Below, piece by piece: positions 1 to 64,000 of a stretch of DNA of 64,000 nt (its first letter is position 1; each line of letters opens with the position of its first letter). This DNA comes from Rubeoparvulum massiliense (lineage in GTDB: Bacteria > Bacillota > Bacilli > Rubeoparvulales > Rubeoparvulaceae). The translations under genes were made by a program, and so were the position numbers. Below the pieces are notes generated by a model that did no database searches, was not told the DNA's origin, and worked only from the letters and a program-made list of their open reading frames with translations. The stretch lies in NCBI RefSeq assembly GCF_001049895.1, contig NZ_CVPE01000003.1:1-64000 (forward strand). Direction: 5' to 3'.

Positions 1-404
1 CGCGCTCCTGCAACCGGAGGTTGCGGTGTCGCGCTACGATAAAAGAAATGATATATTGCTCACAGAGCATGAAAAAGCTGTTGGTAATGCTCTGTAGTTT
101 TTATCGGCGTTGCAACAAGGATGTTGCGATTGTAGCCGATGTTCTTCTACTGCAATGCTTGCTAAAGGCTTTCTTGCAGCAACAGGTTTTATAATACCAC
201 CGAGAAGCAAAAGAATCAACTCTTTTTTTTCGTTGAAGTTTTCTTTTGTTTATCTCGTGGCTGGATACTTAATATACCACGAATAGGGAGAGGAGTAAAC
301 AGGTATATACTGGAATGCTGGTCTATGAAAATGTTATAAGGATAGGACCTTTTGTCTGTGGATATATCCGTTGGCAAAAGGTCCTTAATTGGTTATGCTA
401 AAGA
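1..404. other. Intergenic region with several hairpins, no gene seen
   Basis: I see no convincing coding sequence here. There are three inverted repeats close together: 10-24 (GCAACC/GGTTGC, 3-nt loop), 62-95 (ACAGAGCAT/ATGCTCTGT, 9 bp, 16-nt loop, followed by AGTTTTTAT) and 112-127 (GCAACA/TGTTGC, 4-nt loop). The second could end a plus-strand gene lying before the window. The first and third share a similar stem and may be copies of a short repeat. A fourth repeat at 344-385 is listed as the terminator of the next gene. Confidence 0.5.
344..385 (-). terminator. Probable terminator of the CapA-like gene
   Basis: A perfect 11-bp inverted repeat, AGGACCTTTTG at 344-354 and CAAAAGGTCCT at 375-385, lies 20 nt beyond the stop codon of the minus-strand gene. 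The loop is about 20 nt and the minus-strand 3' side is only weakly T-rich, so termination is likely but not certain. Confidence 0.5.
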
Positions 405-1703
405 CTATTTAAGAACGATTTTGCCTACGCCATCTTTAATTTCGATCTTGGTGCCATAGGGTTCAGACAATTCTTGGAAGTGTTTTAGAATCTCTTCGTT
501 CTTGGTAATTTGCGGCCAGCCCATGCGGTAGCGTGGTAGGCCAAAGCCCAATTCGATTGGGTAAAGTGTGATCTCCTTCAGTTCTCCATCTTCCATGGTC
601 CAGAAGGGAACGAGGGACTCAAAACAGAGTCGGTTGGTGCCTAAGCCTTTCTTTCCGTGATCGGAGCGTGTATCGAAGGCATCGGCAATGGTATCTTCAT
701 GGCCTAAGCCATAGTTGAGATAGAAGTCATGAGGGAAATGGGTTGGTGAATCATTTTGGAAGATAAAATCACCAAGGCTATAGAAGATCGGACGGTTCTT
801 ATAGATCTCCATACCCCGCAAGATATGAGGACCATGTCCAATGAATGCATGGGCTCCTTCATCGATACAACGATGGGCAAATTCAACGACGAAATCAGCT
901 GCTACATCCTTCCGATCGCCCTTCATTTCATGGGCATGAAGACTAACCAGTACATAGTCTGATTGTCGTTTTGCCTCATGGATCCGGCGGATAATCCGCT
1001 TCATATCCTTTTCATTGGGTTTGGTAATGAGGCCTTCTTCTTCTCCCTCTTTAAAGAGGATACCTGGGGCAAAGAGATGCTGTCCTTCTGGCAGTGGTGA
1101 TGCGAACCCTTCCTTAATGGAGAGACGATGAGCTGTATTTAATTCAACTTTTTCAGCAACCTCCATAAGAGCTGGAATTCTCTCTGGCTTGACCACATGG
1201 ATCCGATCAAAGCGTAAGGGATTCAAACCAGGACGTCCCTTCATATCGCGCCGTTGTTCTCCTGCAGGATTGAATGGAAAGAAGGATGAACAGACACCGA
1301 TTAATGCAACCCGACCATTTAAGGTTTCGAGATATTTCGGCTCGTCTGCTTCAGCTAGGTTCATCCCTACGCCTGCATAGACAAAGTCGTACTGATTGAG
1401 GTAGTGCAGCGTCCGTTCGATACCATCATATAGATAATCCAGTGTATGATTATTGGCTAGGTTAAGGAGATTGAAGCCATAATCTCGGATGTCATCTAAT
1501 ACTTTGGATTGAGCCATTGCCCATGTACCACCGCTTTGTGCAGATGGTGTCGCTTCTTTGTTGTGCACTGTTGTTTCTAGATTGGCGAAGCGCACGTCAG
1601 CTTGGTTGATCAATTCAGCCAACTTTTTAAACGCTTCATCTTTTCCTGGATACCGTCTTACAATAAAAGAGTCCCCTGATGCAAAGAAAGAAATTTCGCT
1701 CAT
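405..1703 (-). CDS. CapA-family protein (metallophosphoesterase-like, PGA_cap)
   Basis: A 432-residue protein of the CapA/PgsA family (PGA_cap), a calcineurin-like phosphoesterase fold best known from poly-gamma-glutamate capsule export. Family motifs are visible: SGDSF at residues 9-13, ANLETTVHN at about 40-48, NLANNHTLD near 80, and late in the protein GHGPHILRG followed by YSLGDFIFQ. There is no N-terminal signal or anchor, unlike the capsule CapA, so it is probably a cytoplasmic member whose substrate is unknown. I chose the ATG at 1703 because AGAGGT stands about 9 nt before it; a reading 19 codons longer has no such site. No capsule genes are adjacent, so a role in polyglutamate synthesis is not supported by context. 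Confidence 0.8.
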   Translation of the reverse strand: MSEISFFASGDSFIVRRYPGKDEAFKKLAELINQADVRFANLETTVHNKEATPSAQSGGTWAMAQSKVLDDIRDYGFNLLNLANNHTLDYLYDGIERTLHYLNQYDFVYAGVGMNLAEADEPKYLETLNGRVALIGVCSSFFPFNPAGEQRRDMKGRPGLNPLRFDRIHVVKPERIPALMEVAEKVELNTAHRLSIKEGFASPLPEGQHLFAPGILFKEGEEEGLITKPNEKDMKRIIRRIHEAKRQSDYVLVSLHAHEMKGDRKDVAADFVVEFAHRCIDEGAHAFIGHGPHILRGMEIYKNRPIFYSLGDFIFQNDSPTHFPHDFYLNYGLGHEDTIADAFDTRSDHGKKGLGTNRLCFESLVPFWTMEDGELKEITLYPIELGFGLPRYRMGWPQITKNEEILKHFQELSEPYGTKIEIKDGVGKIVLK

Positions 1704-1923
1704 GTTGATTGACCTCTTTTCTGCATGATGATAAATCACAACATCCAACTTACCAACCACTTTTGAAACAGACCCAAAAATCAGACGACTTGATACGTTG
1801 TTATCCTCTTGAGTTCACCAGTATTATTCAATGTGCACTCATAGTAAGGAATTCTCCATGTGAATCCTTTCACCTTTGTAAAAAACGTTTGTTCATAAAG
1901 AAGTTATAGAAGGCGTGGTTTTG
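1704..1923. other. Intergenic region between divergent genes
   Basis: About 220 nt separate the CapA-like gene from the small broken reading frame upstream of the dehydratase. It should hold promoters for both directions, but I see no -35/-10 pair strong enough to call. Confidence 0.4.
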
Positions 1924-2092
1924 ATGGGTGGTTTACTCCATCAAATCCTTCGTCGCCCTTATTTGGCTACGTCCCAAGCTGAATTGAGAGATCTTTAGCA
2001 GATTGTTAGAGGATTTAAAAGCAATGGGAACGAATGGATTAGTGATCAAGAAATCTGTAATTTGGATGAGGAAAAGGGAGGCGTTGAAGTGA
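1924..2092 (+). pseudogene. Possible small frameshifted gene coupled to the dehydratase
   Basis: From ATG 1924 a protein-like reading (MGGLLHQILRRPYLATSQAE...) stops at TAG 1996-1998. The +1 frame across the same place continues as a protein-like stretch (LLEDLKAMGTNGLVIKKS...) and ends with TGA at 2090-2092. That stop overlaps the GTG start of the next gene in the arrangement GTGA, which is typical of translational coupling. Joined with one frameshift near 1994-2000 it would be a basic protein of about 56 residues. I do not recognise the family. It could equally be two unrelated fragments, a sequencing error or chance; the start has only a weak ribosome binding site. Confidence 0.3.
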
Positions 2093-3048
2093 TTACCATT
2101 GAAGATGTAATGAATGCCCGTTTACAGATTGCGGATCTGTGTAAAGTAACACCGTTGCTCCATTCTACTTTACTCTCTAAGTCTTGTGGTAATCAGTTAT
2201 TGATTAAGGGGGAACATCTTCAGAAGACAGGTGCGTTCAAGCTTCGTGGAGCTGTAAACAAGGTCAAGACACTGAAAAGTCAAGGCGTGAAACATGTGGT
2301 GGCCGCTTCCTCAGGTAATCACGGTCAAGCGGTGGCCTATGTGGCAAAGCAACTCGGGATGGAGGCTACCATTGTCGTACCTGAAACCGTACCACGTTGT
2401 AAAGAACAGGCTATTCGTCTCTATGAAGCCACTGTTGTCCATCGAGGTATTACCTCAGCAGAGCGAATCAATTGGGCGAAACAATATTGTGATGAGGTGG
2501 GAGCAGCCCTTGTCCTCCCCTATGATGATGAATTAGTCATGGCTGGACAAGGTACTATCGGTCTTGAACTCGTTGAGCAGTTCGATGAGATCGATACCAT
2601 CTACGTCCCCGTAGGTGGCGGTGGCTTGTTAGCAGGTATCACCATCGCCATTAAGCAATTAAAGCCATCCATTCAGTTAATCGGTGCCGAACCTCTTCTT
2701 GCCAATGATACCTATCTTTCCCTACAGGAAGGAAAACGAGTTACGATTCCACCTTCCACTACCTTAGCTGATGGATTACGTACCAATACACCTGGTGAGC
2801 TGACCTTTCCGATTCTTCAGCATTATCTCGACGATATGGTGCTCATTTCTGAAGAAGAGATGGGAGCTGCCTTCTATGCCACCATGCTCTACCTTAAGCA
2901 TGTAGTGGAGCCTTCAGCTGCCATTGCCATCGCAGGGGCCATGGCCCACCCACCGAAAGGGAAGAAAATCGTCGCTATCGCTTCCGGTGGGAATGTGGAC
3001 CCTATGGTCATCCCGCAGCTCCTTCAGCTTGCCCAAATGTTAAATTGA
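2089..3048 (+). CDS. Threonine/serine dehydratase (PLP-dependent, no ACT domain)
   Basis: A fold-type II PLP enzyme that deaminates threonine to 2-oxobutyrate (or serine to pyruvate). Visible features are KTGAFKLRGA with the Schiff-base lysine at about residue 51, SSGNHGQA near 77 that binds the substrate carboxylate, and the glycine-rich phosphate loop VGGGGLLAG near 177. At 319 residues it lacks the C-terminal regulatory ACT domains of biosynthetic IlvA, so it resembles catabolic TdcB-type dehydratases, serine racemases or hydroxyaspartate ammonia-lyases; the sequence alone does not decide between them. I chose GTG 2089 because GGAGGC lies 6 nt upstream; a TTG 27 nt earlier has no good site. 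It converges on trxB with only 20 nt between. Confidence 0.85.
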   Translation: MITIEDVMNARLQIADLCKVTPLLHSTLLSKSCGNQLLIKGEHLQKTGAFKLRGAVNKVKTLKSQGVKHVVAASSGNHGQAVAYVAKQLGMEATIVVPETVPRCKEQAIRLYEATVVHRGITSAERINWAKQYCDEVGAALVLPYDDELVMAGQGTIGLELVEQFDEIDTIYVPVGGGGLLAGITIAIKQLKPSIQLIGAEPLLANDTYLSLQEGKRVTIPPSTTLADGLRTNTPGELTFPILQHYLDDMVLISEEEMGAAFYATMLYLKHVVEPSAAIAIAGAMAHPPKGKKIVAIASGGNVDPMVIPQLLQLAQMLN

Positions 3049-3068
3049 TCGAATCGTTTGACTCCGTA

Positions 3069-4013
3069 TTAGTTAGAGCTCCAATCATGATAAGCGCTGC
3101 CCTCTAAAAAACGTTCACAATCCATGGCAGCCATACAGCCGCTCCCTGCGGAAGTGATCGCCTGCCGATAATGGGGATCCTGAACATCCCCACAGGCGAA
3201 GATTCCTGGAATACTCGTCCGCGGACTGCCCCTCTCTACCTGGAGATAGCCTTGCTCATCCAAGGGAAGCTGCCCTTGAAGAAACGCTGTATTGGGTTGA
3301 TGACCGATGGCGATAAAGATCCCATCGGTCTCCACCAATTCTTCCACACCTGTACGATTATCCCGTATTCGTAACCCAGATACTCGCTCATTCTCAGCAA
3401 CTACCTCCAATGGTGTTCGGTTGAGGAGCCAGTTGATCTTTGGGTTCTTCCTGGCACGTTCTTGCATGATTTTTGATGCACGAAGCTCTTCACGGCGATG
3501 GACGATGCTTACCTCACTAGCAAAACGAGTTAAGTAATTGGCCTCCTCCATAGCAGAATCTCCTCCGCCTACTACGAGAATCCTCTTTCCACGATAAAAG
3601 AAGCCATCACAGGTTGCACATGTGCTAACTCCTCGCCCCATATTCTCTTTTTCTCCAGGGATCCCAAGGAGACGAGCAGAGGCACCCGTTGAGATGATAA
3701 TGGCTACTGCATTCATCGTATCTCCATTGGATAAATGGATCTGGTATGGTGAGGCTTCTAGCCCAAGCTTAGTCACCTCTCCCTGAATAAATTGCGCCCC
3801 AAACCGCTCTGCCTGCAGGCGCATACGTTGCATCAATTCGGATCCATCAATACCTTCCGGGAAGCCGGGAAAGTTTTCTACCGTTGTGGTTGTTGTGAGC
3901 TGACCTCCGGGGTTATAGCCTTCAACCACTAGGGGTTCAAGATTAGCACGGGCTAAATAGATGGCAGCAGTCAATCCAGCGGGGCCTGTTCCAATAATCA
4001 GTACCTTCTTCAT
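3069..4013 (-). CDS. trxB: Thioredoxin-disulfide reductase
   Basis: A 314-residue flavoprotein that passes electrons from NADPH to thioredoxin in the cytoplasm. The FAD-binding motif IGTGPAG is at residues 7-13, the redox-active pair CATC at 132-135, a second nucleotide motif VGGGDSA follows it, and the C-terminal FACGDVQD contacts FAD. Length matches low-molecular-weight TrxB. The nucleotide motif with HRREELRAS fits NADPH use. A strong site GGAGG lies before the ATG. The start of yfhH is divergent, about 105 nt away. The active site has ordinary cysteines, not selenocysteine. Confidence 0.95.
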   Translation of the reverse strand: MKKVLIIGTGPAGLTAAIYLARANLEPLVVEGYNPGGQLTTTTTVENFPGFPEGIDGSELMQRMRLQAERFGAQFIQGEVTKLGLEASPYQIHLSNGDTMNAVAIIISTGASARLLGIPGEKENMGRGVSTCATCDGFFYRGKRILVVGGGDSAMEEANYLTRFASEVSIVHRREELRASKIMQERARKNPKINWLLNRTPLEVVAENERVSGLRIRDNRTGVEELVETDGIFIAIGHQPNTAFLQGQLPLDEQGYLQVERGSPRTSIPGIFACGDVQDPHYRQAITSAGSGCMAAMDCERFLEGSAYHDWSSN

Positions 4014-4118
4014 GTGTTATCTCCTCCATAATGATGATTGATTCTATTGTTCATCAGTTTTACTATTCCCCCATTTGATTTATACTTAAGAATGAAATGT
4101 CATGTAGGGGGTATCCAA

Positions 4119-4451
4119 ATGAACAAACACTATAGCCAAATGACAGAAGAAGAACTGCATGATGAAATCCTTATGCTTGCCCAACATATTCGCGTCGCTA
4201 AGGAAGCGAACAATGAGTTTGAACTACCTATCCTTGAGCAGAAAATGCTCTTGGTTAAATCTCATCTTGTTGATCAATCAATGATTCATCCAGGTGATCT
4301 CTATGCCATTGATGAAGAGCCCGGTTCAACCTTCCGTATCCACCATTTGAAGGGTGTCTTTGCTTGGGGCAATCGTAATGAAGAGAGTGAAATGATCGGC
4401 CTTATCCTAGCAAAGCTGGGCCAAAAGCTGGAATCTGCACCACAGGAGTAA
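4119..4451 (+). CDS. yfhH: YfhH family protein (DUF1811)
   Basis: A 110-residue soluble protein beginning MNKHYSQMTEEELHDEI, the characteristic opening of the YfhH/DUF1811 family found in Bacillales; B. subtilis YfhH is of similar size. The N-terminal half is a predicted helical hairpin and the C-terminal half (GDLYAIDEEPGSTFRIHHLKGV) looks like a small beta domain. The biochemical function is unknown. I chose the ATG at 4119, preceded by GTAGGGGG, over an upstream in-frame start that would add 27 hydrophobic residues encoded by the promoter region. A strong terminator follows. Confidence 0.8.
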   Translation: MNKHYSQMTEEELHDEILMLAQHIRVAKEANNEFELPILEQKMLLVKSHLVDQSMIHPGDLYAIDEEPGSTFRIHHLKGVFAWGNRNEESEMIGLILAKLGQKLESAPQE

Positions 4452-4477
4452 TGTAGAATCTGCTTTGAATTCATAAG

Positions 4478-4518
4478 AACAGGAGGAGTTTTGTCATCGC
4501 TCCTCCTGTTTTATATTT
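4478..4518 (+). terminator. Rho-independent terminator after yfhH
   Basis: AACAGGAGGAG (4478-4488) pairs perfectly with CTCCTCCTGTT (4500-4510), followed by a T-rich tail. Confidence 0.85.
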
Positions 4519-4617
4519 TATGGAATCTGTTATTTTGGCATTTGTTGTTATGGATAATATCACTTCCTTTCTCAAAATCTATACCCATAAGGAATGTTAT
4601 TTCTGGAGGTATAGACG

Positions 4618-5682
4618 ATGAGAAAACAGCAATTACGTTGGTATCTTCTATTACTACTCTGCTTTGCCCTCTTCTTGACCGCTTGTAATACCCAGAACCA
4701 AGGTGCGGCTAATGAAAATAAGCCAAATCAGGCAACGAAGGTAAAGAACCCACAGAATGTACCTCATCAAAACAATGCAACAAAGCATCTAACACCCACA
4801 ACAAACAAGACTGGAAGTAAAGCAACCACCCATGGCAATCACTTCTCCAAGGAAAAAGCCGTGGAGCAAGAGATTAAGGTAGCTGTGAATCATGACTACA
4901 CTGATACTGTACATGCGTACCAATTAGATGGGAAGACGTATATCCCCATCAAGCCACTCTTGGAGATTCTAGGCTTCCACATCATCCATCAAGAGGATCA
5001 TAAGCTTTCTGCTGGTTTTACCGATGAGTTGATTCATGTAGAAAGTGACGGAACGACTGCCATAATTGAAGGCAAACATCTTTTTCTAAATGAGCCAGTA
5101 CTGCGAACGGATTCTGAGATGTATGCTACCGTTAGTACATTACAGCAGCTCTTCGGTGATCTCTACCATGTAAATGCCAGTGATCATCAGCTCCATTTTA
5201 ACGCGGACAATCAACGCTTTGGCTTTCCAAAGGAGAAAAGCCCCAGTGATATCCATGTGGATGAAGCTGTTCCGGCCCTCTCAAGTACCATGGCTGATCA
5301 AATTATCCTCACCGCCAAGAAATATGTTGGAACACCCTATGTCTTTGGTGCTGCAGCAGGTCAATCCCGTACCTTCGATTGTGCCTCCTTTGTGCAATAC
5401 GTTTATGCAAAGCATGGGATTAAGCTACCACGAGTCTCACGGGTTCAGGCCAAGCTTGGTACACCGATCTCCGTCAATAATTTGCAAAAGGGCGACCTCC
5501 TCTTCTTTTACTGGCCAGGGCGTTTTGCAAGTAATAATATTGTGGGACATGTGGCTATCTACATCGGGAATGGCTATATGATTCAGGCAACGCCCTCCCG
5601 TGGTGTTCATATTGCGAACTTCTCACAATCGGCTTATTGGAAGAGAACCTTCCTTGGTGCAAAGCGAATCTCTGGCGCCTAA
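4618..5682 (+). CDS. NlpC/P60 cell-wall hydrolase lipoprotein with copper-amine-oxidase-like domain
   Basis: A 354-residue exported protein. It has a lipoprotein signal with lipobox LTAC at about residues 20-23, a low-complexity Asn/Gln/Lys/Thr linker to about residue 85, then a domain like the copper amine oxidase N-terminal module (DGKTYIPIKPLLEILGF), a common wall-associated module that does not imply oxidase activity. The last 120 residues are an NlpC/P60 peptidase: the catalytic cysteine is in RTFDCASFVQY and the histidine in GHVAIYIGNG. It probably cleaves peptidoglycan stem peptides at the outer membrane face. TCTGGAGG precedes the ATG. It is a single gene ended by a clear terminator. 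Confidence 0.88.
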   Translation: MRKQQLRWYLLLLLCFALFLTACNTQNQGAANENKPNQATKVKNPQNVPHQNNATKHLTPTTNKTGSKATTHGNHFSKEKAVEQEIKVAVNHDYTDTVHAYQLDGKTYIPIKPLLEILGFHIIHQEDHKLSAGFTDELIHVESDGTTAIIEGKHLFLNEPVLRTDSEMYATVSTLQQLFGDLYHVNASDHQLHFNADNQRFGFPKEKSPSDIHVDEAVPALSSTMADQIILTAKKYVGTPYVFGAAAGQSRTFDCASFVQYVYAKHGIKLPRVSRVQAKLGTPISVNNLQKGDLLFFYWPGRFASNNIVGHVAIYIGNGYMIQATPSRGVHIANFSQSAYWKRTFLGAKRISGA

Positions 5683-5713
5683 GCCCACCATTGTAAAAAT
5701 CCAAGCAAGAAAG

Positions 5714-5762
5714 AAGCCAAGCACGGGAGAGTCTCACTTCCCATGTTTGGCTTTATTTTACT
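5714..5762 (+). terminator. Terminator after the NlpC/P60 gene
   Basis: AAGCCAA (5714-5720) pairs with TTGGCTT (5747-5753), with further pairing inside (CGGGA/TTCCC), followed by a T-rich run. It may also serve the convergent SCO gene. Confidence 0.7.
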
Positions 5763-5782
5763 TTTTTTCACTCGCTACTTAT

Positions 5783-6409
5783 TTATTCAGCGACCAATCC
5801 ACGGATATCCTTCATCATCTCCTCATAAGGCGGATTGATCCCGTCATAATACTTCACAATCTTCCCAGATTTATCGACGAGATAAAAACGGGTTCCATGA
5901 ATCACCTGATCAGAATTGGGATCCAGCGCGACGACAGTTTGAAAAACCTCCTTGGCCAACTGTGTAATCTCCTCATCACGATACCCAGTCACCCAATACC
6001 AGGTCGATAGATCCGCCTGAAAAAGCTCACCATATTCCTTTAATAATTCTGGTGTATCTACAGTAGGATTAACACTGAACGAGATGATTTTCACAGGTAG
6101 ATCCTCTTCGATCAACATTTGTTGGAGTTTTTGCATATTAGCGGTCATAGGTGGGCAGACCGTATTACATGTAGTAAAAACTAAATCGGTGATCCAGACC
6201 GTTCCTTCTAAATCATGTAAGGAGAACGGAGAATTATTATGATCGATAAAAGTAAGATCAGTAAATGGAGAGTCCAGCACCTCCCAATTTAAACGTTCTG
6301 TTTGGGGAATGGTGGACCCTTCCGGCGAACAAGCGGTTGTCATTATTAGTAGGATCAGAAGAATGAGCAAGCTTGATCTTCCTCGCCATCGAAAATTTCT
6401 CATTCTCAT
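5783..6409 (-). CDS. SCO1/SenC family copper chaperone lipoprotein
   Basis: A 208-residue thioredoxin-fold protein of the SCO family, which delivers copper to the CuA site of cytochrome c oxidase. Copper ligands are present: CxxxC in TTCNTVCPPM and the distal histidine in HGTRFYLVD. The N-terminus has a hydrophobic stretch ending in TACSPEG, a lipobox that would anchor it outside the membrane. I start at ATG 6409, with AAGGGGAG a few bases before it, rather than 7 codons upstream. No oxidase genes are adjacent. It implies a haem-copper oxidase with CuA elsewhere in the genome. Confidence 0.87.
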   Translation of the reverse strand: MRMRNFRWRGRSSLLILLILLIMTTACSPEGSTIPQTERLNWEVLDSPFTDLTFIDHNNSPFSLHDLEGTVWITDLVFTTCNTVCPPMTANMQKLQQMLIEEDLPVKIISFSVNPTVDTPELLKEYGELFQADLSTWYWVTGYRDEEITQLAKEVFQTVVALDPNSDQVIHGTRFYLVDKSGKIVKYYDGINPPYEEMMKDIRGLVAE

Positions 6410-6572
6410 TGAACACTCCCCTTTGTACATGTAGCTAACTTCAATTACTAGAATGATATCTATCTCTAGATTTATATCTATCTATTTTAATCCTATCGAA
6501 AATGCTTCCACTTGTACATCTTGGAAATCTCATAATCTATCACAACATATTTCAGCAACATTCTTGATTATT

Positions 6573-6601
6573 TTGACATTTATAATATTCTTTACTATTT
6601 T
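6573..6601 (+). promoter_or_regulatory. Candidate sigma-A promoter of the TAXI-TRAP operon
   Basis: TTGACA (6573-6578), 17 nt, then TATTTT (6596-6601), in a very AT-rich 280-nt gap. A second -10-like TACAAT sits at 6615-6620. Confidence 0.45.
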
Positions 6602-6691
6602 TTATCTTTTATGTTACAATATCAGCACCAAGCAATTGCTTTACAATTTAAAGTTGTTAGATTTTACGAAGAATAATGAAGGAGGAATAGG

Positions 6692-7648
6692 ATGAAACGC
6701 TGGATATTATCAATCATGTTACTCGCTGCTTTATCAATGGCTTTAGTTGGTTGTGGAGGTCAATCTAGTAGTGGTGGTAGCACTGCTTTAACCATTCTTA
6801 CTGGTTCTGAGCAAGGAACCTATTATCCCCTTGGCGGTGCATTGGCTAGCATTATCAATGATGAGGTAGAGAATATGAGCGCAACAGCTGTCACTTCTGG
6901 TGCTTCCGTTGCCAATATCAATGATGTCAATGATAATAAAGCAGAATTGGCATTGGTACAAAATGACGTGGCCTTCTATGCAGTGGAAGGAACTCAATTC
7001 TTCGACCAGAAAACCGAGGGTTTCTCCGCTGTAGCTACCCTCTATCCTGAAGTGGTACAGATTGTGGTTCTAGCAGATAGCGGAATTGAAAATGTTGACG
7101 ACTTACGTGGCAAACGGGTTGCTGTTGGTGACCAAGGATCTGGTGCTGAGGTAAACGCCCGTCAGATTCTTGAAGCTCATGGTATCACCTATGATGATAT
7201 TCGCGTGGAATATATGAAGTTCGGAACAGCAACCGAAGGAATTCAGGATGGAAATATTGATGCAGGCTTTATTACAGCAGGCACACCCACTGCCGCAGTA
7301 GAGCAATTGAAGGTGAGTAAGAAGATTCGCTTAATTAGTCTCGACCCTCAAGCCATTGATAAGCTAACAACAGACTACCCCTATTACACACCCTTCACTG
7401 TAGAAAAGGATCTCTATGGAATGGATGAAGATGCGCAAACTCTTGCTGTTCAAGCTATGCTTATTGCAAGTAATTCCATGAGTGAAGAGGATGTTTACCA
7501 AATTACAAAAGCAATGTTTGAGCATGTGGATGAATTCGCCAAAGCACATCAACGGAGTGGGAGCTATATCACCCTCGATTCTGCACAAGAAGGTTTATCA
7601 GTTCCTCTCCATCCTGGTGCGAAACGATTCTATGATGAGGTAAAATAA
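6692..7648 (+). CDS. TAXI family TRAP transporter solute-binding lipoprotein
   Basis: A 318-residue extracellular binding protein of the TRAP-associated (TAXI) type. It has a signal peptide with lipobox LVGC at about residues 18-21, then the family opening LTILTGSEQGTYYPLGGALA and later RGKRVAVGDQGSGAEVNARQIL. It captures a substrate, commonly a dicarboxylate or amino acid such as glutamate, for the fused permease two genes downstream; the ligand here is not evident. First gene of a three-gene operon with a strong ribosome site (GGAGGA). Its message is followed within 24 nt by a perfect 15-bp hairpin. Confidence 0.9.
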   Translation: MKRWILSIMLLAALSMALVGCGGQSSSGGSTALTILTGSEQGTYYPLGGALASIINDEVENMSATAVTSGASVANINDVNDNKAELALVQNDVAFYAVEGTQFFDQKTEGFSAVATLYPEVVQIVVLADSGIENVDDLRGKRVAVGDQGSGAEVNARQILEAHGITYDDIRVEYMKFGTATEGIQDGNIDAGFITAGTPTAAVEQLKVSKKIRLISLDPQAIDKLTTDYPYYTPFTVEKDLYGMDEDAQTLAVQAMLIASNSMSEEDVYQITKAMFEHVDEFAKAHQRSGSYITLDSAQEGLSVPLHPGAKRFYDEVK

Positions 7649-7656
7649 TTCCTACC

Positions 7657-8241
7657 ATGAAACCGATCTTGCGAAAGGCATTGCATCAATGCAATGCCTT
7701 TCGTTACACCCATCCGTTGCTTACCTGGGGTAGCCTTATCATTTTACTCAGCCTCATCGCTCTACTCTGTATCATTCTTAGTACCCCGCCATTTCTCATG
7801 GTAATTGAGGAGTATCGCACTGGGAGAATTCTCTGGTTCACTACAGTGGAGCCAGGAACCACCTTTCATTATGAATTTACCCATTCCGTTGCGCTATCTC
7901 AGGTTATTGAGAAATTTACCATTGGAAATGATGGGAGTATCATCCTAATGGAAGCATGGAATGAGGATTACGGCGCCGGTCTTCCCTATGATGTGGATCT
8001 CGATCAATTGGATCATGAGGATGGTTTTTTCATTATTCGTAATATTGAGCGAGCGATGACGGCCATTCATATGCAGCCGACTCACCTACAACCGCGCTAC
8101 TTCTACATCCAGGATCAGGTACTGGCCCTCCATGAAGCACCCTATGCCCGAACTCATCTCGTCTTCCATGTTCAAGATCATGGGATCCTCGATAGGATCG
8201 GTTTCCTTTTTAATAAGATTCGTATCCTCGAAAGGAAGTGA
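7657..8241 (+). CDS. DUF1850 protein of the TAXI-TRAP operon
   Basis: A 194-residue protein with one N-terminal membrane segment (about residues 22-45) and an extracytoplasmic DUF1850 domain including FTHSVALSQVIEKF. DUF1850 proteins are commonly encoded between the binding protein and the fused permease of TAXI-TRAP systems, which is the position here; their function is not established. The start at 7657 has a weak ribosome site (GAGG, 13 nt away) and the first codons lie in a perfect palindrome (7672-7703), so translation may be limited. No better in-frame start with a ribosome site was seen before residue 49. Confidence 0.8.
   Translation: MKPILRKALHQCNAFRYTHPLLTWGSLIILLSLIALLCIILSTPPFLMVIEEYRTGRILWFTTVEPGTTFHYEFTHSVALSQVIEKFTIGNDGSIILMEAWNEDYGAGLPYDVDLDQLDHEDGFFIIRNIERAMTAIHMQPTHLQPRYFYIQDQVLALHEAPYARTHLVFHVQDHGILDRIGFLFNKIRILERK
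7672..7703. repeat. Perfect 15-bp inverted repeat at the start of the DUF1850 gene
   Basis: CGAAAGGCATTGCAT (7672-7686) is followed after two bases by its exact reverse complement (7689-7703). It begins 24 nt after the stop codon of the binding-protein gene and spans codons 6-16 of the DUF1850 gene. No T-run follows, so it is not a classical terminator. It may protect the 3' end of the binding-protein message or block ribosomes at the next gene. Confidence 0.9.
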
Positions 8242-8245
8242 TTCG

Positions 8246-10441
8246 ATGCAATCTACACCTACACAAACCAAGCAATATGATTTAGAAGAGAGTGATCGTA
8301 ATTTACATGGCTTCGGGCGTAAGCTGATCGCCTGGATTGCCATTGCCTTGTCCCTCTATCATTTCTATACAGCGGGCTTCGGACTTTTACTGGGCTCTAG
8401 AACTCATTTGATCCTTCACTTAACGGTAGGGTTAGTCATCATCTACCTCCTCTATCCGATTAAAAAGGGATTACAACAAACCACGATCCCCTGGTATGAT
8501 CTATTACTTTCGGGATATGCCTTATTTGTTGGTATCTACATTATCACGAACCAACAGTCCCAGTCGATTTTAAGTATGCGAATGACGGCATTGGATCTCA
8601 TGGTGGCTATTTCACTAGTCCTCCTAGTGATTGAAGCTACTCGACGGGTAGTGGGTCTCGCCCTTGTGATTATTGCAGGGACATTCATTGCCTATTTCTT
8701 CCTCGGAGAATGGTTTCCTGGCATGTTCTTTCATAAGCAGGCGGACTTTGAGCGCTTTTTTTATTTAATGACGTACTCAGATGGTGGGCTCTTCGGGACA
8801 CCGATCTCAGTTTCTGCAAACTACGTCTATATTTTCATCCTCTTCGGCGCCATCTTGGATGTAACCGGCGGTGGAAAAATGTTTATCAACCTTGCCCTTC
8901 GAGGCTTTGGTCGCTTTAAGGGTGGACCTGCAAAAGCAGCTGTGGTAGCCAGCGGAATGATGGGGAGTATCTCTGGTAGCTCCACTGCCAATGCGGTGAC
9001 CACAGGAACCTTTACCATCCCCTTGATGAAGCGAGTCGGCTTTAAGCCGCATATCGCTGGCGGTGTTGAAGTAGCTGCCTCCTCTAGCGGACAATTCCTA
9101 CCTCCGGTCATGGGTGCCGCTGCCTTTCTCATGGTGGAATACACTGGAATCCCCTATGGGGAGATCATTGTTTCCGCGGCTATTCCAGCGATTTTAAGCT
9201 ATATTGCCATTCTTTTTATGGTGCATCTCGAAGCGCTAAAGCATAATATTGAAGGTTTACCGAAGAGTGAGCTCGTCTCTGGGAGGAAGACCTTAGCTGA
9301 ACAAGGTTATTTAGTACTTCCAATTATCGTCTTAGTCTTTTTCCTTGTGGCTGGACGCTCTGTGAATCAATCTGCTTTTTTCTCCATCGTTTTTCTATTA
9401 GCCATCTCATTCTTTACCTATGGATTTCAGTCCCATCTAAAGAGAGGCATCTTCAGTGCTTTGATAGTTGGAGGCCTTAGCTTGCTCCTTCTTTACCTCA
9501 ATGACTTTATCACGAGCAATTCCTTAGGAATGCATCTTCTAAGGAACTGGCACGATCAGATTACTATCTTAATCCTTGCTGGTATTGGTGTGAGCTTATT
9601 CGTGGTTCCCATTCAGCGAAAGGTGGGAATTCAGCATAGTCCAACGCCATTCCGCCTCTCCCATTTAGGTGAGGGCTTAGAAAAAGCAGCTAAAAATGCG
9701 CTTTCTGTAATTGTAGCTTGTGCTACCGCTGGAATTCTCATCGGTGTTTTAGGTGCTACAGGCTTACCAGGTAAGCTGTCTAATTTTATTCTGGGATTCT
9801 CTGCTGACATTGCCAATAGCTTACCTGCCTTTATGGCGATTTACGCTGAGCAGGTCCAACTCTATCTCGGGCTCTTTTTCACCGTCATTGTCTGTTTAAT
9901 TCTCGGTCTTGGTCTCCCAACCACAGCTACCTATGTAATCTTGGCATCCTTAGTAGCGCCTGCTCTTGTTGAACTGGGTCTACCTGTGATGGCTGCACAT
10001 CTTTTCGTACTCTACTATGGTATTCTGGCAGATGATACACCACCGATCAATCTCCCGGCTTATGCTGCAGCGGGTATTGCCAATGCTGATCCGGTACGTA
10101 CAGGCTTGCAAGGGTTCAAATTTGACTCCGGTGCTTTACTGCTGCCCTTTGCCTTTGCAACCAATACCAACCTACTATTAATCAATGATGTCCCCTGGTA
10201 TATTCTGGTGCAGAATATTATCACTGCGCTAATTGGTATCCTTGCCTTCTCTTCCTTTATTCAGAACTGGTTAGGCGTAAAATACCGTTGGTGGGAACGA
10301 ATTTTAGCCTTGATTGCTGCATTGGTACTGATCCATGGTGGATGGGAAACAGATATCCTAGGTATCATTATTTTCTCATTCCTCTTCTTACGTCATCGCA
10401 TCATCAAGCGTAATATGGTACAGCTTCCAAGCAGTGTATGA
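8246..10441 (+). CDS. TRAP transporter 4TM/12TM fused permease
   Basis: A 731-residue integral membrane protein in which the small (4-TM) and large (12-TM) TRAP subunits are fused, the usual form paired with TAXI binding proteins. Motifs of the large subunit include GGPAKAAVVASGMMGSISGS and GLGLPTTATYV. It should take up the substrate with a sodium or proton gradient. The ATG at 8246 has AAAGGAAG before it, 4 nt after the stop of the DUF1850 gene; a longer in-frame reading into that gene is not credible. A hairpin terminator follows and ends the operon. Confidence 0.92.
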   Translation: MQSTPTQTKQYDLEESDRNLHGFGRKLIAWIAIALSLYHFYTAGFGLLLGSRTHLILHLTVGLVIIYLLYPIKKGLQQTTIPWYDLLLSGYALFVGIYIITNQQSQSILSMRMTALDLMVAISLVLLVIEATRRVVGLALVIIAGTFIAYFFLGEWFPGMFFHKQADFERFFYLMTYSDGGLFGTPISVSANYVYIFILFGAILDVTGGGKMFINLALRGFGRFKGGPAKAAVVASGMMGSISGSSTANAVTTGTFTIPLMKRVGFKPHIAGGVEVAASSSGQFLPPVMGAAAFLMVEYTGIPYGEIIVSAAIPAILSYIAILFMVHLEALKHNIEGLPKSELVSGRKTLAEQGYLVLPIIVLVFFLVAGRSVNQSAFFSIVFLLAISFFTYGFQSHLKRGIFSALIVGGLSLLLLYLNDFITSNSLGMHLLRNWHDQITILILAGIGVSLFVVPIQRKVGIQHSPTPFRLSHLGEGLEKAAKNALSVIVACATAGILIGVLGATGLPGKLSNFILGFSADIANSLPAFMAIYAEQVQLYLGLFFTVIVCLILGLGLPTTATYVILASLVAPALVELGLPVMAAHLFVLYYGILADDTPPINLPAYAAAGIANADPVRTGLQGFKFDSGALLLPFAFATNTNLLLINDVPWYILVQNIITALIGILAFSSFIQNWLGVKYRWWERILALIAALVLIHGGWETDILGIIIFSFLFLRHRIIKRNMVQLPSSV

Positions 10442-10452
10442 AGGTAAATAAT

Positions 10453-10487
10453 ATAGGAAGGGGAACTTGTCCCTCTTCCTATTTTTC
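10453..10487 (+). terminator. Terminator of the TAXI-TRAP operon
   Basis: ATAGGAAG...GGGA pairs with TCCC...CTTCCTAT with one bulge (10453-10482), followed by TTTTT. Confidence 0.8.
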
Positions 10488-10554
10488 ATGTATGATTTAT
10501 ATAGATTACTGAGCTGCCAATCAGTTCCATAATAAAAAAGAAAAGATGATGTGA

Positions 10555-11451
10555 ATGAACCTTCATACTTTAGTGACCTTTGTTAAAGTAGTACAGACAC
10601 GGAGCTTTAAAGAGACTGCGAAGCAATTGAGGATCACCCAACCTGCTGTGACACAGCGGATCCAGGCGCTGGAAGAGATCGTTGGTGTACGCCTACTGAT
10701 TCGCGATGCAGATGGTGTCCAATTGACCACCGCTGGGACTTATGTATATCAACAGAGCCTTGCTCTTATTAGCCAATGGGAAAGTCTGCTCCAGCATTTT
10801 CAAGGCCATGATATCAAAGGACGGATTGTAATCGGTGCAAGTACCATTCCTGCTGCCTACCTGCTTCCTCAGTGGCTCAGCCAGTTTCATCAGCAGTATC
10901 CTGAGGTGGAGTTAAATGTACAAGTGGCTGGTACTTCACAAGTTTTACAGCGACTTCGCGAAGGAACTATCGATGTGGCCATTACAGGAGAACCTTCCAT
11001 GAAAAATGATCTATTTCTCTTTCCCATTCACCATGATCAACTACGGATCATTGCACCTCCCTCCACACCAAGCAGCAAGCGGACCTTTCCAGCACTTTTG
11101 GAACAAGAATGGATCTTACGGGAAGCAGAATCAGATACGCGCCATCACTGGATCCGATTCCTTAAGGAACACGGTTATACACTACAAGACTTACACCTCG
11201 TTGGCGAGATGGGAAGCTCCGAAGCCATTATCGCCTCTGTGGAAGCGGGTCTAGGTTGGTCCGTTGTTTCACAATTGGCAGCACAGCATGCGGTGAAGTA
11301 CGGTCGAGTCAGCTTAATTCATGTGGATCATTTAGAAATAACTCGTTCTTTCTATTTTTCTACCCTTGCTGAAAATCAAAATCAAGGATTGATCCAGGTT
11401 TTTTCCCAATATTTGAAGATGGTGAACCCCTATATTCAACTGAAAGAATAA
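10555..11451 (+). CDS. LysR family transcriptional regulator
   Basis: A 298-residue LysR-type regulator: winged helix-turn-helix at residues 1-60 (FKETAKQLRITQPAVTQRIQALE) and a periplasmic-binding-like effector domain from about residue 85. The effector domain opens with GRIVIGASTIPAAYLLP and ends with GEMGSSEAIIASVEAGLGWSVVS, a pattern I associate with the CysL-like and selenium-metabolism-linked LysR subgroup; this is from memory and not a search result. It is transcribed separately from the TRAP operon (terminator between) and has only a weak ribosome site. Targets are unknown; the neighbouring transporter is one candidate. Confidence 0.85.
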   Translation: MNLHTLVTFVKVVQTRSFKETAKQLRITQPAVTQRIQALEEIVGVRLLIRDADGVQLTTAGTYVYQQSLALISQWESLLQHFQGHDIKGRIVIGASTIPAAYLLPQWLSQFHQQYPEVELNVQVAGTSQVLQRLREGTIDVAITGEPSMKNDLFLFPIHHDQLRIIAPPSTPSSKRTFPALLEQEWILREAESDTRHHWIRFLKEHGYTLQDLHLVGEMGSSEAIIASVEAGLGWSVVSQLAAQHAVKYGRVSLIHVDHLEITRSFYFSTLAENQNQGLIQVFSQYLKMVNPYIQLKE

Positions 11452-11471
11452 AGGATTCCTCATTAATAAAG

Positions 11472-11516
11472 AAGGTTCAGGCTGGAGTTTTTCACTCCTC
11501 CTGAACCTTTATTCTT
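11472..11516. terminator. Bidirectional terminator between LysR and ZIP genes
   Basis: AAGGTTCAGG (11472-11481) pairs with CCTGAACCTT (11500-11509), with an inner GGAG/CTCC stem, followed by a T-rich tail on the plus strand. Confidence 0.75.
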
Positions 11517-11527
11517 TCTCATCTGAA

Positions 11528-12340
11528 TTAGCCTAAGGCTACATCCAAGGCCATCATCACAGCAAAACCTACCATTGTACCCAGTGTGGCGAGATCTGTG
11601 TTCTTCCCTAACTGTGACTCTGGAATCAATTCTTCCACAACCACGAAGATCATGGCTCCTGCTGCAAAGGAGAGAGCATAGGGCAGGATGGGCTTCATGG
11701 CCATCACGGCAACAGCTCCGATTACACCAGCAACAGGCTCCACCACACCAGATAATTGACCGTAGAAAAAGCTCTTGCGTCGGGAAAACCCTTCCCGTCG
11801 TAAGGGCGCAGAGACCGCTAAGCCTTCAGGAAAGTTCTGAATCCCAATACCGATGGCAAGGGCAACGGCACCAGCTAAGGTAGCGCCAGGGAGATCATAG
11901 GCCAGCGCACCAAAAGCCACACCTACTGCTAAGCCTTCAGGAATATTGTGAAGAGTAATGGCGAGCACCAGTAGGATGCTGCGTTGCCAACCGGTTTGGA
12001 TCCCTTCTGCCTCACTACGTGGAAGGCCTAAATGCAAGTGCGGAATTATTTTATCAATGAGTGCTAAAAAGAGTCCACCAGAAACAAAGCCAATCACAGC
12101 AGGAATCCATGGCTGAGTACTGGTTTCTCCTGCCATCTCAATGGCAGGAGCTAATAGCGACCAGAAGCTAGCAGCAATCATCACCCCAGCTGCAAATCCC
12201 AGCATGGCATCCAATACCTTCCGGTTAATCTGGGTAAAGAAAAAGATTAGCCCAGCGCCTGCTGCGGTTAAAAACCAGGTAAAGAGTGTTGCACACAAGG
12301 CCTGTATACCTGGTGTTTGTTGTAAAAACCAATCCCACAT
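11528..12340 (-). CDS. ZIP family divalent metal transporter
   Basis: A 270-residue membrane protein of the ZIP family with about eight membrane segments. The metal-pathway motifs [14 protein letters not shown] (TM4) and [10 protein letters not shown] (TM5) are intact; the second has Gln-Asn-Phe-Pro-Glu, as in ZupT-like proteins. It imports zinc and possibly other divalent metals. The ATG at 12340 has GAGGGG 7 nt before it and lies one base past the stop of the DUF1232 gene, so the two form an operon and are probably translated in a coupled way. Confidence 0.88.
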
Positions 12341-12341
12341 C

Positions 12342-12788
12342 TTATTTCCCCTCTTCCTCAAGAAGTGGTATTATTTGATCTTGTTCCTCTTTCCATTCCT
12401 TATATCGATCGATTTCGCCTTGAACCTGTTGGATGATAAAGGCGATCACCGCTGCATCATCAAAAAAGCCAAGGGCAATAATCCAATCAGGCACCAGATC
12501 GAAAGGCACCACAAAATAGAGAAGTCCTCCCACAATGAAAATTAATGACCGTTTATCCACTTGAGAGTAGATCCCCTGATACCAATCCCGCACCAGTTGC
12601 GTTAAAAGGTGTATCTGCTCCTTCAACTCCTGCCAACGTCCCCCGCCATCACTCTTTGCTTCAACCTGATGTAATAAGGAGGATAATTCCTTCGGATTGG
12701 CAACCACTTCCTTCGCACGTCCCAACCACTTTCCCTGACGAAAATGGCCAATGATCTTCGATCGACTTGGCATTTTACTCAACTTCAT
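12342..12788 (-). CDS. DUF1232 (YkvA-like) membrane-associated protein
   Basis: A 148-residue protein with the DUF1232 core in its C-terminal half: [32 protein letters not shown], recognisable by the FDLVPD and DDAAV elements, here forming one or two short membrane helices. The N-terminal half is basic and helical. The function of the family is unknown. It is the first gene of a pair with the ZIP transporter, one nucleotide apart. Confidence 0.8.
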
Positions 12789-12943
12789 CTCCGTGATTGC
12801 CTCCTTTCCTATCTATAATTGTAAACATATTCTGAGGATTGACAACGTGAAAAAGGTCATCCCTAGGCAAATGTCCATGCCTCATTGGATTCCTATACAT
12901 AGACTATTAGCAAATACGCTTCAGAAAAGGAGTGAAAATATCA

Positions 12944-13432
12944 GTGACATTACAACGAAAACTCCGTGCATATGCACGGCAAGATCAAAATGTCCAAGAA
13001 TGGTTGACTAAGAACCGCTCCTGGGTAGATGCCAATCAGCATTCCCTTCAAGCTATCTTCACTCATCCAGAAAAAGAGCAGCGCTTCATTCAGACCATCC
13101 GTGGGAAGAACCCTCAGCAGCAATTGATGCGACTTGCACGTTCATCAGTAGTAGAGCAGGGATCCGCAAGGAAGAGACGGCGTAATCAGCTCCACAAAAC
13201 GCCTACAGAAAGTCGGAGATCACGCTCCACCTCAAAAATGACAGAGAACGTCAAAAAGCAGGAGAAAGGTTCGCTCTTCTCACGTCTGCCACTAGGAAAG
13301 CTTAATCTCTCCAACCTCATCAATACTGTTCGGCACGTCAATCAAATCTTAAATACCGTGAACGATTTACGTGGTTCCATCCCGCCCGAACTAATAAAAG
13401 GCTTACTGGAGCAAAAAGCAAAAAAGGGATAA
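12944..13432 (+). CDS. Hypothetical basic protein
   Basis: A protein of 162 residues (from GTG 12944; 166 from GTG 12932), very rich in Arg, Lys and Gln. The first 65 residues are helical (LRAYARQDQNVQEWL), residues about 70-110 are a low-complexity Arg/Ser/Lys linker, and the last 50 form a helical region (NLINTVRHVNQILNTVNDLRG). There is no signal peptide or membrane segment. I do not recognise a family. AAAAGGAG precedes both GTG codons; spacing favours the one at 12944. The composition would suit a nucleic-acid-binding or spore-related protein, but this is a guess. Confidence 0.6.
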   Translation: MTLQRKLRAYARQDQNVQEWLTKNRSWVDANQHSLQAIFTHPEKEQRFIQTIRGKNPQQQLMRLARSSVVEQGSARKRRRNQLHKTPTESRRSRSTSKMTENVKKQEKGSLFSRLPLGKLNLSNLINTVRHVNQILNTVNDLRGSIPPELIKGLLEQKAKKG

Positions 13433-13504
13433 CCTCTCCAATTATCCATGAAGATTTGCTATACTATAGCCAATTATCATGAATTATGAAAAGAGGCTAT
13501 TCTG

Positions 13505-14062
13505 ATGCCAATATGGCTTGAGAGTTGGTTCGCAGCAGGGGATCTACTTGCTGCATGTATTAGTATTCTTCTCAATATCGTAATTGCAGTGGTGGGGATC
13601 ATTCCTAGTCTATTTATTACTGCTGCTAATATTACCTATTTTGGTTTTATTGGTGGGACGCTAATCTCCTTGATTGGTGAAGCTGCAGGGGCATTGGTAG
13701 CCTTTTACCTCTATCGTAAGGGTTTGCGGCGCTTTGCCATCAAGAAGCTTCAAGAATATCCTCGTGTTCAGCCCCTCTTTACCCTAGAGGGCAAACAAGC
13801 TTTTCTACTCGTATTAACCCTACGCTTACTGCCCTTTATGCCATCGATGATTGTCACGCTTGCGGCTGCGCTAGGAAGAATTACTCCACTTCTCTTCATC
13901 TTGGCCAGTACCCTAGGAAAAATTCCTGCACAATTCATGGAAGCCTATTCCGTGCTCCATGTGACGCAATGGACCTGGCAAGGAAAGAGTATTATCACCC
14001 TCGCTGCCCTTGCACTTCTGGTTCGAATCTGGCAGAAGGAGAAAGTGAAGCAAAAGAGATGA
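13505..14062 (+). CDS. VTT-domain (TVP38/TMEM64, DedA-like) membrane protein
   Basis: A 185-residue protein with five or six membrane segments and the VTT-domain pattern: GFIGGTLISLIGEAAGALVAFYLYR followed by LRLLPFMPSMIVTLAAALGRI. Related proteins (YdjZ/YtxB, DedA) are linked to lipid transport or membrane potential; the role here is not known. AGAGG stands before the ATG. The stop codon lies inside the first bases of a strong hairpin. Confidence 0.78.
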   Translation: MPIWLESWFAAGDLLAACISILLNIVIAVVGIIPSLFITAANITYFGFIGGTLISLIGEAAGALVAFYLYRKGLRRFAIKKLQEYPRVQPLFTLEGKQAFLLVLTLRLLPFMPSMIVTLAAALGRITPLLFILASTLGKIPAQFMEAYSVLHVTQWTWQGKSIITLAALALLVRIWQKEKVKQKR

Positions 14063-14097
14063 CCACCCGTTCAGTACAGAAACGGGTGGTCTTCCAT
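14061..14097. terminator. Terminator between the VTT gene and gapA
   Basis: GACCACCCGTT (14061-14071) pairs perfectly with AACGGGTGGTC (14081-14091) around a 9-nt loop. The downstream T-run is short, but the two flanking genes converge on it. Confidence 0.65.
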
Positions 14098-14145
14098 GTT
14101 CATAATTTTTCTAAGTAATTCTACATTCTTCTGTACTTAGGAAGC

Positions 14146-15150
14146 TTATTCCTCATGCTTCGCCATATGACCAAGTAGATCTGCAACACGGCAGGAATAG
14201 CCCCATTCATTATCATACCATGCAATCACTTTTGCTAGATCGCCATCCATCACCATGGTGGATAATCCATCCACAATACTGGAATGGGGATCACCATTAT
14301 AATCAACGGAGACAAGGGGTAGATCACTAAAGTAGAGGATTCCATGGAGTTCTCCTTCAGCAGCTGCCTGCAAAGCACCATTAATCGCATCGACACTGGT
14401 CTCCTTCTCTAGCTCAACGGTAAGGTCAACCACCGAAACATTGGGAGTTGGTACCCGCATGGCCATCCCATTCAATTTTCCTTTTAATTGTGGGAGCACC
14501 TTGGCTACCGCAGCTGCTGCTCCTGTAGTTGTAGGAATAATGGAGAGACCTGCTGCCCGTGCACGACGATAATCCTTATGGGGGAGGTCGAGGATCTGCT
14601 GGTCATTCGTATAAGAGTGAACCGTGGTCATGAGACCGCGCCGAATGCCAAACTCACGATCTAATATCTTTGCTACAGGAGCCAAACAGTTAGTGGTGCA
14701 TGATGCGTTAGAGAGAATAAAATGTTCCTTGGGATCGTATGCCTCATCGTTGACACCCATGACGATGGTAATATCCTCACTTTTACCAGGCGCAGAGATA
14801 ATGACCCGTTTTGCACCTGCTTGTAGGTGTTTCTCAGCGCCTTCTCGGGTCCGAAAGCGTCCGGTGGACTCCACCACATAATCGATCCCCATTTCTCCCC
14901 AGGGAAGCTTCGTTGGATCAGCCTCTGCTGTCACATGAATTGTCTTCCCATTGACGATGAGGGCATTCTCTGTGGCTTCCACATCTGCTGAGAAGCGACC
15001 ATGTACAGAGTCATATTGTAAGAGATGCGCTAGCATCTTCGCATCGGTCAAATCATTGATGGCAACAATTTCAATCTCTTTACTATCGAGGGCAGCACGG
15101 AAAACGAGACGACCAATGCGGCCAAAACCGTTTATCGCAACTTTTTTCAT
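14146..15150 (-). CDS. gapA: Glyceraldehyde-3-phosphate dehydrogenase, glycolytic type
   Basis: A 334-residue GAPDH that oxidises glyceraldehyde 3-phosphate with phosphate and NAD. It shows the Rossmann start [12 protein letters not shown], the aspartate in AINDLTDA that favours NAD, the catalytic cysteine in [12 protein letters not shown], and the closing [12 protein letters not shown]. Position directly after cggR (14 nt) with AAGGAGG before the ATG identifies it as gapA and not the gluconeogenic gapB. Unlike B. subtilis, pgk-tpiA-pgm-eno do not follow: a terminator and a convergent gene lie immediately downstream. Confidence 0.95.
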
Positions 15151-15164
15151 GGAAATATCCTCCT

Positions 15165-16193
15165 TTATGTTGACAGGATTGCTTGAGCAGCTCCCACATC
15201 TGTAACGAGAATGTAGGAATATCCTGCCTTTCGACCATAACAAACTACAGCTTGAATCGCTTTACCTTTACTTTTCCCACCAGCTAATGCAATTACTCTT
15301 TCTACCTTTAATCCCTGCTGGAGGTGGAGACCAATGGTGGGTGTTTCATAAACTACATCACCTGCTGCTGTAAAAAAGGTACCATAAGCTTCACCAACAG
15401 CTGCTCCCTCTTCCAAGCGCTTTAGGATTTCTCGTGGAAGCCTACGCCGCTCAGCCATTGTTGTGGCTTCGCCAATCCCATGCAGAAAGAGACGAGCGTT
15501 CTGTAGTAAATGAAGCCAATCCTGCACATATTCTTCCTTTAATAAGGATTGAATCGTCGTGGTACTCATCTGTTCTGGTAAGTTAAAGACTTTATAGGTA
15601 GACCCTGTATGCTGGGCACTGGTGACTGCGATTGTACTAGCTTCGTATTTAATCTCTTCGCCTAGACTCCCTCGTGCAGGGACAAATGTAACAGCTCGGC
15701 GATTCCAGGGAAGTAGGTAGGTAGCCATCATCGCCATGCTGGTACCACCGTTCACTGCAATCACATCACCATCTCTTACTTCGTTCCGTAAGATCTGTGC
15801 TGCCTTCCTCCCCAATTCCTTCTGGGTCCATGGATTTTCATCACAATCTCCAGGTAAGACATAGACACGTTCTACCTGTAATCGTTGCTGAAGCGCTTCC
15901 TCATAGTATTGGAGATCCTGCTGCTGTTGGATAATAGGACCCATGACTTGGAGCCATTCAATCCCATCCTTGGAGAGAGTAACACCCAAACGTGAGGTTT
16001 CAATTAATTTAGCATCCTTTAATACAGTTAAATCATCACGAATGATCCGTTCTGTGCCTTGGAGTATTTGGGCGATAAGTCGGCGACCTAAGGGCTGCTG
16101 AAGCTGTAATAATCGAAGCAGTTGAACACGTCGCTGCCAATCTTGCTTCGCTTCAGGAATCACTCGAAAAAAATCTTGGAGATTGGTATCCAT
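15165..16193 (-). CDS. cggR: Central glycolytic genes regulator CggR
   Basis: A 342-residue SorC/DeoR-type repressor. An N-terminal helix-turn-helix ([28 protein letters not shown]) precedes a large sugar-phosphate-binding domain with [14 protein letters not shown]. In B. subtilis CggR represses the gapA operon until fructose-1,6-bisphosphate binds. The start is ATG 16193, preceded by GGGGGG; a GTG two codons earlier is the alternative. An operator with the known spacing lies just upstream, so autoregulation of cggR-gapA is well supported. Confidence 0.93.
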
Positions 16194-16215
16194 AGTCACC
16201 CCCCCATAGCAATGT

Positions 16216-16251
16216 GGGACTTTATATGTCCTACATGTACGTTTTATGTCC
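16216..16251 (-). promoter_or_regulatory. CggR operator
   Basis: On the plus strand: GGGAC (16216-16220), 6 nt, TGTCC (16227-16231), 4 nt, TGTAC (16236-16240), 6 nt, TGTCC (16247-16251). This matches the spacing of the known B. subtilis CggR operator (CGGGAC-N6-TGTC-N4-CGGGAC-N6-TGTC), with one weaker half-site. It begins a few bases after the predicted transcription start of cggR. Confidence 0.85.
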
Positions 16252-16259
16252 CTACTGAT

Positions 16260-16288
16260 ATTTTACCTTGCTTAGTAGTATTTGACAA
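16260..16288 (-). promoter_or_regulatory. Sigma-A promoter of cggR-gapA
   Basis: On the minus strand TTGTCA (plus 16283-16288), exactly 17 nt, then TAAAAT (plus 16260-16265). The CggR operator follows immediately downstream, so bound repressor would block elongation or escape. Confidence 0.7.
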
Positions 16289-16296
16289 GTGAGAAT

Positions 16297-16330
16297 GAAA
16301 AAAAGTGTTGCCTGCTGAGCAGACAACACT
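16297..16330 (-). terminator. Terminator of the prpE operon
   Basis: Reading the minus strand, AGTGTTG pairs with CAACACT (plus 16304-16310 and 16324-16330), followed by a run of seven or more T. Confidence 0.85.
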
Positions 16331-16385
16331 CTGAAAAAAAGATTGAATTGAACGACGATGCTACCTTGTCATGATTTCGGTACTA

Positions 16386-16559
16386 TTAATGATTGGCTTC
16401 ATGCTTAGCTTGGAGCCGTTTACCTAAGATCATGCCCCCAACAACCAAACCAATACCAACAACAAAAAAAAGAAGTGCCATCAAATAATTGTGTGAAGCT
16501 AAACTAATTCCAACTGCTAGAAAGAGTGCAATACAAATAAATGCACTGATCAATGCCAT
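16386..16559 (-). CDS. Small membrane protein (YlaF/DUF5325-like)
   Basis: A 57-residue protein made almost entirely of two membrane helices with a short basic tail (GKRLQAKHEANH). The layout resembles the small YlaF/DUF5325 proteins of Bacillales, but the match is by general pattern only. I start at ATG 16559, just past the stop of prpE; a longer reading with an Arg-rich N-terminus overlaps prpE. It is the last gene before the terminator, so co-transcribed with prpE. Confidence 0.5.
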   Translation of the reverse strand: MALISAFICIALFLAVGISLASHNYLMALLFFVVGIGLVVGGMILGKRLQAKHEANH

Positions 16560-16563
16560 CGAT

Positions 16564-17364
16564 TTACTCAATTGGACCCATCCCCTTCTCCGTCTTCTTC
16601 TCATAGTAGACTTGTTTTGCTTTTACTTGGCTAATTTCCATTTCAGGATAGCGAAACGCGGTTAAATAGCCCCCCGTAGCGCACCCTTGATCGATATTGA
16701 TCGTGTGATTCTGAATGAGTGGTTCAGGAACGGTCTGATGACCGTAAATAATCCAAGGATCTCCCTTGTAGGTGGCAGCCCAGTTGCGACGGATAGGCAA
16801 GCCATGCTCATCCCGTTCACCAGTAATATCTCCATACAAAGCAAGTTTACGCACGCTTTGATTATACCTGCCAATCCCCTCTTCTTTCAAGGCACCATGG
16901 ACCGCGATCACCTTCCCCTCATCGAGCTGGAGATAGAGTGGCGTTTGCTCAAAAAGCTCGATGAATTGCTGTTTTACTTCGTGCTGAATCTCTATAGGCA
17001 CTCGCTCAAGCTCAGCGATGGTGGTTTCGATGCCATGCTTGGCTTGTATATTCCTCCCTTGGAAAAAACGATAGAGCTTATCACAATGGTTGCCATGAAT
17101 ATAGAGGGCACTCCCATGCTTCCACATGGAATAGACCAAAGCGATCATGGGGAGGCTCTTAGGACCTCGATCCGTAATATCGCCCAAAAAGACGACCCTT
17201 CGTCGGGACGGATGAACATACGTTCCAGCCTGCTTCTTGTAGCCTAACTGCTCTAAGAGCTGAAGCGCTTCGTCATAACAACCATGGACATCACCAATGA
17301 AATCAAAGGGACCATGTAAATGGCGAAAATCGATGACTGCCTCCTGCAAATCGTTGAAGGACAT
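16564..17364 (-). CDS. prpE: Bis(5'-nucleosyl)-tetraphosphatase PrpE
   Basis: A 266-residue metallophosphatase of the PrpE type, which in Bacillus splits diadenosine tetraphosphate symmetrically to ADP and also has protein-phosphatase activity linked to spore germination. The phosphoesterase motifs are all present in order: GDVHGC, GDITDRGPKS, GNHCDKL, AVHGAL and IYGHQTV. GGAGAGG precedes the ATG. It is followed by a small membrane protein in the same transcript. Confidence 0.9.
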   Translation of the reverse strand: MSFNDLQEAVIDFRHLHGPFDFIGDVHGCYDEALQLLEQLGYKKQAGTYVHPSRRRVVFLGDITDRGPKSLPMIALVYSMWKHGSALYIHGNHCDKLYRFFQGRNIQAKHGIETTIAELERVPIEIQHEVKQQFIELFEQTPLYLQLDEGKVIAVHGALKEEGIGRYNQSVRKLALYGDITGERDEHGLPIRRNWAATYKGDPWIIYGHQTVPEPLIQNHTINIDQGCATGGYLTAFRYPEMEISQVKAKQVYYEKKTEKGMGPIE

Positions 17365-17499
17365 CGCTTCCTCTCCTTCTTTATGATACTCGTCTTCTTT
17401 AACCTGTTCATCGGTTATGACGCTTATTCATTCATCAAATGATTTCCTTTTTAGGTAGGCTATGTGATAATAGGGTCAAATCCACAAGGAGGAATCACG

Positions 17500-18069
17500 A
17501 TGACAAGAGAAAGCAAACAGCAGCAACCCTTTATTCTTCCCTTTCAAGGAATTACACCCAATATTCATCCGACAGCATTCATCGCCCATGGCGTTGTGAT
17601 CTCCGGTGACGTGAGCATCGAAGAGCTGAGTAGCATCTGGTATGGTACCTCCATCCGTGGCGATATCGCCCCAACTCGGATTGGGAAGCGGGTGAATATA
17701 CAAGATAATTCCACGCTCCACCAGAGTCCCCATCAGCCCCTCATCATTGCTGATGATGTAACAATTGGCCATAACGCCATCCTCCACAGTTGTCAGATCG
17801 ATGAAGGTGCTTTAATCGGGATGGGAGCCATCATCATGGATGGTGCAAAAATTGGGAAGGGTGCCATGGTGGCGGCAGGTAGTCTCGTTCCTCCGCGCAT
17901 GGAAGTTCCACCCCAAACCTTAGTGATGGGCTCCCCTGCCCGTGTCATCCGTCAGCTTACTGCTCAAGATCTCCAAGAATTAGAGCGAATTCGTACTTCT
18001 TACGCTGAGAAAGGACAGTACTACAAGCAGATGGAAGAGGAGTACTTTACTACTCATTCTCAAGGTTGA
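17500..18069 (+). CDS. Gamma carbonic anhydrase family protein
   Basis: A 189-residue left-handed beta-helix protein with hexapeptide repeats. Three histidines expected to bind the metal are present in STLHQSP, IGHNAI and ILHSC. Such proteins (YrdA/YtoA/CaiE-like) are often called carbonic anhydrases, though activity varies. AAGGAGGAATCACG directly precedes ATG 17500, which decides the start against a longer reading. Its 3' end overlaps the convergent ytqA gene by 10 bp. Confidence 0.85.
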   Translation: MTRESKQQQPFILPFQGITPNIHPTAFIAHGVVISGDVSIEELSSIWYGTSIRGDIAPTRIGKRVNIQDNSTLHQSPHQPLIIADDVTIGHNAILHSCQIDEGALIGMGAIIMDGAKIGKGAMVAAGSLVPPRMEVPPQTLVMGSPARVIRQLTAQDLQELERIRTSYAEKGQYYKQMEEEYFTTHSQG

Positions 18070-19016
18070 TAGTGCTTACCCTGCCAAGTATTGCGTCGCT
18101 CCATTTCCCACTCAATTCCATTGAGGACCTCCCATTTTTTGAGGCTCCACATGGGTCCGATCAATAAATCTCGTGGTCCATCGCCAGTTAGCCGATGGAT
18201 CACCATCTCTGGAGGGAGTAGCTCCAGGCTGTTTACCACCAATCGTGTATACTCTTCCTGTGTCAATAAGTGAAACTGACCTGCTGCATACTCCCTGGCA
18301 AGGGGAGTCTTTTTTAAGAGATGTAATAGATGAATTTTGATCCCCTCTACCTTGGATTGTGCAACTGCTTGAACCGTCTCCATCATTTCCGCTTCTGACT
18401 CACCTGGTAAGCCCAAAATAATATGGGAGCATACACGAATTCCATGGCGTTGTAGCTTCTCAAGTCCCTCAAGGTAAGTGGCGTAGTTATGACCACGATT
18501 GATCCGCTCTGAAGTATAATCATGGATGGTTTGTAGCCCTAATTCCACCCAAAGATAGGTACGTTGATTCAATTCTGCCAACAACTCCACCACGTCGTCT
18601 GGAAGGCAATCAGGACGTGTGGCAATGGAGAGCCCCACCACATCCGGTTGCTCAAGGATGGTCTCATACATAGCACGGAGCTCTTCCGCAGGGGCATAGG
18701 TATTGGTATAGGCTTGGAAATAGCCAAGATATTTGGCATTCGGCCACTTCTGATGCATCATCGTAGTCACCTTTTGGAATTGGCTGCGCAAATCATCGCG
18801 GCGATCTCCTGCAAAGTCCCCAGATCCATGGGAGCTGCAAAACGTACAGCCCCCTGTGGCCACAAGGCCATCACGATTGGGACAGGTGAATCCAGCATCC
18901 AACGGAACTTTAAACACCTTAGTTCCAAACTGTTCACGAAGATGATAATTCCAGGAGTGATAGCGCTTATCACCCCATAACTGTGGAGTTTTAACAATCT
19001 CTTCTTCCTTCATCAT
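18060..19016 (-). CDS. ytqA: Radical SAM protein, TIGR01212 family
   Basis: A 318-residue radical SAM enzyme of the YtqA/YhcC type. The iron-sulfur cysteines are in AGFTCPNRDG and GGCTFCS, giving the longer first spacing of this family rather than CxxxCxxC. Downstream motifs include YFQAYTNTYAP and IATRPDCLPD, shared with Elp3-like enzymes. The reaction is not established. Start is taken at the first of two adjacent ATG codons (19016), preceded by GAAGAAGG; a longer hydrophobic extension is unlikely. Confidence 0.87.
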   Translation of the reverse strand: MMKEEEIVKTPQLWGDKRYHSWNYHLREQFGTKVFKVPLDAGFTCPNRDGLVATGGCTFCSSHGSGDFAGDRRDDLRSQFQKVTTMMHQKWPNAKYLGYFQAYTNTYAPAEELRAMYETILEQPDVVGLSIATRPDCLPDDVVELLAELNQRTYLWVELGLQTIHDYTSERINRGHNYATYLEGLEKLQRHGIRVCSHIILGLPGESEAEMMETVQAVAQSKVEGIKIHLLHLLKKTPLAREYAAGQFHLLTQEEYTRLVVNSLELLPPEMVIHRLTGDGPRDLLIGPMWSLKKWEVLNGIEWEMERRNTWQGKHYQP

Positions 19017-19061
19017 GACACCTTCTTCCGCCAATCTCTTATCCACTATGCAGGAGTGGAT

Positions 19062-19095
19062 AAAAAAAATCAAGGCGAGGAAGCACCTCACCTTG
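19062..19095 (-). terminator. Terminator of sodA
   Basis: On the minus strand CAAGGTGAGG pairs with CCTCGCCTTG (one G-T pair; plus 19071-19095), followed by ATTTTTTTT. A second hairpin (TATCCACT/AGTGGATA) lies directly beyond. Confidence 0.85.
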
Positions 19096-19137
19096 TCTAA
19101 TATTTCATCTTTTAATTGGTGTTACCTAACATACTCC

Positions 19138-19743
19138 TTACTTTGCAGCGGCATAACGGCGAGCAACTTCATCCCAATTGACAACATTCCAGTAAGCACT
19201 GATATATTCTGGGCGACGATTTTGGAACTTCAAATAGTATGCATGCTCCCAAACGTCTAGACCAAGAATTGGTGTTTTACCTTCGGTCAGAGGGCTATCC
19301 TGATTGGCTGTGCTCATCACTTCTAGCTTACCATTAGCAACAACGAGCCAAGCCCAACCTGAACCAAAGCGGCTTGCAGCTGCATTGGCAAATAACTCTT
19401 GAAACTTTGCAAAGCTCCCAAACTCCTTCTCAATAGCTGCCTTCAAATCTCCTATTGGTTCTCCACCACCAGTAGGGCTTAGTACAGTCCAGAATAAGGA
19501 GTGGTTGGCATGACCACCACCATTATTACGAACAGCTGTACGAATGGCTTCAGGTACTTGATTAAGATTGGCCACTAATTCTTCGATAGATTGATTGCCA
19601 AGATCCGTGCCTTCAATCGCCTTATTTAAGTTATTCACATATGTAGCGTGGTGCTTGTCATGGTGAATCTCCATTGTCTTAGCGTCTATATGTGGCTCTA
19701 ATGCATCAAAAGCATATGGTAAATCAGGTAATTGAAATGTCAT
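19138..19743 (-). CDS. sodA: Superoxide dismutase (Mn type)
   Basis: A 201-residue Fe/Mn superoxide dismutase. Metal ligands are present: His in EIHHDKHH, His in HANHSLFW, and Asp and His in DVWEHAYY. The second-shell Tyr (KHHATYV) and the Gln in STANQDSPL, the latter in the position typical of Mn enzymes, are also there, as is the dimer-bridging Glu in WEHAYY. AAGGAGG precedes the ATG. Strong terminator downstream. It is divergent from a second, unusual SOD-like gene. Confidence 0.95.
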
Positions 19744-19967
19744 GATAACATGACCTCCTTCATTGAATTTATTATTCTATTACTAGTATGCCTATGTTAT
19801 TATCATTTGTCAATATATTAGTTTAAAAAGTATGTTTAACTTGCTTAAAGTGAGCTTACACATATCGACTTGGTTTCTTGAACCCACATTATTTTTCTCG
19901 GTGGCATGGTTACTGTACCCAGTTTCATTCTTACTACATAGGGTACATTAAGAAAGGAGTGGATCGT

Positions 19968-20993
19968 ATGACCACGATGAAGCAGTCTCAGATCCTGGCC
20001 ATCTTTAGGGAATGGCAATATCAGGTCAATCAGGTGCTCAATCAAATTGAGCAAATCCCTGACTCCCGTTCATTTGCTCATGATATCAAGCAATTAAGAG
20101 ATGACCTCGCACAGATCGGCAGCGATTTCTCCTCTGCTCCTTCCATCAGCTTAATCAACAAAGGGAATCAGGAAGTTGGCAGTTTTTTTTCGACCACCTA
20201 CCATGGGCAGCAGATTGAAACGGTAAAAGGCTACTGGCAGCAGTTAATTCTCTACTTCCAAGAGTGGGAGGACTACCTATACAAGCTACGAAATGGTGAG
20301 CAACGAGCTGCATCCATCCGAAAGATCCCCAGCGAGCGGCAGATTATCTCATGGAGCTACGCTAAAGAGCAAACAACGCCACTGGGTAAGCATCAGCTCC
20401 CTGAGCTTCCTTATTCATATGGCGCACTGGCTCCCTTTTTGGAGGAGCAGCTACTACGACAGCACCACCAATTTCATGGCAAGCTAGTCGCTGCCCTTAA
20501 TCAAGGAGAAAAGGAATTACAAGCTATCCTGGAAGACTCCGAGCGTAGTCTTATCCCTGCAACCATCTCGACCATTGCCCACTTTGGCTCCGAACACTTC
20601 CTTCATTCACTCTTTTGGGAGATGTTAACCCAACGAGGAAGAGGTGTCCCTGTTGGTGAATTCGCTGACCAATTAGATGATGATTGGGGAGGTTTTGCAG
20701 AATTTCAGCATGTCTTTACCACCACTGCCCAGAGCTTAAAGGGCGATGGATGGGCTATTCTAGGCTGGGCTCCACGGATTCATCGTCTCATTATCTATAC
20801 TGCAAAAAAGGATGGCTATTCCATGCAGGATACAATTCCCCTTCTCGCCCTCGACCTCTGGAAGCATGCCTATTATTCCCAATATGGAGAAGACAAACAC
20901 CGCTATATTGAAGCTTGGTGGAACTTTGTTGATTGGCATGGGGTAAACGAGCGTTTTAAAATGGCCCGAATTGTTAAATGGTCTACCGGATGA
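19968..20993 (+). CDS. SOD-like protein with N-terminal extension and altered active site
   Basis: A 341-residue protein. The first ~150 residues are helical and charged with no clear family; the rest is a Fe/Mn SOD domain starting at LPELPYSYGALAPFL, an architecture like B. subtilis SodF. The four metal ligands are kept (RQHHQFH, FLHSLFW, LDLWKHAYY). Against the neighbouring SodA, Tyr34 is replaced (Val by ungapped alignment), the active-site Gln of STANQ becomes Lys (YTAKK), and the dimer-bridging Glu of WEHAYY is Lys. It may bind metal but dismutase activity is doubtful. Start is ATG 19968, with AAAGGAG before it. Confidence 0.82.
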   Translation: MTTMKQSQILAIFREWQYQVNQVLNQIEQIPDSRSFAHDIKQLRDDLAQIGSDFSSAPSISLINKGNQEVGSFFSTTYHGQQIETVKGYWQQLILYFQEWEDYLYKLRNGEQRAASIRKIPSERQIISWSYAKEQTTPLGKHQLPELPYSYGALAPFLEEQLLRQHHQFHGKLVAALNQGEKELQAILEDSERSLIPATISTIAHFGSEHFLHSLFWEMLTQRGRGVPVGEFADQLDDDWGGFAEFQHVFTTTAQSLKGDGWAILGWAPRIHRLIIYTAKKDGYSMQDTIPLLALDLWKHAYYSQYGEDKHRYIEAWWNFVDWHGVNERFKMARIVKWSTG

Positions 20994-21018
20994 GGCATTT
21001 TTCCTTTGTGCTTCATCC

Positions 21019-21047
21019 TTGACTATGTTAGAATTAAAACGTACCAT
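21019..21047 (+). promoter_or_regulatory. Candidate promoter of the HesB-like selenoprotein gene
   Basis: TTGACT (21019-21024), exactly 17 nt, TACCAT (21042-21047). It would give a leader of about 90 nt containing two tandem hairpins. Confidence 0.5.
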
Positions 21048-21071
21048 ATACCCTATACCGTATGAAGCATT

Positions 21072-21121
21072 TTCTCTTCGCAGAGAATGTGAAAAATATC
21101 TCTCCGTAGAGAATGTGAAAA
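21072..21121 (+). repeat. Tandem hairpin repeat in the selenoprotein leader
   Basis: Two copies, 26 nt apart, each made of a short hairpin followed by AGAGAATGTGAAAA. Hairpin 1 is TTCTCT/AGAGAA with loop TCGC (21072-21087); hairpin 2 is TCTCT/AGAGA with loop CCGT (21099-21112). They end about 20 nt before the start codon. Function unknown. Confidence 0.8.
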
Positions 21122-21141
21122 TGAATAAGGGAGTGACTGTG

Positions 21142-21426
21142 ATGCAAGTCTCTGATTCCGCAAAGGAAAAAATTGTTGAGCTAATGCAGAAGAAAAATGT
21201 AAACACCTTACGTATCTATTTTAGTGGGTATGGCTGAGGTGGCCCCCAAATTGGGATGGCTCTGGAAGAGCCAGAAGCAAATGATAAAGTAGAAACCATC
21301 AACGGCATTCAGATTGCAATTGATTCTGTCATCTATGACCAAGTTGCCGATGCTACATTAGATTATCGCAATTCATTCCTTGGCGGCGGCTTTGTCTTCG
21401 ATGGTGGACAGACCTCTTCTTGCTAA
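21142..21426 (+). CDS. HesB/IscA-like selenoprotein (in-frame UGA read as Sec)
   Basis: Reading through the TGA at 21235-21237 gives a 94-residue protein with selenocysteine (U) at residue 32: ...IYFSGYG-U-GGPQIGMALEEP... ending GGGFVFDGGQTSSC. HesB/IscA-fold proteins carry a conserved Cys at this place; HesB-like proteins are a known bacterial selenoprotein family. The frame is the same on both sides and the protein-like sequence continues for 62 codons to TAA and a strong terminator. A 6-bp hairpin with loop UGGAA follows the UGA at the right distance for a bacterial SECIS. Start is ATG 21142 with AAGGGAG upstream; ATG 21121 is an alternative. Related proteins take part in Fe-S or redox chemistry; the exact role is unknown. 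Confidence 0.85.
21235..21273 (+). promoter_or_regulatory. Sec UGA codon and SECIS-like hairpin
   Basis: UGA at 21235-21237. TGGCTC (21257-21262) pairs with GAGCCA (21268-21273) around the loop TGGAA. The first loop G is 27 nt from the UGA and a G lies within the first two loop bases, both matching the bacterial SECIS pattern. The whole element lies within the coding sequence, as is usual in bacteria. Confidence 0.75.
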
Positions 21427-21443
21427 CGCCACTGGCAAAAAGC

Positions 21444-21491
21444 AAAGAGAAGGTGATCTTCAGACACAAGAAGATCACCTTCTCTTTTTAA
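21444..21491 (+). terminator. Terminator after the selenoprotein gene
   Basis: AAAGAGAAGGTGATCTT (21444-21460) pairs perfectly over 17 bp with 21471-21487, followed by TTAAATT. Confidence 0.9.
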
Positions 21492-21578
21492 ATTCTAACT
21501 TTCGATGTTAATCCCTTACGTTTACGCCTATTGAACAGCATAATGGGGGACACCCGGTCCCTCCACTTCTTAGCCTGC

Positions 21579-21776
21579 TCATGTGAAGCCTGATGAACCG
21601 CAGGAAGATCCTGAAGAGCCTGAGCCGGTAACTGGTCCCTTCACATTGGCCTTAAAAACAGGCTCCTTTCCCTTCTCTCCACATGCTGGACATGGAACTT
21701 CATCTCGCTTGGAATAGGAGACAAACACCTGGTATTGATGATTACATGAAGTACACCGAAAATCATAGAGTGGCAT
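21579..21776 (-). CDS. FmdB-family zinc ribbon protein
   Basis: A 65-residue protein with one zinc ribbon: CxxC in FRCTSCNHQY and CxxC in VPCPACGEKG, the FmdB/CxxC_CXXC_SSSS pattern. The tail is Gly/Ser rich with SGSSCGSSGF. Proteins of this family are annotated as putative regulators, without firm evidence. AAAGGGGGA precedes the ATG. Single gene. Confidence 0.85.
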   Translation of the reverse strand: MPLYDFRCTSCNHQYQVFVSYSKRDEVPCPACGEKGKEPVFKANVKGPVTGSGSSGSSCGSSGFT

Positions 21777-21981
21777 CTAAATCCCCCTTTCCTCATTATT
21801 ATACCCATACAGGTATTTATCAAAGGATATTATAGCGCATTATCTAATGAACGCCAAGGGCGGAAAAATTTGAATCACTCTTTCAATACAAACGCGAGAA
21901 AAGTAAGAAATTTTTTATTTATTCTTTCAAAATTCACTTTCTCTATGATATGATAATCATAAGTTACAGGGAGGGACAACG

Positions 21982-22236
21982 ATGAAGAAGAATCGGATCA
22001 AACAGCTGAACCTTACGATGCTGATCATGATCACAGCATGGTTTTTATTTGGAATATATGCGGACCTACACCGTGATACGATTTTGGGCTCATTGGATTC
22101 AACTGCAGAAGAAAAGTTGACTCAGTACGGTACACTTAGCCAAATCTTTATGATTGCATCAATCCTTGCTCTTGTCGTTCTAATCGTCTTGATAATCGCC
22201 CGTTCTGCAGTGAAGAAATCCAATAAATTAGCGTAA
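21982..22236 (+). CDS. Small two-helix membrane protein
   Basis: An 84-residue protein with membrane helices at about residues 9-25 and 50-72 and a charged loop between them (DLHRDTILGSLDSTAEEK). I do not recognise a family. AGGGAGG precedes the ATG, and a strong terminator follows, which supports a real gene. Confidence 0.6.
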   Translation: MKKNRIKQLNLTMLIMITAWFLFGIYADLHRDTILGSLDSTAEEKLTQYGTLSQIFMIASILALVVLIVLIIARSAVKKSNKLA

Positions 22237-22255
22237 ACAAGCATATATTCTCACA

Positions 22256-22288
22256 AAAAAGGTCGTGTCCTCCACGACCTTTTTTTCT
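22256..22288. terminator. Bidirectional terminator
   Basis: AAAGGTCGTG (22258-22267) pairs with CACGACCTTT (22273-22282), flanked by A-run on one side and T-run on the other, so it works for both converging genes. Confidence 0.9.
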
Positions 22289-24015
22289 TAGTAGCGAAAA
22301 TGTTGAAGTTCCCCTTGCAGCCCCTCTGACATCCGCTGTAATTGAGAGGTTGCTTCCGACACATCCTTGGTCTTTTGATGCTGGTCTCCCATCCGTTCAT
22401 TCATCTCTGTGAGCTGCTCATAGCTGGCAGCAAGAACCTGATCGATGCGCCCGATTAATTGTTGAATCATCTCCGCTTGATTCATCACATTCTCTAAATA
22501 GGAATCGATGGCAGTCATATCCTGCTCCACCTGTTCGATCTGACCACCCATGGCTAGATATTGGGTCACAGTCCGATTTAAATTATCTTGACTTCCGGAA
22601 ATCGCCTTATTCTGTGTCTCAATTCGCTGATTTACCGCTAACACCTGTTGGTGCATCTGTTCTAATAAGGTGCCTACATGCTGAGATGCATCCTTCGTAC
22701 CCTCCGCAAGCTTACGTACCTCTGACGCTACCACAGAAAAGCCTTTTCCATGCTCCCCTGCACGTGATGCTTCAATGGCTGCATTCAACGCCAGTAGGTT
22801 CGTCTGATTGGAGATGGCTTCGATCACCTGAATCACTTCTCGAATATCAAGGGAACGTTGTAGCAGTTCCTCCATCACCTGCATGGTATCCTGATTCTCT
22901 TCTGCTAAATTGGTAATCTGTTGTTGAGAGCTTTGGATAATCGTACTTCCTTCTATGGTCTCATGGGCAATCTGCTTCATCACTGAACTAGTCTGTTCAG
23001 ACCGTTGCTTCACTTGTCCCAATGCCTCTTGGATGGCCATAAAGGATTGTGTTGACTGTTCGATCTCTTGTACCAATTCCAGCTGGATCCCCTGCATATG
23101 CTGTGTGCGATCGGCAACCTCAGCAGTGGATCGTTCCATGACTTCTGCGGAAGCGGCTAGCTCAGAAGTGGCACCATTCACCTGACGAGCAGTATGCATC
23201 GATTGATTGATCACAGCTCGTAAGGCTTCCTGCATGCCATTGATACTTCGAGCTAGCTGCCCTACTTCGTCCTGAGACACGGTCCTCACCGGAGGAACCT
23301 GAAGATTTCCCTCAGCCACCTGCTCACTTACATCGAGTAGTTGCTCTAAGCGCTTCTTGATGGGATTGCTTAGGAGATAGCTGAGAACGAGACTCACAGC
23401 AATGGAAAGAATGATGGTAATCCATGCGACCCACATGGTAACCTGTAACTGTTCTTGAATCAATACATACTGTGTATCCTGATTCGCTTTGCTCTCCTTT
23501 AGCCATGTTTCTGTCCCTGCTCGAACTGTGCCTAATTCATCTGCCACATTCCGGCGCTCATGACTTGCTGTCATAAGACGCCCTTCCTCAATATATTTCA
23601 CGATGTTAGTAAAACTTTGATCCATCTTACCATTCATTTGGATGAGCTGCTGAAGCTGGATTGTATAGGAATCCGAATGAAGACCAGCGCCTGGCTGTAG
23701 TTGGCTTAGCTCCTGCTGTACTCTCTCAAGTTCCTTCAACATCTCTTCTTGGTAATACTCATAGTTACGGAGATACTCCTCCTCCTTCTGGACAGAGAAA
23801 TCGGCAAGCTGAGCATATTTAAGGTCCATTAGATGGGATAGTCTTTGCATGGAGCTACCAATCTGGTCATGTTCACTTAATAACAAAAATTGATTGGCCA
23901 CAGTAGAAACCTGGGTTAGCACGAGGATAAAGCCTACGAGAAAAAGTAGTAATAAGGCACTAAAACCAGACCATAATTTTTTACGTATGGAGAGAGATTG
24001 CCAGAAACGTTTCAT
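22288..24015 (-). CDS. Methyl-accepting chemotaxis protein
   Basis: A 575-residue transmembrane chemoreceptor. TM1 lies near residues 10-32, then a helical extracytoplasmic sensor of about 150 residues (four-helix-bundle type), TM2 near 195-215, a HAMP domain ([23 protein letters not shown]), and a cytoplasmic signalling domain with the conserved hairpin tip [38 protein letters not shown]. It would control CheA in response to an unknown signal. Start ATG 24015 has AGGATGGTG upstream; one 8 codons earlier is possible. No chemotaxis genes are adjacent. Confidence 0.9.
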
Positions 24016-24132
24016 TTTACACACCATCCTCATGAACAAATCAATCGAAATTACTAGTACATTATCTTAAATATACCAAAAGTTCTATGTTTCTGGCAAA
24101 TCCTGCAACAAGAGGTGTACTTAAGGAATACT

Positions 24133-25221
24133 TTACTTGATATACGCCTCCAATTTGCTATAGGCATAGCCAATGGGATAGGCGTAGGTGGTATACCAGG
24201 TGGTGATATCGCCTACCTCTCGATAGGCATAGCGCTGATCACAAAAGTTCGCTTCAATAAACCAGAGCTTACCTTCTTCATCAAGGGCTAGATCAAGACC
24301 GAGATCCATGACCCCTGGTGACCAATCTGCAATGGTTTGAGCCACTTCATAGGAGAGCCACTCCAATTGCTCTATCTGCTCACTGGTTAATCGGGAAGCG
24401 ATGGCTGAAAAGGATAGAACCTTCCCACCCCTTGCCACATTAGTGACAAAATCCTGGGCTGCTGCGACGCGAAGCACCTTGCCTGTGATCGCCCAAGTCT
24501 CCTCTCTCCCCTTCTGAACCGAGATACGTAGATCCAATGGGGAGCCAGCATAACGGGTTAATGGAAGAAATTGCTGGATCAGAAAGCGTTCAGGTCTACC
24601 TATGCTGCTAATCCAATCCGTCAGCTCTCCAATGATGGACCAGCGTAATGTCGGAGCTATTCTTCCTTTGCTTCTCATGTGATCCGCCTGCCACACCCCT
24701 TGACCTCGTTGTTCAATTAGACGAATTCCTGATCCCTTTGAGCCAAATATGGGCTTTACCAGGATCTGTCCATACTGGTTCAAGCCAGTTTGAAGATTGG
24801 TCAAGGTGAGCGGTTGCGTCCATGGAAGATACGGTTGGAGCCGGGGATTGGCAGCCAACACTTTAGAAATAGTCGCTTTATTCATCTCCCAAGGTAAATT
24901 TAGAAATTGCACATCTGAAGCTTGGTGATAAGGAAGAAATTGACGGGCACGTTCTTGGCGTGAAGGTAGCTTTGCACGAAAGAGATTCACCTTCGGTACA
25001 GGAATGGCTCCATATTGCCACCTTGCCTTTTGCCAGTTATAATAATACCCCTGCTTTAAGCTGCGATCTAACAGGAGCTCCTGCCAAGAGTAGAAGAAAA
25101 GATCACAACCATAGTGACGAGCTAATCTCGTGTAAAAAGGCAGGTATTCATACGGCTCAAGTCCCTTTCGAAGCAGTGCAATTTTGCGCTGGTGAAAAAT
25201 AATACCGATTACTTTCCACAT
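24133..25221 (-). CDS. YheC/YheD-like spore-coat ATP-grasp protein
   Basis: A 362-residue member of the YheC/D endospore-coat-associated family, which has an ATP-grasp fold. Visible parts are an N-terminal domain (VIGIIFHQRKIALLRKGLEPYEYLPFY), the ATP-grasp lysine and glycine loop LVKPIFGSKGSGIRLIE at about 170, and the metal-binding end FIEANFCDQRYAY. The ligase substrate is unknown. Start ATG 25221 is chosen; ATG 25245 is also possible, with the GGGAGG nearly touching it. It begins the spore-surface region and is divergent from the next two glycosyltransferases. Confidence 0.82.
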   Translation of the reverse strand: MWKVIGIIFHQRKIALLRKGLEPYEYLPFYTRLARHYGCDLFFYSWQELLLDRSLKQGYYYNWQKARWQYGAIPVPKVNLFRAKLPSRQERARQFLPYHQASDVQFLNLPWEMNKATISKVLAANPRLQPYLPWTQPLTLTNLQTGLNQYGQILVKPIFGSKGSGIRLIEQRGQGVWQADHMRSKGRIAPTLRWSIIGELTDWISSIGRPERFLIQQFLPLTRYAGSPLDLRISVQKGREETWAITGKVLRVAAAQDFVTNVARGGKVLSFSAIASRLTSEQIEQLEWLSYEVAQTIADWSPGVMDLGLDLALDEEGKLWFIEANFCDQRYAYREVGDITTWYTTYAYPIGYAYSKLEAYIK

Positions 25222-25323
25222 CCTCTCATTCCCCCAAGACTTCATCCTCCCTTATCCTATTCAAACATTACAGGATTTCATGGTGGTCATCTGATGATTT
25301 CTGAAAAAAAAGGCGAGGGACTA

Positions 25324-25352
25324 AACCTCAGCTTCCCTTCCTTCATAGGATA
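25324..25352 (+). promoter_or_regulatory. Sigma-K-like promoter of the GT4/GT-D pair
   Basis: AACC (25324-25327), exactly 16 nt, CATAGGATA (25344-25352). This fits the mother-cell sigma-K consensus mACm-N16-CATAnnnTA fully. It lies 34 nt before the start codon of the GT4 gene. Confidence 0.65.
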
Positions 25353-25385
25353 GGATAGCATTTAAAACGTGGAGGAGTGGTGCTG

Positions 25386-26573
25386 ATGCCACCTCAGCTT
25401 TGTTTTATTACCCCAGGGACTTTCGCCATTCCATCTCCTATCTATTCATCGGTTGAATCCTCCCTCTTACAGTTAACTCCTCTCCTTTCCAAGCACTATG
25501 ACCTTCATATTATCGGACGGAAACGCCCTGGCATCCCCAGCCAATATGGACATTTCGGAACGAAAATCTATAACCTCCCTGGAAACAATCTACGCCTCTA
25601 TGTAAAGCACTGTGTAGATTGGTGTGAAAAGAATCCGTATTCAATCATTCAGATTGAGAATCGTCCTACCTATGTACCTGCGTTTAAACAAAGACTCCCC
25701 TCCACTCCCATCATTCTCTCCCTCCACTCCATTACTTTTTTACAGGGGAAGCGCCGACGGCTGACTGCGATTTACCAAGGCTTAGAAATGGCTGATGCCA
25801 TCCTAGTCAACAGTGATTTCCTCCGCCAATATCTTTTACGATTTGCCCGCCACGAGAGAGAGGCTAAACGCTGGGAGCAAAAGATTCAAGTTCGCTATTT
25901 TGGCATCGATCTGCAAAGCTTCCTCCCTCTAGAAACGCCCTCTGTCCACCAAATTCGGCAGCACATCCGTTCACAATATGGATTAGAGGATCTTCCTGTC
26001 CTCCTCTTCTGTGGAAGAATTCAATATTATAAGGGGCTGCATCTCCTACTGCAAGCAGCGCATCGCTTAGAGGAGCTGGGCTATCGCTTTGCTTTACTCA
26101 TCGTTGGGGGAAGTCATTACGGTCGTAATCTGAACACCTCCTACGTCCAGCAGGTTCGAACACTACGGCAACAGCTAAAACAGCCTAGCTTCTTTATCCC
26201 CTTCATCCCTCACCAGCAGGTTCCTCATTATTATCAGCTAGCTGATCTACTTATCGTCCCTTCCATTGGTCCGGAAGCGTTCGGTCTTGTCAATTTAGAA
26301 GGTATGGCTACCAGCCTGCCCATTGTCACCTTTCAACGAGGTGGAATTCCTGAGGTGGTACAGCATCAGCGAACTGGGCTTTTATTGCCTGGTATCTCCC
26401 CTGTGGATGAATTGGTGAAAGGAATTCAAACCCTACTGGATCAGCCTAACCTTGCACGTCAGTTGGGATTAGCAGGAAGGAAGATGGTTGAAGAAAAATT
26501 TTCATGGGAGCATCGTGCCGCCTCACTGGTACCGTTTTATCAGCAATTTCTACATTCCTTAGAGAAAGGGTGA
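25386..26573 (+). CDS. Glycosyltransferase family 4, CotSA-like
   Basis: A 395-residue GT-B glycosyltransferase resembling spore coat protein SA (CotSA). The N-terminal domain begins FITPGTFAIPSPIYSSVE; the C-terminal GT4 domain has LLFCGRIQYYKGLHLLLQAA and the nucleotide-sugar motif PSIGPEAFGLVNLEGMATSLPIVTF with the E-x7-E pair. ATG 25386 is chosen, with GGAGGAG upstream; a GTG three codons before is the alternative. A full sigma-K-like promoter precedes it, so it is likely made in the mother cell late in sporulation. The next gene follows after 8 nt. Confidence 0.88.
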   Translation: MPPQLCFITPGTFAIPSPIYSSVESSLLQLTPLLSKHYDLHIIGRKRPGIPSQYGHFGTKIYNLPGNNLRLYVKHCVDWCEKNPYSIIQIENRPTYVPAFKQRLPSTPIILSLHSITFLQGKRRRLTAIYQGLEMADAILVNSDFLRQYLLRFARHEREAKRWEQKIQVRYFGIDLQSFLPLETPSVHQIRQHIRSQYGLEDLPVLLFCGRIQYYKGLHLLLQAAHRLEELGYRFALLIVGGSHYGRNLNTSYVQQVRTLRQQLKQPSFFIPFIPHQQVPHYYQLADLLIVPSIGPEAFGLVNLEGMATSLPIVTFQRGGIPEVVQHQRTGLLLPGISPVDELVKGIQTLLDQPNLARQLGLAGRKMVEEKFSWEHRAASLVPFYQQFLHSLEKG

Positions 26574-26581
26574 ATTGCTCA

Positions 26582-27925
26582 ATGCCACAATTCTCCAATG
26601 GAACACTCTTCTTCCCCCAGCGCTGGCTACGCCATGGTCAGCATCTCTTATGTCTCTTTACACTGGACAACCTAGATTTTAGAGAGGTGGTGGAACGACT
26701 CTTTCTTGTGTTCCCACTCCCTGCTCATGCATCTCCTTATACGATTCAAGTAAGTGTAGTGGAAGAGAGCTGGAATCTCCGTCCCTTCGTACAGATCCGG
26801 AAGAAGCCACCGCGCCGTACCCCCATGACTACCATTCCCATCAAACCCATGCAGCGCAAAGCCTTCCTCGATGTAACCTCCCAGCTTTCCCAATGGGAAA
26901 CGGGAACCCATCATGGTTACTATGTAAGGTATGGCTTGCCAGGCAAGCGTCCACTTCTGCCACCACAGCTTGCGATCCATGTAAAGGGAGCCGAAATCAT
27001 GGATTCGCGGGGATCGCAGCAGGGAGCAACCTCCCCCAAGCCTTCCATCACAGCAGTGAATTGGGAGCGTATAGAACGTGGAATCTTCAGTCGTTCTGAA
27101 GAAGAGCTTCTGCTCTCAGAAGCCCTCTACCGAGGTGGGGAAGCACTTGTTGAGCAGCGCCTTCCTGTTAACCAAGTCCTTCACTTGCACTCTGTCGCTG
27201 AGATCATTGAAGCAGGCATTCAACAGCTCCATTCGGAACTGATTCCATTAGTATCCACAGAAAATGTAAAACAGCTTATTCAGCAAGCCCTTGATCAGGG
27301 GAGTGGCTATTCCTTGATTCGTCTCGGTGATGGTGAAATGCTTACATTATGCCAAGGTACTATTTTTTCACCTGCTGAGGTAGAGATGATCGGCGGTCAT
27401 TTTCTCCCCTACTCTGGAATTACCATCGGTGATGAAGCGCATCGGAATAAACTACTCAATTCCATTCTGCAGGCAAATCTCATCGGAATTCCTGTTAGCC
27501 GACTTCCCCATTTTCAAGGTCTATTTCGACAGATCTGGCAGCACCATCAATTACCATTGCGGGAGCTTACACTCACATCCTCCCTGATCAATTATAAATT
27601 AGACGAAGTCAACTTCGTTTTCCACCTTCTGAAGCACTACCGTGTTCTCTTAGTGGGTAATGTGATGCAACAACTCTATCAACGCTTACATCTGGAGGGC
27701 TTTTACAATGTGGTGGGAGCGGTGCCTGTTCGTGGCATGAATGATATACCACATGTAATGGAGCGTATGCAGCATTATCATTATGATATCGCCTTCGTCT
27801 CAGCAGGAGTGGCTGCTGCTGTCCTCTGTCCTTTAATTGCTCAACAAGGAAAGGTTGCCATTGATTTTGGCCATATGGCTAATCAATTATGTAAGCGTAA
27901 ACCTTTATTTCCTCAACATGCATAG
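26582..27925 (+). CDS. GT-D fold domain protein, putative glycosyltransferase
   Basis: A 447-residue protein. Residues about 1-160 are of unknown type, rich in beta structure (FSNGTLFFPQRWLRHGQHLLCLF). The C-terminal 230 residues resemble GT-D glycosyltransferases: YSLIRLGDGEMLTLCQG, IGIPVSRLP, RVLLVGNVMQQLYQRL, DIAFVSAGVAAAVLCPLIA and AIDFGHMANQL. The acidic DGE would be the metal-binding site. Start ATG 26582 lies 8 nt after the GT4 stop; a longer reading overlaps the GT4 gene. Probably acts on the same spore-surface glycan as its neighbour. Confidence 0.75.
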   Translation: MPQFSNGTLFFPQRWLRHGQHLLCLFTLDNLDFREVVERLFLVFPLPAHASPYTIQVSVVEESWNLRPFVQIRKKPPRRTPMTTIPIKPMQRKAFLDVTSQLSQWETGTHHGYYVRYGLPGKRPLLPPQLAIHVKGAEIMDSRGSQQGATSPKPSITAVNWERIERGIFSRSEEELLLSEALYRGGEALVEQRLPVNQVLHLHSVAEIIEAGIQQLHSELIPLVSTENVKQLIQQALDQGSGYSLIRLGDGEMLTLCQGTIFSPAEVEMIGGHFLPYSGITIGDEAHRNKLLNSILQANLIGIPVSRLPHFQGLFRQIWQHHQLPLRELTLTSSLINYKLDEVNFVFHLLKHYRVLLVGNVMQQLYQRLHLEGFYNVVGAVPVRGMNDIPHVMERMQHYHYDIAFVSAGVAAAVLCPLIAQQGKVAIDFGHMANQLCKRKPLFPQHA

Positions 27926-27995
27926 AGAAGATCCCTTCGGTTTACTTGAAATTTAAATGTAATATGCTCCCCTTATGATAAACAGTTTTACTATT

Positions 27996-28733
27996 TCAAC
28001 TGTCTACCACAAGGGGAGCATATCTTAACCAAGAAACACTTAATATTTTTCCATCTGGTATATTACCCTCACTAATCCATTTCTCAACCATTTTATTAAA
28101 ATAATCAGAATTCGCTAAAGGTATTCCATGACCAACATTAGGTATCATTATACCTAAACAATTTGAATTACTTGAAACGATATCTTTGGCTGATTTTTTC
28201 ATTAATGCTTTTTCTCTTTCTCCAACGGTAACCATTATCTTTGCCTTGGCCTCACTAAAATTTAGTGGTAATTCAAATGATATATTTTCTTCTAAGATAC
28301 GTATCAGTGTATCTGACTTCATTAAGGAACTTTCTTCATAATATGTTTCAAAGTATTCCTTATCAACATATAGTGTTTTTGCTTGAAGCTTTGAAAATGA
28401 TTTGTTTTTAATCAATGGAAATGTCAATTTAATCGTAGGTCTAATTAGCTTTTTTATCAGGTGCGAGCTTTTCTATTAACTCAATGACTCTTTCTGCACT
28501 ATATTGAATTGAAAATTGATCTGTCAGATTACTCTTCCCTTGTTCTGGTAAGTCGATTGCAACACAGTGGTACTGACTGAAGTATTGAATTTGTTTTTTC
28601 CACATCCAACTACTTACTCCCCCACCATGTAAAAAAACATCAATGAACCGTCCTTAGTACCGCTCTCTCGATAATATAAAGTCACATCATTCACTCCAAT
28701 AACACGGTAGAATTGAACTACTATTTCTCCCAA
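27996..28733 (-). pseudogene. Decayed alpha/beta hydrolase gene
   Basis: Three pieces of one alpha/beta hydrolase. From about 28733 the N-terminus reads VQFYRVIGVNDVTLYYRESG; a frameshift falls at the seven-A run 28631-28637, after which VFLHGGGVSSWMWKK...IDLPEQGKSN continues to a stop at 28441-28443. The C-terminal part resumes in another frame (TIKLTFPLIKNKSFSKLQAK) and runs to 27996 with the late His in NVGHGIPLA. The strand-helix with the nucleophilic serine (normally G-x-S-x-G) is missing between the pieces, so no active enzyme can be made. The patch is more AT-rich than its neighbours and sits inside the spore-surface region, suggesting insertion and decay. Confidence 0.8.
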
Positions 28734-28910
28734 CCTATTTTCTTAATGTACTAGTTTGATTGATTTGATATTTCGCTGTAATTGCTTATCTAGCTTATTC
28801 TCATATTTATTTGCTACTAAAATATTCAAGTTGTTTTGTAAAATATTAATCTTGTGTTATTATTATAGTAATTAACAAAATATACTACAAATACCAATAG
28901 GGTGATAATT
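28734..28910. other. AT-rich intergenic region
   Basis: About 180 nt of AT-rich sequence upstream of the lipoprotein gene. No clear promoter pair or structured element was identified. Confidence 0.4.
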
Positions 28911-29411
28911 ATGAAAAAGCATGTCGTCTTGTCGATTGTATTTACGATGCTATTCCTCTTTGGGTGTTCATCGGATAAAACAAATGAATATTCTGTTGAA
29001 AGCTTGCTAGAAATCGCAGTAGTTGGCGATTATGAACTGCCCAAAATAACTAACGTTGTGTATGAATATGAAACATTAGATCATCTCTCACAGTCCAATT
29101 ATGAATATAATGCTTTAATTATCACGAGTAGTGCATTTCCTGAAGCGGATGAGGAAAAATATGTGCAATTTTACAAGACTGTAAAGTATCCTGTTTTCTT
29201 TTACGGAACGGAGAATTTTCAATCCTTTGCCTTTACAAAACAAGGGATGACAATAGCAAAGTCCAGATCTACTAGTAGTCCATATGTTCAAGGGTATAAA
29301 AATAATGATGATGGTACGAAACTAGCCTGGGATTTTTATCGTGATTCCGAAAAGAAATCAGATGATAAACAATTCCTATTTTCCATACTTAATGTGATTC
29401 AATCAAAATAA
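28911..29411 (+). CDS. Orphan lipoprotein
   Basis: A 166-residue exported protein with signal peptide and lipobox LFGCSSD at about residues 15-21. The mature part (about 145 residues) has mixed alpha/beta pattern: LEIAVVGDYELPKITNV, YNALIITSSAFPEADEEKYVQFY, YPVFFYGTENFQSFAFTKQG. I do not recognise a family; YNALIITSSAFPEA followed by VKYPVFFYG suggests a small flavodoxin- or receiver-like fold, but this is a guess. Codon use is AT-rich like the adjacent pseudogene and unlike the glycan genes. ATG 28911 follows TAGGGTG. Confidence 0.65.
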   Translation: MKKHVVLSIVFTMLFLFGCSSDKTNEYSVESLLEIAVVGDYELPKITNVVYEYETLDHLSQSNYEYNALIITSSAFPEADEEKYVQFYKTVKYPVFFYGTENFQSFAFTKQGMTIAKSRSTSSPYVQGYKNNDDGTKLAWDFYRDSEKKSDDKQFLFSILNVIQSK

Positions 29412-29470
29412 TGTCCTGTGAGGAGAGCATGCTCTACCTTCTCATTTTTCGGGAAGAGTGCATAGATGAA

Positions 29471-29512
29471 TCAATGGCATCGTTCTAAATGAACGATGCC
29501 ATTGATTTTTTA
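29471..29512 (+). terminator. Terminator after the orphan lipoprotein
   Basis: A perfect 15-bp stem, TCAATGGCATCGTTC (29471-29485) with 29491-29505, 5-nt loop, followed by TTTTTTAG. Confidence 0.9.
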
Positions 29513-29524
29513 GAATTACTGTTA

Positions 29525-29559
29525 AACATAGGATCAAATATCATGTTTGATCCTATGTT
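29525..29559 (-). terminator. Terminator of the minus-strand glycan operon
   Basis: A 14-bp stem, AACATAGGATCAAA (29525-29538) with 29546-29559, just beyond the stop of the oxidoreductase gene. The minus-strand tail is only partly T-rich. Confidence 0.6.
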
Positions 29560-29564
29560 CATAT

Positions 29565-30500
29565 CTAGCTGATTTTATTACGAATCTCCTCGACTAATTG
29601 GATGACACGGATAGTATCCTCCACCTCTGCCCAGCTTGCAGTAGGTTGTTCCATGGCCTCCATAAACTGATTCAATTCATTGAATAGTGGATCCCCGTAG
29701 GATAAGCCGACCTTTTCCTCAACATTATCCAAGGTATAGGTACGTGAGAAGTGCTGGGGACAGTGGAAGAGCTTCAATGTCCGCTTCGCATAATCGATAA
29801 GAAATGTTCGATTCCCTTCATTGATCTGTAACTGTCGTACCTTGTAGGCGGAGCGACGACTAGCCCAAAGCGAGGCGCGACAGCCCTCTGCAAAAGCGAT
29901 TAATACGAAGGCTTCCTCAATGATATCATTCACTCTGTGTCCCACTGCATCGATGGAAGTGATGGGTCCTCGCTGCAATTGGAGAAGGATATCAAGGTCA
30001 TGAATCATCACGTCCATGACCACATCCGCTTCAATCTTCCGTGGCGGCGCACCTAAGCGTTGAGCAAAGAAGGCTTCTATTTTCGGAATATCTACCATAG
30101 CTTGGAGCTGTTGAATGGCCGGATTATACTGCTCAATAAAGCCGACCTTGACCACCAGGGGCTGAGCAATGGCTTGTAGTAGCTGAAGGACCTGACGTGC
30201 CTCCTGCACAGATGGGACAAAAGGCTTCTCCACAAATACATGTCGTCTTTTCTGAATCGCTTGTTGTACAAGAAGAGCATGGGTATTAGCTGGAGTAGCT
30301 ATCACAACGCCATCGGAAAGGTCCAGCAGTTCAGCATAGGTTTTGGCAATGGTGACAGGGTAACGCTGCCCCACCTGGTGCACACGTTGTTGATCTAAAT
30401 CGAAGAGGTAAACCTCACTCACTTTTTTTAACGAACAAAGGGTACGACAATGATGCTCCCCCATCACCCCCACCCCTGCAACGCCAATGCGAAAGGTCAT
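29565..30500 (-). CDS. Gfo/Idh/MocA family oxidoreductase
   Basis: A 311-residue NAD(P)-dependent sugar dehydrogenase. The Rossmann motif GVAGVGVMGEHH is at residues 6-17; the family motif EKPF with catalytic Lys is in HVFVEKPFVPS; a later MDVMIHDLDILLQL carries the H-D pair. Size and partners match WlbA/WbpB-type enzymes that oxidise C3 of a UDP-sugar acid before amination. It is the last gene of a five-gene minus-strand operon, one base from the acyltransferase gene. The specific sugar is not proven. Confidence 0.82.
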   Translation of the reverse strand: MTFRIGVAGVGVMGEHHCRTLCSLKKVSEVYLFDLDQQRVHQVGQRYPVTIAKTYAELLDLSDGVVIATPANTHALLVQQAIQKRRHVFVEKPFVPSVQEARQVLQLLQAIAQPLVVKVGFIEQYNPAIQQLQAMVDIPKIEAFFAQRLGAPPRKIEADVVMDVMIHDLDILLQLQRGPITSIDAVGHRVNDIIEEAFVLIAFAEGCRASLWASRRSAYKVRQLQINEGNRTFLIDYAKRTLKLFHCPQHFSRTYTLDNVEEKVGLSYGDPLFNELNQFMEAMEQPTASWAEVEDTIRVIQLVEEIRNKIS

Positions 30501-30501
30501 C

Positions 30502-31194
30502 TCACATTCCCCTCTCTCGTGCAGGATTGCCCATAACTACAGTATCAGCAGGTATATTACGGGTCACGACTGCTCCTGCGCCCACCATAGACCGTGCTCC
30601 GATCCGTACGCCTGGTAAAAGGGTTGCGTGGCTCCCGATGCGAACACTCTGTTCGAGGTAAGGTCCTGTCATGGCAATAGCAACAGTTTTCATATATTTA
30701 TCATTGGCCATGGCGACGGCAGGTCCTAGAAACACATGATCCTCCAGAATGGTGTCACCGGTAATATAGCAGAGGGTCTGAACTGTGCATTGTTTGCCGA
30801 TTCGACTATTCAATTCGATCATGACCCCCCGACCAATCACCGTCTTATCACCAATCTCCACCTGCTCTCGAATATGGACGTGGTCGGCAATGAGAAGCTG
30901 CTGACCCATTGTACTTCCGGCATACAGCGTGACATGATGACCGATCGTACTGTTGGATCCGATTCGTAACGGAGAGATCTGCTGGTCCACTTCACGAATG
31001 AGTGGGGAGTGGTGAGGTTTAACACCAAGGATGGAATGGTGTCCTACACGAACACCTGACCCAATGATGGTGTGTGCATGTAAGATGGAATAGTGACCGA
31101 TTTGAATATTCTCTCCAAGCTGTACACCTTCCTCAATGATAACCCCATGACCAATGGATGCAGAGGCTGGAATCCTTACGTTAGGATGAATCAT
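30502..31194 (-). CDS. Left-handed beta-helix acyltransferase
   Basis: A 230-residue hexapeptide-repeat transferase. Nearly the whole protein is built of LbH repeats (IGHGVIIEEGVQLGENIQIGHYSIL and similar), ending in the common GARSMVGAGAVVTRNIPADTVVMGNPAR. The family includes WlbB/WbpD, which N-acetylates a 3-amino sugar nucleotide, and LpxA-like proteins. Neighbouring oxidoreductase and, further up, a DegT aminotransferase make the 3-acetamido-sugar route likely. GAGAGGTG precedes ATG 31194. Confidence 0.8.
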   Translation of the reverse strand: MIHPNVRIPASASIGHGVIIEEGVQLGENIQIGHYSILHAHTIIGSGVRVGHHSILGVKPHHSPLIREVDQQISPLRIGSNSTIGHHVTLYAGSTMGQQLLIADHVHIREQVEIGDKTVIGRGVMIELNSRIGKQCTVQTLCYITGDTILEDHVFLGPAVAMANDKYMKTVAIAMTGPYLEQSVRIGSHATLLPGVRIGARSMVGAGAVVTRNIPADTVVMGNPARERGM

Positions 31195-31217
31195 CAACCA
31201 TCACCTCTCCCATGTTT

Positions 31218-32780
31218 CTAAATTGGTAGTTTTACATAAAGTGTAAAATAAGGGTTGGCACGCACTTTCACAGGAATATAGAGATGAACCTTTCCCCGAT
31301 GCTTACCCTTGAGACTACGTACCCAATTGGTGCATTGGACTCGTACATATTGACGTTTTTGCTTGCCTTTACCCTGTTGCTTTATCAATGAGCGTCCAAG
31401 TGGAATGGCACGCTTATTGCCATGCTTGATGAGGATTGAAATGTTGCCATGATGCCCTTTAGCAACTGCACGGAAAGCGGCTTTTAGAATCTTTCCACGC
31501 TTTGGCAAATCCTTACATAAAAATGTATAAGTGATTCCTTTGGAAGCGGCTTTTTTTCCTCGAGGTTTCCATCTTCGTAGTATCACACGTGAAGGAGTAT
31601 GCATAGGCTGTTCAAGAATAGGAGGAGCAACTGGTGCTTCTATAGCAAGTGGTGGTGTAGCTGGTGGTGATGTGAGAACGATGGTATCTGGTTGGAGCTG
31701 ACCGCTAAATAGCTCTCCCATGGGAGCGGAGTGAGAGTCAATAAGACGCTTCGCCTGATTAAAACGATAAAAGCGAGCCTGCGTGCCCCAAGCATGCATA
31801 ATAAAGGGAGAATGATTGGCTAGCTCCTGATGCGCAATCCTTGTTTCTGCCTCATAGATATACATCAGCCAATGGGCAAAAAGCACGGGATGATGATGCT
31901 GTTCAAAGAAGCTGTACCCTGCTTCTCTGTTAATTGCCAGCTGGTCTGGGTGATTTAGAAATTGACGTAGACGAGATTCCAATGTAGCCATGGATGTAGA
32001 ATATAATGTTGCTCCTGCTAAGTGGTGACGTAGCTGAAGATCCTCACGCAGGTACGAGAAGACTACCTTTCCCATACCCATAGCCATGACAGCCCAAGGT
32101 GTATACCAACCATAGCTGAGTTGATCAATGATGATATCTCCGCGCTTTACAGCCTCCATACAAGCTGCCTCATCTCTGGTATCCACCAGTTGCCATTCAA
32201 TGGCCATCCCTTCATTACGTATGCGTGTACAGACATCCCCTGCAAATGCCGAGAATTCTTCACAGCCTGGGTGGGATAGAATCATAATCTGTGGTGGTGA
32301 ATTCATCTCATTAAGATGGGAAGGTTCTCCGCTGTATGGAACAGGAATCACATAGATTCTTTCAAAATGAGGAAGTAATGAAGGAACTACCTCCCATTGG
32401 AAAACCGTACAGGCTCGTGTAAATTGAGCATGTTTCTTTAGTAGAAGCTCTACCTCTTCATCTTTATGAACTGGGACGATCAAGGGAGCATAGGGATTGT
32501 AGCGTTGAGTCACTGTGCTTTGCCACACCTCTGGGCCATCATAATGAACCAATACGGGATGACTCCCCATTCCAGTTAGACCCTCATGCCAGCCCATCCC
32601 TTGAATATGCTGAATAGAACGTCCATTGGGTAGCGTACCATGAATGATCGGTGTTGATTGATCGACCAAGTTGGCTTCCATGCCGATCTGCTTTAACGCC
32701 ATCTGCCAGCCCCATAATGATGAGCCCTTCCATTGTTGATCAGACACCTCGTAATCACTCCTCTCAATCCATGTATTCAA
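31218..32780 (-). CDS. Putative GT-B glycosyltransferase with basic C-terminal domain
   Basis: A 520-residue protein. Residues 1-330 look like a GT-B transferase of the kind found beside CgeB-like proteins (HPVLVHYDGPEVW, QIMILSHPGCEEFSAF, DIIIDQLSYGWYTPWAVMAMGMGKVV). A Pro-rich linker at about 370-400 joins a very basic C-terminal domain of about 115 residues (KPRGKKAASKG, RGKVHLYIPVKVR) which I do not recognise; its beta-rich ending suggests a small beta sandwich, perhaps binding the anionic coat or glycan. The only usable start is TTG 32780, 3 nt past the CgeB-like stop, with a poor ribosome site, so coupling is likely. Confidence 0.65.
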   Translation of the reverse strand: MNTWIERSDYEVSDQQWKGSSLWGWQMALKQIGMEANLVDQSTPIIHGTLPNGRSIQHIQGMGWHEGLTGMGSHPVLVHYDGPEVWQSTVTQRYNPYAPLIVPVHKDEEVELLLKKHAQFTRACTVFQWEVVPSLLPHFERIYVIPVPYSGEPSHLNEMNSPPQIMILSHPGCEEFSAFAGDVCTRIRNEGMAIEWQLVDTRDEAACMEAVKRGDIIIDQLSYGWYTPWAVMAMGMGKVVFSYLREDLQLRHHLAGATLYSTSMATLESRLRQFLNHPDQLAINREAGYSFFEQHHHPVLFAHWLMYIYEAETRIAHQELANHSPFIMHAWGTQARFYRFNQAKRLIDSHSAPMGELFSGQLQPDTIVLTSPPATPPLAIEAPVAPPILEQPMHTPSRVILRRWKPRGKKAASKGITYTFLCKDLPKRGKILKAAFRAVAKGHHGNISILIKHGNKRAIPLGRSLIKQQGKGKQKRQYVRVQCTNWVRSLKGKHRGKVHLYIPVKVRANPYFTLYVKLPI

Positions 32781-32783
32781 ACA

Positions 32784-33767
32784 TCATGAGACCCCGCGTT
32801 CATTACGGAATTGTGTATATACTTCCTCAACCTTCCCCCACACCTGGGAAAAACGTTGTACGTAAGAATCCCGCTCCATAACAAGTCCCCGCCCATTGGC
32901 AGCGATCTGTTTCCGTTCCTCATCATGATTTAGATAGTAGCCGACCTTCTCTAATAATTGGTCTGCCGTTGCAACAGCCTCACAGTGGATGCCAGGTTGA
33001 AAATGGGCACGAACTCCTGGCGTATCGGTAGTAAGTAAAAATCCACCTGCTGCAAGAATATCGAAAGTTCGACTGCTCAGTTGCTCCTCAATGGATTGGA
33101 TACTGATATTAATTTTGGCACTATTATAGATTTGATTGGTGATGTGGAATGGGACGATGCCATGCAGCATTGCTGGAGGTACAGAAAATCCCAGGACTTC
33201 AGGTGATTTTTCCCACCCTCGTCCATAGATCCGTATATGATAGCTCGTATTCATTAAAGGCGAAATTAAGGTTCTGATACATTCTCTACGATAAATATCA
33301 AAATCAAGCTGGGCATTGGCCACGATGGCAATATCGCATTGATGGGCAGGATTTGGTGGTACAGGGCGATGGAAGGAAGTATTACACCCAACATCCATGG
33401 CGATCACCGGATAGCCTAGCGCTTCATATTGTGGAATACAGGATGAATTGCGGGTTAGTACCATCTGAGGCTTCGTTTTATCACAATAGTAAAGGGACCA
33501 GTTACTAAAATGGATGGGATCTTCCTCGGCAAAATACAGATGAAAAACGGGGTAACGCTGAAGGATAGAATAGATAGATTCTGCCTGAGCATGTAAGGCA
33601 TCCCATCCCATATCGAAAACCATATCGGGCTGAAATTGCTGTATGGCATGATCCAACACCTCTGGATCTGCCTCATCTAAATAAAAGACTTGATGTCCCA
33701 ACTCTTCTAAAGCCCACCCCGTTGAGAGTCGAAACAGATCCATACTCATCAATCCAAGAATTTTCAA
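32784..33767 (-). CDS. CgeB family glycosyltransferase-like protein
   Basis: A 327-residue protein of the CgeB type, a GT-B-like family named after a B. subtilis late-sporulation protein affecting the outer spore surface. Motifs are YLDEADPEVLD, VFDMGWDALHAQA, CDIAIVANAQLDFDIYR and the C-terminal RTFDILAAGGFLLTTDTPGV, which is the family hallmark. Its ATG overlaps the stop of the upstream double-GT2 gene by 4 bp (ATGA). Likely adds sugar to the spore surface; donor unknown. Confidence 0.85.
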   Translation of the reverse strand: MKILGLMSMDLFRLSTGWALEELGHQVFYLDEADPEVLDHAIQQFQPDMVFDMGWDALHAQAESIYSILQRYPVFHLYFAEEDPIHFSNWSLYYCDKTKPQMVLTRNSSCIPQYEALGYPVIAMDVGCNTSFHRPVPPNPAHQCDIAIVANAQLDFDIYRRECIRTLISPLMNTSYHIRIYGRGWEKSPEVLGFSVPPAMLHGIVPFHITNQIYNSAKINISIQSIEEQLSSRTFDILAAGGFLLTTDTPGVRAHFQPGIHCEAVATADQLLEKVGYYLNHDEERKQIAANGRGLVMERDSYVQRFSQVWGKVEEVYTQFRNERGVS

Positions 33768-35434
33768 GCTAGATCCCCCCCTTTAACTTCGCTTGTTTTA
33801 CCATACTCACGCTTGCGAATTTCATCGAGTAAACGTCCTCTTATTCCTTCATGCTTAGCTAGCCAACTGACTGCCTCAAGATGATCACCAAGAATCATCT
33901 GGGCCACCACATTTCCTTCTTGAAAGTGCTCGCGACGTAAGCGGTTACTGGAGAACACATTGATACCCTTCACCAGTTGAATCATTGCCCCTCGCGCAAG
34001 AGCGATGGCTTGAGCTTTCGGAGGGATTGCTAAATGTTCATAGCCAATTCGCTCTGCCATCTGTTTACTCATGGCGTGAGGTACAGCCGTTAATGAAGCG
34101 TATTGGAACTGATTGGCAGCCATGATTCGGTTTAGAAAAGCCTTGGCCATGCTCACATCATCGATCATCGAGGAGTGATAATAGAAGGGGTTCACATCAT
34201 TCAAGGTAATATCTGCTCCTTCATAGCAGCCATGAATAAAGGGTATTAATTCCGAGGGTTGAAAGAGAATATCCCCATCGATAAAGAGAAGTACCTCTCC
34301 TGTAGCAATCCGTGCCCCAATGGCTCTTCCCACATCATGTCCTAAGTGGAAGGGAAAAGAATAGCAGGTGACAGGAAACTGTACACAACGATGAACGGTA
34401 CGATCATGAGAACCATTCTCCAGGATGATCACTTCTTTGGGATTGAGTAGCATAAGACGGGAGAGTAAGGGATAGATGGTTCTTTCTTCATTGCTGATGG
34501 AGAGAATAATCGAGAGCTTTTGCTCATTCTCGATCCGGAGTGTCTCTGGAATTCCAATTCGTAGGGCAATGCGTCTCCATCGTTCTACCATTTCTGGTTC
34601 TTTATGAACCGTCCGGAGCTGATAAGGAGATAGCAATGTAGGATCGTCAAGATAATTCAAGAGTAAGGAACGTTTCCGTGCTAAGTCACTAAAGCCTCCC
34701 CGCTCACCACGACGGTTGATAATCTCTGCAATCGCTTCACCATGATCACCGATGATCAGTTTTTCTACACGGTCAACACCACCTTGAATTCGTCGACCTC
34801 TTCGGCGATTATAGAGAGCCATATTCAAGTGGCTCCCGCGCTTGATTCTAAGCTGCTCCAGAATAGCTCGCGCATGTGCTTTGGGTGGTACCATTAAGTT
34901 TTCTATTCCAATAACCTGAAGTGCTTTGCGACTCATGGCATGGGGAATGGTGGTAAGTGAACTTCCTTCTAAGTCCTTTCTACCTAAAAGCGCATTGAGA
35001 ATTCGCTTCGCTTCCGATGTAGAATGGATACTTCGTTCCGTTTTCCGCCCTGAATATGCGTTGAGAACAAGATCATTGCCCTCCCAAACATCACGACAGT
35101 ACTGTCTTAAAATGGAGGTAGGGAGCAGGACATCTCCATCAACAAATAGGAGTATGGCACCTCGAGCATGCCTTGCACCGATGGCTCGAGCCACATCGTA
35201 GCCAAGAGGTGATGCATATTGAATCACCAATGCTCCTGCTTGCCTTGCTCTTAGCGCTGTCTCGTCACGACTCCCATTACAGATTACCACCACTTCTGTG
35301 CGCCTCGTAATTCGACGTGCTGCTCGTACAATCTGTCCAATCCACCTCGCCTCGTTACGCGCTGGAATAATCACAGACACAATGGGTGGCCTTCTGCTCA
35401 CTTTTGATCGATACATTTGCTTCCTGCTTGGCAA
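33764..35434 (-). CDS. Double GT2 glycosyltransferase (internal duplication)
   Basis: A 556-residue protein made of two related GT2 halves. Half one (about 15-255): SVIIPARNEARWIGQI, DGD at 99-101, SLTTIPHAMSRKALQVIG, VPPKAHARAI, IIGDHGEAIA. Half two (about 300-545): SIILSISNEERTIYPLL, DGD at 386-388, SLTAVPHAMSKQMAERIG, IPPKAQAIAL, ILGDHLEAVS. The offset is constant at 287 residues. Both halves keep the acidic metal motif, so both may be active. The TTG start at 35434 has GGAGGG at good spacing; ATG six codons later is possible. First gene of the five-gene operon. Confidence 0.85.
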   Translation of the reverse strand: MPSRKQMYRSKVSRRPPIVSVIIPARNEARWIGQIVRAARRITRRTEVVVICNGSRDETALRARQAGALVIQYASPLGYDVARAIGARHARGAILLFVDGDVLLPTSILRQYCRDVWEGNDLVLNAYSGRKTERSIHSTSEAKRILNALLGRKDLEGSSLTTIPHAMSRKALQVIGIENLMVPPKAHARAILEQLRIKRGSHLNMALYNRRRGRRIQGGVDRVEKLIIGDHGEAIAEIINRRGERGGFSDLARKRSLLLNYLDDPTLLSPYQLRTVHKEPEMVERWRRIALRIGIPETLRIENEQKLSIILSISNEERTIYPLLSRLMLLNPKEVIILENGSHDRTVHRCVQFPVTCYSFPFHLGHDVGRAIGARIATGEVLLFIDGDILFQPSELIPFIHGCYEGADITLNDVNPFYYHSSMIDDVSMAKAFLNRIMAANQFQYASLTAVPHAMSKQMAERIGYEHLAIPPKAQAIALARGAMIQLVKGINVFSSNRLRREHFQEGNVVAQMILGDHLEAVSWLAKHEGIRGRLLDEIRKREYGKTSEVKGGDLA

Positions 35435-35474
35435 GTCAATCCCTCCTTTCCTCCTCCATGAAAGTGGCTCTCTT

Positions 35475-35483
35475 TACTCTATG
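35475..35483 (-). promoter_or_regulatory. Sigma-K-like -10 element upstream of the double GT2 gene
   Basis: Minus strand CATAGAGTA matches CATAnnnTA and lies 41 nt before the start codon, just past the DegT terminator. The -35 AC is not at the expected place, so this is only a candidate. Confidence 0.35.
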
Positions 35484-35520
35484 AAAAAGAAAAAGGAAGG
35501 CAACGGCACTCATCCTTCCT
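35480..35520 (-). terminator. Terminator of the DegT aminotransferase gene
   Basis: Minus strand AGGAAGG pairs with CCTTCCT (plus 35514-35520 and 35494-35500), followed by TTTTCTTTTTC. The stem overlaps the stop codon region of the gene. Confidence 0.75.
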
Positions 35521-36637
35521 GTTCTTGATAATATTGCTGAATGGTTGATATCACATGATCCTGCTCGGTAATGCTCAAATGGGGATGAAGCGGTAGCGCT
35601 AAAAGTTCCTTGGCTAAGCGTTCAGCTACAGGAAAGGTCTCCCCACTTCTACCGATACCCGCTAATGCAGGTAGGGTATGAAGAGGATAAGGATAATAGG
35701 TACCAGAGCTAATATGATATTTTTGTAAATAGGCTTGGAGCCTTTCACGCTGCTCTACTTCAATGGAAAAAAGATGGTAGATATGGCCAGCTATTGGCTT
35801 CTGAATCGTTATTTTTTCACAGGACCTTAGCTGTTCATAGTAACGTTGAGCTAGTTGCACGCGCTGCTGATTCCATTGGTCCACCTGAGGCAGGAGAATC
35901 CGTAGAATCGCTGCATGAATTTCATCCAAGCGACTATTATACCCTACAGCTGTATGAAAGTATTTCCTAGCACTACCATGATTCCGTAGAAGACGAATCC
36001 GTTCTGCTAGTTCCTTGCTGTTAGTAACCACCATTCCTCCATCACCGATGGTGCCTAGATTTTTTGTTGGGAAGAACGAGAAGCAACCAGCGTCTCCTAA
36101 ACCACCTACCTTCTTCCCCACATAGCACGCACCGAAGGCTTGACAAGCATCTTCGATCACCATGAATTCATATTGCTTCGCAATACTCATGATGGGCTCC
36201 ATTGCTGCAGGCAGGCCAAAGAGATGCACCGGTAGGATCGCTCTGGTGCGAGAGGTTATCCGTTCTTCGATCTGTGTAACATCAAGATTGTAGGTGGTAG
36301 GATCCACATCAACAAAGATGGGGATAGCCCCGATACGAAGGATGGCCTCCGCTGTGGCAAAAAAACTAAATGGTGTGGTAATCACCTCATCCCCTGGTCC
36401 AACTCCTCCTGCTTCCAATGCTAGAATCAGTGCATCAGTTCCATTGGCTAAGGTGATGGCTTCTTGTACACCGAGATACTCTGCCACTTCTTGCTCCAAT
36501 CGTTCACATTCCTCGCCTAACACATAGTTTCCACTGGTCAATATCCGCTCGAATGCAGCGGTCAATTCTTGATGATATGCATGTAGCTGCTTGCGCGGTT
36601 CCATTAAATTGATGACTTGCTCTTTTGCTTCCATCAT
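35510..36637 (-). CDS. DegT/DnrJ/EryC1/StrS aminotransferase
   Basis: A 375-residue PLP enzyme that aminates keto-sugar nucleotides. It shows the substrate loop GTDALILALEA, the cofactor site VIEDACQAFGA, and the Schiff-base lysine in FSFFPTKNLGTIGDGG. Similar to SpsC of the B. subtilis spore polysaccharide locus and to WlbC/WbpE. With the Gfo/Idh and LbH acyltransferase genes it would make a 3-acetamido sugar; paired with an rmlD-like gene it could serve a 4-amino sugar instead. ATG 36637 has GAGAGGAG upstream; the adjacent ATG 36634 is equivalent. Confidence 0.87.
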   Translation of the reverse strand: MMEAKEQVINLMEPRKQLHAYHQELTAAFERILTSGNYVLGEECERLEQEVAEYLGVQEAITLANGTDALILALEAGGVGPGDEVITTPFSFFATAEAILRIGAIPIFVDVDPTTYNLDVTQIEERITSRTRAILPVHLFGLPAAMEPIMSIAKQYEFMVIEDACQAFGACYVGKKVGGLGDAGCFSFFPTKNLGTIGDGGMVVTNSKELAERIRLLRNHGSARKYFHTAVGYNSRLDEIHAAILRILLPQVDQWNQQRVQLAQRYYEQLRSCEKITIQKPIAGHIYHLFSIEVEQRERLQAYLQKYHISSGTYYPYPLHTLPALAGIGRSGETFPVAERLAKELLALPLHPHLSITEQDHVISTIQQYYQEQEG

Positions 36638-36668
36638 GATGGCTCCTCTCCCTAGCAAATCTATCACC

Positions 36669-36697
36669 ATTCTATGCATACCCACGATGGATGGTAT
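36669..36697 (-). promoter_or_regulatory. Sigma-E/sigma-K-like promoter of the DegT gene
   Basis: On the minus strand ATA (plus 36695-36697), 18 nt, CATAGAAT (plus 36669-36676), seven of eight bases of the sigma-E -10 CATACAAT. It lies 32 nt before the start codon. Confidence 0.4.
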
Positions 36698-36815
36698 GGG
36701 GAAGAGACTAGTTTTTCAAGGGAGAAGGGAGATGGCCTGCGCTAAGTCCTGCAGAGTTGAATAGAGTAGAGATAATGATAGTTTTCCCACAAGGGAGGAG
36801 AAGGGAGATGGCAGA

Positions 36816-37664
36816 ATGAAAATCCTTATCCTTGGAGGTCAAGGGCTAGTCGGCTCCATGCTAGTCTCTTATCTATCCCGTACCACCTATCATGCTCTTA
36901 CTTATACAGCCCGCCAGCCCATTCAACATCCCATGGGTCGGCAACTGGATGTACGTAATACTGCCTTACTCCAACAATTGTTTCAGGAGCTTCAGCCTGA
37001 AGTGGTGATCAACTGTTTGGAGTTACTCCCAGCACATCCAAACTGGAGTATGGAATATGCCATCTATTTGAACAGTCTCTTCCCCCATTGCCTCTTAAGA
37101 TGGGCAGATCATTATCAGTTTCGGCTCATCCATATCAGCACAGCGTCTGTCTTTGATGGTGCTATGGGGGATTACCATGAGATGGCAACTCCCAATAACA
37201 CAAGTCCCTATGGCAGAAGCAAATCGTTAGGAGAGTTTTCCCATCCACTTCACGTGGTGATTCGTACTTCATTCATTGGACCTGAGCGTAAAAATCAGGG
37301 GCATGGATTACTCTCATGGTTTCTTGCCCAAGAGGGTTCCATCTACGGCCATGAGCATGTACGAGGTAATTGTGTAACCACCCTTGAATTGGCAAAAATG
37401 ATTAGCTGGCTCCTCAATAAACCTTTGGGGGGGATGATTCACCTTGGCGGAAGAAGGAAAATCTCTCACTATGAACTACTCTGCAACTTACAGGCTACTT
37501 TTCAACGAACACAGGTAAAGATTGAAGCACTGGCTGAACCCTATGAAGATTTAACCTTGGTCAGTACAAGGGGAGATTTCGATTATTATGTAACACCCTA
37601 TGAAAGGATGTTTGAAGAGCTTAAGCATTGGATCATGGAACAAGATAAGGAGGGCTTTCAATGA
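36816..37664 (+). CDS. NAD-dependent SDR, RmlD/SpsK-like reductase
   Basis: A 282-residue extended short-chain reductase. GGQGLVGSM at residues 7-15 is the dinucleotide motif; the active site YGRSK (Tyr-x3-Lys) is near 135, preceded by ISTASVFDG. The fold matches RmlD-like dTDP-4-dehydrorhamnose reductases, as in SpsK. No other rhamnose genes (rmlABC) are seen here, so the substrate is open. GGGAG precedes the ATG. Its stop overlaps the start of the next gene (ATGA). Confidence 0.8.
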   Translation: MKILILGGQGLVGSMLVSYLSRTTYHALTYTARQPIQHPMGRQLDVRNTALLQQLFQELQPEVVINCLELLPAHPNWSMEYAIYLNSLFPHCLLRWADHYQFRLIHISTASVFDGAMGDYHEMATPNNTSPYGRSKSLGEFSHPLHVVIRTSFIGPERKNQGHGLLSWFLAQEGSIYGHEHVRGNCVTTLELAKMISWLLNKPLGGMIHLGGRRKISHYELLCNLQATFQRTQVKIEALAEPYEDLTLVSTRGDFDYYVTPYERMFEELKHWIMEQDKEGFQ

Positions 37665-38860
37665 GCCATCAGGATGTAGGGATCGTTATGCCTATTTATC
37701 GGCAACGTCCTGAATATTTAACTACTGCACTACAATCCATCCTTCAGCAGGAGTATCCACACTTTCGCTTAGTAATTGTCCTTGATGGTGCTGAACCTCA
37801 TGTGATCGATATAATCTACGAAGCTGCTAAACACGACTCCCGCATTGATGTGATACAGCTCCAAGAAAATCAAGGATTAACCAATGCACTCAACCTCGGG
37901 TTTAAGCGCTGTCATCAGTTCCCTTCCATTAAATATCTAACCTGGGTCTCTAGCGACAATGTTCATTACCCTCCTTTTATTGGTACCCTCCGCTCATTGT
38001 TGGAGACGAGTCCCTCCCATGTGGGACTTGCCTATGGTCATTACCGTTTGATCAATGAAGATGGACAAATGGCCTGGTCCACAGAACAGGAAGAAGAGTT
38101 TCGCCGCGTTCAACAATTACCTAAGGAATCGCTGCTTGAGCAAAATCTTATCGGTGCTGCCTTCCTGTATCGAACTAATTTTGCAGAACAAGTTGGAGCG
38201 TATCGCTATGATACAGTAGATGATTATGATTACTGGCTCCGTCTCACCGAGCATTGCGATATTATCTATACCCCCACAACGCTCATGGAGTATCGCATTG
38301 GTTCCACCACAAGTCTTTCTTCACAGATCGTGACATCGAAGCAATCTGTTCGTACTTTTCGTAATCTTATCCATCAGGTCAGGCTTGAGGCTCGACAACG
38401 ACGGGGAATTGCCGTGGAGACTTCAGTCATCTACTGTATGGAGGAAGGCTCTGAGCAGGAGATCAATCAATTGGAGTCCTTTCAGTATCAGATTGCCAGT
38501 AATTATAATTTCATCATCGTAGATCGTTCTCCAGTAGGGCAGATCCAACGTCTGCTCTCGGTGATCCCCGACCCTCGTTATCGCTATTATGGAATGGCTG
38601 GTATGAATGAGGAAGCCTGCTTCAGATCGCTGGTCCCTAACATTTATACACCCTATATCTTCTGGTTTGGTGTAGAACGCTTCTTATACGTGAATGCCCT
38701 GGCACAATTACTAGAGAGACTAAAGCAAGCAGGAAATCATGGTACCACCTATTTAAACGATCAGCATCAGCCTGTTTCTCAGCTACATCTCACATCTGCA
38801 GACCCACGTAAATTCCACCTCTATGGAACGGAAGAGTTGAAGCGCCATCTCGGTTATTAA
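37661..38860 (+). CDS. Glycosyltransferase family 2
   Basis: A 399-residue GT2 enzyme. The N-terminal GT-A domain shows VGIVMPIYRQRPEYLTTALQSILQQ, LVIVLDGAEP, NQGLTNALNLGF and the metal motif region WVSSDNVHYPPF, then VDDYDYWLRL, the usual end of the catalytic part. The last 130 residues (from about 265) are unlike GT2 and of unknown role. Translationally coupled to the SDR gene. Likely one of the transferases assembling the spore-surface glycan. Confidence 0.85.
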   Translation: MSHQDVGIVMPIYRQRPEYLTTALQSILQQEYPHFRLVIVLDGAEPHVIDIIYEAAKHDSRIDVIQLQENQGLTNALNLGFKRCHQFPSIKYLTWVSSDNVHYPPFIGTLRSLLETSPSHVGLAYGHYRLINEDGQMAWSTEQEEEFRRVQQLPKESLLEQNLIGAAFLYRTNFAEQVGAYRYDTVDDYDYWLRLTEHCDIIYTPTTLMEYRIGSTTSLSSQIVTSKQSVRTFRNLIHQVRLEARQRRGIAVETSVIYCMEEGSEQEINQLESFQYQIASNYNFIIVDRSPVGQIQRLLSVIPDPRYRYYGMAGMNEEACFRSLVPNIYTPYIFWFGVERFLYVNALAQLLERLKQAGNHGTTYLNDQHQPVSQLHLTSADPRKFHLYGTEELKRHLGY

Positions 38861-38889
38861 GCCATTTGAGCTTAATCCAGTTTAGAGAA

Positions 38890-38936
38890 AGCAAAAGGAT
38901 ACCATTTTGTGATAAAAACGGTATCCTGTTTGCTTC
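38890..38936. terminator. Bidirectional terminator
   Basis: AGCAAAAGGATACC (38890-38903) pairs with GGTATCCTGTTTGCT (38920-38934) with one bulge, between two converging genes. Confidence 0.75.
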
Positions 38937-38966
38937 ACATCTTTATTTTTTGTACACCACTGTGTA

Positions 38967-39311
38967 TTACTGCATGGGATACGGTAGCTGTGAGGTGTAA
39001 CCAGAAAATTGCTGGAAAGCCTGGTCCAGCTTCTGCTGATCCTCTGCTTCTAGCTTATACCAGCCCTCTTGGAACATTAAGTTAAATAGATCGCGCTGAC
39101 ACTGATGGGTCTCTACTAAGCAAGTCATAATATCCTGATGCAGTGCTTCATGGCTTGCTTCCCGTGCCATTACATTTAGACTATCTGTTAAATACTTAAC
39201 TGTAGATAATGCATCATTCACCATATCACGGTCATTCATCTGGGGCCCCTTTACCTGGGGCTCACCAGGTGGCTTGGGATTTGCAATGGTTTTGTTTTGA
39301 TTTCCAGTCAT
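38967..39311 (-). CDS. CotF-like spore coat protein
   Basis: A 114-residue acidic helical protein. After a disordered start (PKPPGEPQVKGPQ) it has the CotF/ferritin-like pattern NDRDMVNDALSTVKYLTDSLNVMAREASHEALHQDIMTCLVETHQCQRDLFNLMFQEGWY, ending with a Gln/Tyr-rich tail. It is 23 nt after a related gene, so the two form an operon. The context with spore glycan genes supports a coat role. Confidence 0.82.
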   Translation of the reverse strand: MTGNQNKTIANPKPPGEPQVKGPQMNDRDMVNDALSTVKYLTDSLNVMAREASHEALHQDIMTCLVETHQCQRDLFNLMFQEGWYKLEAEDQQKLDQAFQQFSGYTSQLPYPMQ

Positions 39312-39334
39312 CCTGATGCCTCCTTATAAAGGGA

Positions 39335-39655
39335 TTATGATTGACGTTGTTGATGTTGCTGTTGATTCTGCTGTTGCATCATAGCTTGGGGAATCTGTCG
39401 CATGTTTTGTTGATTATTATTCTGGCAATGACGAAGAAGTAAATTATAATGACGCTGATGCAATTTACCAGCTCGTTCCAGAACCTGTTTTATCTTTGGA
39501 TTTTGGCATTCCTGCACAAAATGATTGATCTTCTTTACAGCACCTAGCTCCCAGCTCATGGCATCTTTTAAGTAGAGCAGATCCTTGGTGGTGATCACAT
39601 CAGGTGGTGTCTGCATAATATGTTGGTTCTGCATATGATTCTGTTGCATTGGCAT
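39335..39655 (-). CDS. Small CotF-related spore coat protein
   Basis: A 106-residue protein very rich in Gln, Met and Asn at both ends, with a central two-helix region (TTKDLLYLKDAMSWELGAVKKINHFVQECQNPKIKQVLERAGKLHQRHYNLLLRH) of the CotF/YhcQ kind. The C-terminus is nearly pure Gln/Asn/His. GGAGGG precedes the ATG. First gene of a two-gene coat operon. Confidence 0.78.
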   Translation of the reverse strand: MPMQQNHMQNQHIMQTPPDVITTKDLLYLKDAMSWELGAVKKINHFVQECQNPKIKQVLERAGKLHQRHYNLLLRHCQNNNQQNMRQIPQAMMQQQNQQQHQQRQS

Positions 39656-39751
39656 GGTATTCCCTCCTTTTCACAGATTACTGTTAGGGTTTGAACTTCC
39701 TCATTTCTTTATACCCACCAGTTCCTGTGTTTTCGAGGAGGATTTATCCTT

Positions 39752-40828
39752 TCATCGGATCGGCTGAAAATGGGGAAAATGTTGATGAAGGATGGCTTTC
39801 ACCTCTTGAGTAAAGAATGGAACCATCTCAGCAGTCTCTTCATTGACTTGAATTGAATACACCGTCTCCAGCCCTGCTAAGCGATCACCAAAATCATAAC
39901 GAGGATCATAGTAATGGAGCATGAGTAATTGAATGGCTTCATTATACTCCTCTGTTTCGATGGATTGATAAATCTCTTGGTAAACCTCACCTGAGAAGCG
40001 GGGGGCAATCCGCTTCAGTGCCTTTAAGGAACTTTGTTGGTCAAAGTATGGTGAAGCGATATAATCCTGCTTAATCTGTTGTACCCGTTGAAAAATGGGG
40101 GCATCTAGCATGATTTGAATTCCTTTTTGGCGTATATCCATGAAGTGATCAGGTAAGAAACGATCACCAATCCGCTTACTTTCAGCTTCAATTACGATGA
40201 AGGGTTGCTTTTGTAACTGCAAAAGCGCTTGGTAAAGTTGATTTTCAAATGCCTTCTGTGATGGTTGCTGTTCCTTAGTTCCTAAATTGCCAAAGATAGA
40301 ACCCTTATGGTTGGCCAACCCCTCCAGATCGAGGACAGGATATCCCTCAGTTGCTAATTGCTGAAGAATCACCGTCTTGCCTACACCTGTGTGACCATGA
40401 AGTACGACAAAACGGCCTTCATATTCCCAAGTTTCTAAGAACTGGTTCACCACTTGACGGTAATGACGGTAGCCCCCTAATAAGCGATGAACGGGAATCC
40501 CCATCCAATGTGCGACCTGATAAATGGAGGTGCTGCGCATACCACCGCGCCAGCAATAGAGAATGGTGGGTTGTTTACTGCTCCACTCACGTAGTTGATC
40601 CATGATGCTTGGTAGCTTGGGAGCAAGGATCTCTAGCCCACGTTGCTTTGCGACTCGTTCCCCTACCTGCTTATATAGGGTTCCAATCTCTTCACGCTCT
40701 TGGTTATTAAAAATGGGAAGATTGACGGCACCTGGAAGATGGTCCTCCTCATATTCGAGGGGGGATCGTAGATCCACCCAACACTTTTCCTGCCAACGTT
40801 CTTCAATCTCTTCATAGGTCCACTCCAT
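39752..40828 (-). CDS. mnmH: tRNA 2-selenouridine synthase
   Basis: A 358-residue MnmH (SelU/YbbB). The N-terminal rhodanese domain has YCWRGGMRS with catalytic Cys at residue 92; the second domain has a P-loop GHTGVGKTVIL at about 145-155 used in the geranylated intermediate step. It replaces sulfur by selenium at position 34 of certain tRNAs, using selenophosphate from SelD. It is a marker of selenium use and supports the selenoprotein call at 21142. GGAGTGAG precedes the ATG; no selD gene is in the window. Confidence 0.93.
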   Translation of the reverse strand: MEWTYEEIEERWQEKCWVDLRSPLEYEEDHLPGAVNLPIFNNQEREEIGTLYKQVGERVAKQRGLEILAPKLPSIMDQLREWSSKQPTILYCWRGGMRSTSIYQVAHWMGIPVHRLLGGYRHYRQVVNQFLETWEYEGRFVVLHGHTGVGKTVILQQLATEGYPVLDLEGLANHKGSIFGNLGTKEQQPSQKAFENQLYQALLQLQKQPFIVIEAESKRIGDRFLPDHFMDIRQKGIQIMLDAPIFQRVQQIKQDYIASPYFDQQSSLKALKRIAPRFSGEVYQEIYQSIETEEYNEAIQLLMLHYYDPRYDFGDRLAGLETVYSIQVNEETAEMVPFFTQEVKAILHQHFPHFQPIR

Positions 40829-40912
40829 GTTGTCTCACTCCTAATTGATATGACATTATTCATTATAGGGAAGTGGAGACAGAAATAAAAGGGAGCTAAA
40901 AGATAAAAGTGG

Positions 40913-40941
40913 TTGACATCCTGAATCAAGTATAGTAAATT
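40913..40941 (+). promoter_or_regulatory. Promoter of the metNIQ riboswitch transcript
   Basis: TTGACA (40913-40918), 17 nt, TAAATT (40936-40941). It is followed 37 nt later by the first SAM-I aptamer. Confidence 0.55.
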
Positions 40942-40977
40942 TATACACAAGTTACTCTAAAAACTGTATGGATTGTA

Positions 40978-41147
40978 CTTCTTATCCAGAGAGGTGGAGG
41001 GATCGGCCCTGTGAAACCTCGGCAACAGACTCATCTTTTTGAGAACTGTGCCAATTCCCACAAGCTACGGCTTGGAAGATAAGAAGAGCGGAATGCCTTT
41101 TTCCACGGCGTCAACCTCTTCTTATTTGATAAGAAGAGGTTTTTTAT
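40978..41147 (+). ncRNA. SAM-I (S-box) riboswitch, first copy
   Basis: The aptamer runs 40978-41086, closed by P1 CTTCTTATC/GATAAGAAG, with the S-box core CCAGAGAGGTGGAGGGA, GAAACCTCGGCAAC and GTGCCAATTCC. A terminator follows (AACCTCTTCTTA 41113-41124 with TAAGAAGAGGTT 41130-41141, then TTTTATT). The P1 3' strand can pair with the terminator 5' arm, giving the usual switch: SAM bound means P1 and terminator form and transcription stops. Confidence 0.95.
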
Positions 41148-41169
41148 TATAACTTCATATGCTTCATTA

Positions 41170-41324
41170 CTTATCCAGAGAGGTGGAGGGACTGGCCCTA
41201 TGAAGCCTCGGCAGCGGACTCATCTTTTTGAGAACTGTGCCAATTCCAGCAAGCAGTATGCTTGGGAGATAAGAGAGGAAGATGATTCACTCCTTTTCTT
41301 GTTTCTCAAGAAAAGGTTTTTTTA
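41170..41324 (+). ncRNA. SAM-I (S-box) riboswitch, second copy
   Basis: A second full aptamer, 41170-41273, nearly identical in its core to the first (CCAGAGAGGTGGAGGGA, GAAGCCTCGGCAGC, GTGCCAATTCC), closed by CTTATC/GATAAG. Its own terminator is CCTTTTCTTG (41292-41301) with CAAGAAAAGG (41307-41316) and seven T. It ends 37 nt before metN. Two complete units in series make a stricter, steeper response to SAM. Confidence 0.95.
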
Positions 41325-41360
41325 TGACTAAAAAGCTTTACGAAGAAAAGGAGGAGAAAA

Positions 41361-42392
41361 ATGATTCAATTTCAGAATGTGACCAAGGTGTATGAAAGAA
41401 ATGGTAGGCCTGTTGCGGCGCTTAATGGAATTAACCTCTCCATTAAGCAAGGTGAAATTTTCGGTGTTATCGGCTTTAGTGGTGCTGGTAAGAGCTCTCT
41501 CCTGCGCTGTGTTAATCTCCTAGAAACGCCAACATCCGGTCGGGTCCTAGTACAGGGAAGGGATATTACCACCCTCTCACCTCGTGATCTCAGATTGTTG
41601 AAGCGACAGATTGGCATCGTGTTCCAACACTTCAATCTGCTCGATTCGAAAACCGTCTTTACCAATGTGGCCATGCCCTTGATTCTTGCAGGTGAAAAAC
41701 CTCTGACGATCAAAGAACGGGTGAAGGAGCTCCTTCAATTCGTGGGCTTAGGTGATAAAGGTGATTTTTATCCTGATCAACTCTCTGGGGGTCAAAAACA
41801 GCGGGTGGGAATCGCCAGAGCATTAGCAACACAGCCATCCATTCTATTATGCGATGAGGCCACTTCCGCCCTTGATCCTCAGACTACCCAATCCATTCTG
41901 CAGCTCCTACTAAGGATTCATCGTGAATATAACATGACGATCCTTTTGATCACCCATGAGATGTCAGTCATTCGCGATGTATGTCAGCGCGTTGCTGTGA
42001 TCGAGGGAGGAAAGGTAATTGAGACAGGCACCGTATTCGAGCTCTTCTCCCATCCTAAAACAAGGACTGCGAAGAACTTTGTGAGCTCGGTGATTCATGA
42101 CACCATCCCCTCCACCATCCTGAACCTTATTACGAAGGGAGGTGGTCAACGTTCCATTTATCAGATTCAATTTGTTGGTGAAGCCACGGCACAGCCCATT
42201 CTATCCCAAGTGGCCAAGCGCTTTCCCATCGACGTGAATATTCTCCACGGTCATATTACAGAGCTACAAGGGATTCCCTTTGGTAATCTTATTGTAGAGC
42301 TGCAGGGACATCCTGGCGATGTAAATCAAGCTTTACTCTTTATTAATCAAACCAATGTTCAAATCAAGGAGGTGAGTTCCGATGCTAGTTAA
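41361..42392 (+). CDS. metN: Methionine ABC transporter ATP-binding protein
   Basis: A 343-residue ABC ATPase. Walker A GFSGAGKSS at about residues 38-46, Q-loop IVFQHFNLL, signature LSGGQKQR, Walker B ILLCDEATSALD and the H-loop ITHEM are intact. The C-terminal NIL domain (about 265-340), which binds methionine and causes feedback inhibition, is present (QILFVGEATAQP-type start, FGNLIVELQG). The tandem SAM riboswitches control it together with metI and metQ. GGAGGAG precedes the ATG. Confidence 0.95.
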   Translation: MIQFQNVTKVYERNGRPVAALNGINLSIKQGEIFGVIGFSGAGKSSLLRCVNLLETPTSGRVLVQGRDITTLSPRDLRLLKRQIGIVFQHFNLLDSKTVFTNVAMPLILAGEKPLTIKERVKELLQFVGLGDKGDFYPDQLSGGQKQRVGIARALATQPSILLCDEATSALDPQTTQSILQLLLRIHREYNMTILLITHEMSVIRDVCQRVAVIEGGKVIETGTVFELFSHPKTRTAKNFVSSVIHDTIPSTILNLITKGGGQRSIYQIQFVGEATAQPILSQVAKRFPIDVNILHGHITELQGIPFGNLIVELQGHPGDVNQALLFINQTNVQIKEVSSDAS

Positions 42393-43032
42393 TACGAATG
42401 ATCTGCTTGAAGCAACACTTGAAACCTTAACCATGGTTGGGCTCTCCTTATTTTTCTCAGCACTCTTAGGAATTCCACTTGGCATTTTACTAGCGCTAAC
42501 GAGAAAAAGAGGATTATTAGAAAACATTCCCCTCTTCACAGCCTTGAATGGCATCATTAATCTTTTTCGTTCCATTCCTTTCATCATTCTATTGGTTGCC
42601 ATCATTCCTGTTACACGTTTCATTGTAGGAACCTCCATTGGAACAGCAGCGACCATTGTACCCCTGGTTTTCTATGCAGGACCCTATATTGCACGACTGG
42701 TGGAGAATTCTCTCCTTGAAGTAAATGCGGGTGTGATCGAAGCAGCGAAAGCCATGGGCGCCACACCCACTCAAATTGTCCTACGTTTTCTCATTCCTGA
42801 AGCATTAGGCTCTCTGATCTTAAACCTAACCATCGCTACCATTGGTCTCGTGGGTGCTTCAGCCATGGCAGGTGCGGTAGGTGGTGGGGGCTTAGGAGAT
42901 TTGGCCATCACCTATGGATACCAGCGCTATGATACCGTCACCATGTTCATCACGGTAGGTCTATTGATCATTCTTGTGCAAGGAATTCAACTACTAGGAA
43001 ATCTCCTTGCGAAACAAATGAGTAGACGTTAG
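42382..43032 (+). CDS. metI: Methionine ABC transporter permease
   Basis: A 216-residue permease with five membrane segments and the coupling-helix motif EAAKAMGATPTQIVLRFLIPEA typical of MetI. It overlaps metN by 11 bp, and its AAGGAGGTG site lies inside metN. Works with MetN and MetQ to import D/L-methionine. Confidence 0.95.
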   Translation: MLVNTNDLLEATLETLTMVGLSLFFSALLGIPLGILLALTRKRGLLENIPLFTALNGIINLFRSIPFIILLVAIIPVTRFIVGTSIGTAATIVPLVFYAGPYIARLVENSLLEVNAGVIEAAKAMGATPTQIVLRFLIPEALGSLILNLTIATIGLVGASAMAGAVGGGGLGDLAITYGYQRYDTVTMFITVGLLIILVQGIQLLGNLLAKQMSRR

Positions 43033-43064
43033 CCATACTCAATCAATAAAGGAGGAATCATTCA

Positions 43065-43898
43065 ATGAAAAAACTTACTTTCGTCATTCTCTTACTGTTG
43101 CTTATCATTATCACCAGTGCTTGCGCCAATACATCCACTACTGTGAATAGCACAGGTACAAAGGAGATCAAGTTAGGGATCAGCGGCCCAGATCAACGAG
43201 TCTGGGATTATGTAGCAGAAAAAGTCAAAAAAGAAGGGATCGATGTAAAAATCATTCGCTTCTCGGACTATGTCCAACCCAATTTGGCACTGGCAGAAGG
43301 TGATATTGACGCCAATGCTTTCCAAACCTACTCCTATTTCCAATCATTCACCAGTGAACATCACCTTAGCCTAACACCTTTAGCCACCACGGTGCTAGCA
43401 CCGATGGGGATCTATTCCGATCATTATCAAAATGTAGCAGATATTCCAGAGGGAGCGGAGATCGCCATCCCCAATGATGTTAGTAATATGAATCGAGCCT
43501 TGCTCCTCTTGGAAGAGGCTGGATTAATCAAGCTAAGTCCTAATTTTAATGGCACCGCTGGACTGGAAGGGATTATTGAGAACCCAAAAAACTTGAAAAT
43601 AACACCCCTGGTTGCAGGACAGACGCCACGGGTTTTGCCTGATGTAGCTGCATCCATCATTAATAATGGGTTCGCCGTAGATGCAGGCTTTAGCCCAACA
43701 GAGGATTCCATCTTCCATGAGAGCGCCACAGCCATTCCTTATGTGAATATTATCGCGGTTCGCGCTGGTGATGAAAATCGCGAGGAACTCATCCGCTTCG
43801 CCCAGCTTTATCAGGAGGAGGATGTAGCCCAATTAATTCTCGAGGAGTTTTCCGGAAACTTAATCCCTACCTTTATCCCATTAGATCAGCTTCAATAG
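43065..43898 (+). CDS. metQ: Methionine-binding lipoprotein
   Basis: A 277-residue NlpA/MetQ lipoprotein. Signal peptide with lipobox TSACANT near residue 20; the mature protein has IKLGISGPDQRVWDYVAEK, VKIIRFSDYVQPNLALAEGDIDANAFQTY and AIPNDVSNMNRALLLLEEAGLI, all family hallmarks. It hands methionine to MetNI. Third gene of the SAM-riboswitch operon, with AAAGGAGG before the ATG. Confidence 0.94.
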   Translation: MKKLTFVILLLLLIIITSACANTSTTVNSTGTKEIKLGISGPDQRVWDYVAEKVKKEGIDVKIIRFSDYVQPNLALAEGDIDANAFQTYSYFQSFTSEHHLSLTPLATTVLAPMGIYSDHYQNVADIPEGAEIAIPNDVSNMNRALLLLEEAGLIKLSPNFNGTAGLEGIIENPKNLKITPLVAGQTPRVLPDVAASIINNGFAVDAGFSPTEDSIFHESATAIPYVNIIAVRAGDENREELIRFAQLYQEEDVAQLILEEFSGNLIPTFIPLDQLQ

Positions 43899-43984
43899 GG
43901 AAGACTTCGTTCCATAATCATCACTGTATTGCTTAGCAAAAATCGGAGAGGATAAGGATAACTCCTATGAAAGAGGTGATAAGG

Positions 43985-44188
43985 ATGGAGCGAGAAGATC
44001 GTGACCGTGAGCAGGAACCTCTCCGTGATGATGAGCTATCACAGCTACGCGCTAATGAAATATCCAAGAATATTGGCTATGAAGAGTTCCCAGAAGGACC
44101 CTATGGCATGTCCTTGAATACACAACGTCTTGGAAAAACCGATGAAGAGATTCAACGGGATGCCGAAGAAAAATTACCGAAAGAATAA
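43985..44188 (+). CDS. Small acidic hypothetical protein
   Basis: A 67-residue highly charged protein (MEREDRDREQEPLRDDELSQL...), no membrane segment or signal. I do not recognise the family. It is supported by AGAGGTGATAAGG directly before ATG 43985; an ATG 18 nt earlier is possible. It is separate from metQ (86 nt) and has no obvious terminator. Confidence 0.55.
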   Translation: MEREDRDREQEPLRDDELSQLRANEISKNIGYEEFPEGPYGMSLNTQRLGKTDEEIQRDAEEKLPKE

Positions 44189-44227
44189 TACCCCTACAAC
44201 AATTGCCCCCGACGCAAGCATCTAGTC

Positions 44228-44255
44228 TTGTCAAGTTCACCTTTTATGATACACT
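44228..44255 (+). promoter_or_regulatory. Promoter of ccdA-resA operon
   Basis: TTGTCA (44228-44233), 16 nt, TACACT (44250-44255), about 35 nt before the ccdA start. Confidence 0.55.
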
Positions 44256-44289
44256 AGGAGGTATCAAAAATCGTTAAAAGGAGGAATCC

Positions 44290-45009
44290 TTGCCCATGAC
44301 TGGTACAGAGATTACCATCTGGATTGCGTTATTTGCGGGGCTTTTATCTTTTATCTCTCCATGTACACTCCCCCTCTATCCATCCTATCTTTCCTATATC
44401 ACTGGAATCTCTATTCAAGCCATGAAAGAAGAACCCCGGCGTTTTCAGAAGACAGCCATGCTGCATACCCTCTTTTTTCTCCTGGGATTTGCAGTGATCA
44501 TCTACGCCTTAGGCTTATCCGCCACTGTATTCGGCCATGTTCTTAATACCTATCGTGATCTGATTCGACAGTTGGGAGCCATCTTCATTGTTTTCATGGG
44601 ACTCTTTATGATGGGTATCATCAAGTTCAACTGGTTGATGCAGGAGAAGCGAATCCACCCGGGTAAGAAGCCAGCAGGTTTCTTCGGATCCTTCCTGATC
44701 GGTATCGCCTTCGCCGCTGGTTGGACACCTTGCATTGGTCCCATTTTGGCAATTATCATTACCCTAACCATCAATCAGCCCAGCCTTGGTCTTACATATA
44801 TGACGCTCTATATTATCGGTTTCGCAGTTCCGTTCTTCTTACTCACTTTCTTTATTAGTAAAATTCATGCCATCATTAAATATTCCAACCTGTTGATGAA
44901 GATTGGTGGAGCCATTATGGTGATCATGGGAATCTTGCTCTACTTCAATCAGCTTACACAGATCACCATCTTCTTCACCAAGCTCTTTGGTGGCTGGCAA
45001 GGATTTTAA
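44290..45009 (+). CDS. ccdA: Cytochrome c biogenesis protein CcdA
   Basis: A 239-residue membrane protein with six segments that carries reducing power across the membrane. The redox cysteines are in SPCTLPLYPSY (TM1) and GWTPCIGPIL (TM4). It reduces the ResA-like partner encoded next, which in turn reduces apocytochrome c; in Bacillus it also serves StoA in sporulation. GGAGG is 5 nt before TTG 44290 and 11 nt before ATG 44296; either could be the start. Confidence 0.9.
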   Translation: MPMTGTEITIWIALFAGLLSFISPCTLPLYPSYLSYITGISIQAMKEEPRRFQKTAMLHTLFFLLGFAVIIYALGLSATVFGHVLNTYRDLIRQLGAIFIVFMGLFMMGIIKFNWLMQEKRIHPGKKPAGFFGSFLIGIAFAAGWTPCIGPILAIIITLTINQPSLGLTYMTLYIIGFAVPFFLLTFFISKIHAIIKYSNLLMKIGGAIMVIMGILLYFNQLTQITIFFTKLFGGWQGF

Positions 45010-45024
45010 GGAGGAGATTCAATC

Positions 45025-45564
45025 ATGGGGAAACTAAAGCCAATTTTGTTTACATTACTGATTGTGGCCATCGTGGGAATTACCATCTATAACAATCTTA
45101 ATCAAGAGACGCAACAGGAGACTGATGTAGAGGTTGCACCCCGAATCGGTTTCAAAGCTCCCAATTTTACCCTCACCACCATGGATGGTTCAGAGATCAC
45201 CTTGTGGGAGATTGAAAAACCTGTCGTCATCAACTTCTGGGGCTCTTGGTGTGAACCCTGTCAAATCGAAGCACCAGAGATACAAGCTGCCTATGAACAG
45301 TATCAGGATCGCGTTGAAATTCTTGCTGTGAATACAAGTGATCCTAATCCAGAGCAAGCACAGGAATTTGTGAATATGTTCAACTATACCATGCCTGTTC
45401 CCATGGATACAGAGATGGCCGTTTTTAAACAGTATCGTATCAATGGCTTACCTACAACCTTGCTTCTTGATAAGAATGGAGTCATACAGGACCTATGGTT
45501 AGGCATCCTTCAAGAAGGGGAATTGACGAAACGGATCGGGAAATTGGCGGAGGAAGGACGATGA
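45025..45564 (+). CDS. resA: ResA-like thiol-disulfide oxidoreductase
   Basis: A 179-residue membrane-anchored thioredoxin-like protein: an N-terminal membrane helix (residues 5-21), then GFKAPNFTLTTMDG and the active site WCEPC, the same CEPC as ResA. It keeps the haem-binding cysteines of apocytochrome c reduced. StoA-like function is an alternative. GGAGG is well placed. Its stop overlaps the next start (ATGA). The symbol rests on the active site and the ccdA neighbour. Confidence 0.85.
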   Translation: MGKLKPILFTLLIVAIVGITIYNNLNQETQQETDVEVAPRIGFKAPNFTLTTMDGSEITLWEIEKPVVINFWGSWCEPCQIEAPEIQAAYEQYQDRVEILAVNTSDPNPEQAQEFVNMFNYTMPVPMDTEMAVFKQYRINGLPTTLLLDKNGVIQDLWLGILQEGELTKRIGKLAEEGR

Positions 45565-46298
45565 TCGGCTGGAGCACCCATTGGCAGCTAGGACCTGCTT
45601 TAGTGAATGGGCAGCTAGCCACTGTGATCCTGGCCCTCTTTCTCCTCCTTGCTGGAGTGGCAGTGGCTGAGCGCTGGGGACGCTGCCCTCAGGCACTAAA
45701 AAAAGAGGGGGTCCCCTGGATCATGGAAGCCCTCCTCATCTTTCTACTCATCTGGAAGTTTAGTCCGTTATTACGTCAGCCTTCACTCATCCTTGATCCA
45801 GCAGATTTGCTCTTGCGGCAAGGGTCTGCCTGGGGAAGCTTGGTGGCCAGTCTCGTTACCCTGGGCTATATTGGATGGCGTACCCGTTTCCGTGGAGAGC
45901 GCTTTGCTAGCTTTAGTGATGCCCTTGCCCTTTATCTATTATTGCTTCTTTGGCTACAGGCACTCTTCTTTCCTTCCTACGGATATGCCAGTACGCTACC
46001 TTGGGCGGTCTCCCTTACGAACCCAGAGTATACCTATCATCCCTTGCATCTCTATACCTTCCTCATGACAACCGGTATCGGGATTGGGATCCTACTCAAG
46101 AAGAGAGAAAGGGTAGGTCAATTGGCCATCCCCATTTTCTTCACACTGGGAATTGCCCTCTGGTTAATCGCGTGGCTCCAACCATTTCAGCAGCTTTACT
46201 ATGGCTTACAGGCGCAGCAATGGTTGGCCATGGCTCTCATCGCTCTCTCCTTCTATCTACGATGGATGATTCATCATAACCTACCTAAGAACGATTAA
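45561..46298 (+). CDS. Polytopic membrane protein, possibly Lgt-like
   Basis: A 245-residue protein with six or seven membrane helices, translationally coupled to resA. YTYHPLHLYTFLMTTGIGIGILL resembles the HPxxLYE motif of prolipoprotein diacylglyceryl transferase, but Lgt's other motifs are weak, so it could be a divergent relative with another role. Genes of this kind beside CcdA and TlpA/ResA proteins suggest a task in redox export or lipoprotein handling. Start ATG 45561 follows GAGGAAGGACG. It overlaps the convergent Toprim gene by 14 bp. Confidence 0.6.
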   Translation: MIGWSTHWQLGPALVNGQLATVILALFLLLAGVAVAERWGRCPQALKKEGVPWIMEALLIFLLIWKFSPLLRQPSLILDPADLLLRQGSAWGSLVASLVTLGYIGWRTRFRGERFASFSDALALYLLLLLWLQALFFPSYGYASTLPWAVSLTNPEYTYHPLHLYTFLMTTGIGIGILLKKRERVGQLAIPIFFTLGIALWLIAWLQPFQQLYYGLQAQQWLAMALIALSFYLRWMIHHNLPKND

Positions 46299-46665
46299 AA
46301 CCATGATTTCCTTGAAGGTGCTCAGATCTCACAAGAAAATGCGCATCGGCAAGAATTTTGGCCAAATAGGAGAGGGGCGTACATGCTACCTCTCCATACA
46401 TTTTTCTGGTATACAAATGCTTGGCATTCGGTAGTTCCCGTTTCAATTGCTGACGTAGCTTATTGCCCGCCTCATCTGCATCGACGAGAATATAGAGCTC
46501 TGCTCCCTCAAAGGGCAGGATCTCTTCCTCCAGGCGCTCCATATCATAGCTCCCCTGTGTACAGATGATCTGAACAGGCTCCTGCAGTACTCGTTCTACC
46601 TGTTCCTTATCTGTTCTTCCTTCAACAATCAGCACCTTTTCAACTTGGAGCGGACTTTTTTCCAC
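46285..46665 (-). CDS. Toprim domain protein (YusF-like)
   Basis: A 126-residue single Toprim domain, a fold of topoisomerases, primases and RNase M5. The acidic residues are present: Glu in VLIVEGRTDK and DxDxxG in LVDADEAGNKL. Size fits the small YusF-type proteins of Bacillus, whose role is unknown. The start is GTG 46665 with a weak site; no better start is seen. Confidence 0.75.
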   Translation of the reverse strand: MEKSPLQVEKVLIVEGRTDKEQVERVLQEPVQIICTQGSYDMERLEEEILPFEGAELYILVDADEAGNKLRQQLKRELPNAKHLYTRKMYGEVACTPLSYLAKILADAHFLVRSEHLQGNHGFNRS

Positions 46666-46697
46666 TGTTTATCCGTTTCCTTTCCACTGAAGCTTAT

Positions 46698-48437
46698 TCA
46701 TGATAATACAGGAGGTGATTTGGCAGCGACCACACGATTTCTACCCTCCTGCTTCGCCTGATAAAGCGCCTCATCTGCCAGTGTCAACAAGTATGTGGCT
46801 AGCTCCCCTTCCTGGGGAACTACAGTCGCTACCCCTATGCTGATTGTGACGTGTGAAGCGACACTGGAGGAGGAGTGCTCCAATTGAAGCAGTTCCACTT
46901 GATGGCGAAGCTCTTCACCTACCTGCATCGCACCTGCTTCATCCGTATTAGGTAAGAGGATGACAAATTCCTCTCCACCATAACGAGCCACAAAGTCTGT
47001 TGTACGTTTCACACTATGCTGAAGTGCATGGGCTACCAAATGAATCGCCTGATCACCTGCGAGATGGCCATAGGTATCATTGTAGTTCTTAAAGAAATCA
47101 ATATCCACCATGAGTAATGAGAACGGATGTTGCATTCGTGTTGCAAAGTTCCACATCAGCTCATAACGTTCATTAAAATAGCGACGATTAGCCACACAAG
47201 TTAGTTCGTCCGTATTGGAGAGCAGCTCTAATTTATTCTCACGTTCCCGTAATAATTGAACGTTATCAGCCACCCTTAAGGACATTTCATTAAAGATGCT
47301 GGCGAGATGAACCAACTCCTTCGTACTACGCCGTATTCCCTCTGCTTTAATTTGATAGCCATATTCCCCTGCTTCGATTTTTTTCGTCCCTTCCAGCAAG
47401 GATTGAAGGGGTGCTTGAATCTGCTTCGATAAATATAGGACATAGAGAAAGGCTAAAAATAATACGGTGGCAACCACAGAGAGGGTAATCATACGGTAGT
47501 GATAATATGGCTCCAAAATTTCATCCCGATCCATCTCTGCAATAATGAGCCAGTTACCATGATTCGTCCAGAGGTAATCACCATATACCTCTCTTCCCCA
47601 ATCATTATCATAAGAGGGTCCATATTTTTCTCCCTGTTTGGCCTTAATAAAGAGTGGATGCTCCTTCCCAGTTTGGGAAGATAAGAACGAAGAGCTACTA
47701 CTACCTTCAGCCTCTCTTTTCTCATATGTATACGCTGGTTCTGTAAGAAGGTATCCTTCATTATTCATCAAATAAGTCTGGCCTGTTTCACCTAGTTTAA
47801 ATGCCTGCATAAGTTCCCGCAAGGCAGAATGGTTCACGAATCCTAATAGCACATTACTAATTTTTCCTTCATGATCCCGTATCGGTGTTGCAATCACAAT
47901 GGTGTATTTCATGCTTGTACGGGTATAAAAAAGATCACTGATGCAAGTCTCACCATACAAGGCTTGTTGGAAAAATGAGCGCTTCGTTACCTCCCCTTCA
48001 ATGGGATTACCTGTGCTAAAGATGATCTGTCCCTGGGGATCAGCGATGGCCATACCAAGAAAATCGGGATGTGACTTAGTAAAGGTAGTGAGCACGTCCA
48101 CAAACTGCTGATTATTTTGAGGTTCATGTAAACTACTTACCAAATATGTGAGGTCATACTCCCGTTCGGTGATCCAGCGATCTATCAGCTGCTTCTGATA
48201 GCTAACCACCTGCTCTAAATTAGTTAATGCCTCCTCCGTTCGTTGATGCTTGATCACGATAACCGTAGGAATAAAGCTTAAGAAGGTTGTCAGAAGTAGT
48301 AAGAGTGTCACTGCAATAATAAGTCTAGTTTGAAGTGTTGAACGGTTGATCTGAAAGGATCCAAACAATTGAACCTGCACCACCTTGAAAAAAGCAAATA
48401 ACTCATTAGCATAATGATAGGTCTTTTGAACTATCAA
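46698..48437 (-). CDS. Diguanylate cyclase with dCache sensor
   Basis: A 579-residue membrane protein: TM near residue 35-58, a large extracytoplasmic dCache-type sensor of about 240 residues (VVSYQKQLIDRWITERE, VLLGFVNHSALRELMQAF), TM2 near 310, HAMP (SKQIQAPLQSLLEGTKKIEAGEYG) and a GGDEF domain. The active motif is GGEEF in ARYGGEEFVILLPN, with the inhibitory I-site RTTD five residues before, so it should make and be inhibited by cyclic di-GMP. The TTG start at 48437 has no good ribosome site; a start about 25 codons later (TTG after AAGGTGGTGCAGG) is possible. Confidence 0.88.
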   Translation of the reverse strand: MIVQKTYHYANELFAFFKVVQVQLFGSFQINRSTLQTRLIIAVTLLLLLTTFLSFIPTVIVIKHQRTEEALTNLEQVVSYQKQLIDRWITEREYDLTYLVSSLHEPQNNQQFVDVLTTFTKSHPDFLGMAIADPQGQIIFSTGNPIEGEVTKRSFFQQALYGETCISDLFYTRTSMKYTIVIATPIRDHEGKISNVLLGFVNHSALRELMQAFKLGETGQTYLMNNEGYLLTEPAYTYEKREAEGSSSSSFLSSQTGKEHPLFIKAKQGEKYGPSYDNDWGREVYGDYLWTNHGNWLIIAEMDRDEILEPYYHYRMITLSVVATVLFLAFLYVLYLSKQIQAPLQSLLEGTKKIEAGEYGYQIKAEGIRRSTKELVHLASIFNEMSLRVADNVQLLRERENKLELLSNTDELTCVANRRYFNERYELMWNFATRMQHPFSLLMVDIDFFKNYNDTYGHLAGDQAIHLVAHALQHSVKRTTDFVARYGGEEFVILLPNTDEAGAMQVGEELRHQVELLQLEHSSSSVASHVTISIGVATVVPQEGELATYLLTLADEALYQAKQEGRNRVVAAKSPPVLS

Positions 48438-48455
48438 ATCAAGGTAGTGTAGTGA

Positions 48456-49835
48456 TTATTTAAATAGTCGACGTAGCCAAGCATATTTCTGCGTTGAATA
48501 AGGGGGATACTTTAAGGAAAGATCGAAGCGGTTGGTCTGCTTCAGCACACTACGCCGTTGCGAAAAGGTCAAAAAGGAATAGTATCCATGATAATCCCCC
48601 AAACCACTAGATCCAACTCCCCCAAAGGGTAAGTAAGGGGAAGAGAGATGCATCACTGTATCATTGATGGCTACACCACCAGATGGTATATTCTGAAGCA
48701 TCTTCCTTTCCACAGCTTGATCATTCGTAAAAAGATAGAGAGCCAAGGGTTTGTCCAATCGTTGGAGCTTACCAATCACCTCATCAAGCTGGTCATAGGT
48801 AAGTACAGGTAGAATAGGACCGAAAATCTCCTCCTGCATAATTGGAGCTTCCCAACCCACTTCATCCATAATCGTAGGCGCAAGCTTTAGCCCCGCTGGA
48901 TCCCATGTACCGCCATAACGAATGCGGCCATCCTCGCAGAACGAAAGCAGTCGTTGAAAGTGACGATCATGGATAATCTTCGGATAATCTTCACTCTTGA
49001 GCGGTTCTTCGCCATAGAATTCTCTTAATACCTTCCCGATTTCTGCTATTAAGGCTTCCTTTATCCTAGTATCGACTAATAAATAGTCAGGAGCTACACA
49101 GGTTTGACCAGCATTCAAAAATTTACCCCATACAATTCGGCGCGCAGCCTTTTGTAGATCAGCATCCTGACAGACAATGCAAGGACTTTTCCCACCTAAC
49201 TCTAAGGTAACTGGTGTCAGATGATGAGCTGCCGCTTCCATCACAATTTTCCCTACAGGGATACTGCCTGTGAAGAAGAGATAATCAAATGATTCACGGA
49301 GAAGAGCTTGTGCCACCTCCACCTCCCCCTCTACCACATGGAGATACTCCGCTGGAAAATGCTGATTGATTAACTCTCCAAGGAGCTGAGATGTATGGGG
49401 AGCCAACTCTGAAGGCTTGATGATGGCGCAGTTCCCTGCAGCAATGGCTCCAATTAATGGGGCAAGTGCTAATTGCAATGGATAATTCCAAGGCGCAATA
49501 ATCAAAGCAACGCCATATGGGTGATGCTCGATTCGACTCCTCGAACCAAACAGCACCAGTGGTGAACGAACATGAGTTGGCTTCATCCATTTCTTCAAAT
49601 GCTTCAACGTAAAACGTAGTTCCGACATGGTGAACCCATACTCCGTTGCATAAGCTTCAAATGGTGACTTACCAAGATCTGCATGAAGTGCGTGCAGAAT
49701 TTCCTCTTCATTCTCCAATAGTAAATGAAGTAGTTGCTCTAATTGCGACCGGCGAAATGAATAGGCCTTGGTTTCACCTGATAAAAAAAACTCCCGCTGC
49801 TTCTGAACAAGGAGCGGGATATCCAATCGATTCAT
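48456..49835 (-). CDS. Aldehyde dehydrogenase family protein
   Basis: A 459-residue NAD(P)-dependent aldehyde dehydrogenase of the shorter, class-3-like group (similar to YwdH/AldH). The general base Glu is in LELGGKSP and the catalytic Cys in NAGQTCVAPDY; NAD-binding IIAPWNYPLQL and FTGSIPVGK are present. The C-terminus has a basic-hydrophobic tail as in membrane-associated fatty aldehyde dehydrogenases. GGAGGCAGC precedes the ATG. Substrate unknown. Confidence 0.9.
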   Translation of the reverse strand: MNRLDIPLLVQKQREFFLSGETKAYSFRRSQLEQLLHLLLENEEEILHALHADLGKSPFEAYATEYGFTMSELRFTLKHLKKWMKPTHVRSPLVLFGSRSRIEHHPYGVALIIAPWNYPLQLALAPLIGAIAAGNCAIIKPSELAPHTSQLLGELINQHFPAEYLHVVEGEVEVAQALLRESFDYLFFTGSIPVGKIVMEAAAHHLTPVTLELGGKSPCIVCQDADLQKAARRIVWGKFLNAGQTCVAPDYLLVDTRIKEALIAEIGKVLREFYGEEPLKSEDYPKIIHDRHFQRLLSFCEDGRIRYGGTWDPAGLKLAPTIMDEVGWEAPIMQEEIFGPILPVLTYDQLDEVIGKLQRLDKPLALYLFTNDQAVERKMLQNIPSGGVAINDTVMHLSSPYLPFGGVGSSGLGDYHGYYSFLTFSQRRSVLKQTNRFDLSLKYPPYSTQKYAWLRRLFK

Positions 49836-49908
49836 GTGCTGCCTCCTTCATCAATCTCTAGTTGAGTTGAGATGAGTTGCGTAGACTTGACTCAGGTGAT
49901 AAAGATTA

Positions 49909-51420
49909 TTAGTTAAATTGATAGACATCTTGATATTTTTTGGTTAAATAGTGGATAAGATACTGACTATTAATCGCTTCCCCTGTAGCTTGGCGAATCA
50001 GCTCTGCAGGTGGTAGCATCTTCCCATGACGATGAATATGCTCTGTTAGCCACTGACGAATCTCAGTTAAACGCTGGTCAGCGATTAATTGGTCTAAGCT
50101 GCCTAGCTCTTCTTCAAGGCGATGGGCTAACTGTGCAGAATAGATATTTCCAATGGTATAGGTTGGGAAGTAGCCAAAGCTTCCGCCTGACCAGTGAACA
50201 TCCTGTAAGACACCCTCGCGATCGGTTGTAGGCTCCACGCCTAAATACTCCTTCATTTTTGCACGCCATAGCTCAGGTAGATCCTTTACCTTAAGCTCGC
50301 CATTAATCAGGTCCTTCTCCAATTCGTACCGAACCATAATATGGAGATTATATGTCAATTCATCAGCATCGACGCGGATTAAGCTAGGCTGAACACGGTT
50401 TAATGCACGGTAGATCTCCTCGGCGTTCACATCGCCTAGCTGCACGGGGAACAGCGATTGGACATGCGGAAAATAGGTCTTCCAAAACATTTGACTGCGA
50501 CCAATGATATTCTCCCAGAATCGGGACTGCGACTCATGGACCCCCATGGATGTACCACCTGCAAGATTGGTTCCAAGGAGTTCCTCGGCAATATTCTGCT
50601 CGTATAAGGCATGACCACCTTCATGAACGGTGCTTCCAATGGCACTGAAGAGATCATTGGGAATATACTTCGTCGTAATCCGTACATCATGACTATTCAA
50701 GGTAATGGTAAAGGGATGTAAGCTCTCGTCTAAGCGGCCTGCTACAAAATCATAGCCAATCTCTTGAAGGAGATAGCGACTTAGCTCCTCCTGCTGTGCA
50801 ATGGGATACTCTCGATGTAGAAAATCATAGCGCGGTTCGGTTCCTTCATTTTGAATACGCTGTAGCAAATGAATGGTAGCCTCACGCAAGGATTTAAAGA
50901 TCGGGTCCACTTGCTCAACGGTCATGCCCTTTTCATATTGATCTAATAAGGTGTTATAAGGATTGGTCTCATAGCCCCAGTACTGAAGGAACTCCTGATT
51001 CATTTCCACAATCTTTTCAAGATAGGGCTGGAATGCTGGGAAATCATCAGCGTGATGAGCCTCTTCCCAGACAGATTCTGCCTTCGACGTTAAGACAACA
51101 AAGGCTTGATAGCGATCCTGAGGGATCTTCTTGCTCCGATCATATTCCTCCTTCGCCACCTCTACCATCCGTTGGGTACGGCGATCCAGTGTTGCAAAAC
51201 GGTCCTCCTGAAGGAGATCGTTCAGATAGCCTTTCATCTTATCAGAGGTGGCCATTTGAAAGGCAACAGTAGACAGTGTTCCAATCACTTCAGAGCGTTG
51301 ATCCACACCCTTCTTCGGCGCACCTGTGCGTAAATCCCAATACATCGTACTAACTGCTTCATTGTAATGGTTGATTTCCTTGACATATTGCAAAAAATCC
51401 TCTACCTTCTGATCATGCAT
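49909..51420 (-). CDS. Carboxypeptidase M32 (Taq type)
   Basis: A 503-residue metallocarboxypeptidase. The zinc motif HExxH is in STVHEGGHALYEQ near residue 265, and the later ESQSRFWEN holds the third ligand Glu. Other M32 markers are DLRTGAPKKG and the C-terminal YFPTYTIGNIYSAQL. It removes C-terminal residues from peptides in the cytoplasm. GGAAGG precedes the ATG; single gene. Confidence 0.93.
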   Translation of the reverse strand: MHDQKVEDFLQYVKEINHYNEAVSTMYWDLRTGAPKKGVDQRSEVIGTLSTVAFQMATSDKMKGYLNDLLQEDRFATLDRRTQRMVEVAKEEYDRSKKIPQDRYQAFVVLTSKAESVWEEAHHADDFPAFQPYLEKIVEMNQEFLQYWGYETNPYNTLLDQYEKGMTVEQVDPIFKSLREATIHLLQRIQNEGTEPRYDFLHREYPIAQQEELSRYLLQEIGYDFVAGRLDESLHPFTITLNSHDVRITTKYIPNDLFSAIGSTVHEGGHALYEQNIAEELLGTNLAGGTSMGVHESQSRFWENIIGRSQMFWKTYFPHVQSLFPVQLGDVNAEEIYRALNRVQPSLIRVDADELTYNLHIMVRYELEKDLINGELKVKDLPELWRAKMKEYLGVEPTTDREGVLQDVHWSGGSFGYFPTYTIGNIYSAQLAHRLEEELGSLDQLIADQRLTEIRQWLTEHIHRHGKMLPPAELIRQATGEAINSQYLIHYLTKKYQDVYQFN

Positions 51421-51526
51421 CTATTCATCATCCTTCCAGATCTACTCTTATCACTTTTTATTCTAATTCGATTCTTAGCATGCAATTTCCTTTTTCTTAA
51501 CAACGAGTCTTGACGGAGGTATTCAA

Positions 51527-52465
51527 TTGAAAGAGAAAATCAATCTGAAAAATCCATGGATCGCATCAGCATTGGCTATATTTGCCTGTTTACTTTGGGG
51601 TAGTGCCTTTCCCTTTATTAAAATTGGCTATGCACAGCTAGAGATTACGAAGGATGAGCCCTTTGAGCAGCTCCTCTTTGCAGGCTATCGCTTCTTCCTC
51701 GCCTCTCTCATCATCCTCATATTGATGATCATGATTAAAGGGAAGTGGCAATATCAGCCAGGGGTGTGGCGCCCGATCCTATTTGTTGGACTCTTCCAAA
51801 CATCCATTCAATATATCCTATTCTACATCGGTTTAAGCATGAGCACAGGTATCCAAGGTTCTATTATCGCTGGTACCTCCACCTTTTTTTCTGTCCTCTT
51901 TGCTCATTTTGCTTTTCGGAACGATCGTCTTACAGGAAACAAGCTAGCAGGCCTCTTGATTGGCTTCTTTGGCGTTATCATGGTGAACCTCTCTAAGGAT
52001 GCGGGGACCTTCCAATGGGGCTGGGGCGAATGGCTCCTTCTTTTCTCTTCCATGGCTGGCTCTTGGGGAGGCATCTTAGTCAAAAAATATACCCGAACAA
52101 TCGACCCCCTATATCTTAGTGGATTTCAAATGCTCTTGGGCTCCCTCGCTTTACTCGTCTTAGGTAGCATGAAGGTGGGATTAATGCCATTTACCTTTAC
52201 AACTGCTAGTCTCGCAACGCTACTTTACCTTTCGCTACTCTCTGCCCTCGGTTTTGCCATTTGGAATACACTCTTGAAATATCATGCCGTCAGCAAAATA
52301 TCCATGTTTAAATTCTTTGTTCCAGTCTTTGGTGTTTTTCTATCTCATCTCATCCTTCAGGAACCCCTCAGCTGGTCTAGCTTAATCGCTCTACTCTTTG
52401 TGGTCAGTGGTATACTACTCGTTCAAAAAAGCAAAGTAAAAAAAAGCCTTGTTACCCAGTCATAG
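51527..52465 (+). CDS. EamA/DMT family transporter
   Basis: A 312-residue protein with ten membrane segments in two EamA repeats; the first starts FACLLWGSAFPFIKIGY and the second GWGEWLLLFSSMAGSWGGILVKKY. Such DMT proteins export amino acids or other metabolites; the substrate cannot be read from the sequence. The TTG start at 51527 has GGAGG at good spacing. Its last codons lie in a strong hairpin. Confidence 0.87.
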   Translation: MKEKINLKNPWIASALAIFACLLWGSAFPFIKIGYAQLEITKDEPFEQLLFAGYRFFLASLIILILMIMIKGKWQYQPGVWRPILFVGLFQTSIQYILFYIGLSMSTGIQGSIIAGTSTFFSVLFAHFAFRNDRLTGNKLAGLLIGFFGVIMVNLSKDAGTFQWGWGEWLLLFSSMAGSWGGILVKKYTRTIDPLYLSGFQMLLGSLALLVLGSMKVGLMPFTFTTASLATLLYLSLLSALGFAIWNTLLKYHAVSKISMFKFFVPVFGVFLSHLILQEPLSWSSLIALLFVVSGILLVQKSKVKKSLVTQS

Positions 52466-52487
52466 CGTCTGGGTACAAGGCTTTTCC
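52444..52487. terminator. Bidirectional terminator
   Basis: AAGCCTTGTTACCCAG (52444-52459) pairs with CTGGGTACAAGGCTT (52469-52483) with one bulge, then T-rich; the stem includes the stop codon region of the DMT gene and serves the converging RND operon. Confidence 0.8.
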
Positions 52488-55400
52488 TTATTTCGAAATA
52501 TCCTCTGACTTCAACTGCTTCTTCTGATGTTTCAATTCCTTGCGTGCTCGACGTTCTTCCTTCTTAAGACGACGTAATTCCTTTAATTGCCCGCGTCCAT
52601 CTTTACTGAAAAACAGGAGCATGCGTTTCTCTGCATCATCAAAGATGGAGTAGATAACGGGCACGAATACCAGAGTAACCAGTGTTGAGAAGGTCAGTCC
52701 AAAGACCACGACTGTAGCGAGAGGAGCTTGAATCTCTGCCCCTTCACCAATACCAATGGCCAAGGGAAGCATCCCCAAGACAGTGGTTAAGGTGGTCATC
52801 AGAATTGGCCGTAGACGACTGGGACCAGCCTCTTTAATAGCAGCATCACGTTCCATGCCACGGGAACGTAAAATATTGATATAGTCCACCAATACGATGG
52901 CATTGTTTACTACAATCCCAGCGAGAATGATTAATCCGATAAATGCCACAACGCTTAAGGCACGACCGGTAACCGCTAAGCCAAGGAAAACACCGACGAT
53001 GGTAGCTGGCAGGGAGAACATGATAATAAATGGTGAGAGTAATGATTCAAATTGAACCGCCATGACAATATAGACCAAAAGAATGGAGAGCAGTAATGCC
53101 AAGGCCAGCTGACCAAAGGCATCTGTCATCTCTTGAACCTCTCCACCTGTACTAATATAGTAGCCACTAGGTAAGGAGAAGTTTTCAAGCCGTTTTTGGA
53201 TGTCCTGGTTGACACTACCTAGGTCGCGCCCAGTAATATCACTCACAACCTCTACAGTCCGTAACTTATCATCATGGTTGATACTATTCGGACCCAGTGT
53301 TTCTTTAACCTCTGCAACACTGCTTAAGGGAATAAAGGATCCTGTAGGTGTAGGTATCAAGAGATTTCCAACATTTTTCATCTCATGACGATAGGACTCA
53401 GGATAGGAGATACGAACATCCAATTCTTGCCCATCCACCTTAATTCTCGTGCCGATCTGACCACCGAAGGCTGCTTTCACTGTTGAACTGATGGACCCAT
53501 AGCTCAAGCCATACTGAGCAGCAACAGCACGATTGACGATAACCTCCAGCTGTGGGAAGCCTGCTTCCAAAGAATGCTTCACATTACGGGTACCCTCCAC
53601 TTGCGCCACTTCAGCCTTTAACTGATTAGCCAAATCCTCTAACACCATGAGATCATTACCTTTTAGCATGATCGCAATGGGAGAGGTTCCACCAAAGCCA
53701 CCACTTTCAAGATCGACGACGCTCATTTTAACACCGGGTAGCTCTTGCTCAAATTGTCGGATCTCTTCGATGACGGTCATCGTGGTTTTTTTTCGCTCAC
53801 TCGGTGGTACTAGCTTCACATAGAGGGAACCTTGGCTAGAGCTGGTTGATGATATACCAAAGTCATTGCCCCCACCCACAGAGGTGGCGATGAGAGCTAC
53901 CTCAGGCATTTGCAGAAGCTTCTCTTCCACCTGTGATATGGTTTCATTGGTAACTCCCAATTGTGTACCATTAGGCAAGGTGAGACTTACCTGTATTTCT
54001 CCTTGATCGGCAGAGGGAATAAATTCTGTCCCAATAAAAGGAACTAGGAAAAATGATGCGATAATCATCGCAATAGTAAAAAGTACAACACGCTTGCGAT
54101 GGATTAACGCCCAATCCAGTAGACTACGATACTTCAGTCCTATTCCATCCATCTTCACATTAAACCAGATCAGGATTCGATTATACCAACGATCCTTCTT
54201 CTCTTCTTTAATATCCGTTCCTGTGACAAGGCGTGCAGCGATTGCTGGTACTAGGGTTAAGGCTGCAAACAAGGATGCTAGCAGTGAAAAGGTAACGGTT
54301 AAAGCCAAGGGTGTAAAGATCACAGAAGCTAATCCTTGGACAAACACAATCGGGATAAAAACGGCAATGGTGGTTAAAGCGGAGGCGATGACCGCTGAAG
54401 CCACTTCACTAGCACCAGCAGTAGCCGCTTCGATTTTGCTTGCTCCCCGTTCGCGGTACTTAAAGATATTCTCTAAGATTACAATCGAGCTATCCACCAT
54501 CATCCCAATTCCTAGGGCGAGCCCACCTAACGTTAGCAGGTTCAGCGTCTGACCAAAGAAGTAGACCATGGCAAATGTGGCAATCACCGAGATAGGCATA
54601 GAGATACCAATAACCAGTGTTGGACCCAAACGCTTTAGGAATAGCAAGAGGATCAACATGGAGATGGCACCACCGGCGATGATATTACTCTTCACAGAAT
54701 CGATGGATTGTCGAATAAAGATAGACATGTCGTTGATAATTTCTAGTTTCACGCCTTGGGGAAGACGCTTTTCAATTTGACTCATTGCCTTCAAGACATT
54801 ATCGGAAGTACTCACGGTATTGGCATCTGATTCCTTAGTAACGGAGATGATTAAACTACCATCCCCATTGAGGCGCGCCAAGCTCGTCGCTTTCTTAGGT
54901 ACCTGCTGAATCGTTGCAATCTCTGATAATTTCAGGGTTCCCCCATTATTCAAGGCAAGATAGAGATTACGGATCTGTTCAACATTGGTGATACTACCAT
55001 CAAGACGGATCTGCAGATTGCGCTCCCCTTTATCTAATGTACCAGCCGATACCTGAATGTTCTCACTGGCGATGGCTTGGGCGATCTGATTTAGTGAGAG
55101 CTGATACTGAAGGAGACGATCCGGATTCACCTCGACAAGAATCTCATCGGTCTCTTGACCTTCGAGCCCTACACTAGCCACGCCTTCCGCCCGTTCTAGC
55201 TCAGGCTTCACAATATCATCAGCAATGGTGCTTAATTGTTGGAGATTCATATCCCCTGTTAACCCAAGTTGGATAATAGGCATGGCATTGGGATCAAATT
55301 TTAATACCTTTGGTTTCTCTGCATCTTCTGGTAAAAAGTCTCGTACTTGATCCAGCTTTTCACGGATATCAAGCATTTTTTGGTCCATATCGCTGCCCCA

Positions 55401-55688
55401 ATCAAACTCTGGGATGACGAGGGAGGTCCCGGTGCTAGTGGATGAACGTATTCGTTTTAATCCTTGCAAGGTCCCTAGTACATCCTCGATGGGATTGGTG
55501 ACTAGCTTCTCTACTTCCTGTGGTGCAACACCTGGATAGCTGGTAACAATAACAGCAATTGGTGGATTAATCTCTGGAAAAAGGTCAACCACAAGATTGG
55601 TGAAGGAGACAAAACCTAAAATGATGATAGCAAATACGAGCATGGTGACGCCCACTGGGCGTCGAACCGAAACATCAATCAGCTTCAT
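52488..55688 (-). CDS. RND efflux permease (SwrC/AcrB-like)
   Basis: A 1066-residue RND pump with 12 membrane segments and two large outer loops. It opens SVRRPVGVTMLVFAIIILG and has PGVAPQEVEKLVTNPIEDVL. TM4 carries one proton-relay Asp in GMMVDSSIVILEN; the neighbouring position is Ser rather than the second Asp of AcrB. The tail of about 45 residues is strongly basic. The closest Bacillus counterpart is SwrC (YerP), exporting surfactin-like lipopeptides or drugs. It starts 3 nt after its adaptor gene. Confidence 0.9.
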   Translation of the reverse strand: MKLIDVSVRRPVGVTMLVFAIIILGFVSFTNLVVDLFPEINPPIAVIVTSYPGVAPQEVEKLVTNPIEDVLGTLQGLKRIRSSTSTGTSLVIPEFDWGSDMDQKMLDIREKLDQVRDFLPEDAEKPKVLKFDPNAMPIIQLGLTGDMNLQQLSTIADDIVKPELERAEGVASVGLEGQETDEILVEVNPDRLLQYQLSLNQIAQAIASENIQVSAGTLDKGERNLQIRLDGSITNVEQIRNLYLALNNGGTLKLSEIATIQQVPKKATSLARLNGDGSLIISVTKESDANTVSTSDNVLKAMSQIEKRLPQGVKLEIINDMSIFIRQSIDSVKSNIIAGGAISMLILLLFLKRLGPTLVIGISMPISVIATFAMVYFFGQTLNLLTLGGLALGIGMMVDSSIVILENIFKYRERGASKIEAATAGASEVASAVIASALTTIAVFIPIVFVQGLASVIFTPLALTVTFSLLASLFAALTLVPAIAARLVTGTDIKEEKKDRWYNRILIWFNVKMDGIGLKYRSLLDWALIHRKRVVLFTIAMIIASFFLVPFIGTEFIPSADQGEIQVSLTLPNGTQLGVTNETISQVEEKLLQMPEVALIATSVGGGNDFGISSTSSSQGSLYVKLVPPSERKKTTMTVIEEIRQFEQELPGVKMSVVDLESGGFGGTSPIAIMLKGNDLMVLEDLANQLKAEVAQVEGTRNVKHSLEAGFPQLEVIVNRAVAAQYGLSYGSISSTVKAAFGGQIGTRIKVDGQELDVRISYPESYRHEMKNVGNLLIPTPTGSFIPLSSVAEVKETLGPNSINHDDKLRTVEVVSDITGRDLGSVNQDIQKRLENFSLPSGYYISTGGEVQEMTDAFGQLALALLLSILLVYIVMAVQFESLLSPFIIMFSLPATIVGVFLGLAVTGRALSVVAFIGLIILAGIVVNNAIVLVDYINILRSRGMERDAAIKEAGPSRLRPILMTTLTTVLGMLPLAIGIGEGAEIQAPLATVVVFGLTFSTLVTLVFVPVIYSIFDDAEKRMLLFFSKDGRGQLKELRRLKKEERRARKELKHQKKQLKSEDISK

Positions 55689-55691
55689 CGA

Positions 55692-56885
55692 TTATTCTCC
55701 TTCCTTGATCTGGAACCGTACAAGTGCTTGATCTTCTAGCTCATATTGCCCGCGGAAAACCACAAGTTCGCCTGCTTTCACTCCAGACTTCACCACAGTT
55801 TTGAGGGTGGAGGAATCAATCACCTCTACTTCACGTAATGAAGCACGATTCTCTTGAACCACGTAAACCAGCTTCTTGCCATCCTCTTCCTTCAAGGCTT
55901 CGGTTGGAATGACTACTCCTTTTAATTCCTGAGGATCCTCTAGTGCGATTTCCGCCATCATCCCCGGCTTGATCAGATCTTCTTCATTGGTAATGGCAAT
56001 CTTTACTGTAAAGGTACGGGTTTGAGGATTGGTTGCTGATGTGACCAAGAGCACCTTCCCTTCCACTTCCTTCCCTAAGCTACCGATGGCTACAGTAAGA
56101 TTCTGCCCTTCCTTCACCATACTAAGCTGAGCTTCTGTAATGGAGAAGGTTACATCTAGTTCCTTCGAATCAACAATTCGACCAAATCCTAGCTGTGGAG
56201 AGACCATGTCGCCGATGCTAGGAGTAAGACTGACGATTCGTCCAGAAACCGGTGCCTTAATCATGGTATTCCCAAGATCCCGCTGAGCTAGCTCATAGGA
56301 TGTTTGGGCTTGACGAACCTGAGCTGCGCCTGCTTCATTGGCTGCATGTAAACTCTTCTCTGCATCCTGTAAGCTTAAAGCTGCTAGCTCCGCTTGATCC
56401 CGAGCTTGCTTGATATTCTCTTCTGTAACATTTTCCCCTTGGTCATAACGATTCTGTAATTCTGCTAGTGCTTCACTAGCCTTTTGATATTGCTGGCGAG
56501 CCTGCTCAACACCAGTTTGGGCACGGGCAATATTGGATTGGGTATTTTCTCGGGCACTGAGTAAGCCTGCACTTGCTTGATCTATTTGATGTTGATAAAT
56601 TTCTTGATCTAGGCGAGCAAGGGGGGTACCCTCTTCTACCCAGTCACCTTCTTTAACTAAGATCTCCTTCAATCGCCCAGTCACTTCAGGAATAATCGTT
56701 ACATCGGTACGAGCTTCAATGGTACCGATCAATTTATTCTCTCCTCCAAGTGAGCCTTCCACTGCTTTGGCCACCATTACAGGAATTGCTGTCTCTTCTT
56801 CTTCCGTATCTGCCTTATCACTACAGCCACTGACTATAGTAATTAGAAGAAGGCATAATATGATTATTTGCAGACGCTTTGCCAT
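55692..56885 (-). CDS. RND adaptor (HlyD/MFP family) lipoprotein
   Basis: A 397-residue membrane fusion protein with lipobox SGCSDK near residue 20. Barrel-sandwich halves flank a long coiled coil: LVKEGDWVEEGTPLARLD, helices at about 95-195 (QARQQYQKASEALAELQNRYDQ), then NTMIKAPVSGRIVSL. In Gram-positives there is no outer membrane, so it would stabilise or gate the pump from the wall side. GAGGAGC precedes the ATG. Confidence 0.9.
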   Translation of the reverse strand: MAKRLQIIILCLLLITIVSGCSDKADTEEEETAIPVMVAKAVEGSLGGENKLIGTIEARTDVTIIPEVTGRLKEILVKEGDWVEEGTPLARLDQEIYQHQIDQASAGLLSARENTQSNIARAQTGVEQARQQYQKASEALAELQNRYDQGENVTEENIKQARDQAELAALSLQDAEKSLHAANEAGAAQVRQAQTSYELAQRDLGNTMIKAPVSGRIVSLTPSIGDMVSPQLGFGRIVDSKELDVTFSITEAQLSMVKEGQNLTVAIGSLGKEVEGKVLLVTSATNPQTRTFTVKIAITNEEDLIKPGMMAEIALEDPQELKGVVIPTEALKEEDGKKLVYVVQENRASLREVEVIDSSTLKTVVKSGVKAGELVVFRGQYELEDQALVRFQIKEGE

Positions 56886-56907
56886 CGGCGTTGCTCCTCT
56901 CTATTTA

Positions 56908-59196
56908 TCAATACAGATTGTACTCTTTCCACAAAATACGAGCGTCACCTACACGTTCATATAGTTTGACTGAAATGGGAATCAGGACACCTCGATCATC
57001 ATAGGTAAAGGTGAAGACATTCTTTCCGTTCTTGACACTGTTCATGCCATTGCCCCCTACGGGCATGATCTGGTTACCGAGGATGGTACCATTCCGATCC
57101 ACTAATTCCACCTCAAGCTGGACGCTCATATCATCGCGTGTCATTGGAACATTTTTCTTCTCGAAGGTGAGGTGCAAAGTGCGTATGCTTTGACCCTTTG
57201 TGGGATCCTCTACAGTTGTACTGGATTTATACTTTAGATCCAAAGAATATGGGTAGAAGAGTCCAACATTGGGTGCTTTGCCTTCAGCCACAACGAACTT
57301 GGCTTGCTGATCAACTAAACTGGTCTCACCAATGGGTGTTCCAATCTTCAGCCATTGAATCGGTGAGTAATCCTTAGGAACCAAGAAGGAGAAGGTGATG
57401 ACCTGCTTCTGGTTGGGATAAATCTGACTTGGAGTGGCTGTTGGAAGAGTTGCAGCACCTGATATTCCATTAAATTGCGTACCATCACTGGTCTCAAACT
57501 GACTGGCAAACTGTGGGATCCGTACATTCCCTTTGGCTTTATTATTCAATTCTAATTTGGCGATCCACCCATCCATGCCCTCTACATCTGATTCGCCCTT
57601 CTGCAAGGACATGAGCGCAACTTCTACGCTTGAGGGCAGAAGGCTAAAATGATCAAGACGGATCGGCGTACCAAATGGATAGGTTTTACCTGCATTTTTA
57701 TTCTCTTTCGTCGATTCTGTAGCTAAAGCTGTAGTCGTTGCAGTTAAGCCACTGCCTGTTAGACTAACAAAGATTAGTTCATCATTCTGAGGTAGGCTTT
57801 GATTCTTCGCTTGATAGATCAGAAGATAATCAGGTTGCCCATCTTGATAGAGTTCCTCATTGGGTGCAATCGCAAAATAGAGATAGCCTGAGTCCTTTGG
57901 TGTAAGGGATGTCTTCGATGGTGGCAGTGTCTGACCATCTAAAGCATTTGCGTTATAGTAGAGACGCATCCCTAGCTGTGGCATCACTTGATTCTGAATT
58001 CCTTCATTGGTCACCTTCATTTTCAGAACCAGCTGTGGGAATCCATTATTATACTGTGTTTCAAAACTAACCGGCTGAAAGCGAAGGGTCTTAGAGATGG
58101 TTGGAAGCTGAAATGCTTCACCCCAGCTAGTAGCTGTCAAAACATGATGATCCAGAGCAAACTGCTTCCAATTGATCTCCCCATGAGAAGTGATCAGCGT
58201 ACCAGGAATTGGAATAGCTACCCAAGGATGCTGAAAGGGAACGGGCGTGTTAGGTGCACGATCCACAACAGTTAGCTGATGTTCATTACTTAAGTTTAAG
58301 GACTCGATATCTCCCTGGAAGAAGAGGGTCTTCTGCTCAAATCCGCTAAAATGAAGGGGTTGCCCTCCTTGTTCTTGATCAGAGAGAAGTAGCGAGTGGT
58401 TGGAACCAGATTCCCAACGTAGTGCAGGTAACTGCAATGTGGTTTCTGCTCCATGCTTATTGGTTAAGTCCACCTTTACATGCAGCTTTGGTTGATTATT
58501 GCTTGACTCCACCCAAATGCTTTTTACCTGCCACTCGAGCTGTTGATTAACCGTTGCTAGGATAAAAGGTTCAGCCAGCTTCTCTTGCTTAGGAGCTAGG
58601 ACTTGCTGATATGTATGAGTTGTTGAACCAATCGAATAGATGGAATAAGGTACTTCTTTTTTGGGATAGACCTTGAGGTCCTCATGATAAACCAAAATAT
58701 AAGCACCATTCATTTGGGCTTGATCAGCAATAACACCAGAGAAATGAAAATATTTCTCCTCTCCTGGGAGTAAGCCTGCATCCATGGTTGGTTCTGTTAA
58801 TGGCATACGATATCGCACGCCTTGTTTTGTGATAAAATCTAGCGCAATGGTTTTGATACGCTGCGTATGTCCTGTAGAATTCTTCACATGAATTCGTGCA
58901 GTAATATAAGATTTACCATTCCATTCTTTCCGTTCAATTTCTCCCAGTCGATATTGCAGGCCTGTACCTGGTACAATGAGCTGAGAAGTCCCTGTTTTGA
59001 GCAATGGAATGCCATTGCTCACCCAATTCTGTACATTGGCAGGAAGAACCACCTGTGGTGTTGTTACTCCCTGCTTTACTTCCACTTGTTTACTCTGTCC
59101 TGTATTCGTTGCTTCCGCCATCGCTAAGATCGGCGATGTTGTGGCAATCATTGCACTTGAAAGCAGAATAACCGTTAATCGTTTTCCCCATGCCAT
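56908..59196 (-). CDS. Large secreted beta-module protein of unknown function
   Basis: A 762-residue exported protein with signal peptide cleaved near ILAMAEA (residue ~28) and no anchor or wall-sorting motif. After a short linker it appears to hold about five beta-rich modules of 100-140 residues with a shared pattern (alternating strands, then KVTNEG or HVKNSTGHT, then a proline-glycine turn such as LLPGEEKYFHF or LTPKDSGYLYF), like DUF4352/Ig-like domains. I do not recognise a family. It is the first gene of the operon, 22 nt before the adaptor, so it probably works with the RND pump. GAGGAGG precedes the ATG. Confidence 0.75.
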   Translation of the reverse strand: MAWGKRLTVILLSSAMIATTSPILAMAEATNTGQSKQVEVKQGVTTPQVVLPANVQNWVSNGIPLLKTGTSQLIVPGTGLQYRLGEIERKEWNGKSYITARIHVKNSTGHTQRIKTIALDFITKQGVRYRMPLTEPTMDAGLLPGEEKYFHFSGVIADQAQMNGAYILVYHEDLKVYPKKEVPYSIYSIGSTTHTYQQVLAPKQEKLAEPFILATVNQQLEWQVKSIWVESSNNQPKLHVKVDLTNKHGAETTLQLPALRWESGSNHSLLLSDQEQGGQPLHFSGFEQKTLFFQGDIESLNLSNEHQLTVVDRAPNTPVPFQHPWVAIPIPGTLITSHGEINWKQFALDHHVLTATSWGEAFQLPTISKTLRFQPVSFETQYNNGFPQLVLKMKVTNEGIQNQVMPQLGMRLYYNANALDGQTLPPSKTSLTPKDSGYLYFAIAPNEELYQDGQPDYLLIYQAKNQSLPQNDELIFVSLTGSGLTATTTALATESTKENKNAGKTYPFGTPIRLDHFSLLPSSVEVALMSLQKGESDVEGMDGWIAKLELNNKAKGNVRIPQFASQFETSDGTQFNGISGAATLPTATPSQIYPNQKQVITFSFLVPKDYSPIQWLKIGTPIGETSLVDQQAKFVVAEGKAPNVGLFYPYSLDLKYKSSTTVEDPTKGQSIRTLHLTFEKKNVPMTRDDMSVQLEVELVDRNGTILGNQIMPVGGNGMNSVKNGKNVFTFTYDDRGVLIPISVKLYERVGDARILWKEYNLY

Positions 59197-59344
59197 ACAC
59201 GTTCCTCCTCAATTTTCCAAACATCAAGAACCAATAGGTTCCATTGCATTCTTTTTTTTAGGCATTATATATCCTATTATACTCGTATCTGTGTTATGAT
59301 GGCGAGATTAATGATCCTATACACAAAGAAGGGAAACGAGAATT

Positions 59345-60631
59345 ATGGATAATCGTCACTTTGATATCATTGTTGTCGGTGGTGGACCAGCTGGCCTGAT
59401 GGCTGCCATTGCAGCTGCGCAACAAGGTAGATCCGTCTGCTTAGTTGAAAAAGGGAAGCGTCTAGGTAAGAAGCTGATTATTTCAGGTGGAGGACGCTGC
59501 AATGTAACCAATCGCCTACCTGTTGAGGAGATCATTGCCCATCTTCCTGGTAATGGCCGCTTTTTATATGGTGCCTTTGCCCAGTTTAATAATGAAGATA
59601 TCATCCGTTTCTTCCAGGAACGAGGTGTTCAGCTTAAGGAAGAAGATCATGGTCGGATGTTCCCAGTAGATGATCGTTCCACTACGATTCTACATACCCT
59701 TGAGAAAGAATTACAGCAATTGAATGTTCAGCTGATCATGAATGACCCTGTGGTCAAAATTTCATTTTCCCCCCTTCCCTTTACATTAGAATTATCCTCT
59801 TCACATTTCATACGTAGTAAATCAATTATTGTTGCAGTTGGTGGTAAAGCTGTTCCAGAAACCGGATCCACCGGAGATGGCTATGCTTGGGCGCAAGCGG
59901 CAGGTCATACAATCACGCCACTCTTCCCCACAGAGGTGCCTATCGTCTCGCGGTCAAACATCATTGAAGGTCGAGAGCTTCAAGGACTTTCGCTCCGTAA
60001 TATTGCACTTACTGTTTACTCTCATAAAGGGAAGCGGATCATCACCCATCGTGGGGATATGATCTTCACCCATTTTGGCTTATCTGGTCCAGCTGCTCTC
60101 CGTTGTAGTCAATTTGTTGTGAAGGAGCTTGCTAAGGTTCCGGAGAAACCCGTACAGATGGAAATCGACCTCTACCCTGACCACTCTGAGCCACAATTGA
60201 TGGAGGAAATAACCCAAAACCTTGCTCAAGAAGGGAAGCGTAGCATCCGCAATCTCTTAAAGCCTTACATCCCAGAGCGGATGATTAATCCCATTTTGGG
60301 ATTCGCCCAAATTCAGCCCGACATAATTGGCGATTCACTTCAACAGAAGGCATGGCAAGAGCTGGTCCATCTTCTCAAGCACTTTCCCATTGCTGTCCAT
60401 GGAACCCTCCCCTTGGAGAAGGCCTTTGTCACCGGTGGTGGAGTCTCCATCAAAGAGATCGATCCCAAGACCATGGGCTCACGCTTGCTGCCTGGTCTTT
60501 ATTTTGCTGGCGAGATCCTCGATATCCATGGCTATACCGGTGGCTATAATATTACTGCTGCACTCGTCACTGGTTATGTGGCGGGGTTGCATGCTGCACA
60601 GTGGGTTCAAGGTGACACATGTAACTACTAA
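59345..60631 (+). CDS. ytfP: HI0933-family flavoprotein (YtfP/BaiN-like)
   Basis: A 428-residue FAD-dependent oxidoreductase. The FAD motif VVGGGPAGLMAA is at residues 10-21, then KKLIISGGGRCNVTNR, the family hallmark, and the C-terminal YFAGEILDIHGYTGGYNI. Function in Bacillus is not settled; related BaiN reduces bile-acid intermediates. AGAAGGG precedes the ATG. Ends in a bidirectional hairpin. Confidence 0.88.
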   Translation: MDNRHFDIIVVGGGPAGLMAAIAAAQQGRSVCLVEKGKRLGKKLIISGGGRCNVTNRLPVEEIIAHLPGNGRFLYGAFAQFNNEDIIRFFQERGVQLKEEDHGRMFPVDDRSTTILHTLEKELQQLNVQLIMNDPVVKISFSPLPFTLELSSSHFIRSKSIIVAVGGKAVPETGSTGDGYAWAQAAGHTITPLFPTEVPIVSRSNIIEGRELQGLSLRNIALTVYSHKGKRIITHRGDMIFTHFGLSGPAALRCSQFVVKELAKVPEKPVQMEIDLYPDHSEPQLMEEITQNLAQEGKRSIRNLLKPYIPERMINPILGFAQIQPDIIGDSLQQKAWQELVHLLKHFPIAVHGTLPLEKAFVTGGGVSIKEIDPKTMGSRLLPGLYFAGEILDIHGYTGGYNITAALVTGYVAGLHAAQWVQGDTCNY

Positions 60632-60635
60632 AGAA

Positions 60636-60664
60636 AGACCAACATGCTCAATGTTGGTCTTCTG
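60636..60664. terminator. Bidirectional terminator
   Basis: AGACCAACAT (60636-60645) pairs perfectly with ATGTTGGTCT (60651-60660), 5-nt loop, between converging genes. Confidence 0.8.
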
Positions 60665-60682
60665 TAATATCAATTCACTCCG

Positions 60683-61900
60683 CTAAAATTGTAGTTCTTT
60701 CTCCCTTCTCCGTCCCACTTGACTATAGAAGAAGAAGCTAACCAATGAAGTGGCAACAATCACCACCATCACCAGCATCATGAAGGTGTAGTTATAGCTA
60801 TCGTAAAGAATCCCACCGAGATAAGGTCCGATCATTTTCCCGATGGTTGCAGCACCACTAGCAATTCCCTGATATAAGCCACTCTTGCCTGGGGGAGAGA
60901 GATAGGCAACGGCTGTTGGTATGGCTGGCCAGACTAACATCTCACCGATGGTGATCACCACCATCCCCGCGACGAATCCTAAATAGGTGGTCTGTTGGCT
61001 AAAGTAAAGGATGGAGACTGTGAAGAGGCTCCCACCAATTAAAAGCTGAGCTGTGATGGAGCTCATGTAGCGATTGACCAGCCGTGATAGAAATGGCTGT
61101 AATAAAAGGATCAGTGCCCCATTGATCGCCCACAGACTACTGTAATGGGCACGGGTAATCCCCATACTCTCCATATAAACAGAGACGGTGGTTTGAAGCT
61201 GCACATAACCGAGCCAAACAGCCATAAATCCATAGGAAAGAAGGGAGAGAGCATAGAGCTCGAGACGATGTGTCCGTAATTCTACCTGTCCCTTCGCTTG
61301 CTTTTTCTCTCCTCGATCAACTAAATCCCGCGGTTGTGTGGCAAGCTTATTATCTAAGCCCAGCCAGATGATCAAAAGAAAGATGAAGTAGGTTAAGGCA
61401 TTGGCTAAGAAAACATAGGTGAAGGAAAACATGGAGACAATCCCACCTAAGGCTGAACCAATGGCTACCCCCACATTTTGCGAGACGTAGATCACGTTGA
61501 ATGCCTTGCGTCCACCTTCAGGCCATACGCCGTTCGCCATGGCATAGATAGCTGGAAACACCAAGCCACCACTAAATCCTAATAGAATCATCATAGAGAT
61601 ATAGAAGTACCATTCCCGATTATAAGCAAGGGCAATGACCGACAGGCAGGAAAGAATTACTCCAATAAAAATCGTTTTCTTTCCACCAATCCGATCATAC
61701 AATGCACCACCTAATAGATTTCCTAATAGATTGGCTCCCGAATTAAGCAAAAGGACAAACCCAGCATCCCTCAGGGTATGACCTAATACTTCTGAAATAT
61801 AGATCGTATTGAGTGGCCAAAGGAATGATGTTCCTGTTACATTGATCATCATCCCAATTGCCAGTACCCAGAGGTTCCTAGGATACTCGCGCATGTCCAA
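60683..61900 (-). CDS. MFS transporter
   Basis: A 405-residue major facilitator with 12 membrane segments. The loop 2-3 motif LLGGALYDRIGGKKT and the matching PYLGGILYDSY later fit drug-efflux type MFS proteins. Substrate unknown. AAGGAG is 5 nt before TTG 61900 and 11 nt before ATG 61894; either could start it. A palindrome in the divergent promoter region may bind a regulator. Confidence 0.88.
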   Translation of the reverse strand: MDMREYPRNLWVLAIGMMINVTGTSFLWPLNTIYISEVLGHTLRDAGFVLLLNSGANLLGNLLGGALYDRIGGKKTIFIGVILSCLSVIALAYNREWYFYISMMILLGFSGGLVFPAIYAMANGVWPEGGRKAFNVIYVSQNVGVAIGSALGGIVSMFSFTYVFLANALTYFIFLLIIWLGLDNKLATQPRDLVDRGEKKQAKGQVELRTHRLELYALSLLSYGFMAVWLGYVQLQTTVSVYMESMGITRAHYSSLWAINGALILLLQPFLSRLVNRYMSSITAQLLIGGSLFTVSILYFSQQTTYLGFVAGMVVITIGEMLVWPAIPTAVAYLSPPGKSGLYQGIASGAATIGKMIGPYLGGILYDSYNYTFMMLVMVVIVATSLVSFFFYSQVGRRREKELQF

Positions 61901-62171
61901 TCGAACTCCTTTGATGGTGATAGTAGCAATAAGAGAGCTTCCCCTTTGAAAACGAATGCTTAGAAATTGAAGAGATATATGGAAGAAGCGCGAAATCGTT
62001 CATAATAAGTATTAACTTTAACGTTAATTGTGCTAGTTTGCAAGAGTTCATTGAACATGTTCATCTTTTCTTCATTTTCCAAAAATAGTCTCACAATTTG
62101 AAGAATTGTTTCATTGCTTTACGTAGTATAGAATAGAAGCATGATCAGCTTTAGAAAGGAAGCGATAGCAA
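61901..62171. other. Divergent intergenic region with palindrome
   Basis: Contains an 18-bp inverted repeat, ATTAAC-TTTAAC-GTTAAT (62011-62028), with an inner TTAACGTTAA. It has the size and AT-content of a TetR/MarR-type operator between the MFS gene and the membrane protein gene. No regulator gene is adjacent. Confidence 0.4.
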
Positions 62172-62642
62172 ATGTATCAGCGTCACGTTTGGATCGGTGC
62201 TGGCTTCATTATTTTAGGCATCCTGCTCCTGCTTCAGTCCATTGGCTGGGGGGTTGATGGTCTCTTCTTCCTCCTCCTAGCACTACTCTTTAGCTTCTGG
62301 TATGTACGGAATCGCACCACGGGCATGTTTATTGCAGCCTCTGTCTTTTTTGCATTAGGTTTATCACAGCTACTCGAGAACACCTTCCATGTTCCTATTG
62401 ATCTATTTCTCTTTTTCTTAGGTGTCGGCTTTTTACTTCTTTATTACATTCATATACAGCAGTATCTTGGGCAGCGTTCCACCACTTGGCCACTCTTTGT
62501 AGGGACCATTCTGATTGTCTTGGATGTTCTCAGCTGGATCGATGACTGGTTTAAAGCCGAGTATGGAGGCAGTCTGGTTTTTGCAGTTCTCCTTATCTTT
62601 ATCGGTATCTGGTTTATCGTCACGAGTAATCGTAAGAAATAG
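62172..62642 (+). CDS. Polytopic membrane protein
   Basis: A 156-residue protein with five or six membrane helices arranged as three pairs (IGAGFIILGILLLLQSIGW, GLFFLLLALLFSFWY, LFLFFLGVGFLLLYYIHI, LVFAVLLIFIGIWFIV). The pattern resembles the N-terminal part of LiaF-like or DUF5668 proteins, which sense membrane stress, but there is no C-terminal soluble domain. AAAGGAAG precedes the ATG. Its stop falls in a terminator stem. Confidence 0.6.
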   Translation: MYQRHVWIGAGFIILGILLLLQSIGWGVDGLFFLLLALLFSFWYVRNRTTGMFIAASVFFALGLSQLLENTFHVPIDLFLFFLGVGFLLLYYIHIQQYLGQRSTTWPLFVGTILIVLDVLSWIDDWFKAEYGGSLVFAVLLIFIGIWFIVTSNRKK

Positions 62643-62676
62643 ACAGCGTACCTTCATGGTTACGCTGTCTTTTCTT
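62642..62676 (+). terminator. Terminator after the membrane protein
   Basis: AGACAGCGTA (62642-62651) pairs with TACGCTGTCT (62662-62671), followed by TTTCTT. Confidence 0.8.
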
Positions 62677-62703
62677 GAAATCCAGAACATCCTGTCCAAT
62701 TCT

Positions 62704-63222
62704 TTACTGCTGTTGTTCCAGTTTCTCAGGATGATGATATTTGGCTTTCCGCCGTTCATTTCGATAAGCCTTCCGCTCACCTGCTCGTTCGAAGTGCCAT
62801 TTCTCCTCTTCCGTCTCAGGAAGAATAGCTGGGACATTGGTGGGCTTTCCTTCCTCATCTAATGCCACAAAGGTTAAGTAGCATTCTCCTGTTAAGTATC
62901 TCGTGGAGGTGTAAAGATCTTCCCCCATCACCTTGATGTAGATCTCCATGGAGGTTCGACCTGTGGATGCGATAAAGCCATCAATATGAATGGCTTCTCC
63001 CAGTTTGATCGGTGCTAAAAAATCAAACGAATCGATGGAGGCTGTCACAACCTCACAGCCTGAATGCTTACGTGCACAAATACTTCCAACCTTATCCACC
63101 AGGGCAAGAACATGCCCACCAAATACATTCCCATGGTAATTACTATCCCCAGGAAGAATCATATCGGTTAAATGGGTGCGAGATGCAGAAGTAGGTTTTG
63201 CTTGAACCATTATGTAACTCAT
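62704..63222 (-). CDS. Acyl-CoA thioesterase, hotdog fold (YkhA-like)
   Basis: A 172-residue hotdog thioesterase of the BFIT/YkhA type: GDSNYHGNVFGGHVLALVDKVGSICARKHSG holds the Asn and Asp of the active site, followed by VTASIDSFDFLAPIKLGE. The tail is charged and variable. It hydrolyses acyl-CoA, typically medium to long chain. The start ATG 63222 has AGGTGAAAGG close upstream; ATG 63210 is an alternative. Confidence 0.85.
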   Translation of the reverse strand: MSYIMVQAKPTSASRTHLTDMILPGDSNYHGNVFGGHVLALVDKVGSICARKHSGCEVVTASIDSFDFLAPIKLGEAIHIDGFIASTGRTSMEIYIKVMGEDLYTSTRYLTGECYLTFVALDEEGKPTNVPAILPETEEEKWHFERAGERKAYRNERRKAKYHHPEKLEQQQ

Positions 63223-63294
63223 CCTTTCACCTAGAGCATCTTGAAAAATTGAATATTTTCTTTCTATTGTATACGAATTCCTCAGGGAAAGCAC

Positions 63295-64000
63295 CTATTT
63301 TGCTCGCTCCTGCTGCTGTATGCGGGGAGCAAGCTGCCATGCTTCATTAAATAAGATTGGATAGACCAATAAGCTTAACATGATCGAAGTTAAAGCAGCT
63401 GAGGAAGAAAAAGAGTACATGATCAAGATCTGATACTTCACCGCTTCCAAAGGACTAGCTCCTGCGATAATCAAACCGGTCATCATCCCGGGTAATTGAA
63501 CTAACCCCACCGTTTTCATCCCGTCAATCGTGGGGATCATACTGGCCTTCACAGCCCGTCGAAGCGTATTTTGAATAGCCTGTCGTGGCGAGGCACCGAG
63601 GGATAGATAGAGATCGATCTCTTGTCTGGACACCTCCAACTCACGTTTTAGCTGATTAAGCAGAAGGCCAGACACCACCATACCATTCCCGATGATCATC
63701 CCACTAATGGGAATCACATAGCGGGGAAGCGGTTCAATCATGTTTAAAAGTAGAAGCAAGGAGATGGTCACCGTCTCCACAAAAGCAATGGTAAGCAGGA
63801 TACGCCAAAAAACGCCAGTTATTCCCCTTCCTCTTTTCTCCGCATTTTTTGCTGCCACGATAATCATCACAATGAGCATCACGAGGATATAGAGTACTTT
63901 TTCCTGGGCAAAGATGAATTGGAGTACATAGCCTACTGCAATGAGCTGAATGGCTGTCCTTATCGTAGCAATTAGAATATCTCGCTGTAGTCCTAGTCTT
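63295..64000 (-). CDS. fetB: FetB-like ABC transporter permease (5' end outside window)
   Basis: A membrane protein of the FetB/YbbM (UPF0014) family, linked to iron export with FetA. The reading frame is open to the window edge: upstream of the first in-frame start at 63882 it continues in the same frame with LGLQRDILIATIRTAIQLIAVGYVL, the normal N-terminal part, so the true start lies beyond 64000. Motifs include IPISGMIIGNGMVVSGL, LSLGASPRQAI and GLVQLPGMMTGLIIAGASP. Expected partner fetA would be beyond the window. Confidence 0.88.
   Translation of the reverse strand, partial: RLGLQRDILIATIRTAIQLIAVGYVLQFIFAQEKVLYILVMLIVMIIVAAKNAEKRGRGITGVFWRILLTIAFVETVTISLLLLLNMIEPLPRYVIPISGMIIGNGMVVSGLLLNQLKRELEVSRQEIDLYLSLGASPRQAIQNTLRRAVKASMIPTIDGMKTVGLVQLPGMMTGLIIAGASPLEAVKYQILIMYSFSSSAALTSIMLSLLVYPILFNEAWQLAPRIQQQERAK

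Follow-up and report, generated by a model that had tools for sequence, protein, structure and literature searches.

The in-frame UGA and the surrounding window

In the 64,000-nucleotide stretch of Rubeoparvulum massiliense DNA that we analyzed (contig NZ_CVPE01000003.1, positions 1 to 64,000; hereinafter the window), a HesB/IscA-like gene is interrupted by an in-frame TGA, which raises the question of whether this triplet ends translation or specifies selenocysteine (Sec), and what role a Sec-containing protein of this type might play. From the Sec machinery of the host and from comparison with homologous sequences we infer that Sec is inserted in vivo and that the gene is almost certainly a genuine selenoprotein gene of the HesB/IscA family. 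The relevant features are:

21129..21133, plus strand: Shine-Dalgarno-like GGGAG, 8 nt before the ATG (sequence)
21142..21426, plus strand: predicted HesB/IscA-like selenoprotein gene, 94 aa, UGA as Sec32 (frame, PF01521, TIGR01911, homologs)
21235..21237, plus strand: in-frame UGA, predicted Sec codon within GYGUGGP, a UxGP motif (position shared by 30 homologous loci)
21257..21273, plus strand: predicted bacterial SECIS hairpin UGGCUCUGGAAGAGCCA, loop G at 21264 (folding, homolog conservation, bSECIS constraints)
21421..21423, plus strand: codon of the C-terminal Cys94 (translation, homolog comparison)
21444..21487, plus strand: intrinsic terminator hairpin, common to the convergent minus-strand gene (folding)

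The original prediction described an otherwise intact HesB/IscA-like gene split by the TGA at 21235-21237, with U where the family has its conserved Cys. Both points hold: the 94-codon frame contains this one internal TGA, and alignment with Cys-containing homologs places the U at the conserved Cys, within a UxGP motif that here reads U-G-G-P. Read in this way, the frame gives 94 residues (MQVSDSAKEK...GYGUGGPQIGMALEEPEAND...GGQTSSC) before a TAA at 21424-21426. It is plausible, as originally claimed, that standard gene callers would overlook such a gene. Cys94 is the only Cys besides Sec32 and is kept in most Sec forms; more broadly, most Sec homologs end in a Cys or have one close to the C-terminus, those lacking it being L053, L058, L060, L063 and L065. 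The nearest relative, L021, has the same TGA and is 53% identical to the window protein (36 of the 62 residues after the TGA and 14 of the 31 before it), and the nucleotide differences between the two genes are commonest at third codon positions. This identity, together with the third-position bias, indicates that the part downstream of the TGA is under coding constraint.

The gene sits between one coding for a superoxide dismutase (SOD)-like domain and a convergent gene for an FmdB-type zinc ribbon. A 17-bp terminator had been placed right after the TAA; the hairpin itself stands (17-18 bp, z -10.8, between the two convergent genes), but 17 nt separate it from the TAA. The upstream gene (19878-20993) codes for an N-terminal extension fused to an Fe/Mn superoxide dismutase-like domain and adjoins a normal sodA-like gene on the opposite strand (19138-19743). 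Just upstream of the selenoprotein gene, at 21074-21121, a 22-bp repeat, CTCTNCGNAGAGAATGTGAAAA, occurs twice in tandem, and each copy contains a small CTCT/AGAG hairpin; a search of the whole genome allowing up to 2 mismatches recovered no further copies. Elsewhere in the window (40979-41275) two tandem SAM riboswitches occur on the same strand, 82 nt apart.

Family assignment

For profile searches against Pfam and NCBIfam the U of the window protein was replaced by C. The Pfam Fe-S_biosyn/HesB domain (PF01521) was matched at 28.0 bits (cut-off 26.3), and the best-scoring NCBIfam family was TIGR01911 (HesB_rel_seleno) with 64.2 bits. Two results count against the selenoprotein reading here, namely that the latter score falls short of the curated TIGR01911 cut-off of 66.35 and that the protein lies well below the cut-off of NF038090.

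As the original prediction had stated, HesB-like selenoproteins do exist in bacteria: by 2006 they had been described in Deltaproteobacteria, Clostridia and others (Zhang et al. 2006, PMC1794560), and the UxGP motif is documented for those of TIGR01911 (PMC13188914). The window gene shares with them the HesB/IscA fold, the UxGP motif, a bacterial SECIS just downstream, Cys homologs and a host with the Sec trait. It differs in its TIGR01911 score, which points to a divergent branch, and in the lineage of its host, for which the closest relatives among the compared genomes belong only to the same class. Mutagenesis and 75Se labelling have likewise revealed an archaeal HesB-like selenoprotein in Methanococcus (PMC11097638). 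This protein, Methanococcus maripaludis MMJJ_08070, identified with 75Se labelling, similarly contains Sec, is distant IscA kin and has an unclear function, but it comes from an archaeon, and archaea have another SECIS type. Since HesB-like selenoproteins are known from both bacteria and archaea, the window gene is, judged by its sequence, a new and somewhat divergent member of this group.

Distribution across genomes

A scan of genome contigs with the single window protein recovered only two Cys relatives, and a search across genomes was far more productive. Using 101 genomes of the class, including that of the host (G000), we recovered 30 HesB-like loci with one internal TGA in 19 of them, with the TGA always at the conserved Cys position. 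A tRNA-Sec was found in 36 of the 101 genomes, namely in 18 of the 19 with TGA-containing HesB-like genes as against 18 of the other 82 (Fisher p = 4e-9, a value that ignores relatedness among the genomes). The exception, G081, which has TGA-containing HesB-like genes and no tRNA-Sec above threshold, counts against the selenoprotein reading; its assembly is fragmented (420 contigs), and the other three members of its genus have tRNA-Sec.

The same searches recovered several related groups. The host genome codes for a second, Cys-type HesB-like paralog (L067, G000:C3:406283-406507; ESCCGPQFG...CTKGCCGE). Within one genus (g13) a further group of Sec HesB-like paralogs (L059, L061, L062 and L064) displays PGUGGP or PGUGGF, ends in GP.SSC and has neighbors common to its members in that genus. 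Three other loci, L054 (G012:C32:33374-33721), L055 (G066:C108:10812-11156) and L056 (G051:C1:1428556-1428903), code for carriers of the ErpA/SufA type in which a UGA replaces the codon of the first cluster-ligand Cys (GGUSGFSYG). They are otherwise canonical carriers with an intact CGCGSSF, have DRA where Cys forms have DEP, and bear, at the same distance, a strong SECIS-like hairpin (UGGCAC-UGGAUC-GUGCCA). In G012 and G066 all HesB/IscA matches of the genome search carry a TGA, whereas a Cys copy is present as well in G051, and in G081 the ErpA/SufA-type carrier exists in Cys form only. Sec at the cluster site of an Fe-S carrier would be surprising, and a brief literature search found no paper describing such a carrier.

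A conserved SECIS hairpin

Downstream of the UGA, folding reproduces the hairpin originally proposed, with a stem of 6 bp (U21257-A21273 to C21262-G21268), the loop UGGAA, a start 19 nt after the UGA and the loop G (G21264) 27 nt from it; the folding program also closes a U-A pair, giving 7 bp and the loop GGA. The earlier placement within the bacterial SECIS range agrees with the published bSECIS constraints (PMC13188914), which call for a loop of 3-9 nt, a stem of 4-16 bp, a G in the first two loop positions, a distance of 16-37 nt from the UGA and an MFE <= -7.5: the window hairpin has 6-7 bp, a loop of UGGAA or GGA, a distance of about 27 nt and, in isolation, -9.0 kcal/mol. The stability of the 54-nt stretch on its own is not unusual for its composition (z -1.3), and the case for a SECIS thus rests on conservation across homologs.

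All 30 Sec forms have GG at the same loop position and at a constant distance from the UGA, as against 5 of 20 Cys forms, and in the Sec genes it mostly lies within a CUCUGGANGAG core. The six-pair stem, scored over the 26 Sec sequences that are ungapped, pairs in 92% of cells and outscores every slid version (25-52%); compensatory changes are seen at two stem pairs (G-C/G-U/A-U and G-C/U-A). Most Cys homologs lack the SECIS hairpin. Randomization of synonymous codons seldom matches the observed hairpin energy (p 0.048 for the window gene; among the subset of Sec relatives run with a scorable hairpin, p 0.002-0.06 in eight of nine and 0.29 in the ninth), and the hairpin is partly favored by the protein motif ALDEP/ALEEP itself. 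Three Sec relatives (L021, L023 and L029) have weaker or interrupted hairpins, which counts against the selenoprotein reading.

Decoding of the UGA

The absence of selB, selC or selD would have spoken against Sec, and these three genes, together with selA, are present in the host genome (2.84 Mb, 97% complete). The tRNA-Sec (62.6 bits, anticodon TCA) lies about 4 kb from selB (371 bits), with ABC transporter genes between them, and selA (579 bits) adjoins selD (390 bits). Within the latter an in-frame TGA occurs in the motif SGUGCK, and each of two FdhA genes contains a single in-frame TGA, in one case with the motif UHSSTVAG. The machinery genes together with these TGAs furnish several independent marks of Sec decoding in this host.

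By default, an in-frame TGA is taken as a premature stop, and the gene might accordingly be taken for a pseudogene in which a nonsense mutation has disrupted a Cys-type HesB gene. Were this so, relatives might show a stop with no conservation beyond it; instead, the UGA, the downstream protein and the SECIS are conserved, the TGA recurring in the 30 loci across families of the class. With the coding constraint and the full Sec machinery added, we reject the pseudogene as extremely improbable. Readthrough by a UGA suppressor inserting some other residue is just as improbable: we found no point in its support, the SECIS and the full Sec trait are present, and the homologs carry Cys at the UGA position, as expected for Sec. 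For Sec insertion, we propose that when the ribosome reaches the UGA at 21235, SelB with Sec-tRNA-Sec would bind the apical-loop GG of the hairpin at 21257-21273 and deliver Sec at residue 32, which corresponds to the first cluster-ligand Cys of the A-type carriers. The resulting short protein would contain Sec32 and, instead of a CxC motif, only Cys94 at its C-terminus.

Predicted structure and possible function

The function of the protein is much less certain than its reading as a selenoprotein. Its AlphaFold model adopts the IscA fold (mean pLDDT 91), and the best PDB matches of the model are IscA, with SufA also among the matches. The predicted fold and the location of the first ligand residue (here Sec instead of Cys), both common to IscA, SufA and ErpA, might suggest that it carries Fe-S clusters as they do, with Se replacing one S ligand. 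However, it is shorter than these A-type carriers and, in place of three cluster-ligand cysteines including a C-terminal CxC, offers just two candidate Cys/Sec ligands, Sec32 and the terminal Cys94; the CGC(G) motif is absent, the C-terminus being TSSC, and a separate carrier with CGCG is encoded in the same genome (G000:C5:50507). We therefore regard Fe-S carriage as rather unlikely.

No gene neighborhood is conserved across the HesB-like family, where only small groups are seen with arsA or with shared lineage genes, and the FmdB neighbor of the window gene recurs only at L062. Several homologs are encoded behind the arsenic-resistance genes arsC, arsD or arsA, including the Sec forms L024, L051 and, more weakly, L032, and the Cys forms L003, L004, L028, L035 and L039. 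This suggests soft-metal or metalloid handling. A HesB-like gene is also orf7 of the ars1 operon of Bacillus CDB3 (PMC4562236), which we liken to the window homologs by name and ars context, not by sequence. Handling of arsenic as a partner of ArsA/ArsD-type systems is about as doubtful for the window protein as Fe-S carriage, given that its gene stands alone, outside any ars operon and flanked by the SOD-like and FmdB-type genes. With only Sec32 and Cys94 as candidate ligands, and in view of the ars context of the homologs, we prefer, with low confidence, a role in soft-metal, metalloid or redox chemistry to one in Fe-S transfer; the two residues, probably together in a dimer, would form the site. 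More speculatively still, the short Sec-HesB proteins might as a group be selenol-based soft-metal or metalloid chaperones, either allied with ArsA/ArsD or freestanding as here, and not Fe-S carriers.

The window thus contributes a clean predicted selenoprotein gene, backed by SECIS comparisons across homologs, to a family of unclear biochemical role, and the Sec and Cys homologs encoded behind arsCDA offer a testable lead on its function.
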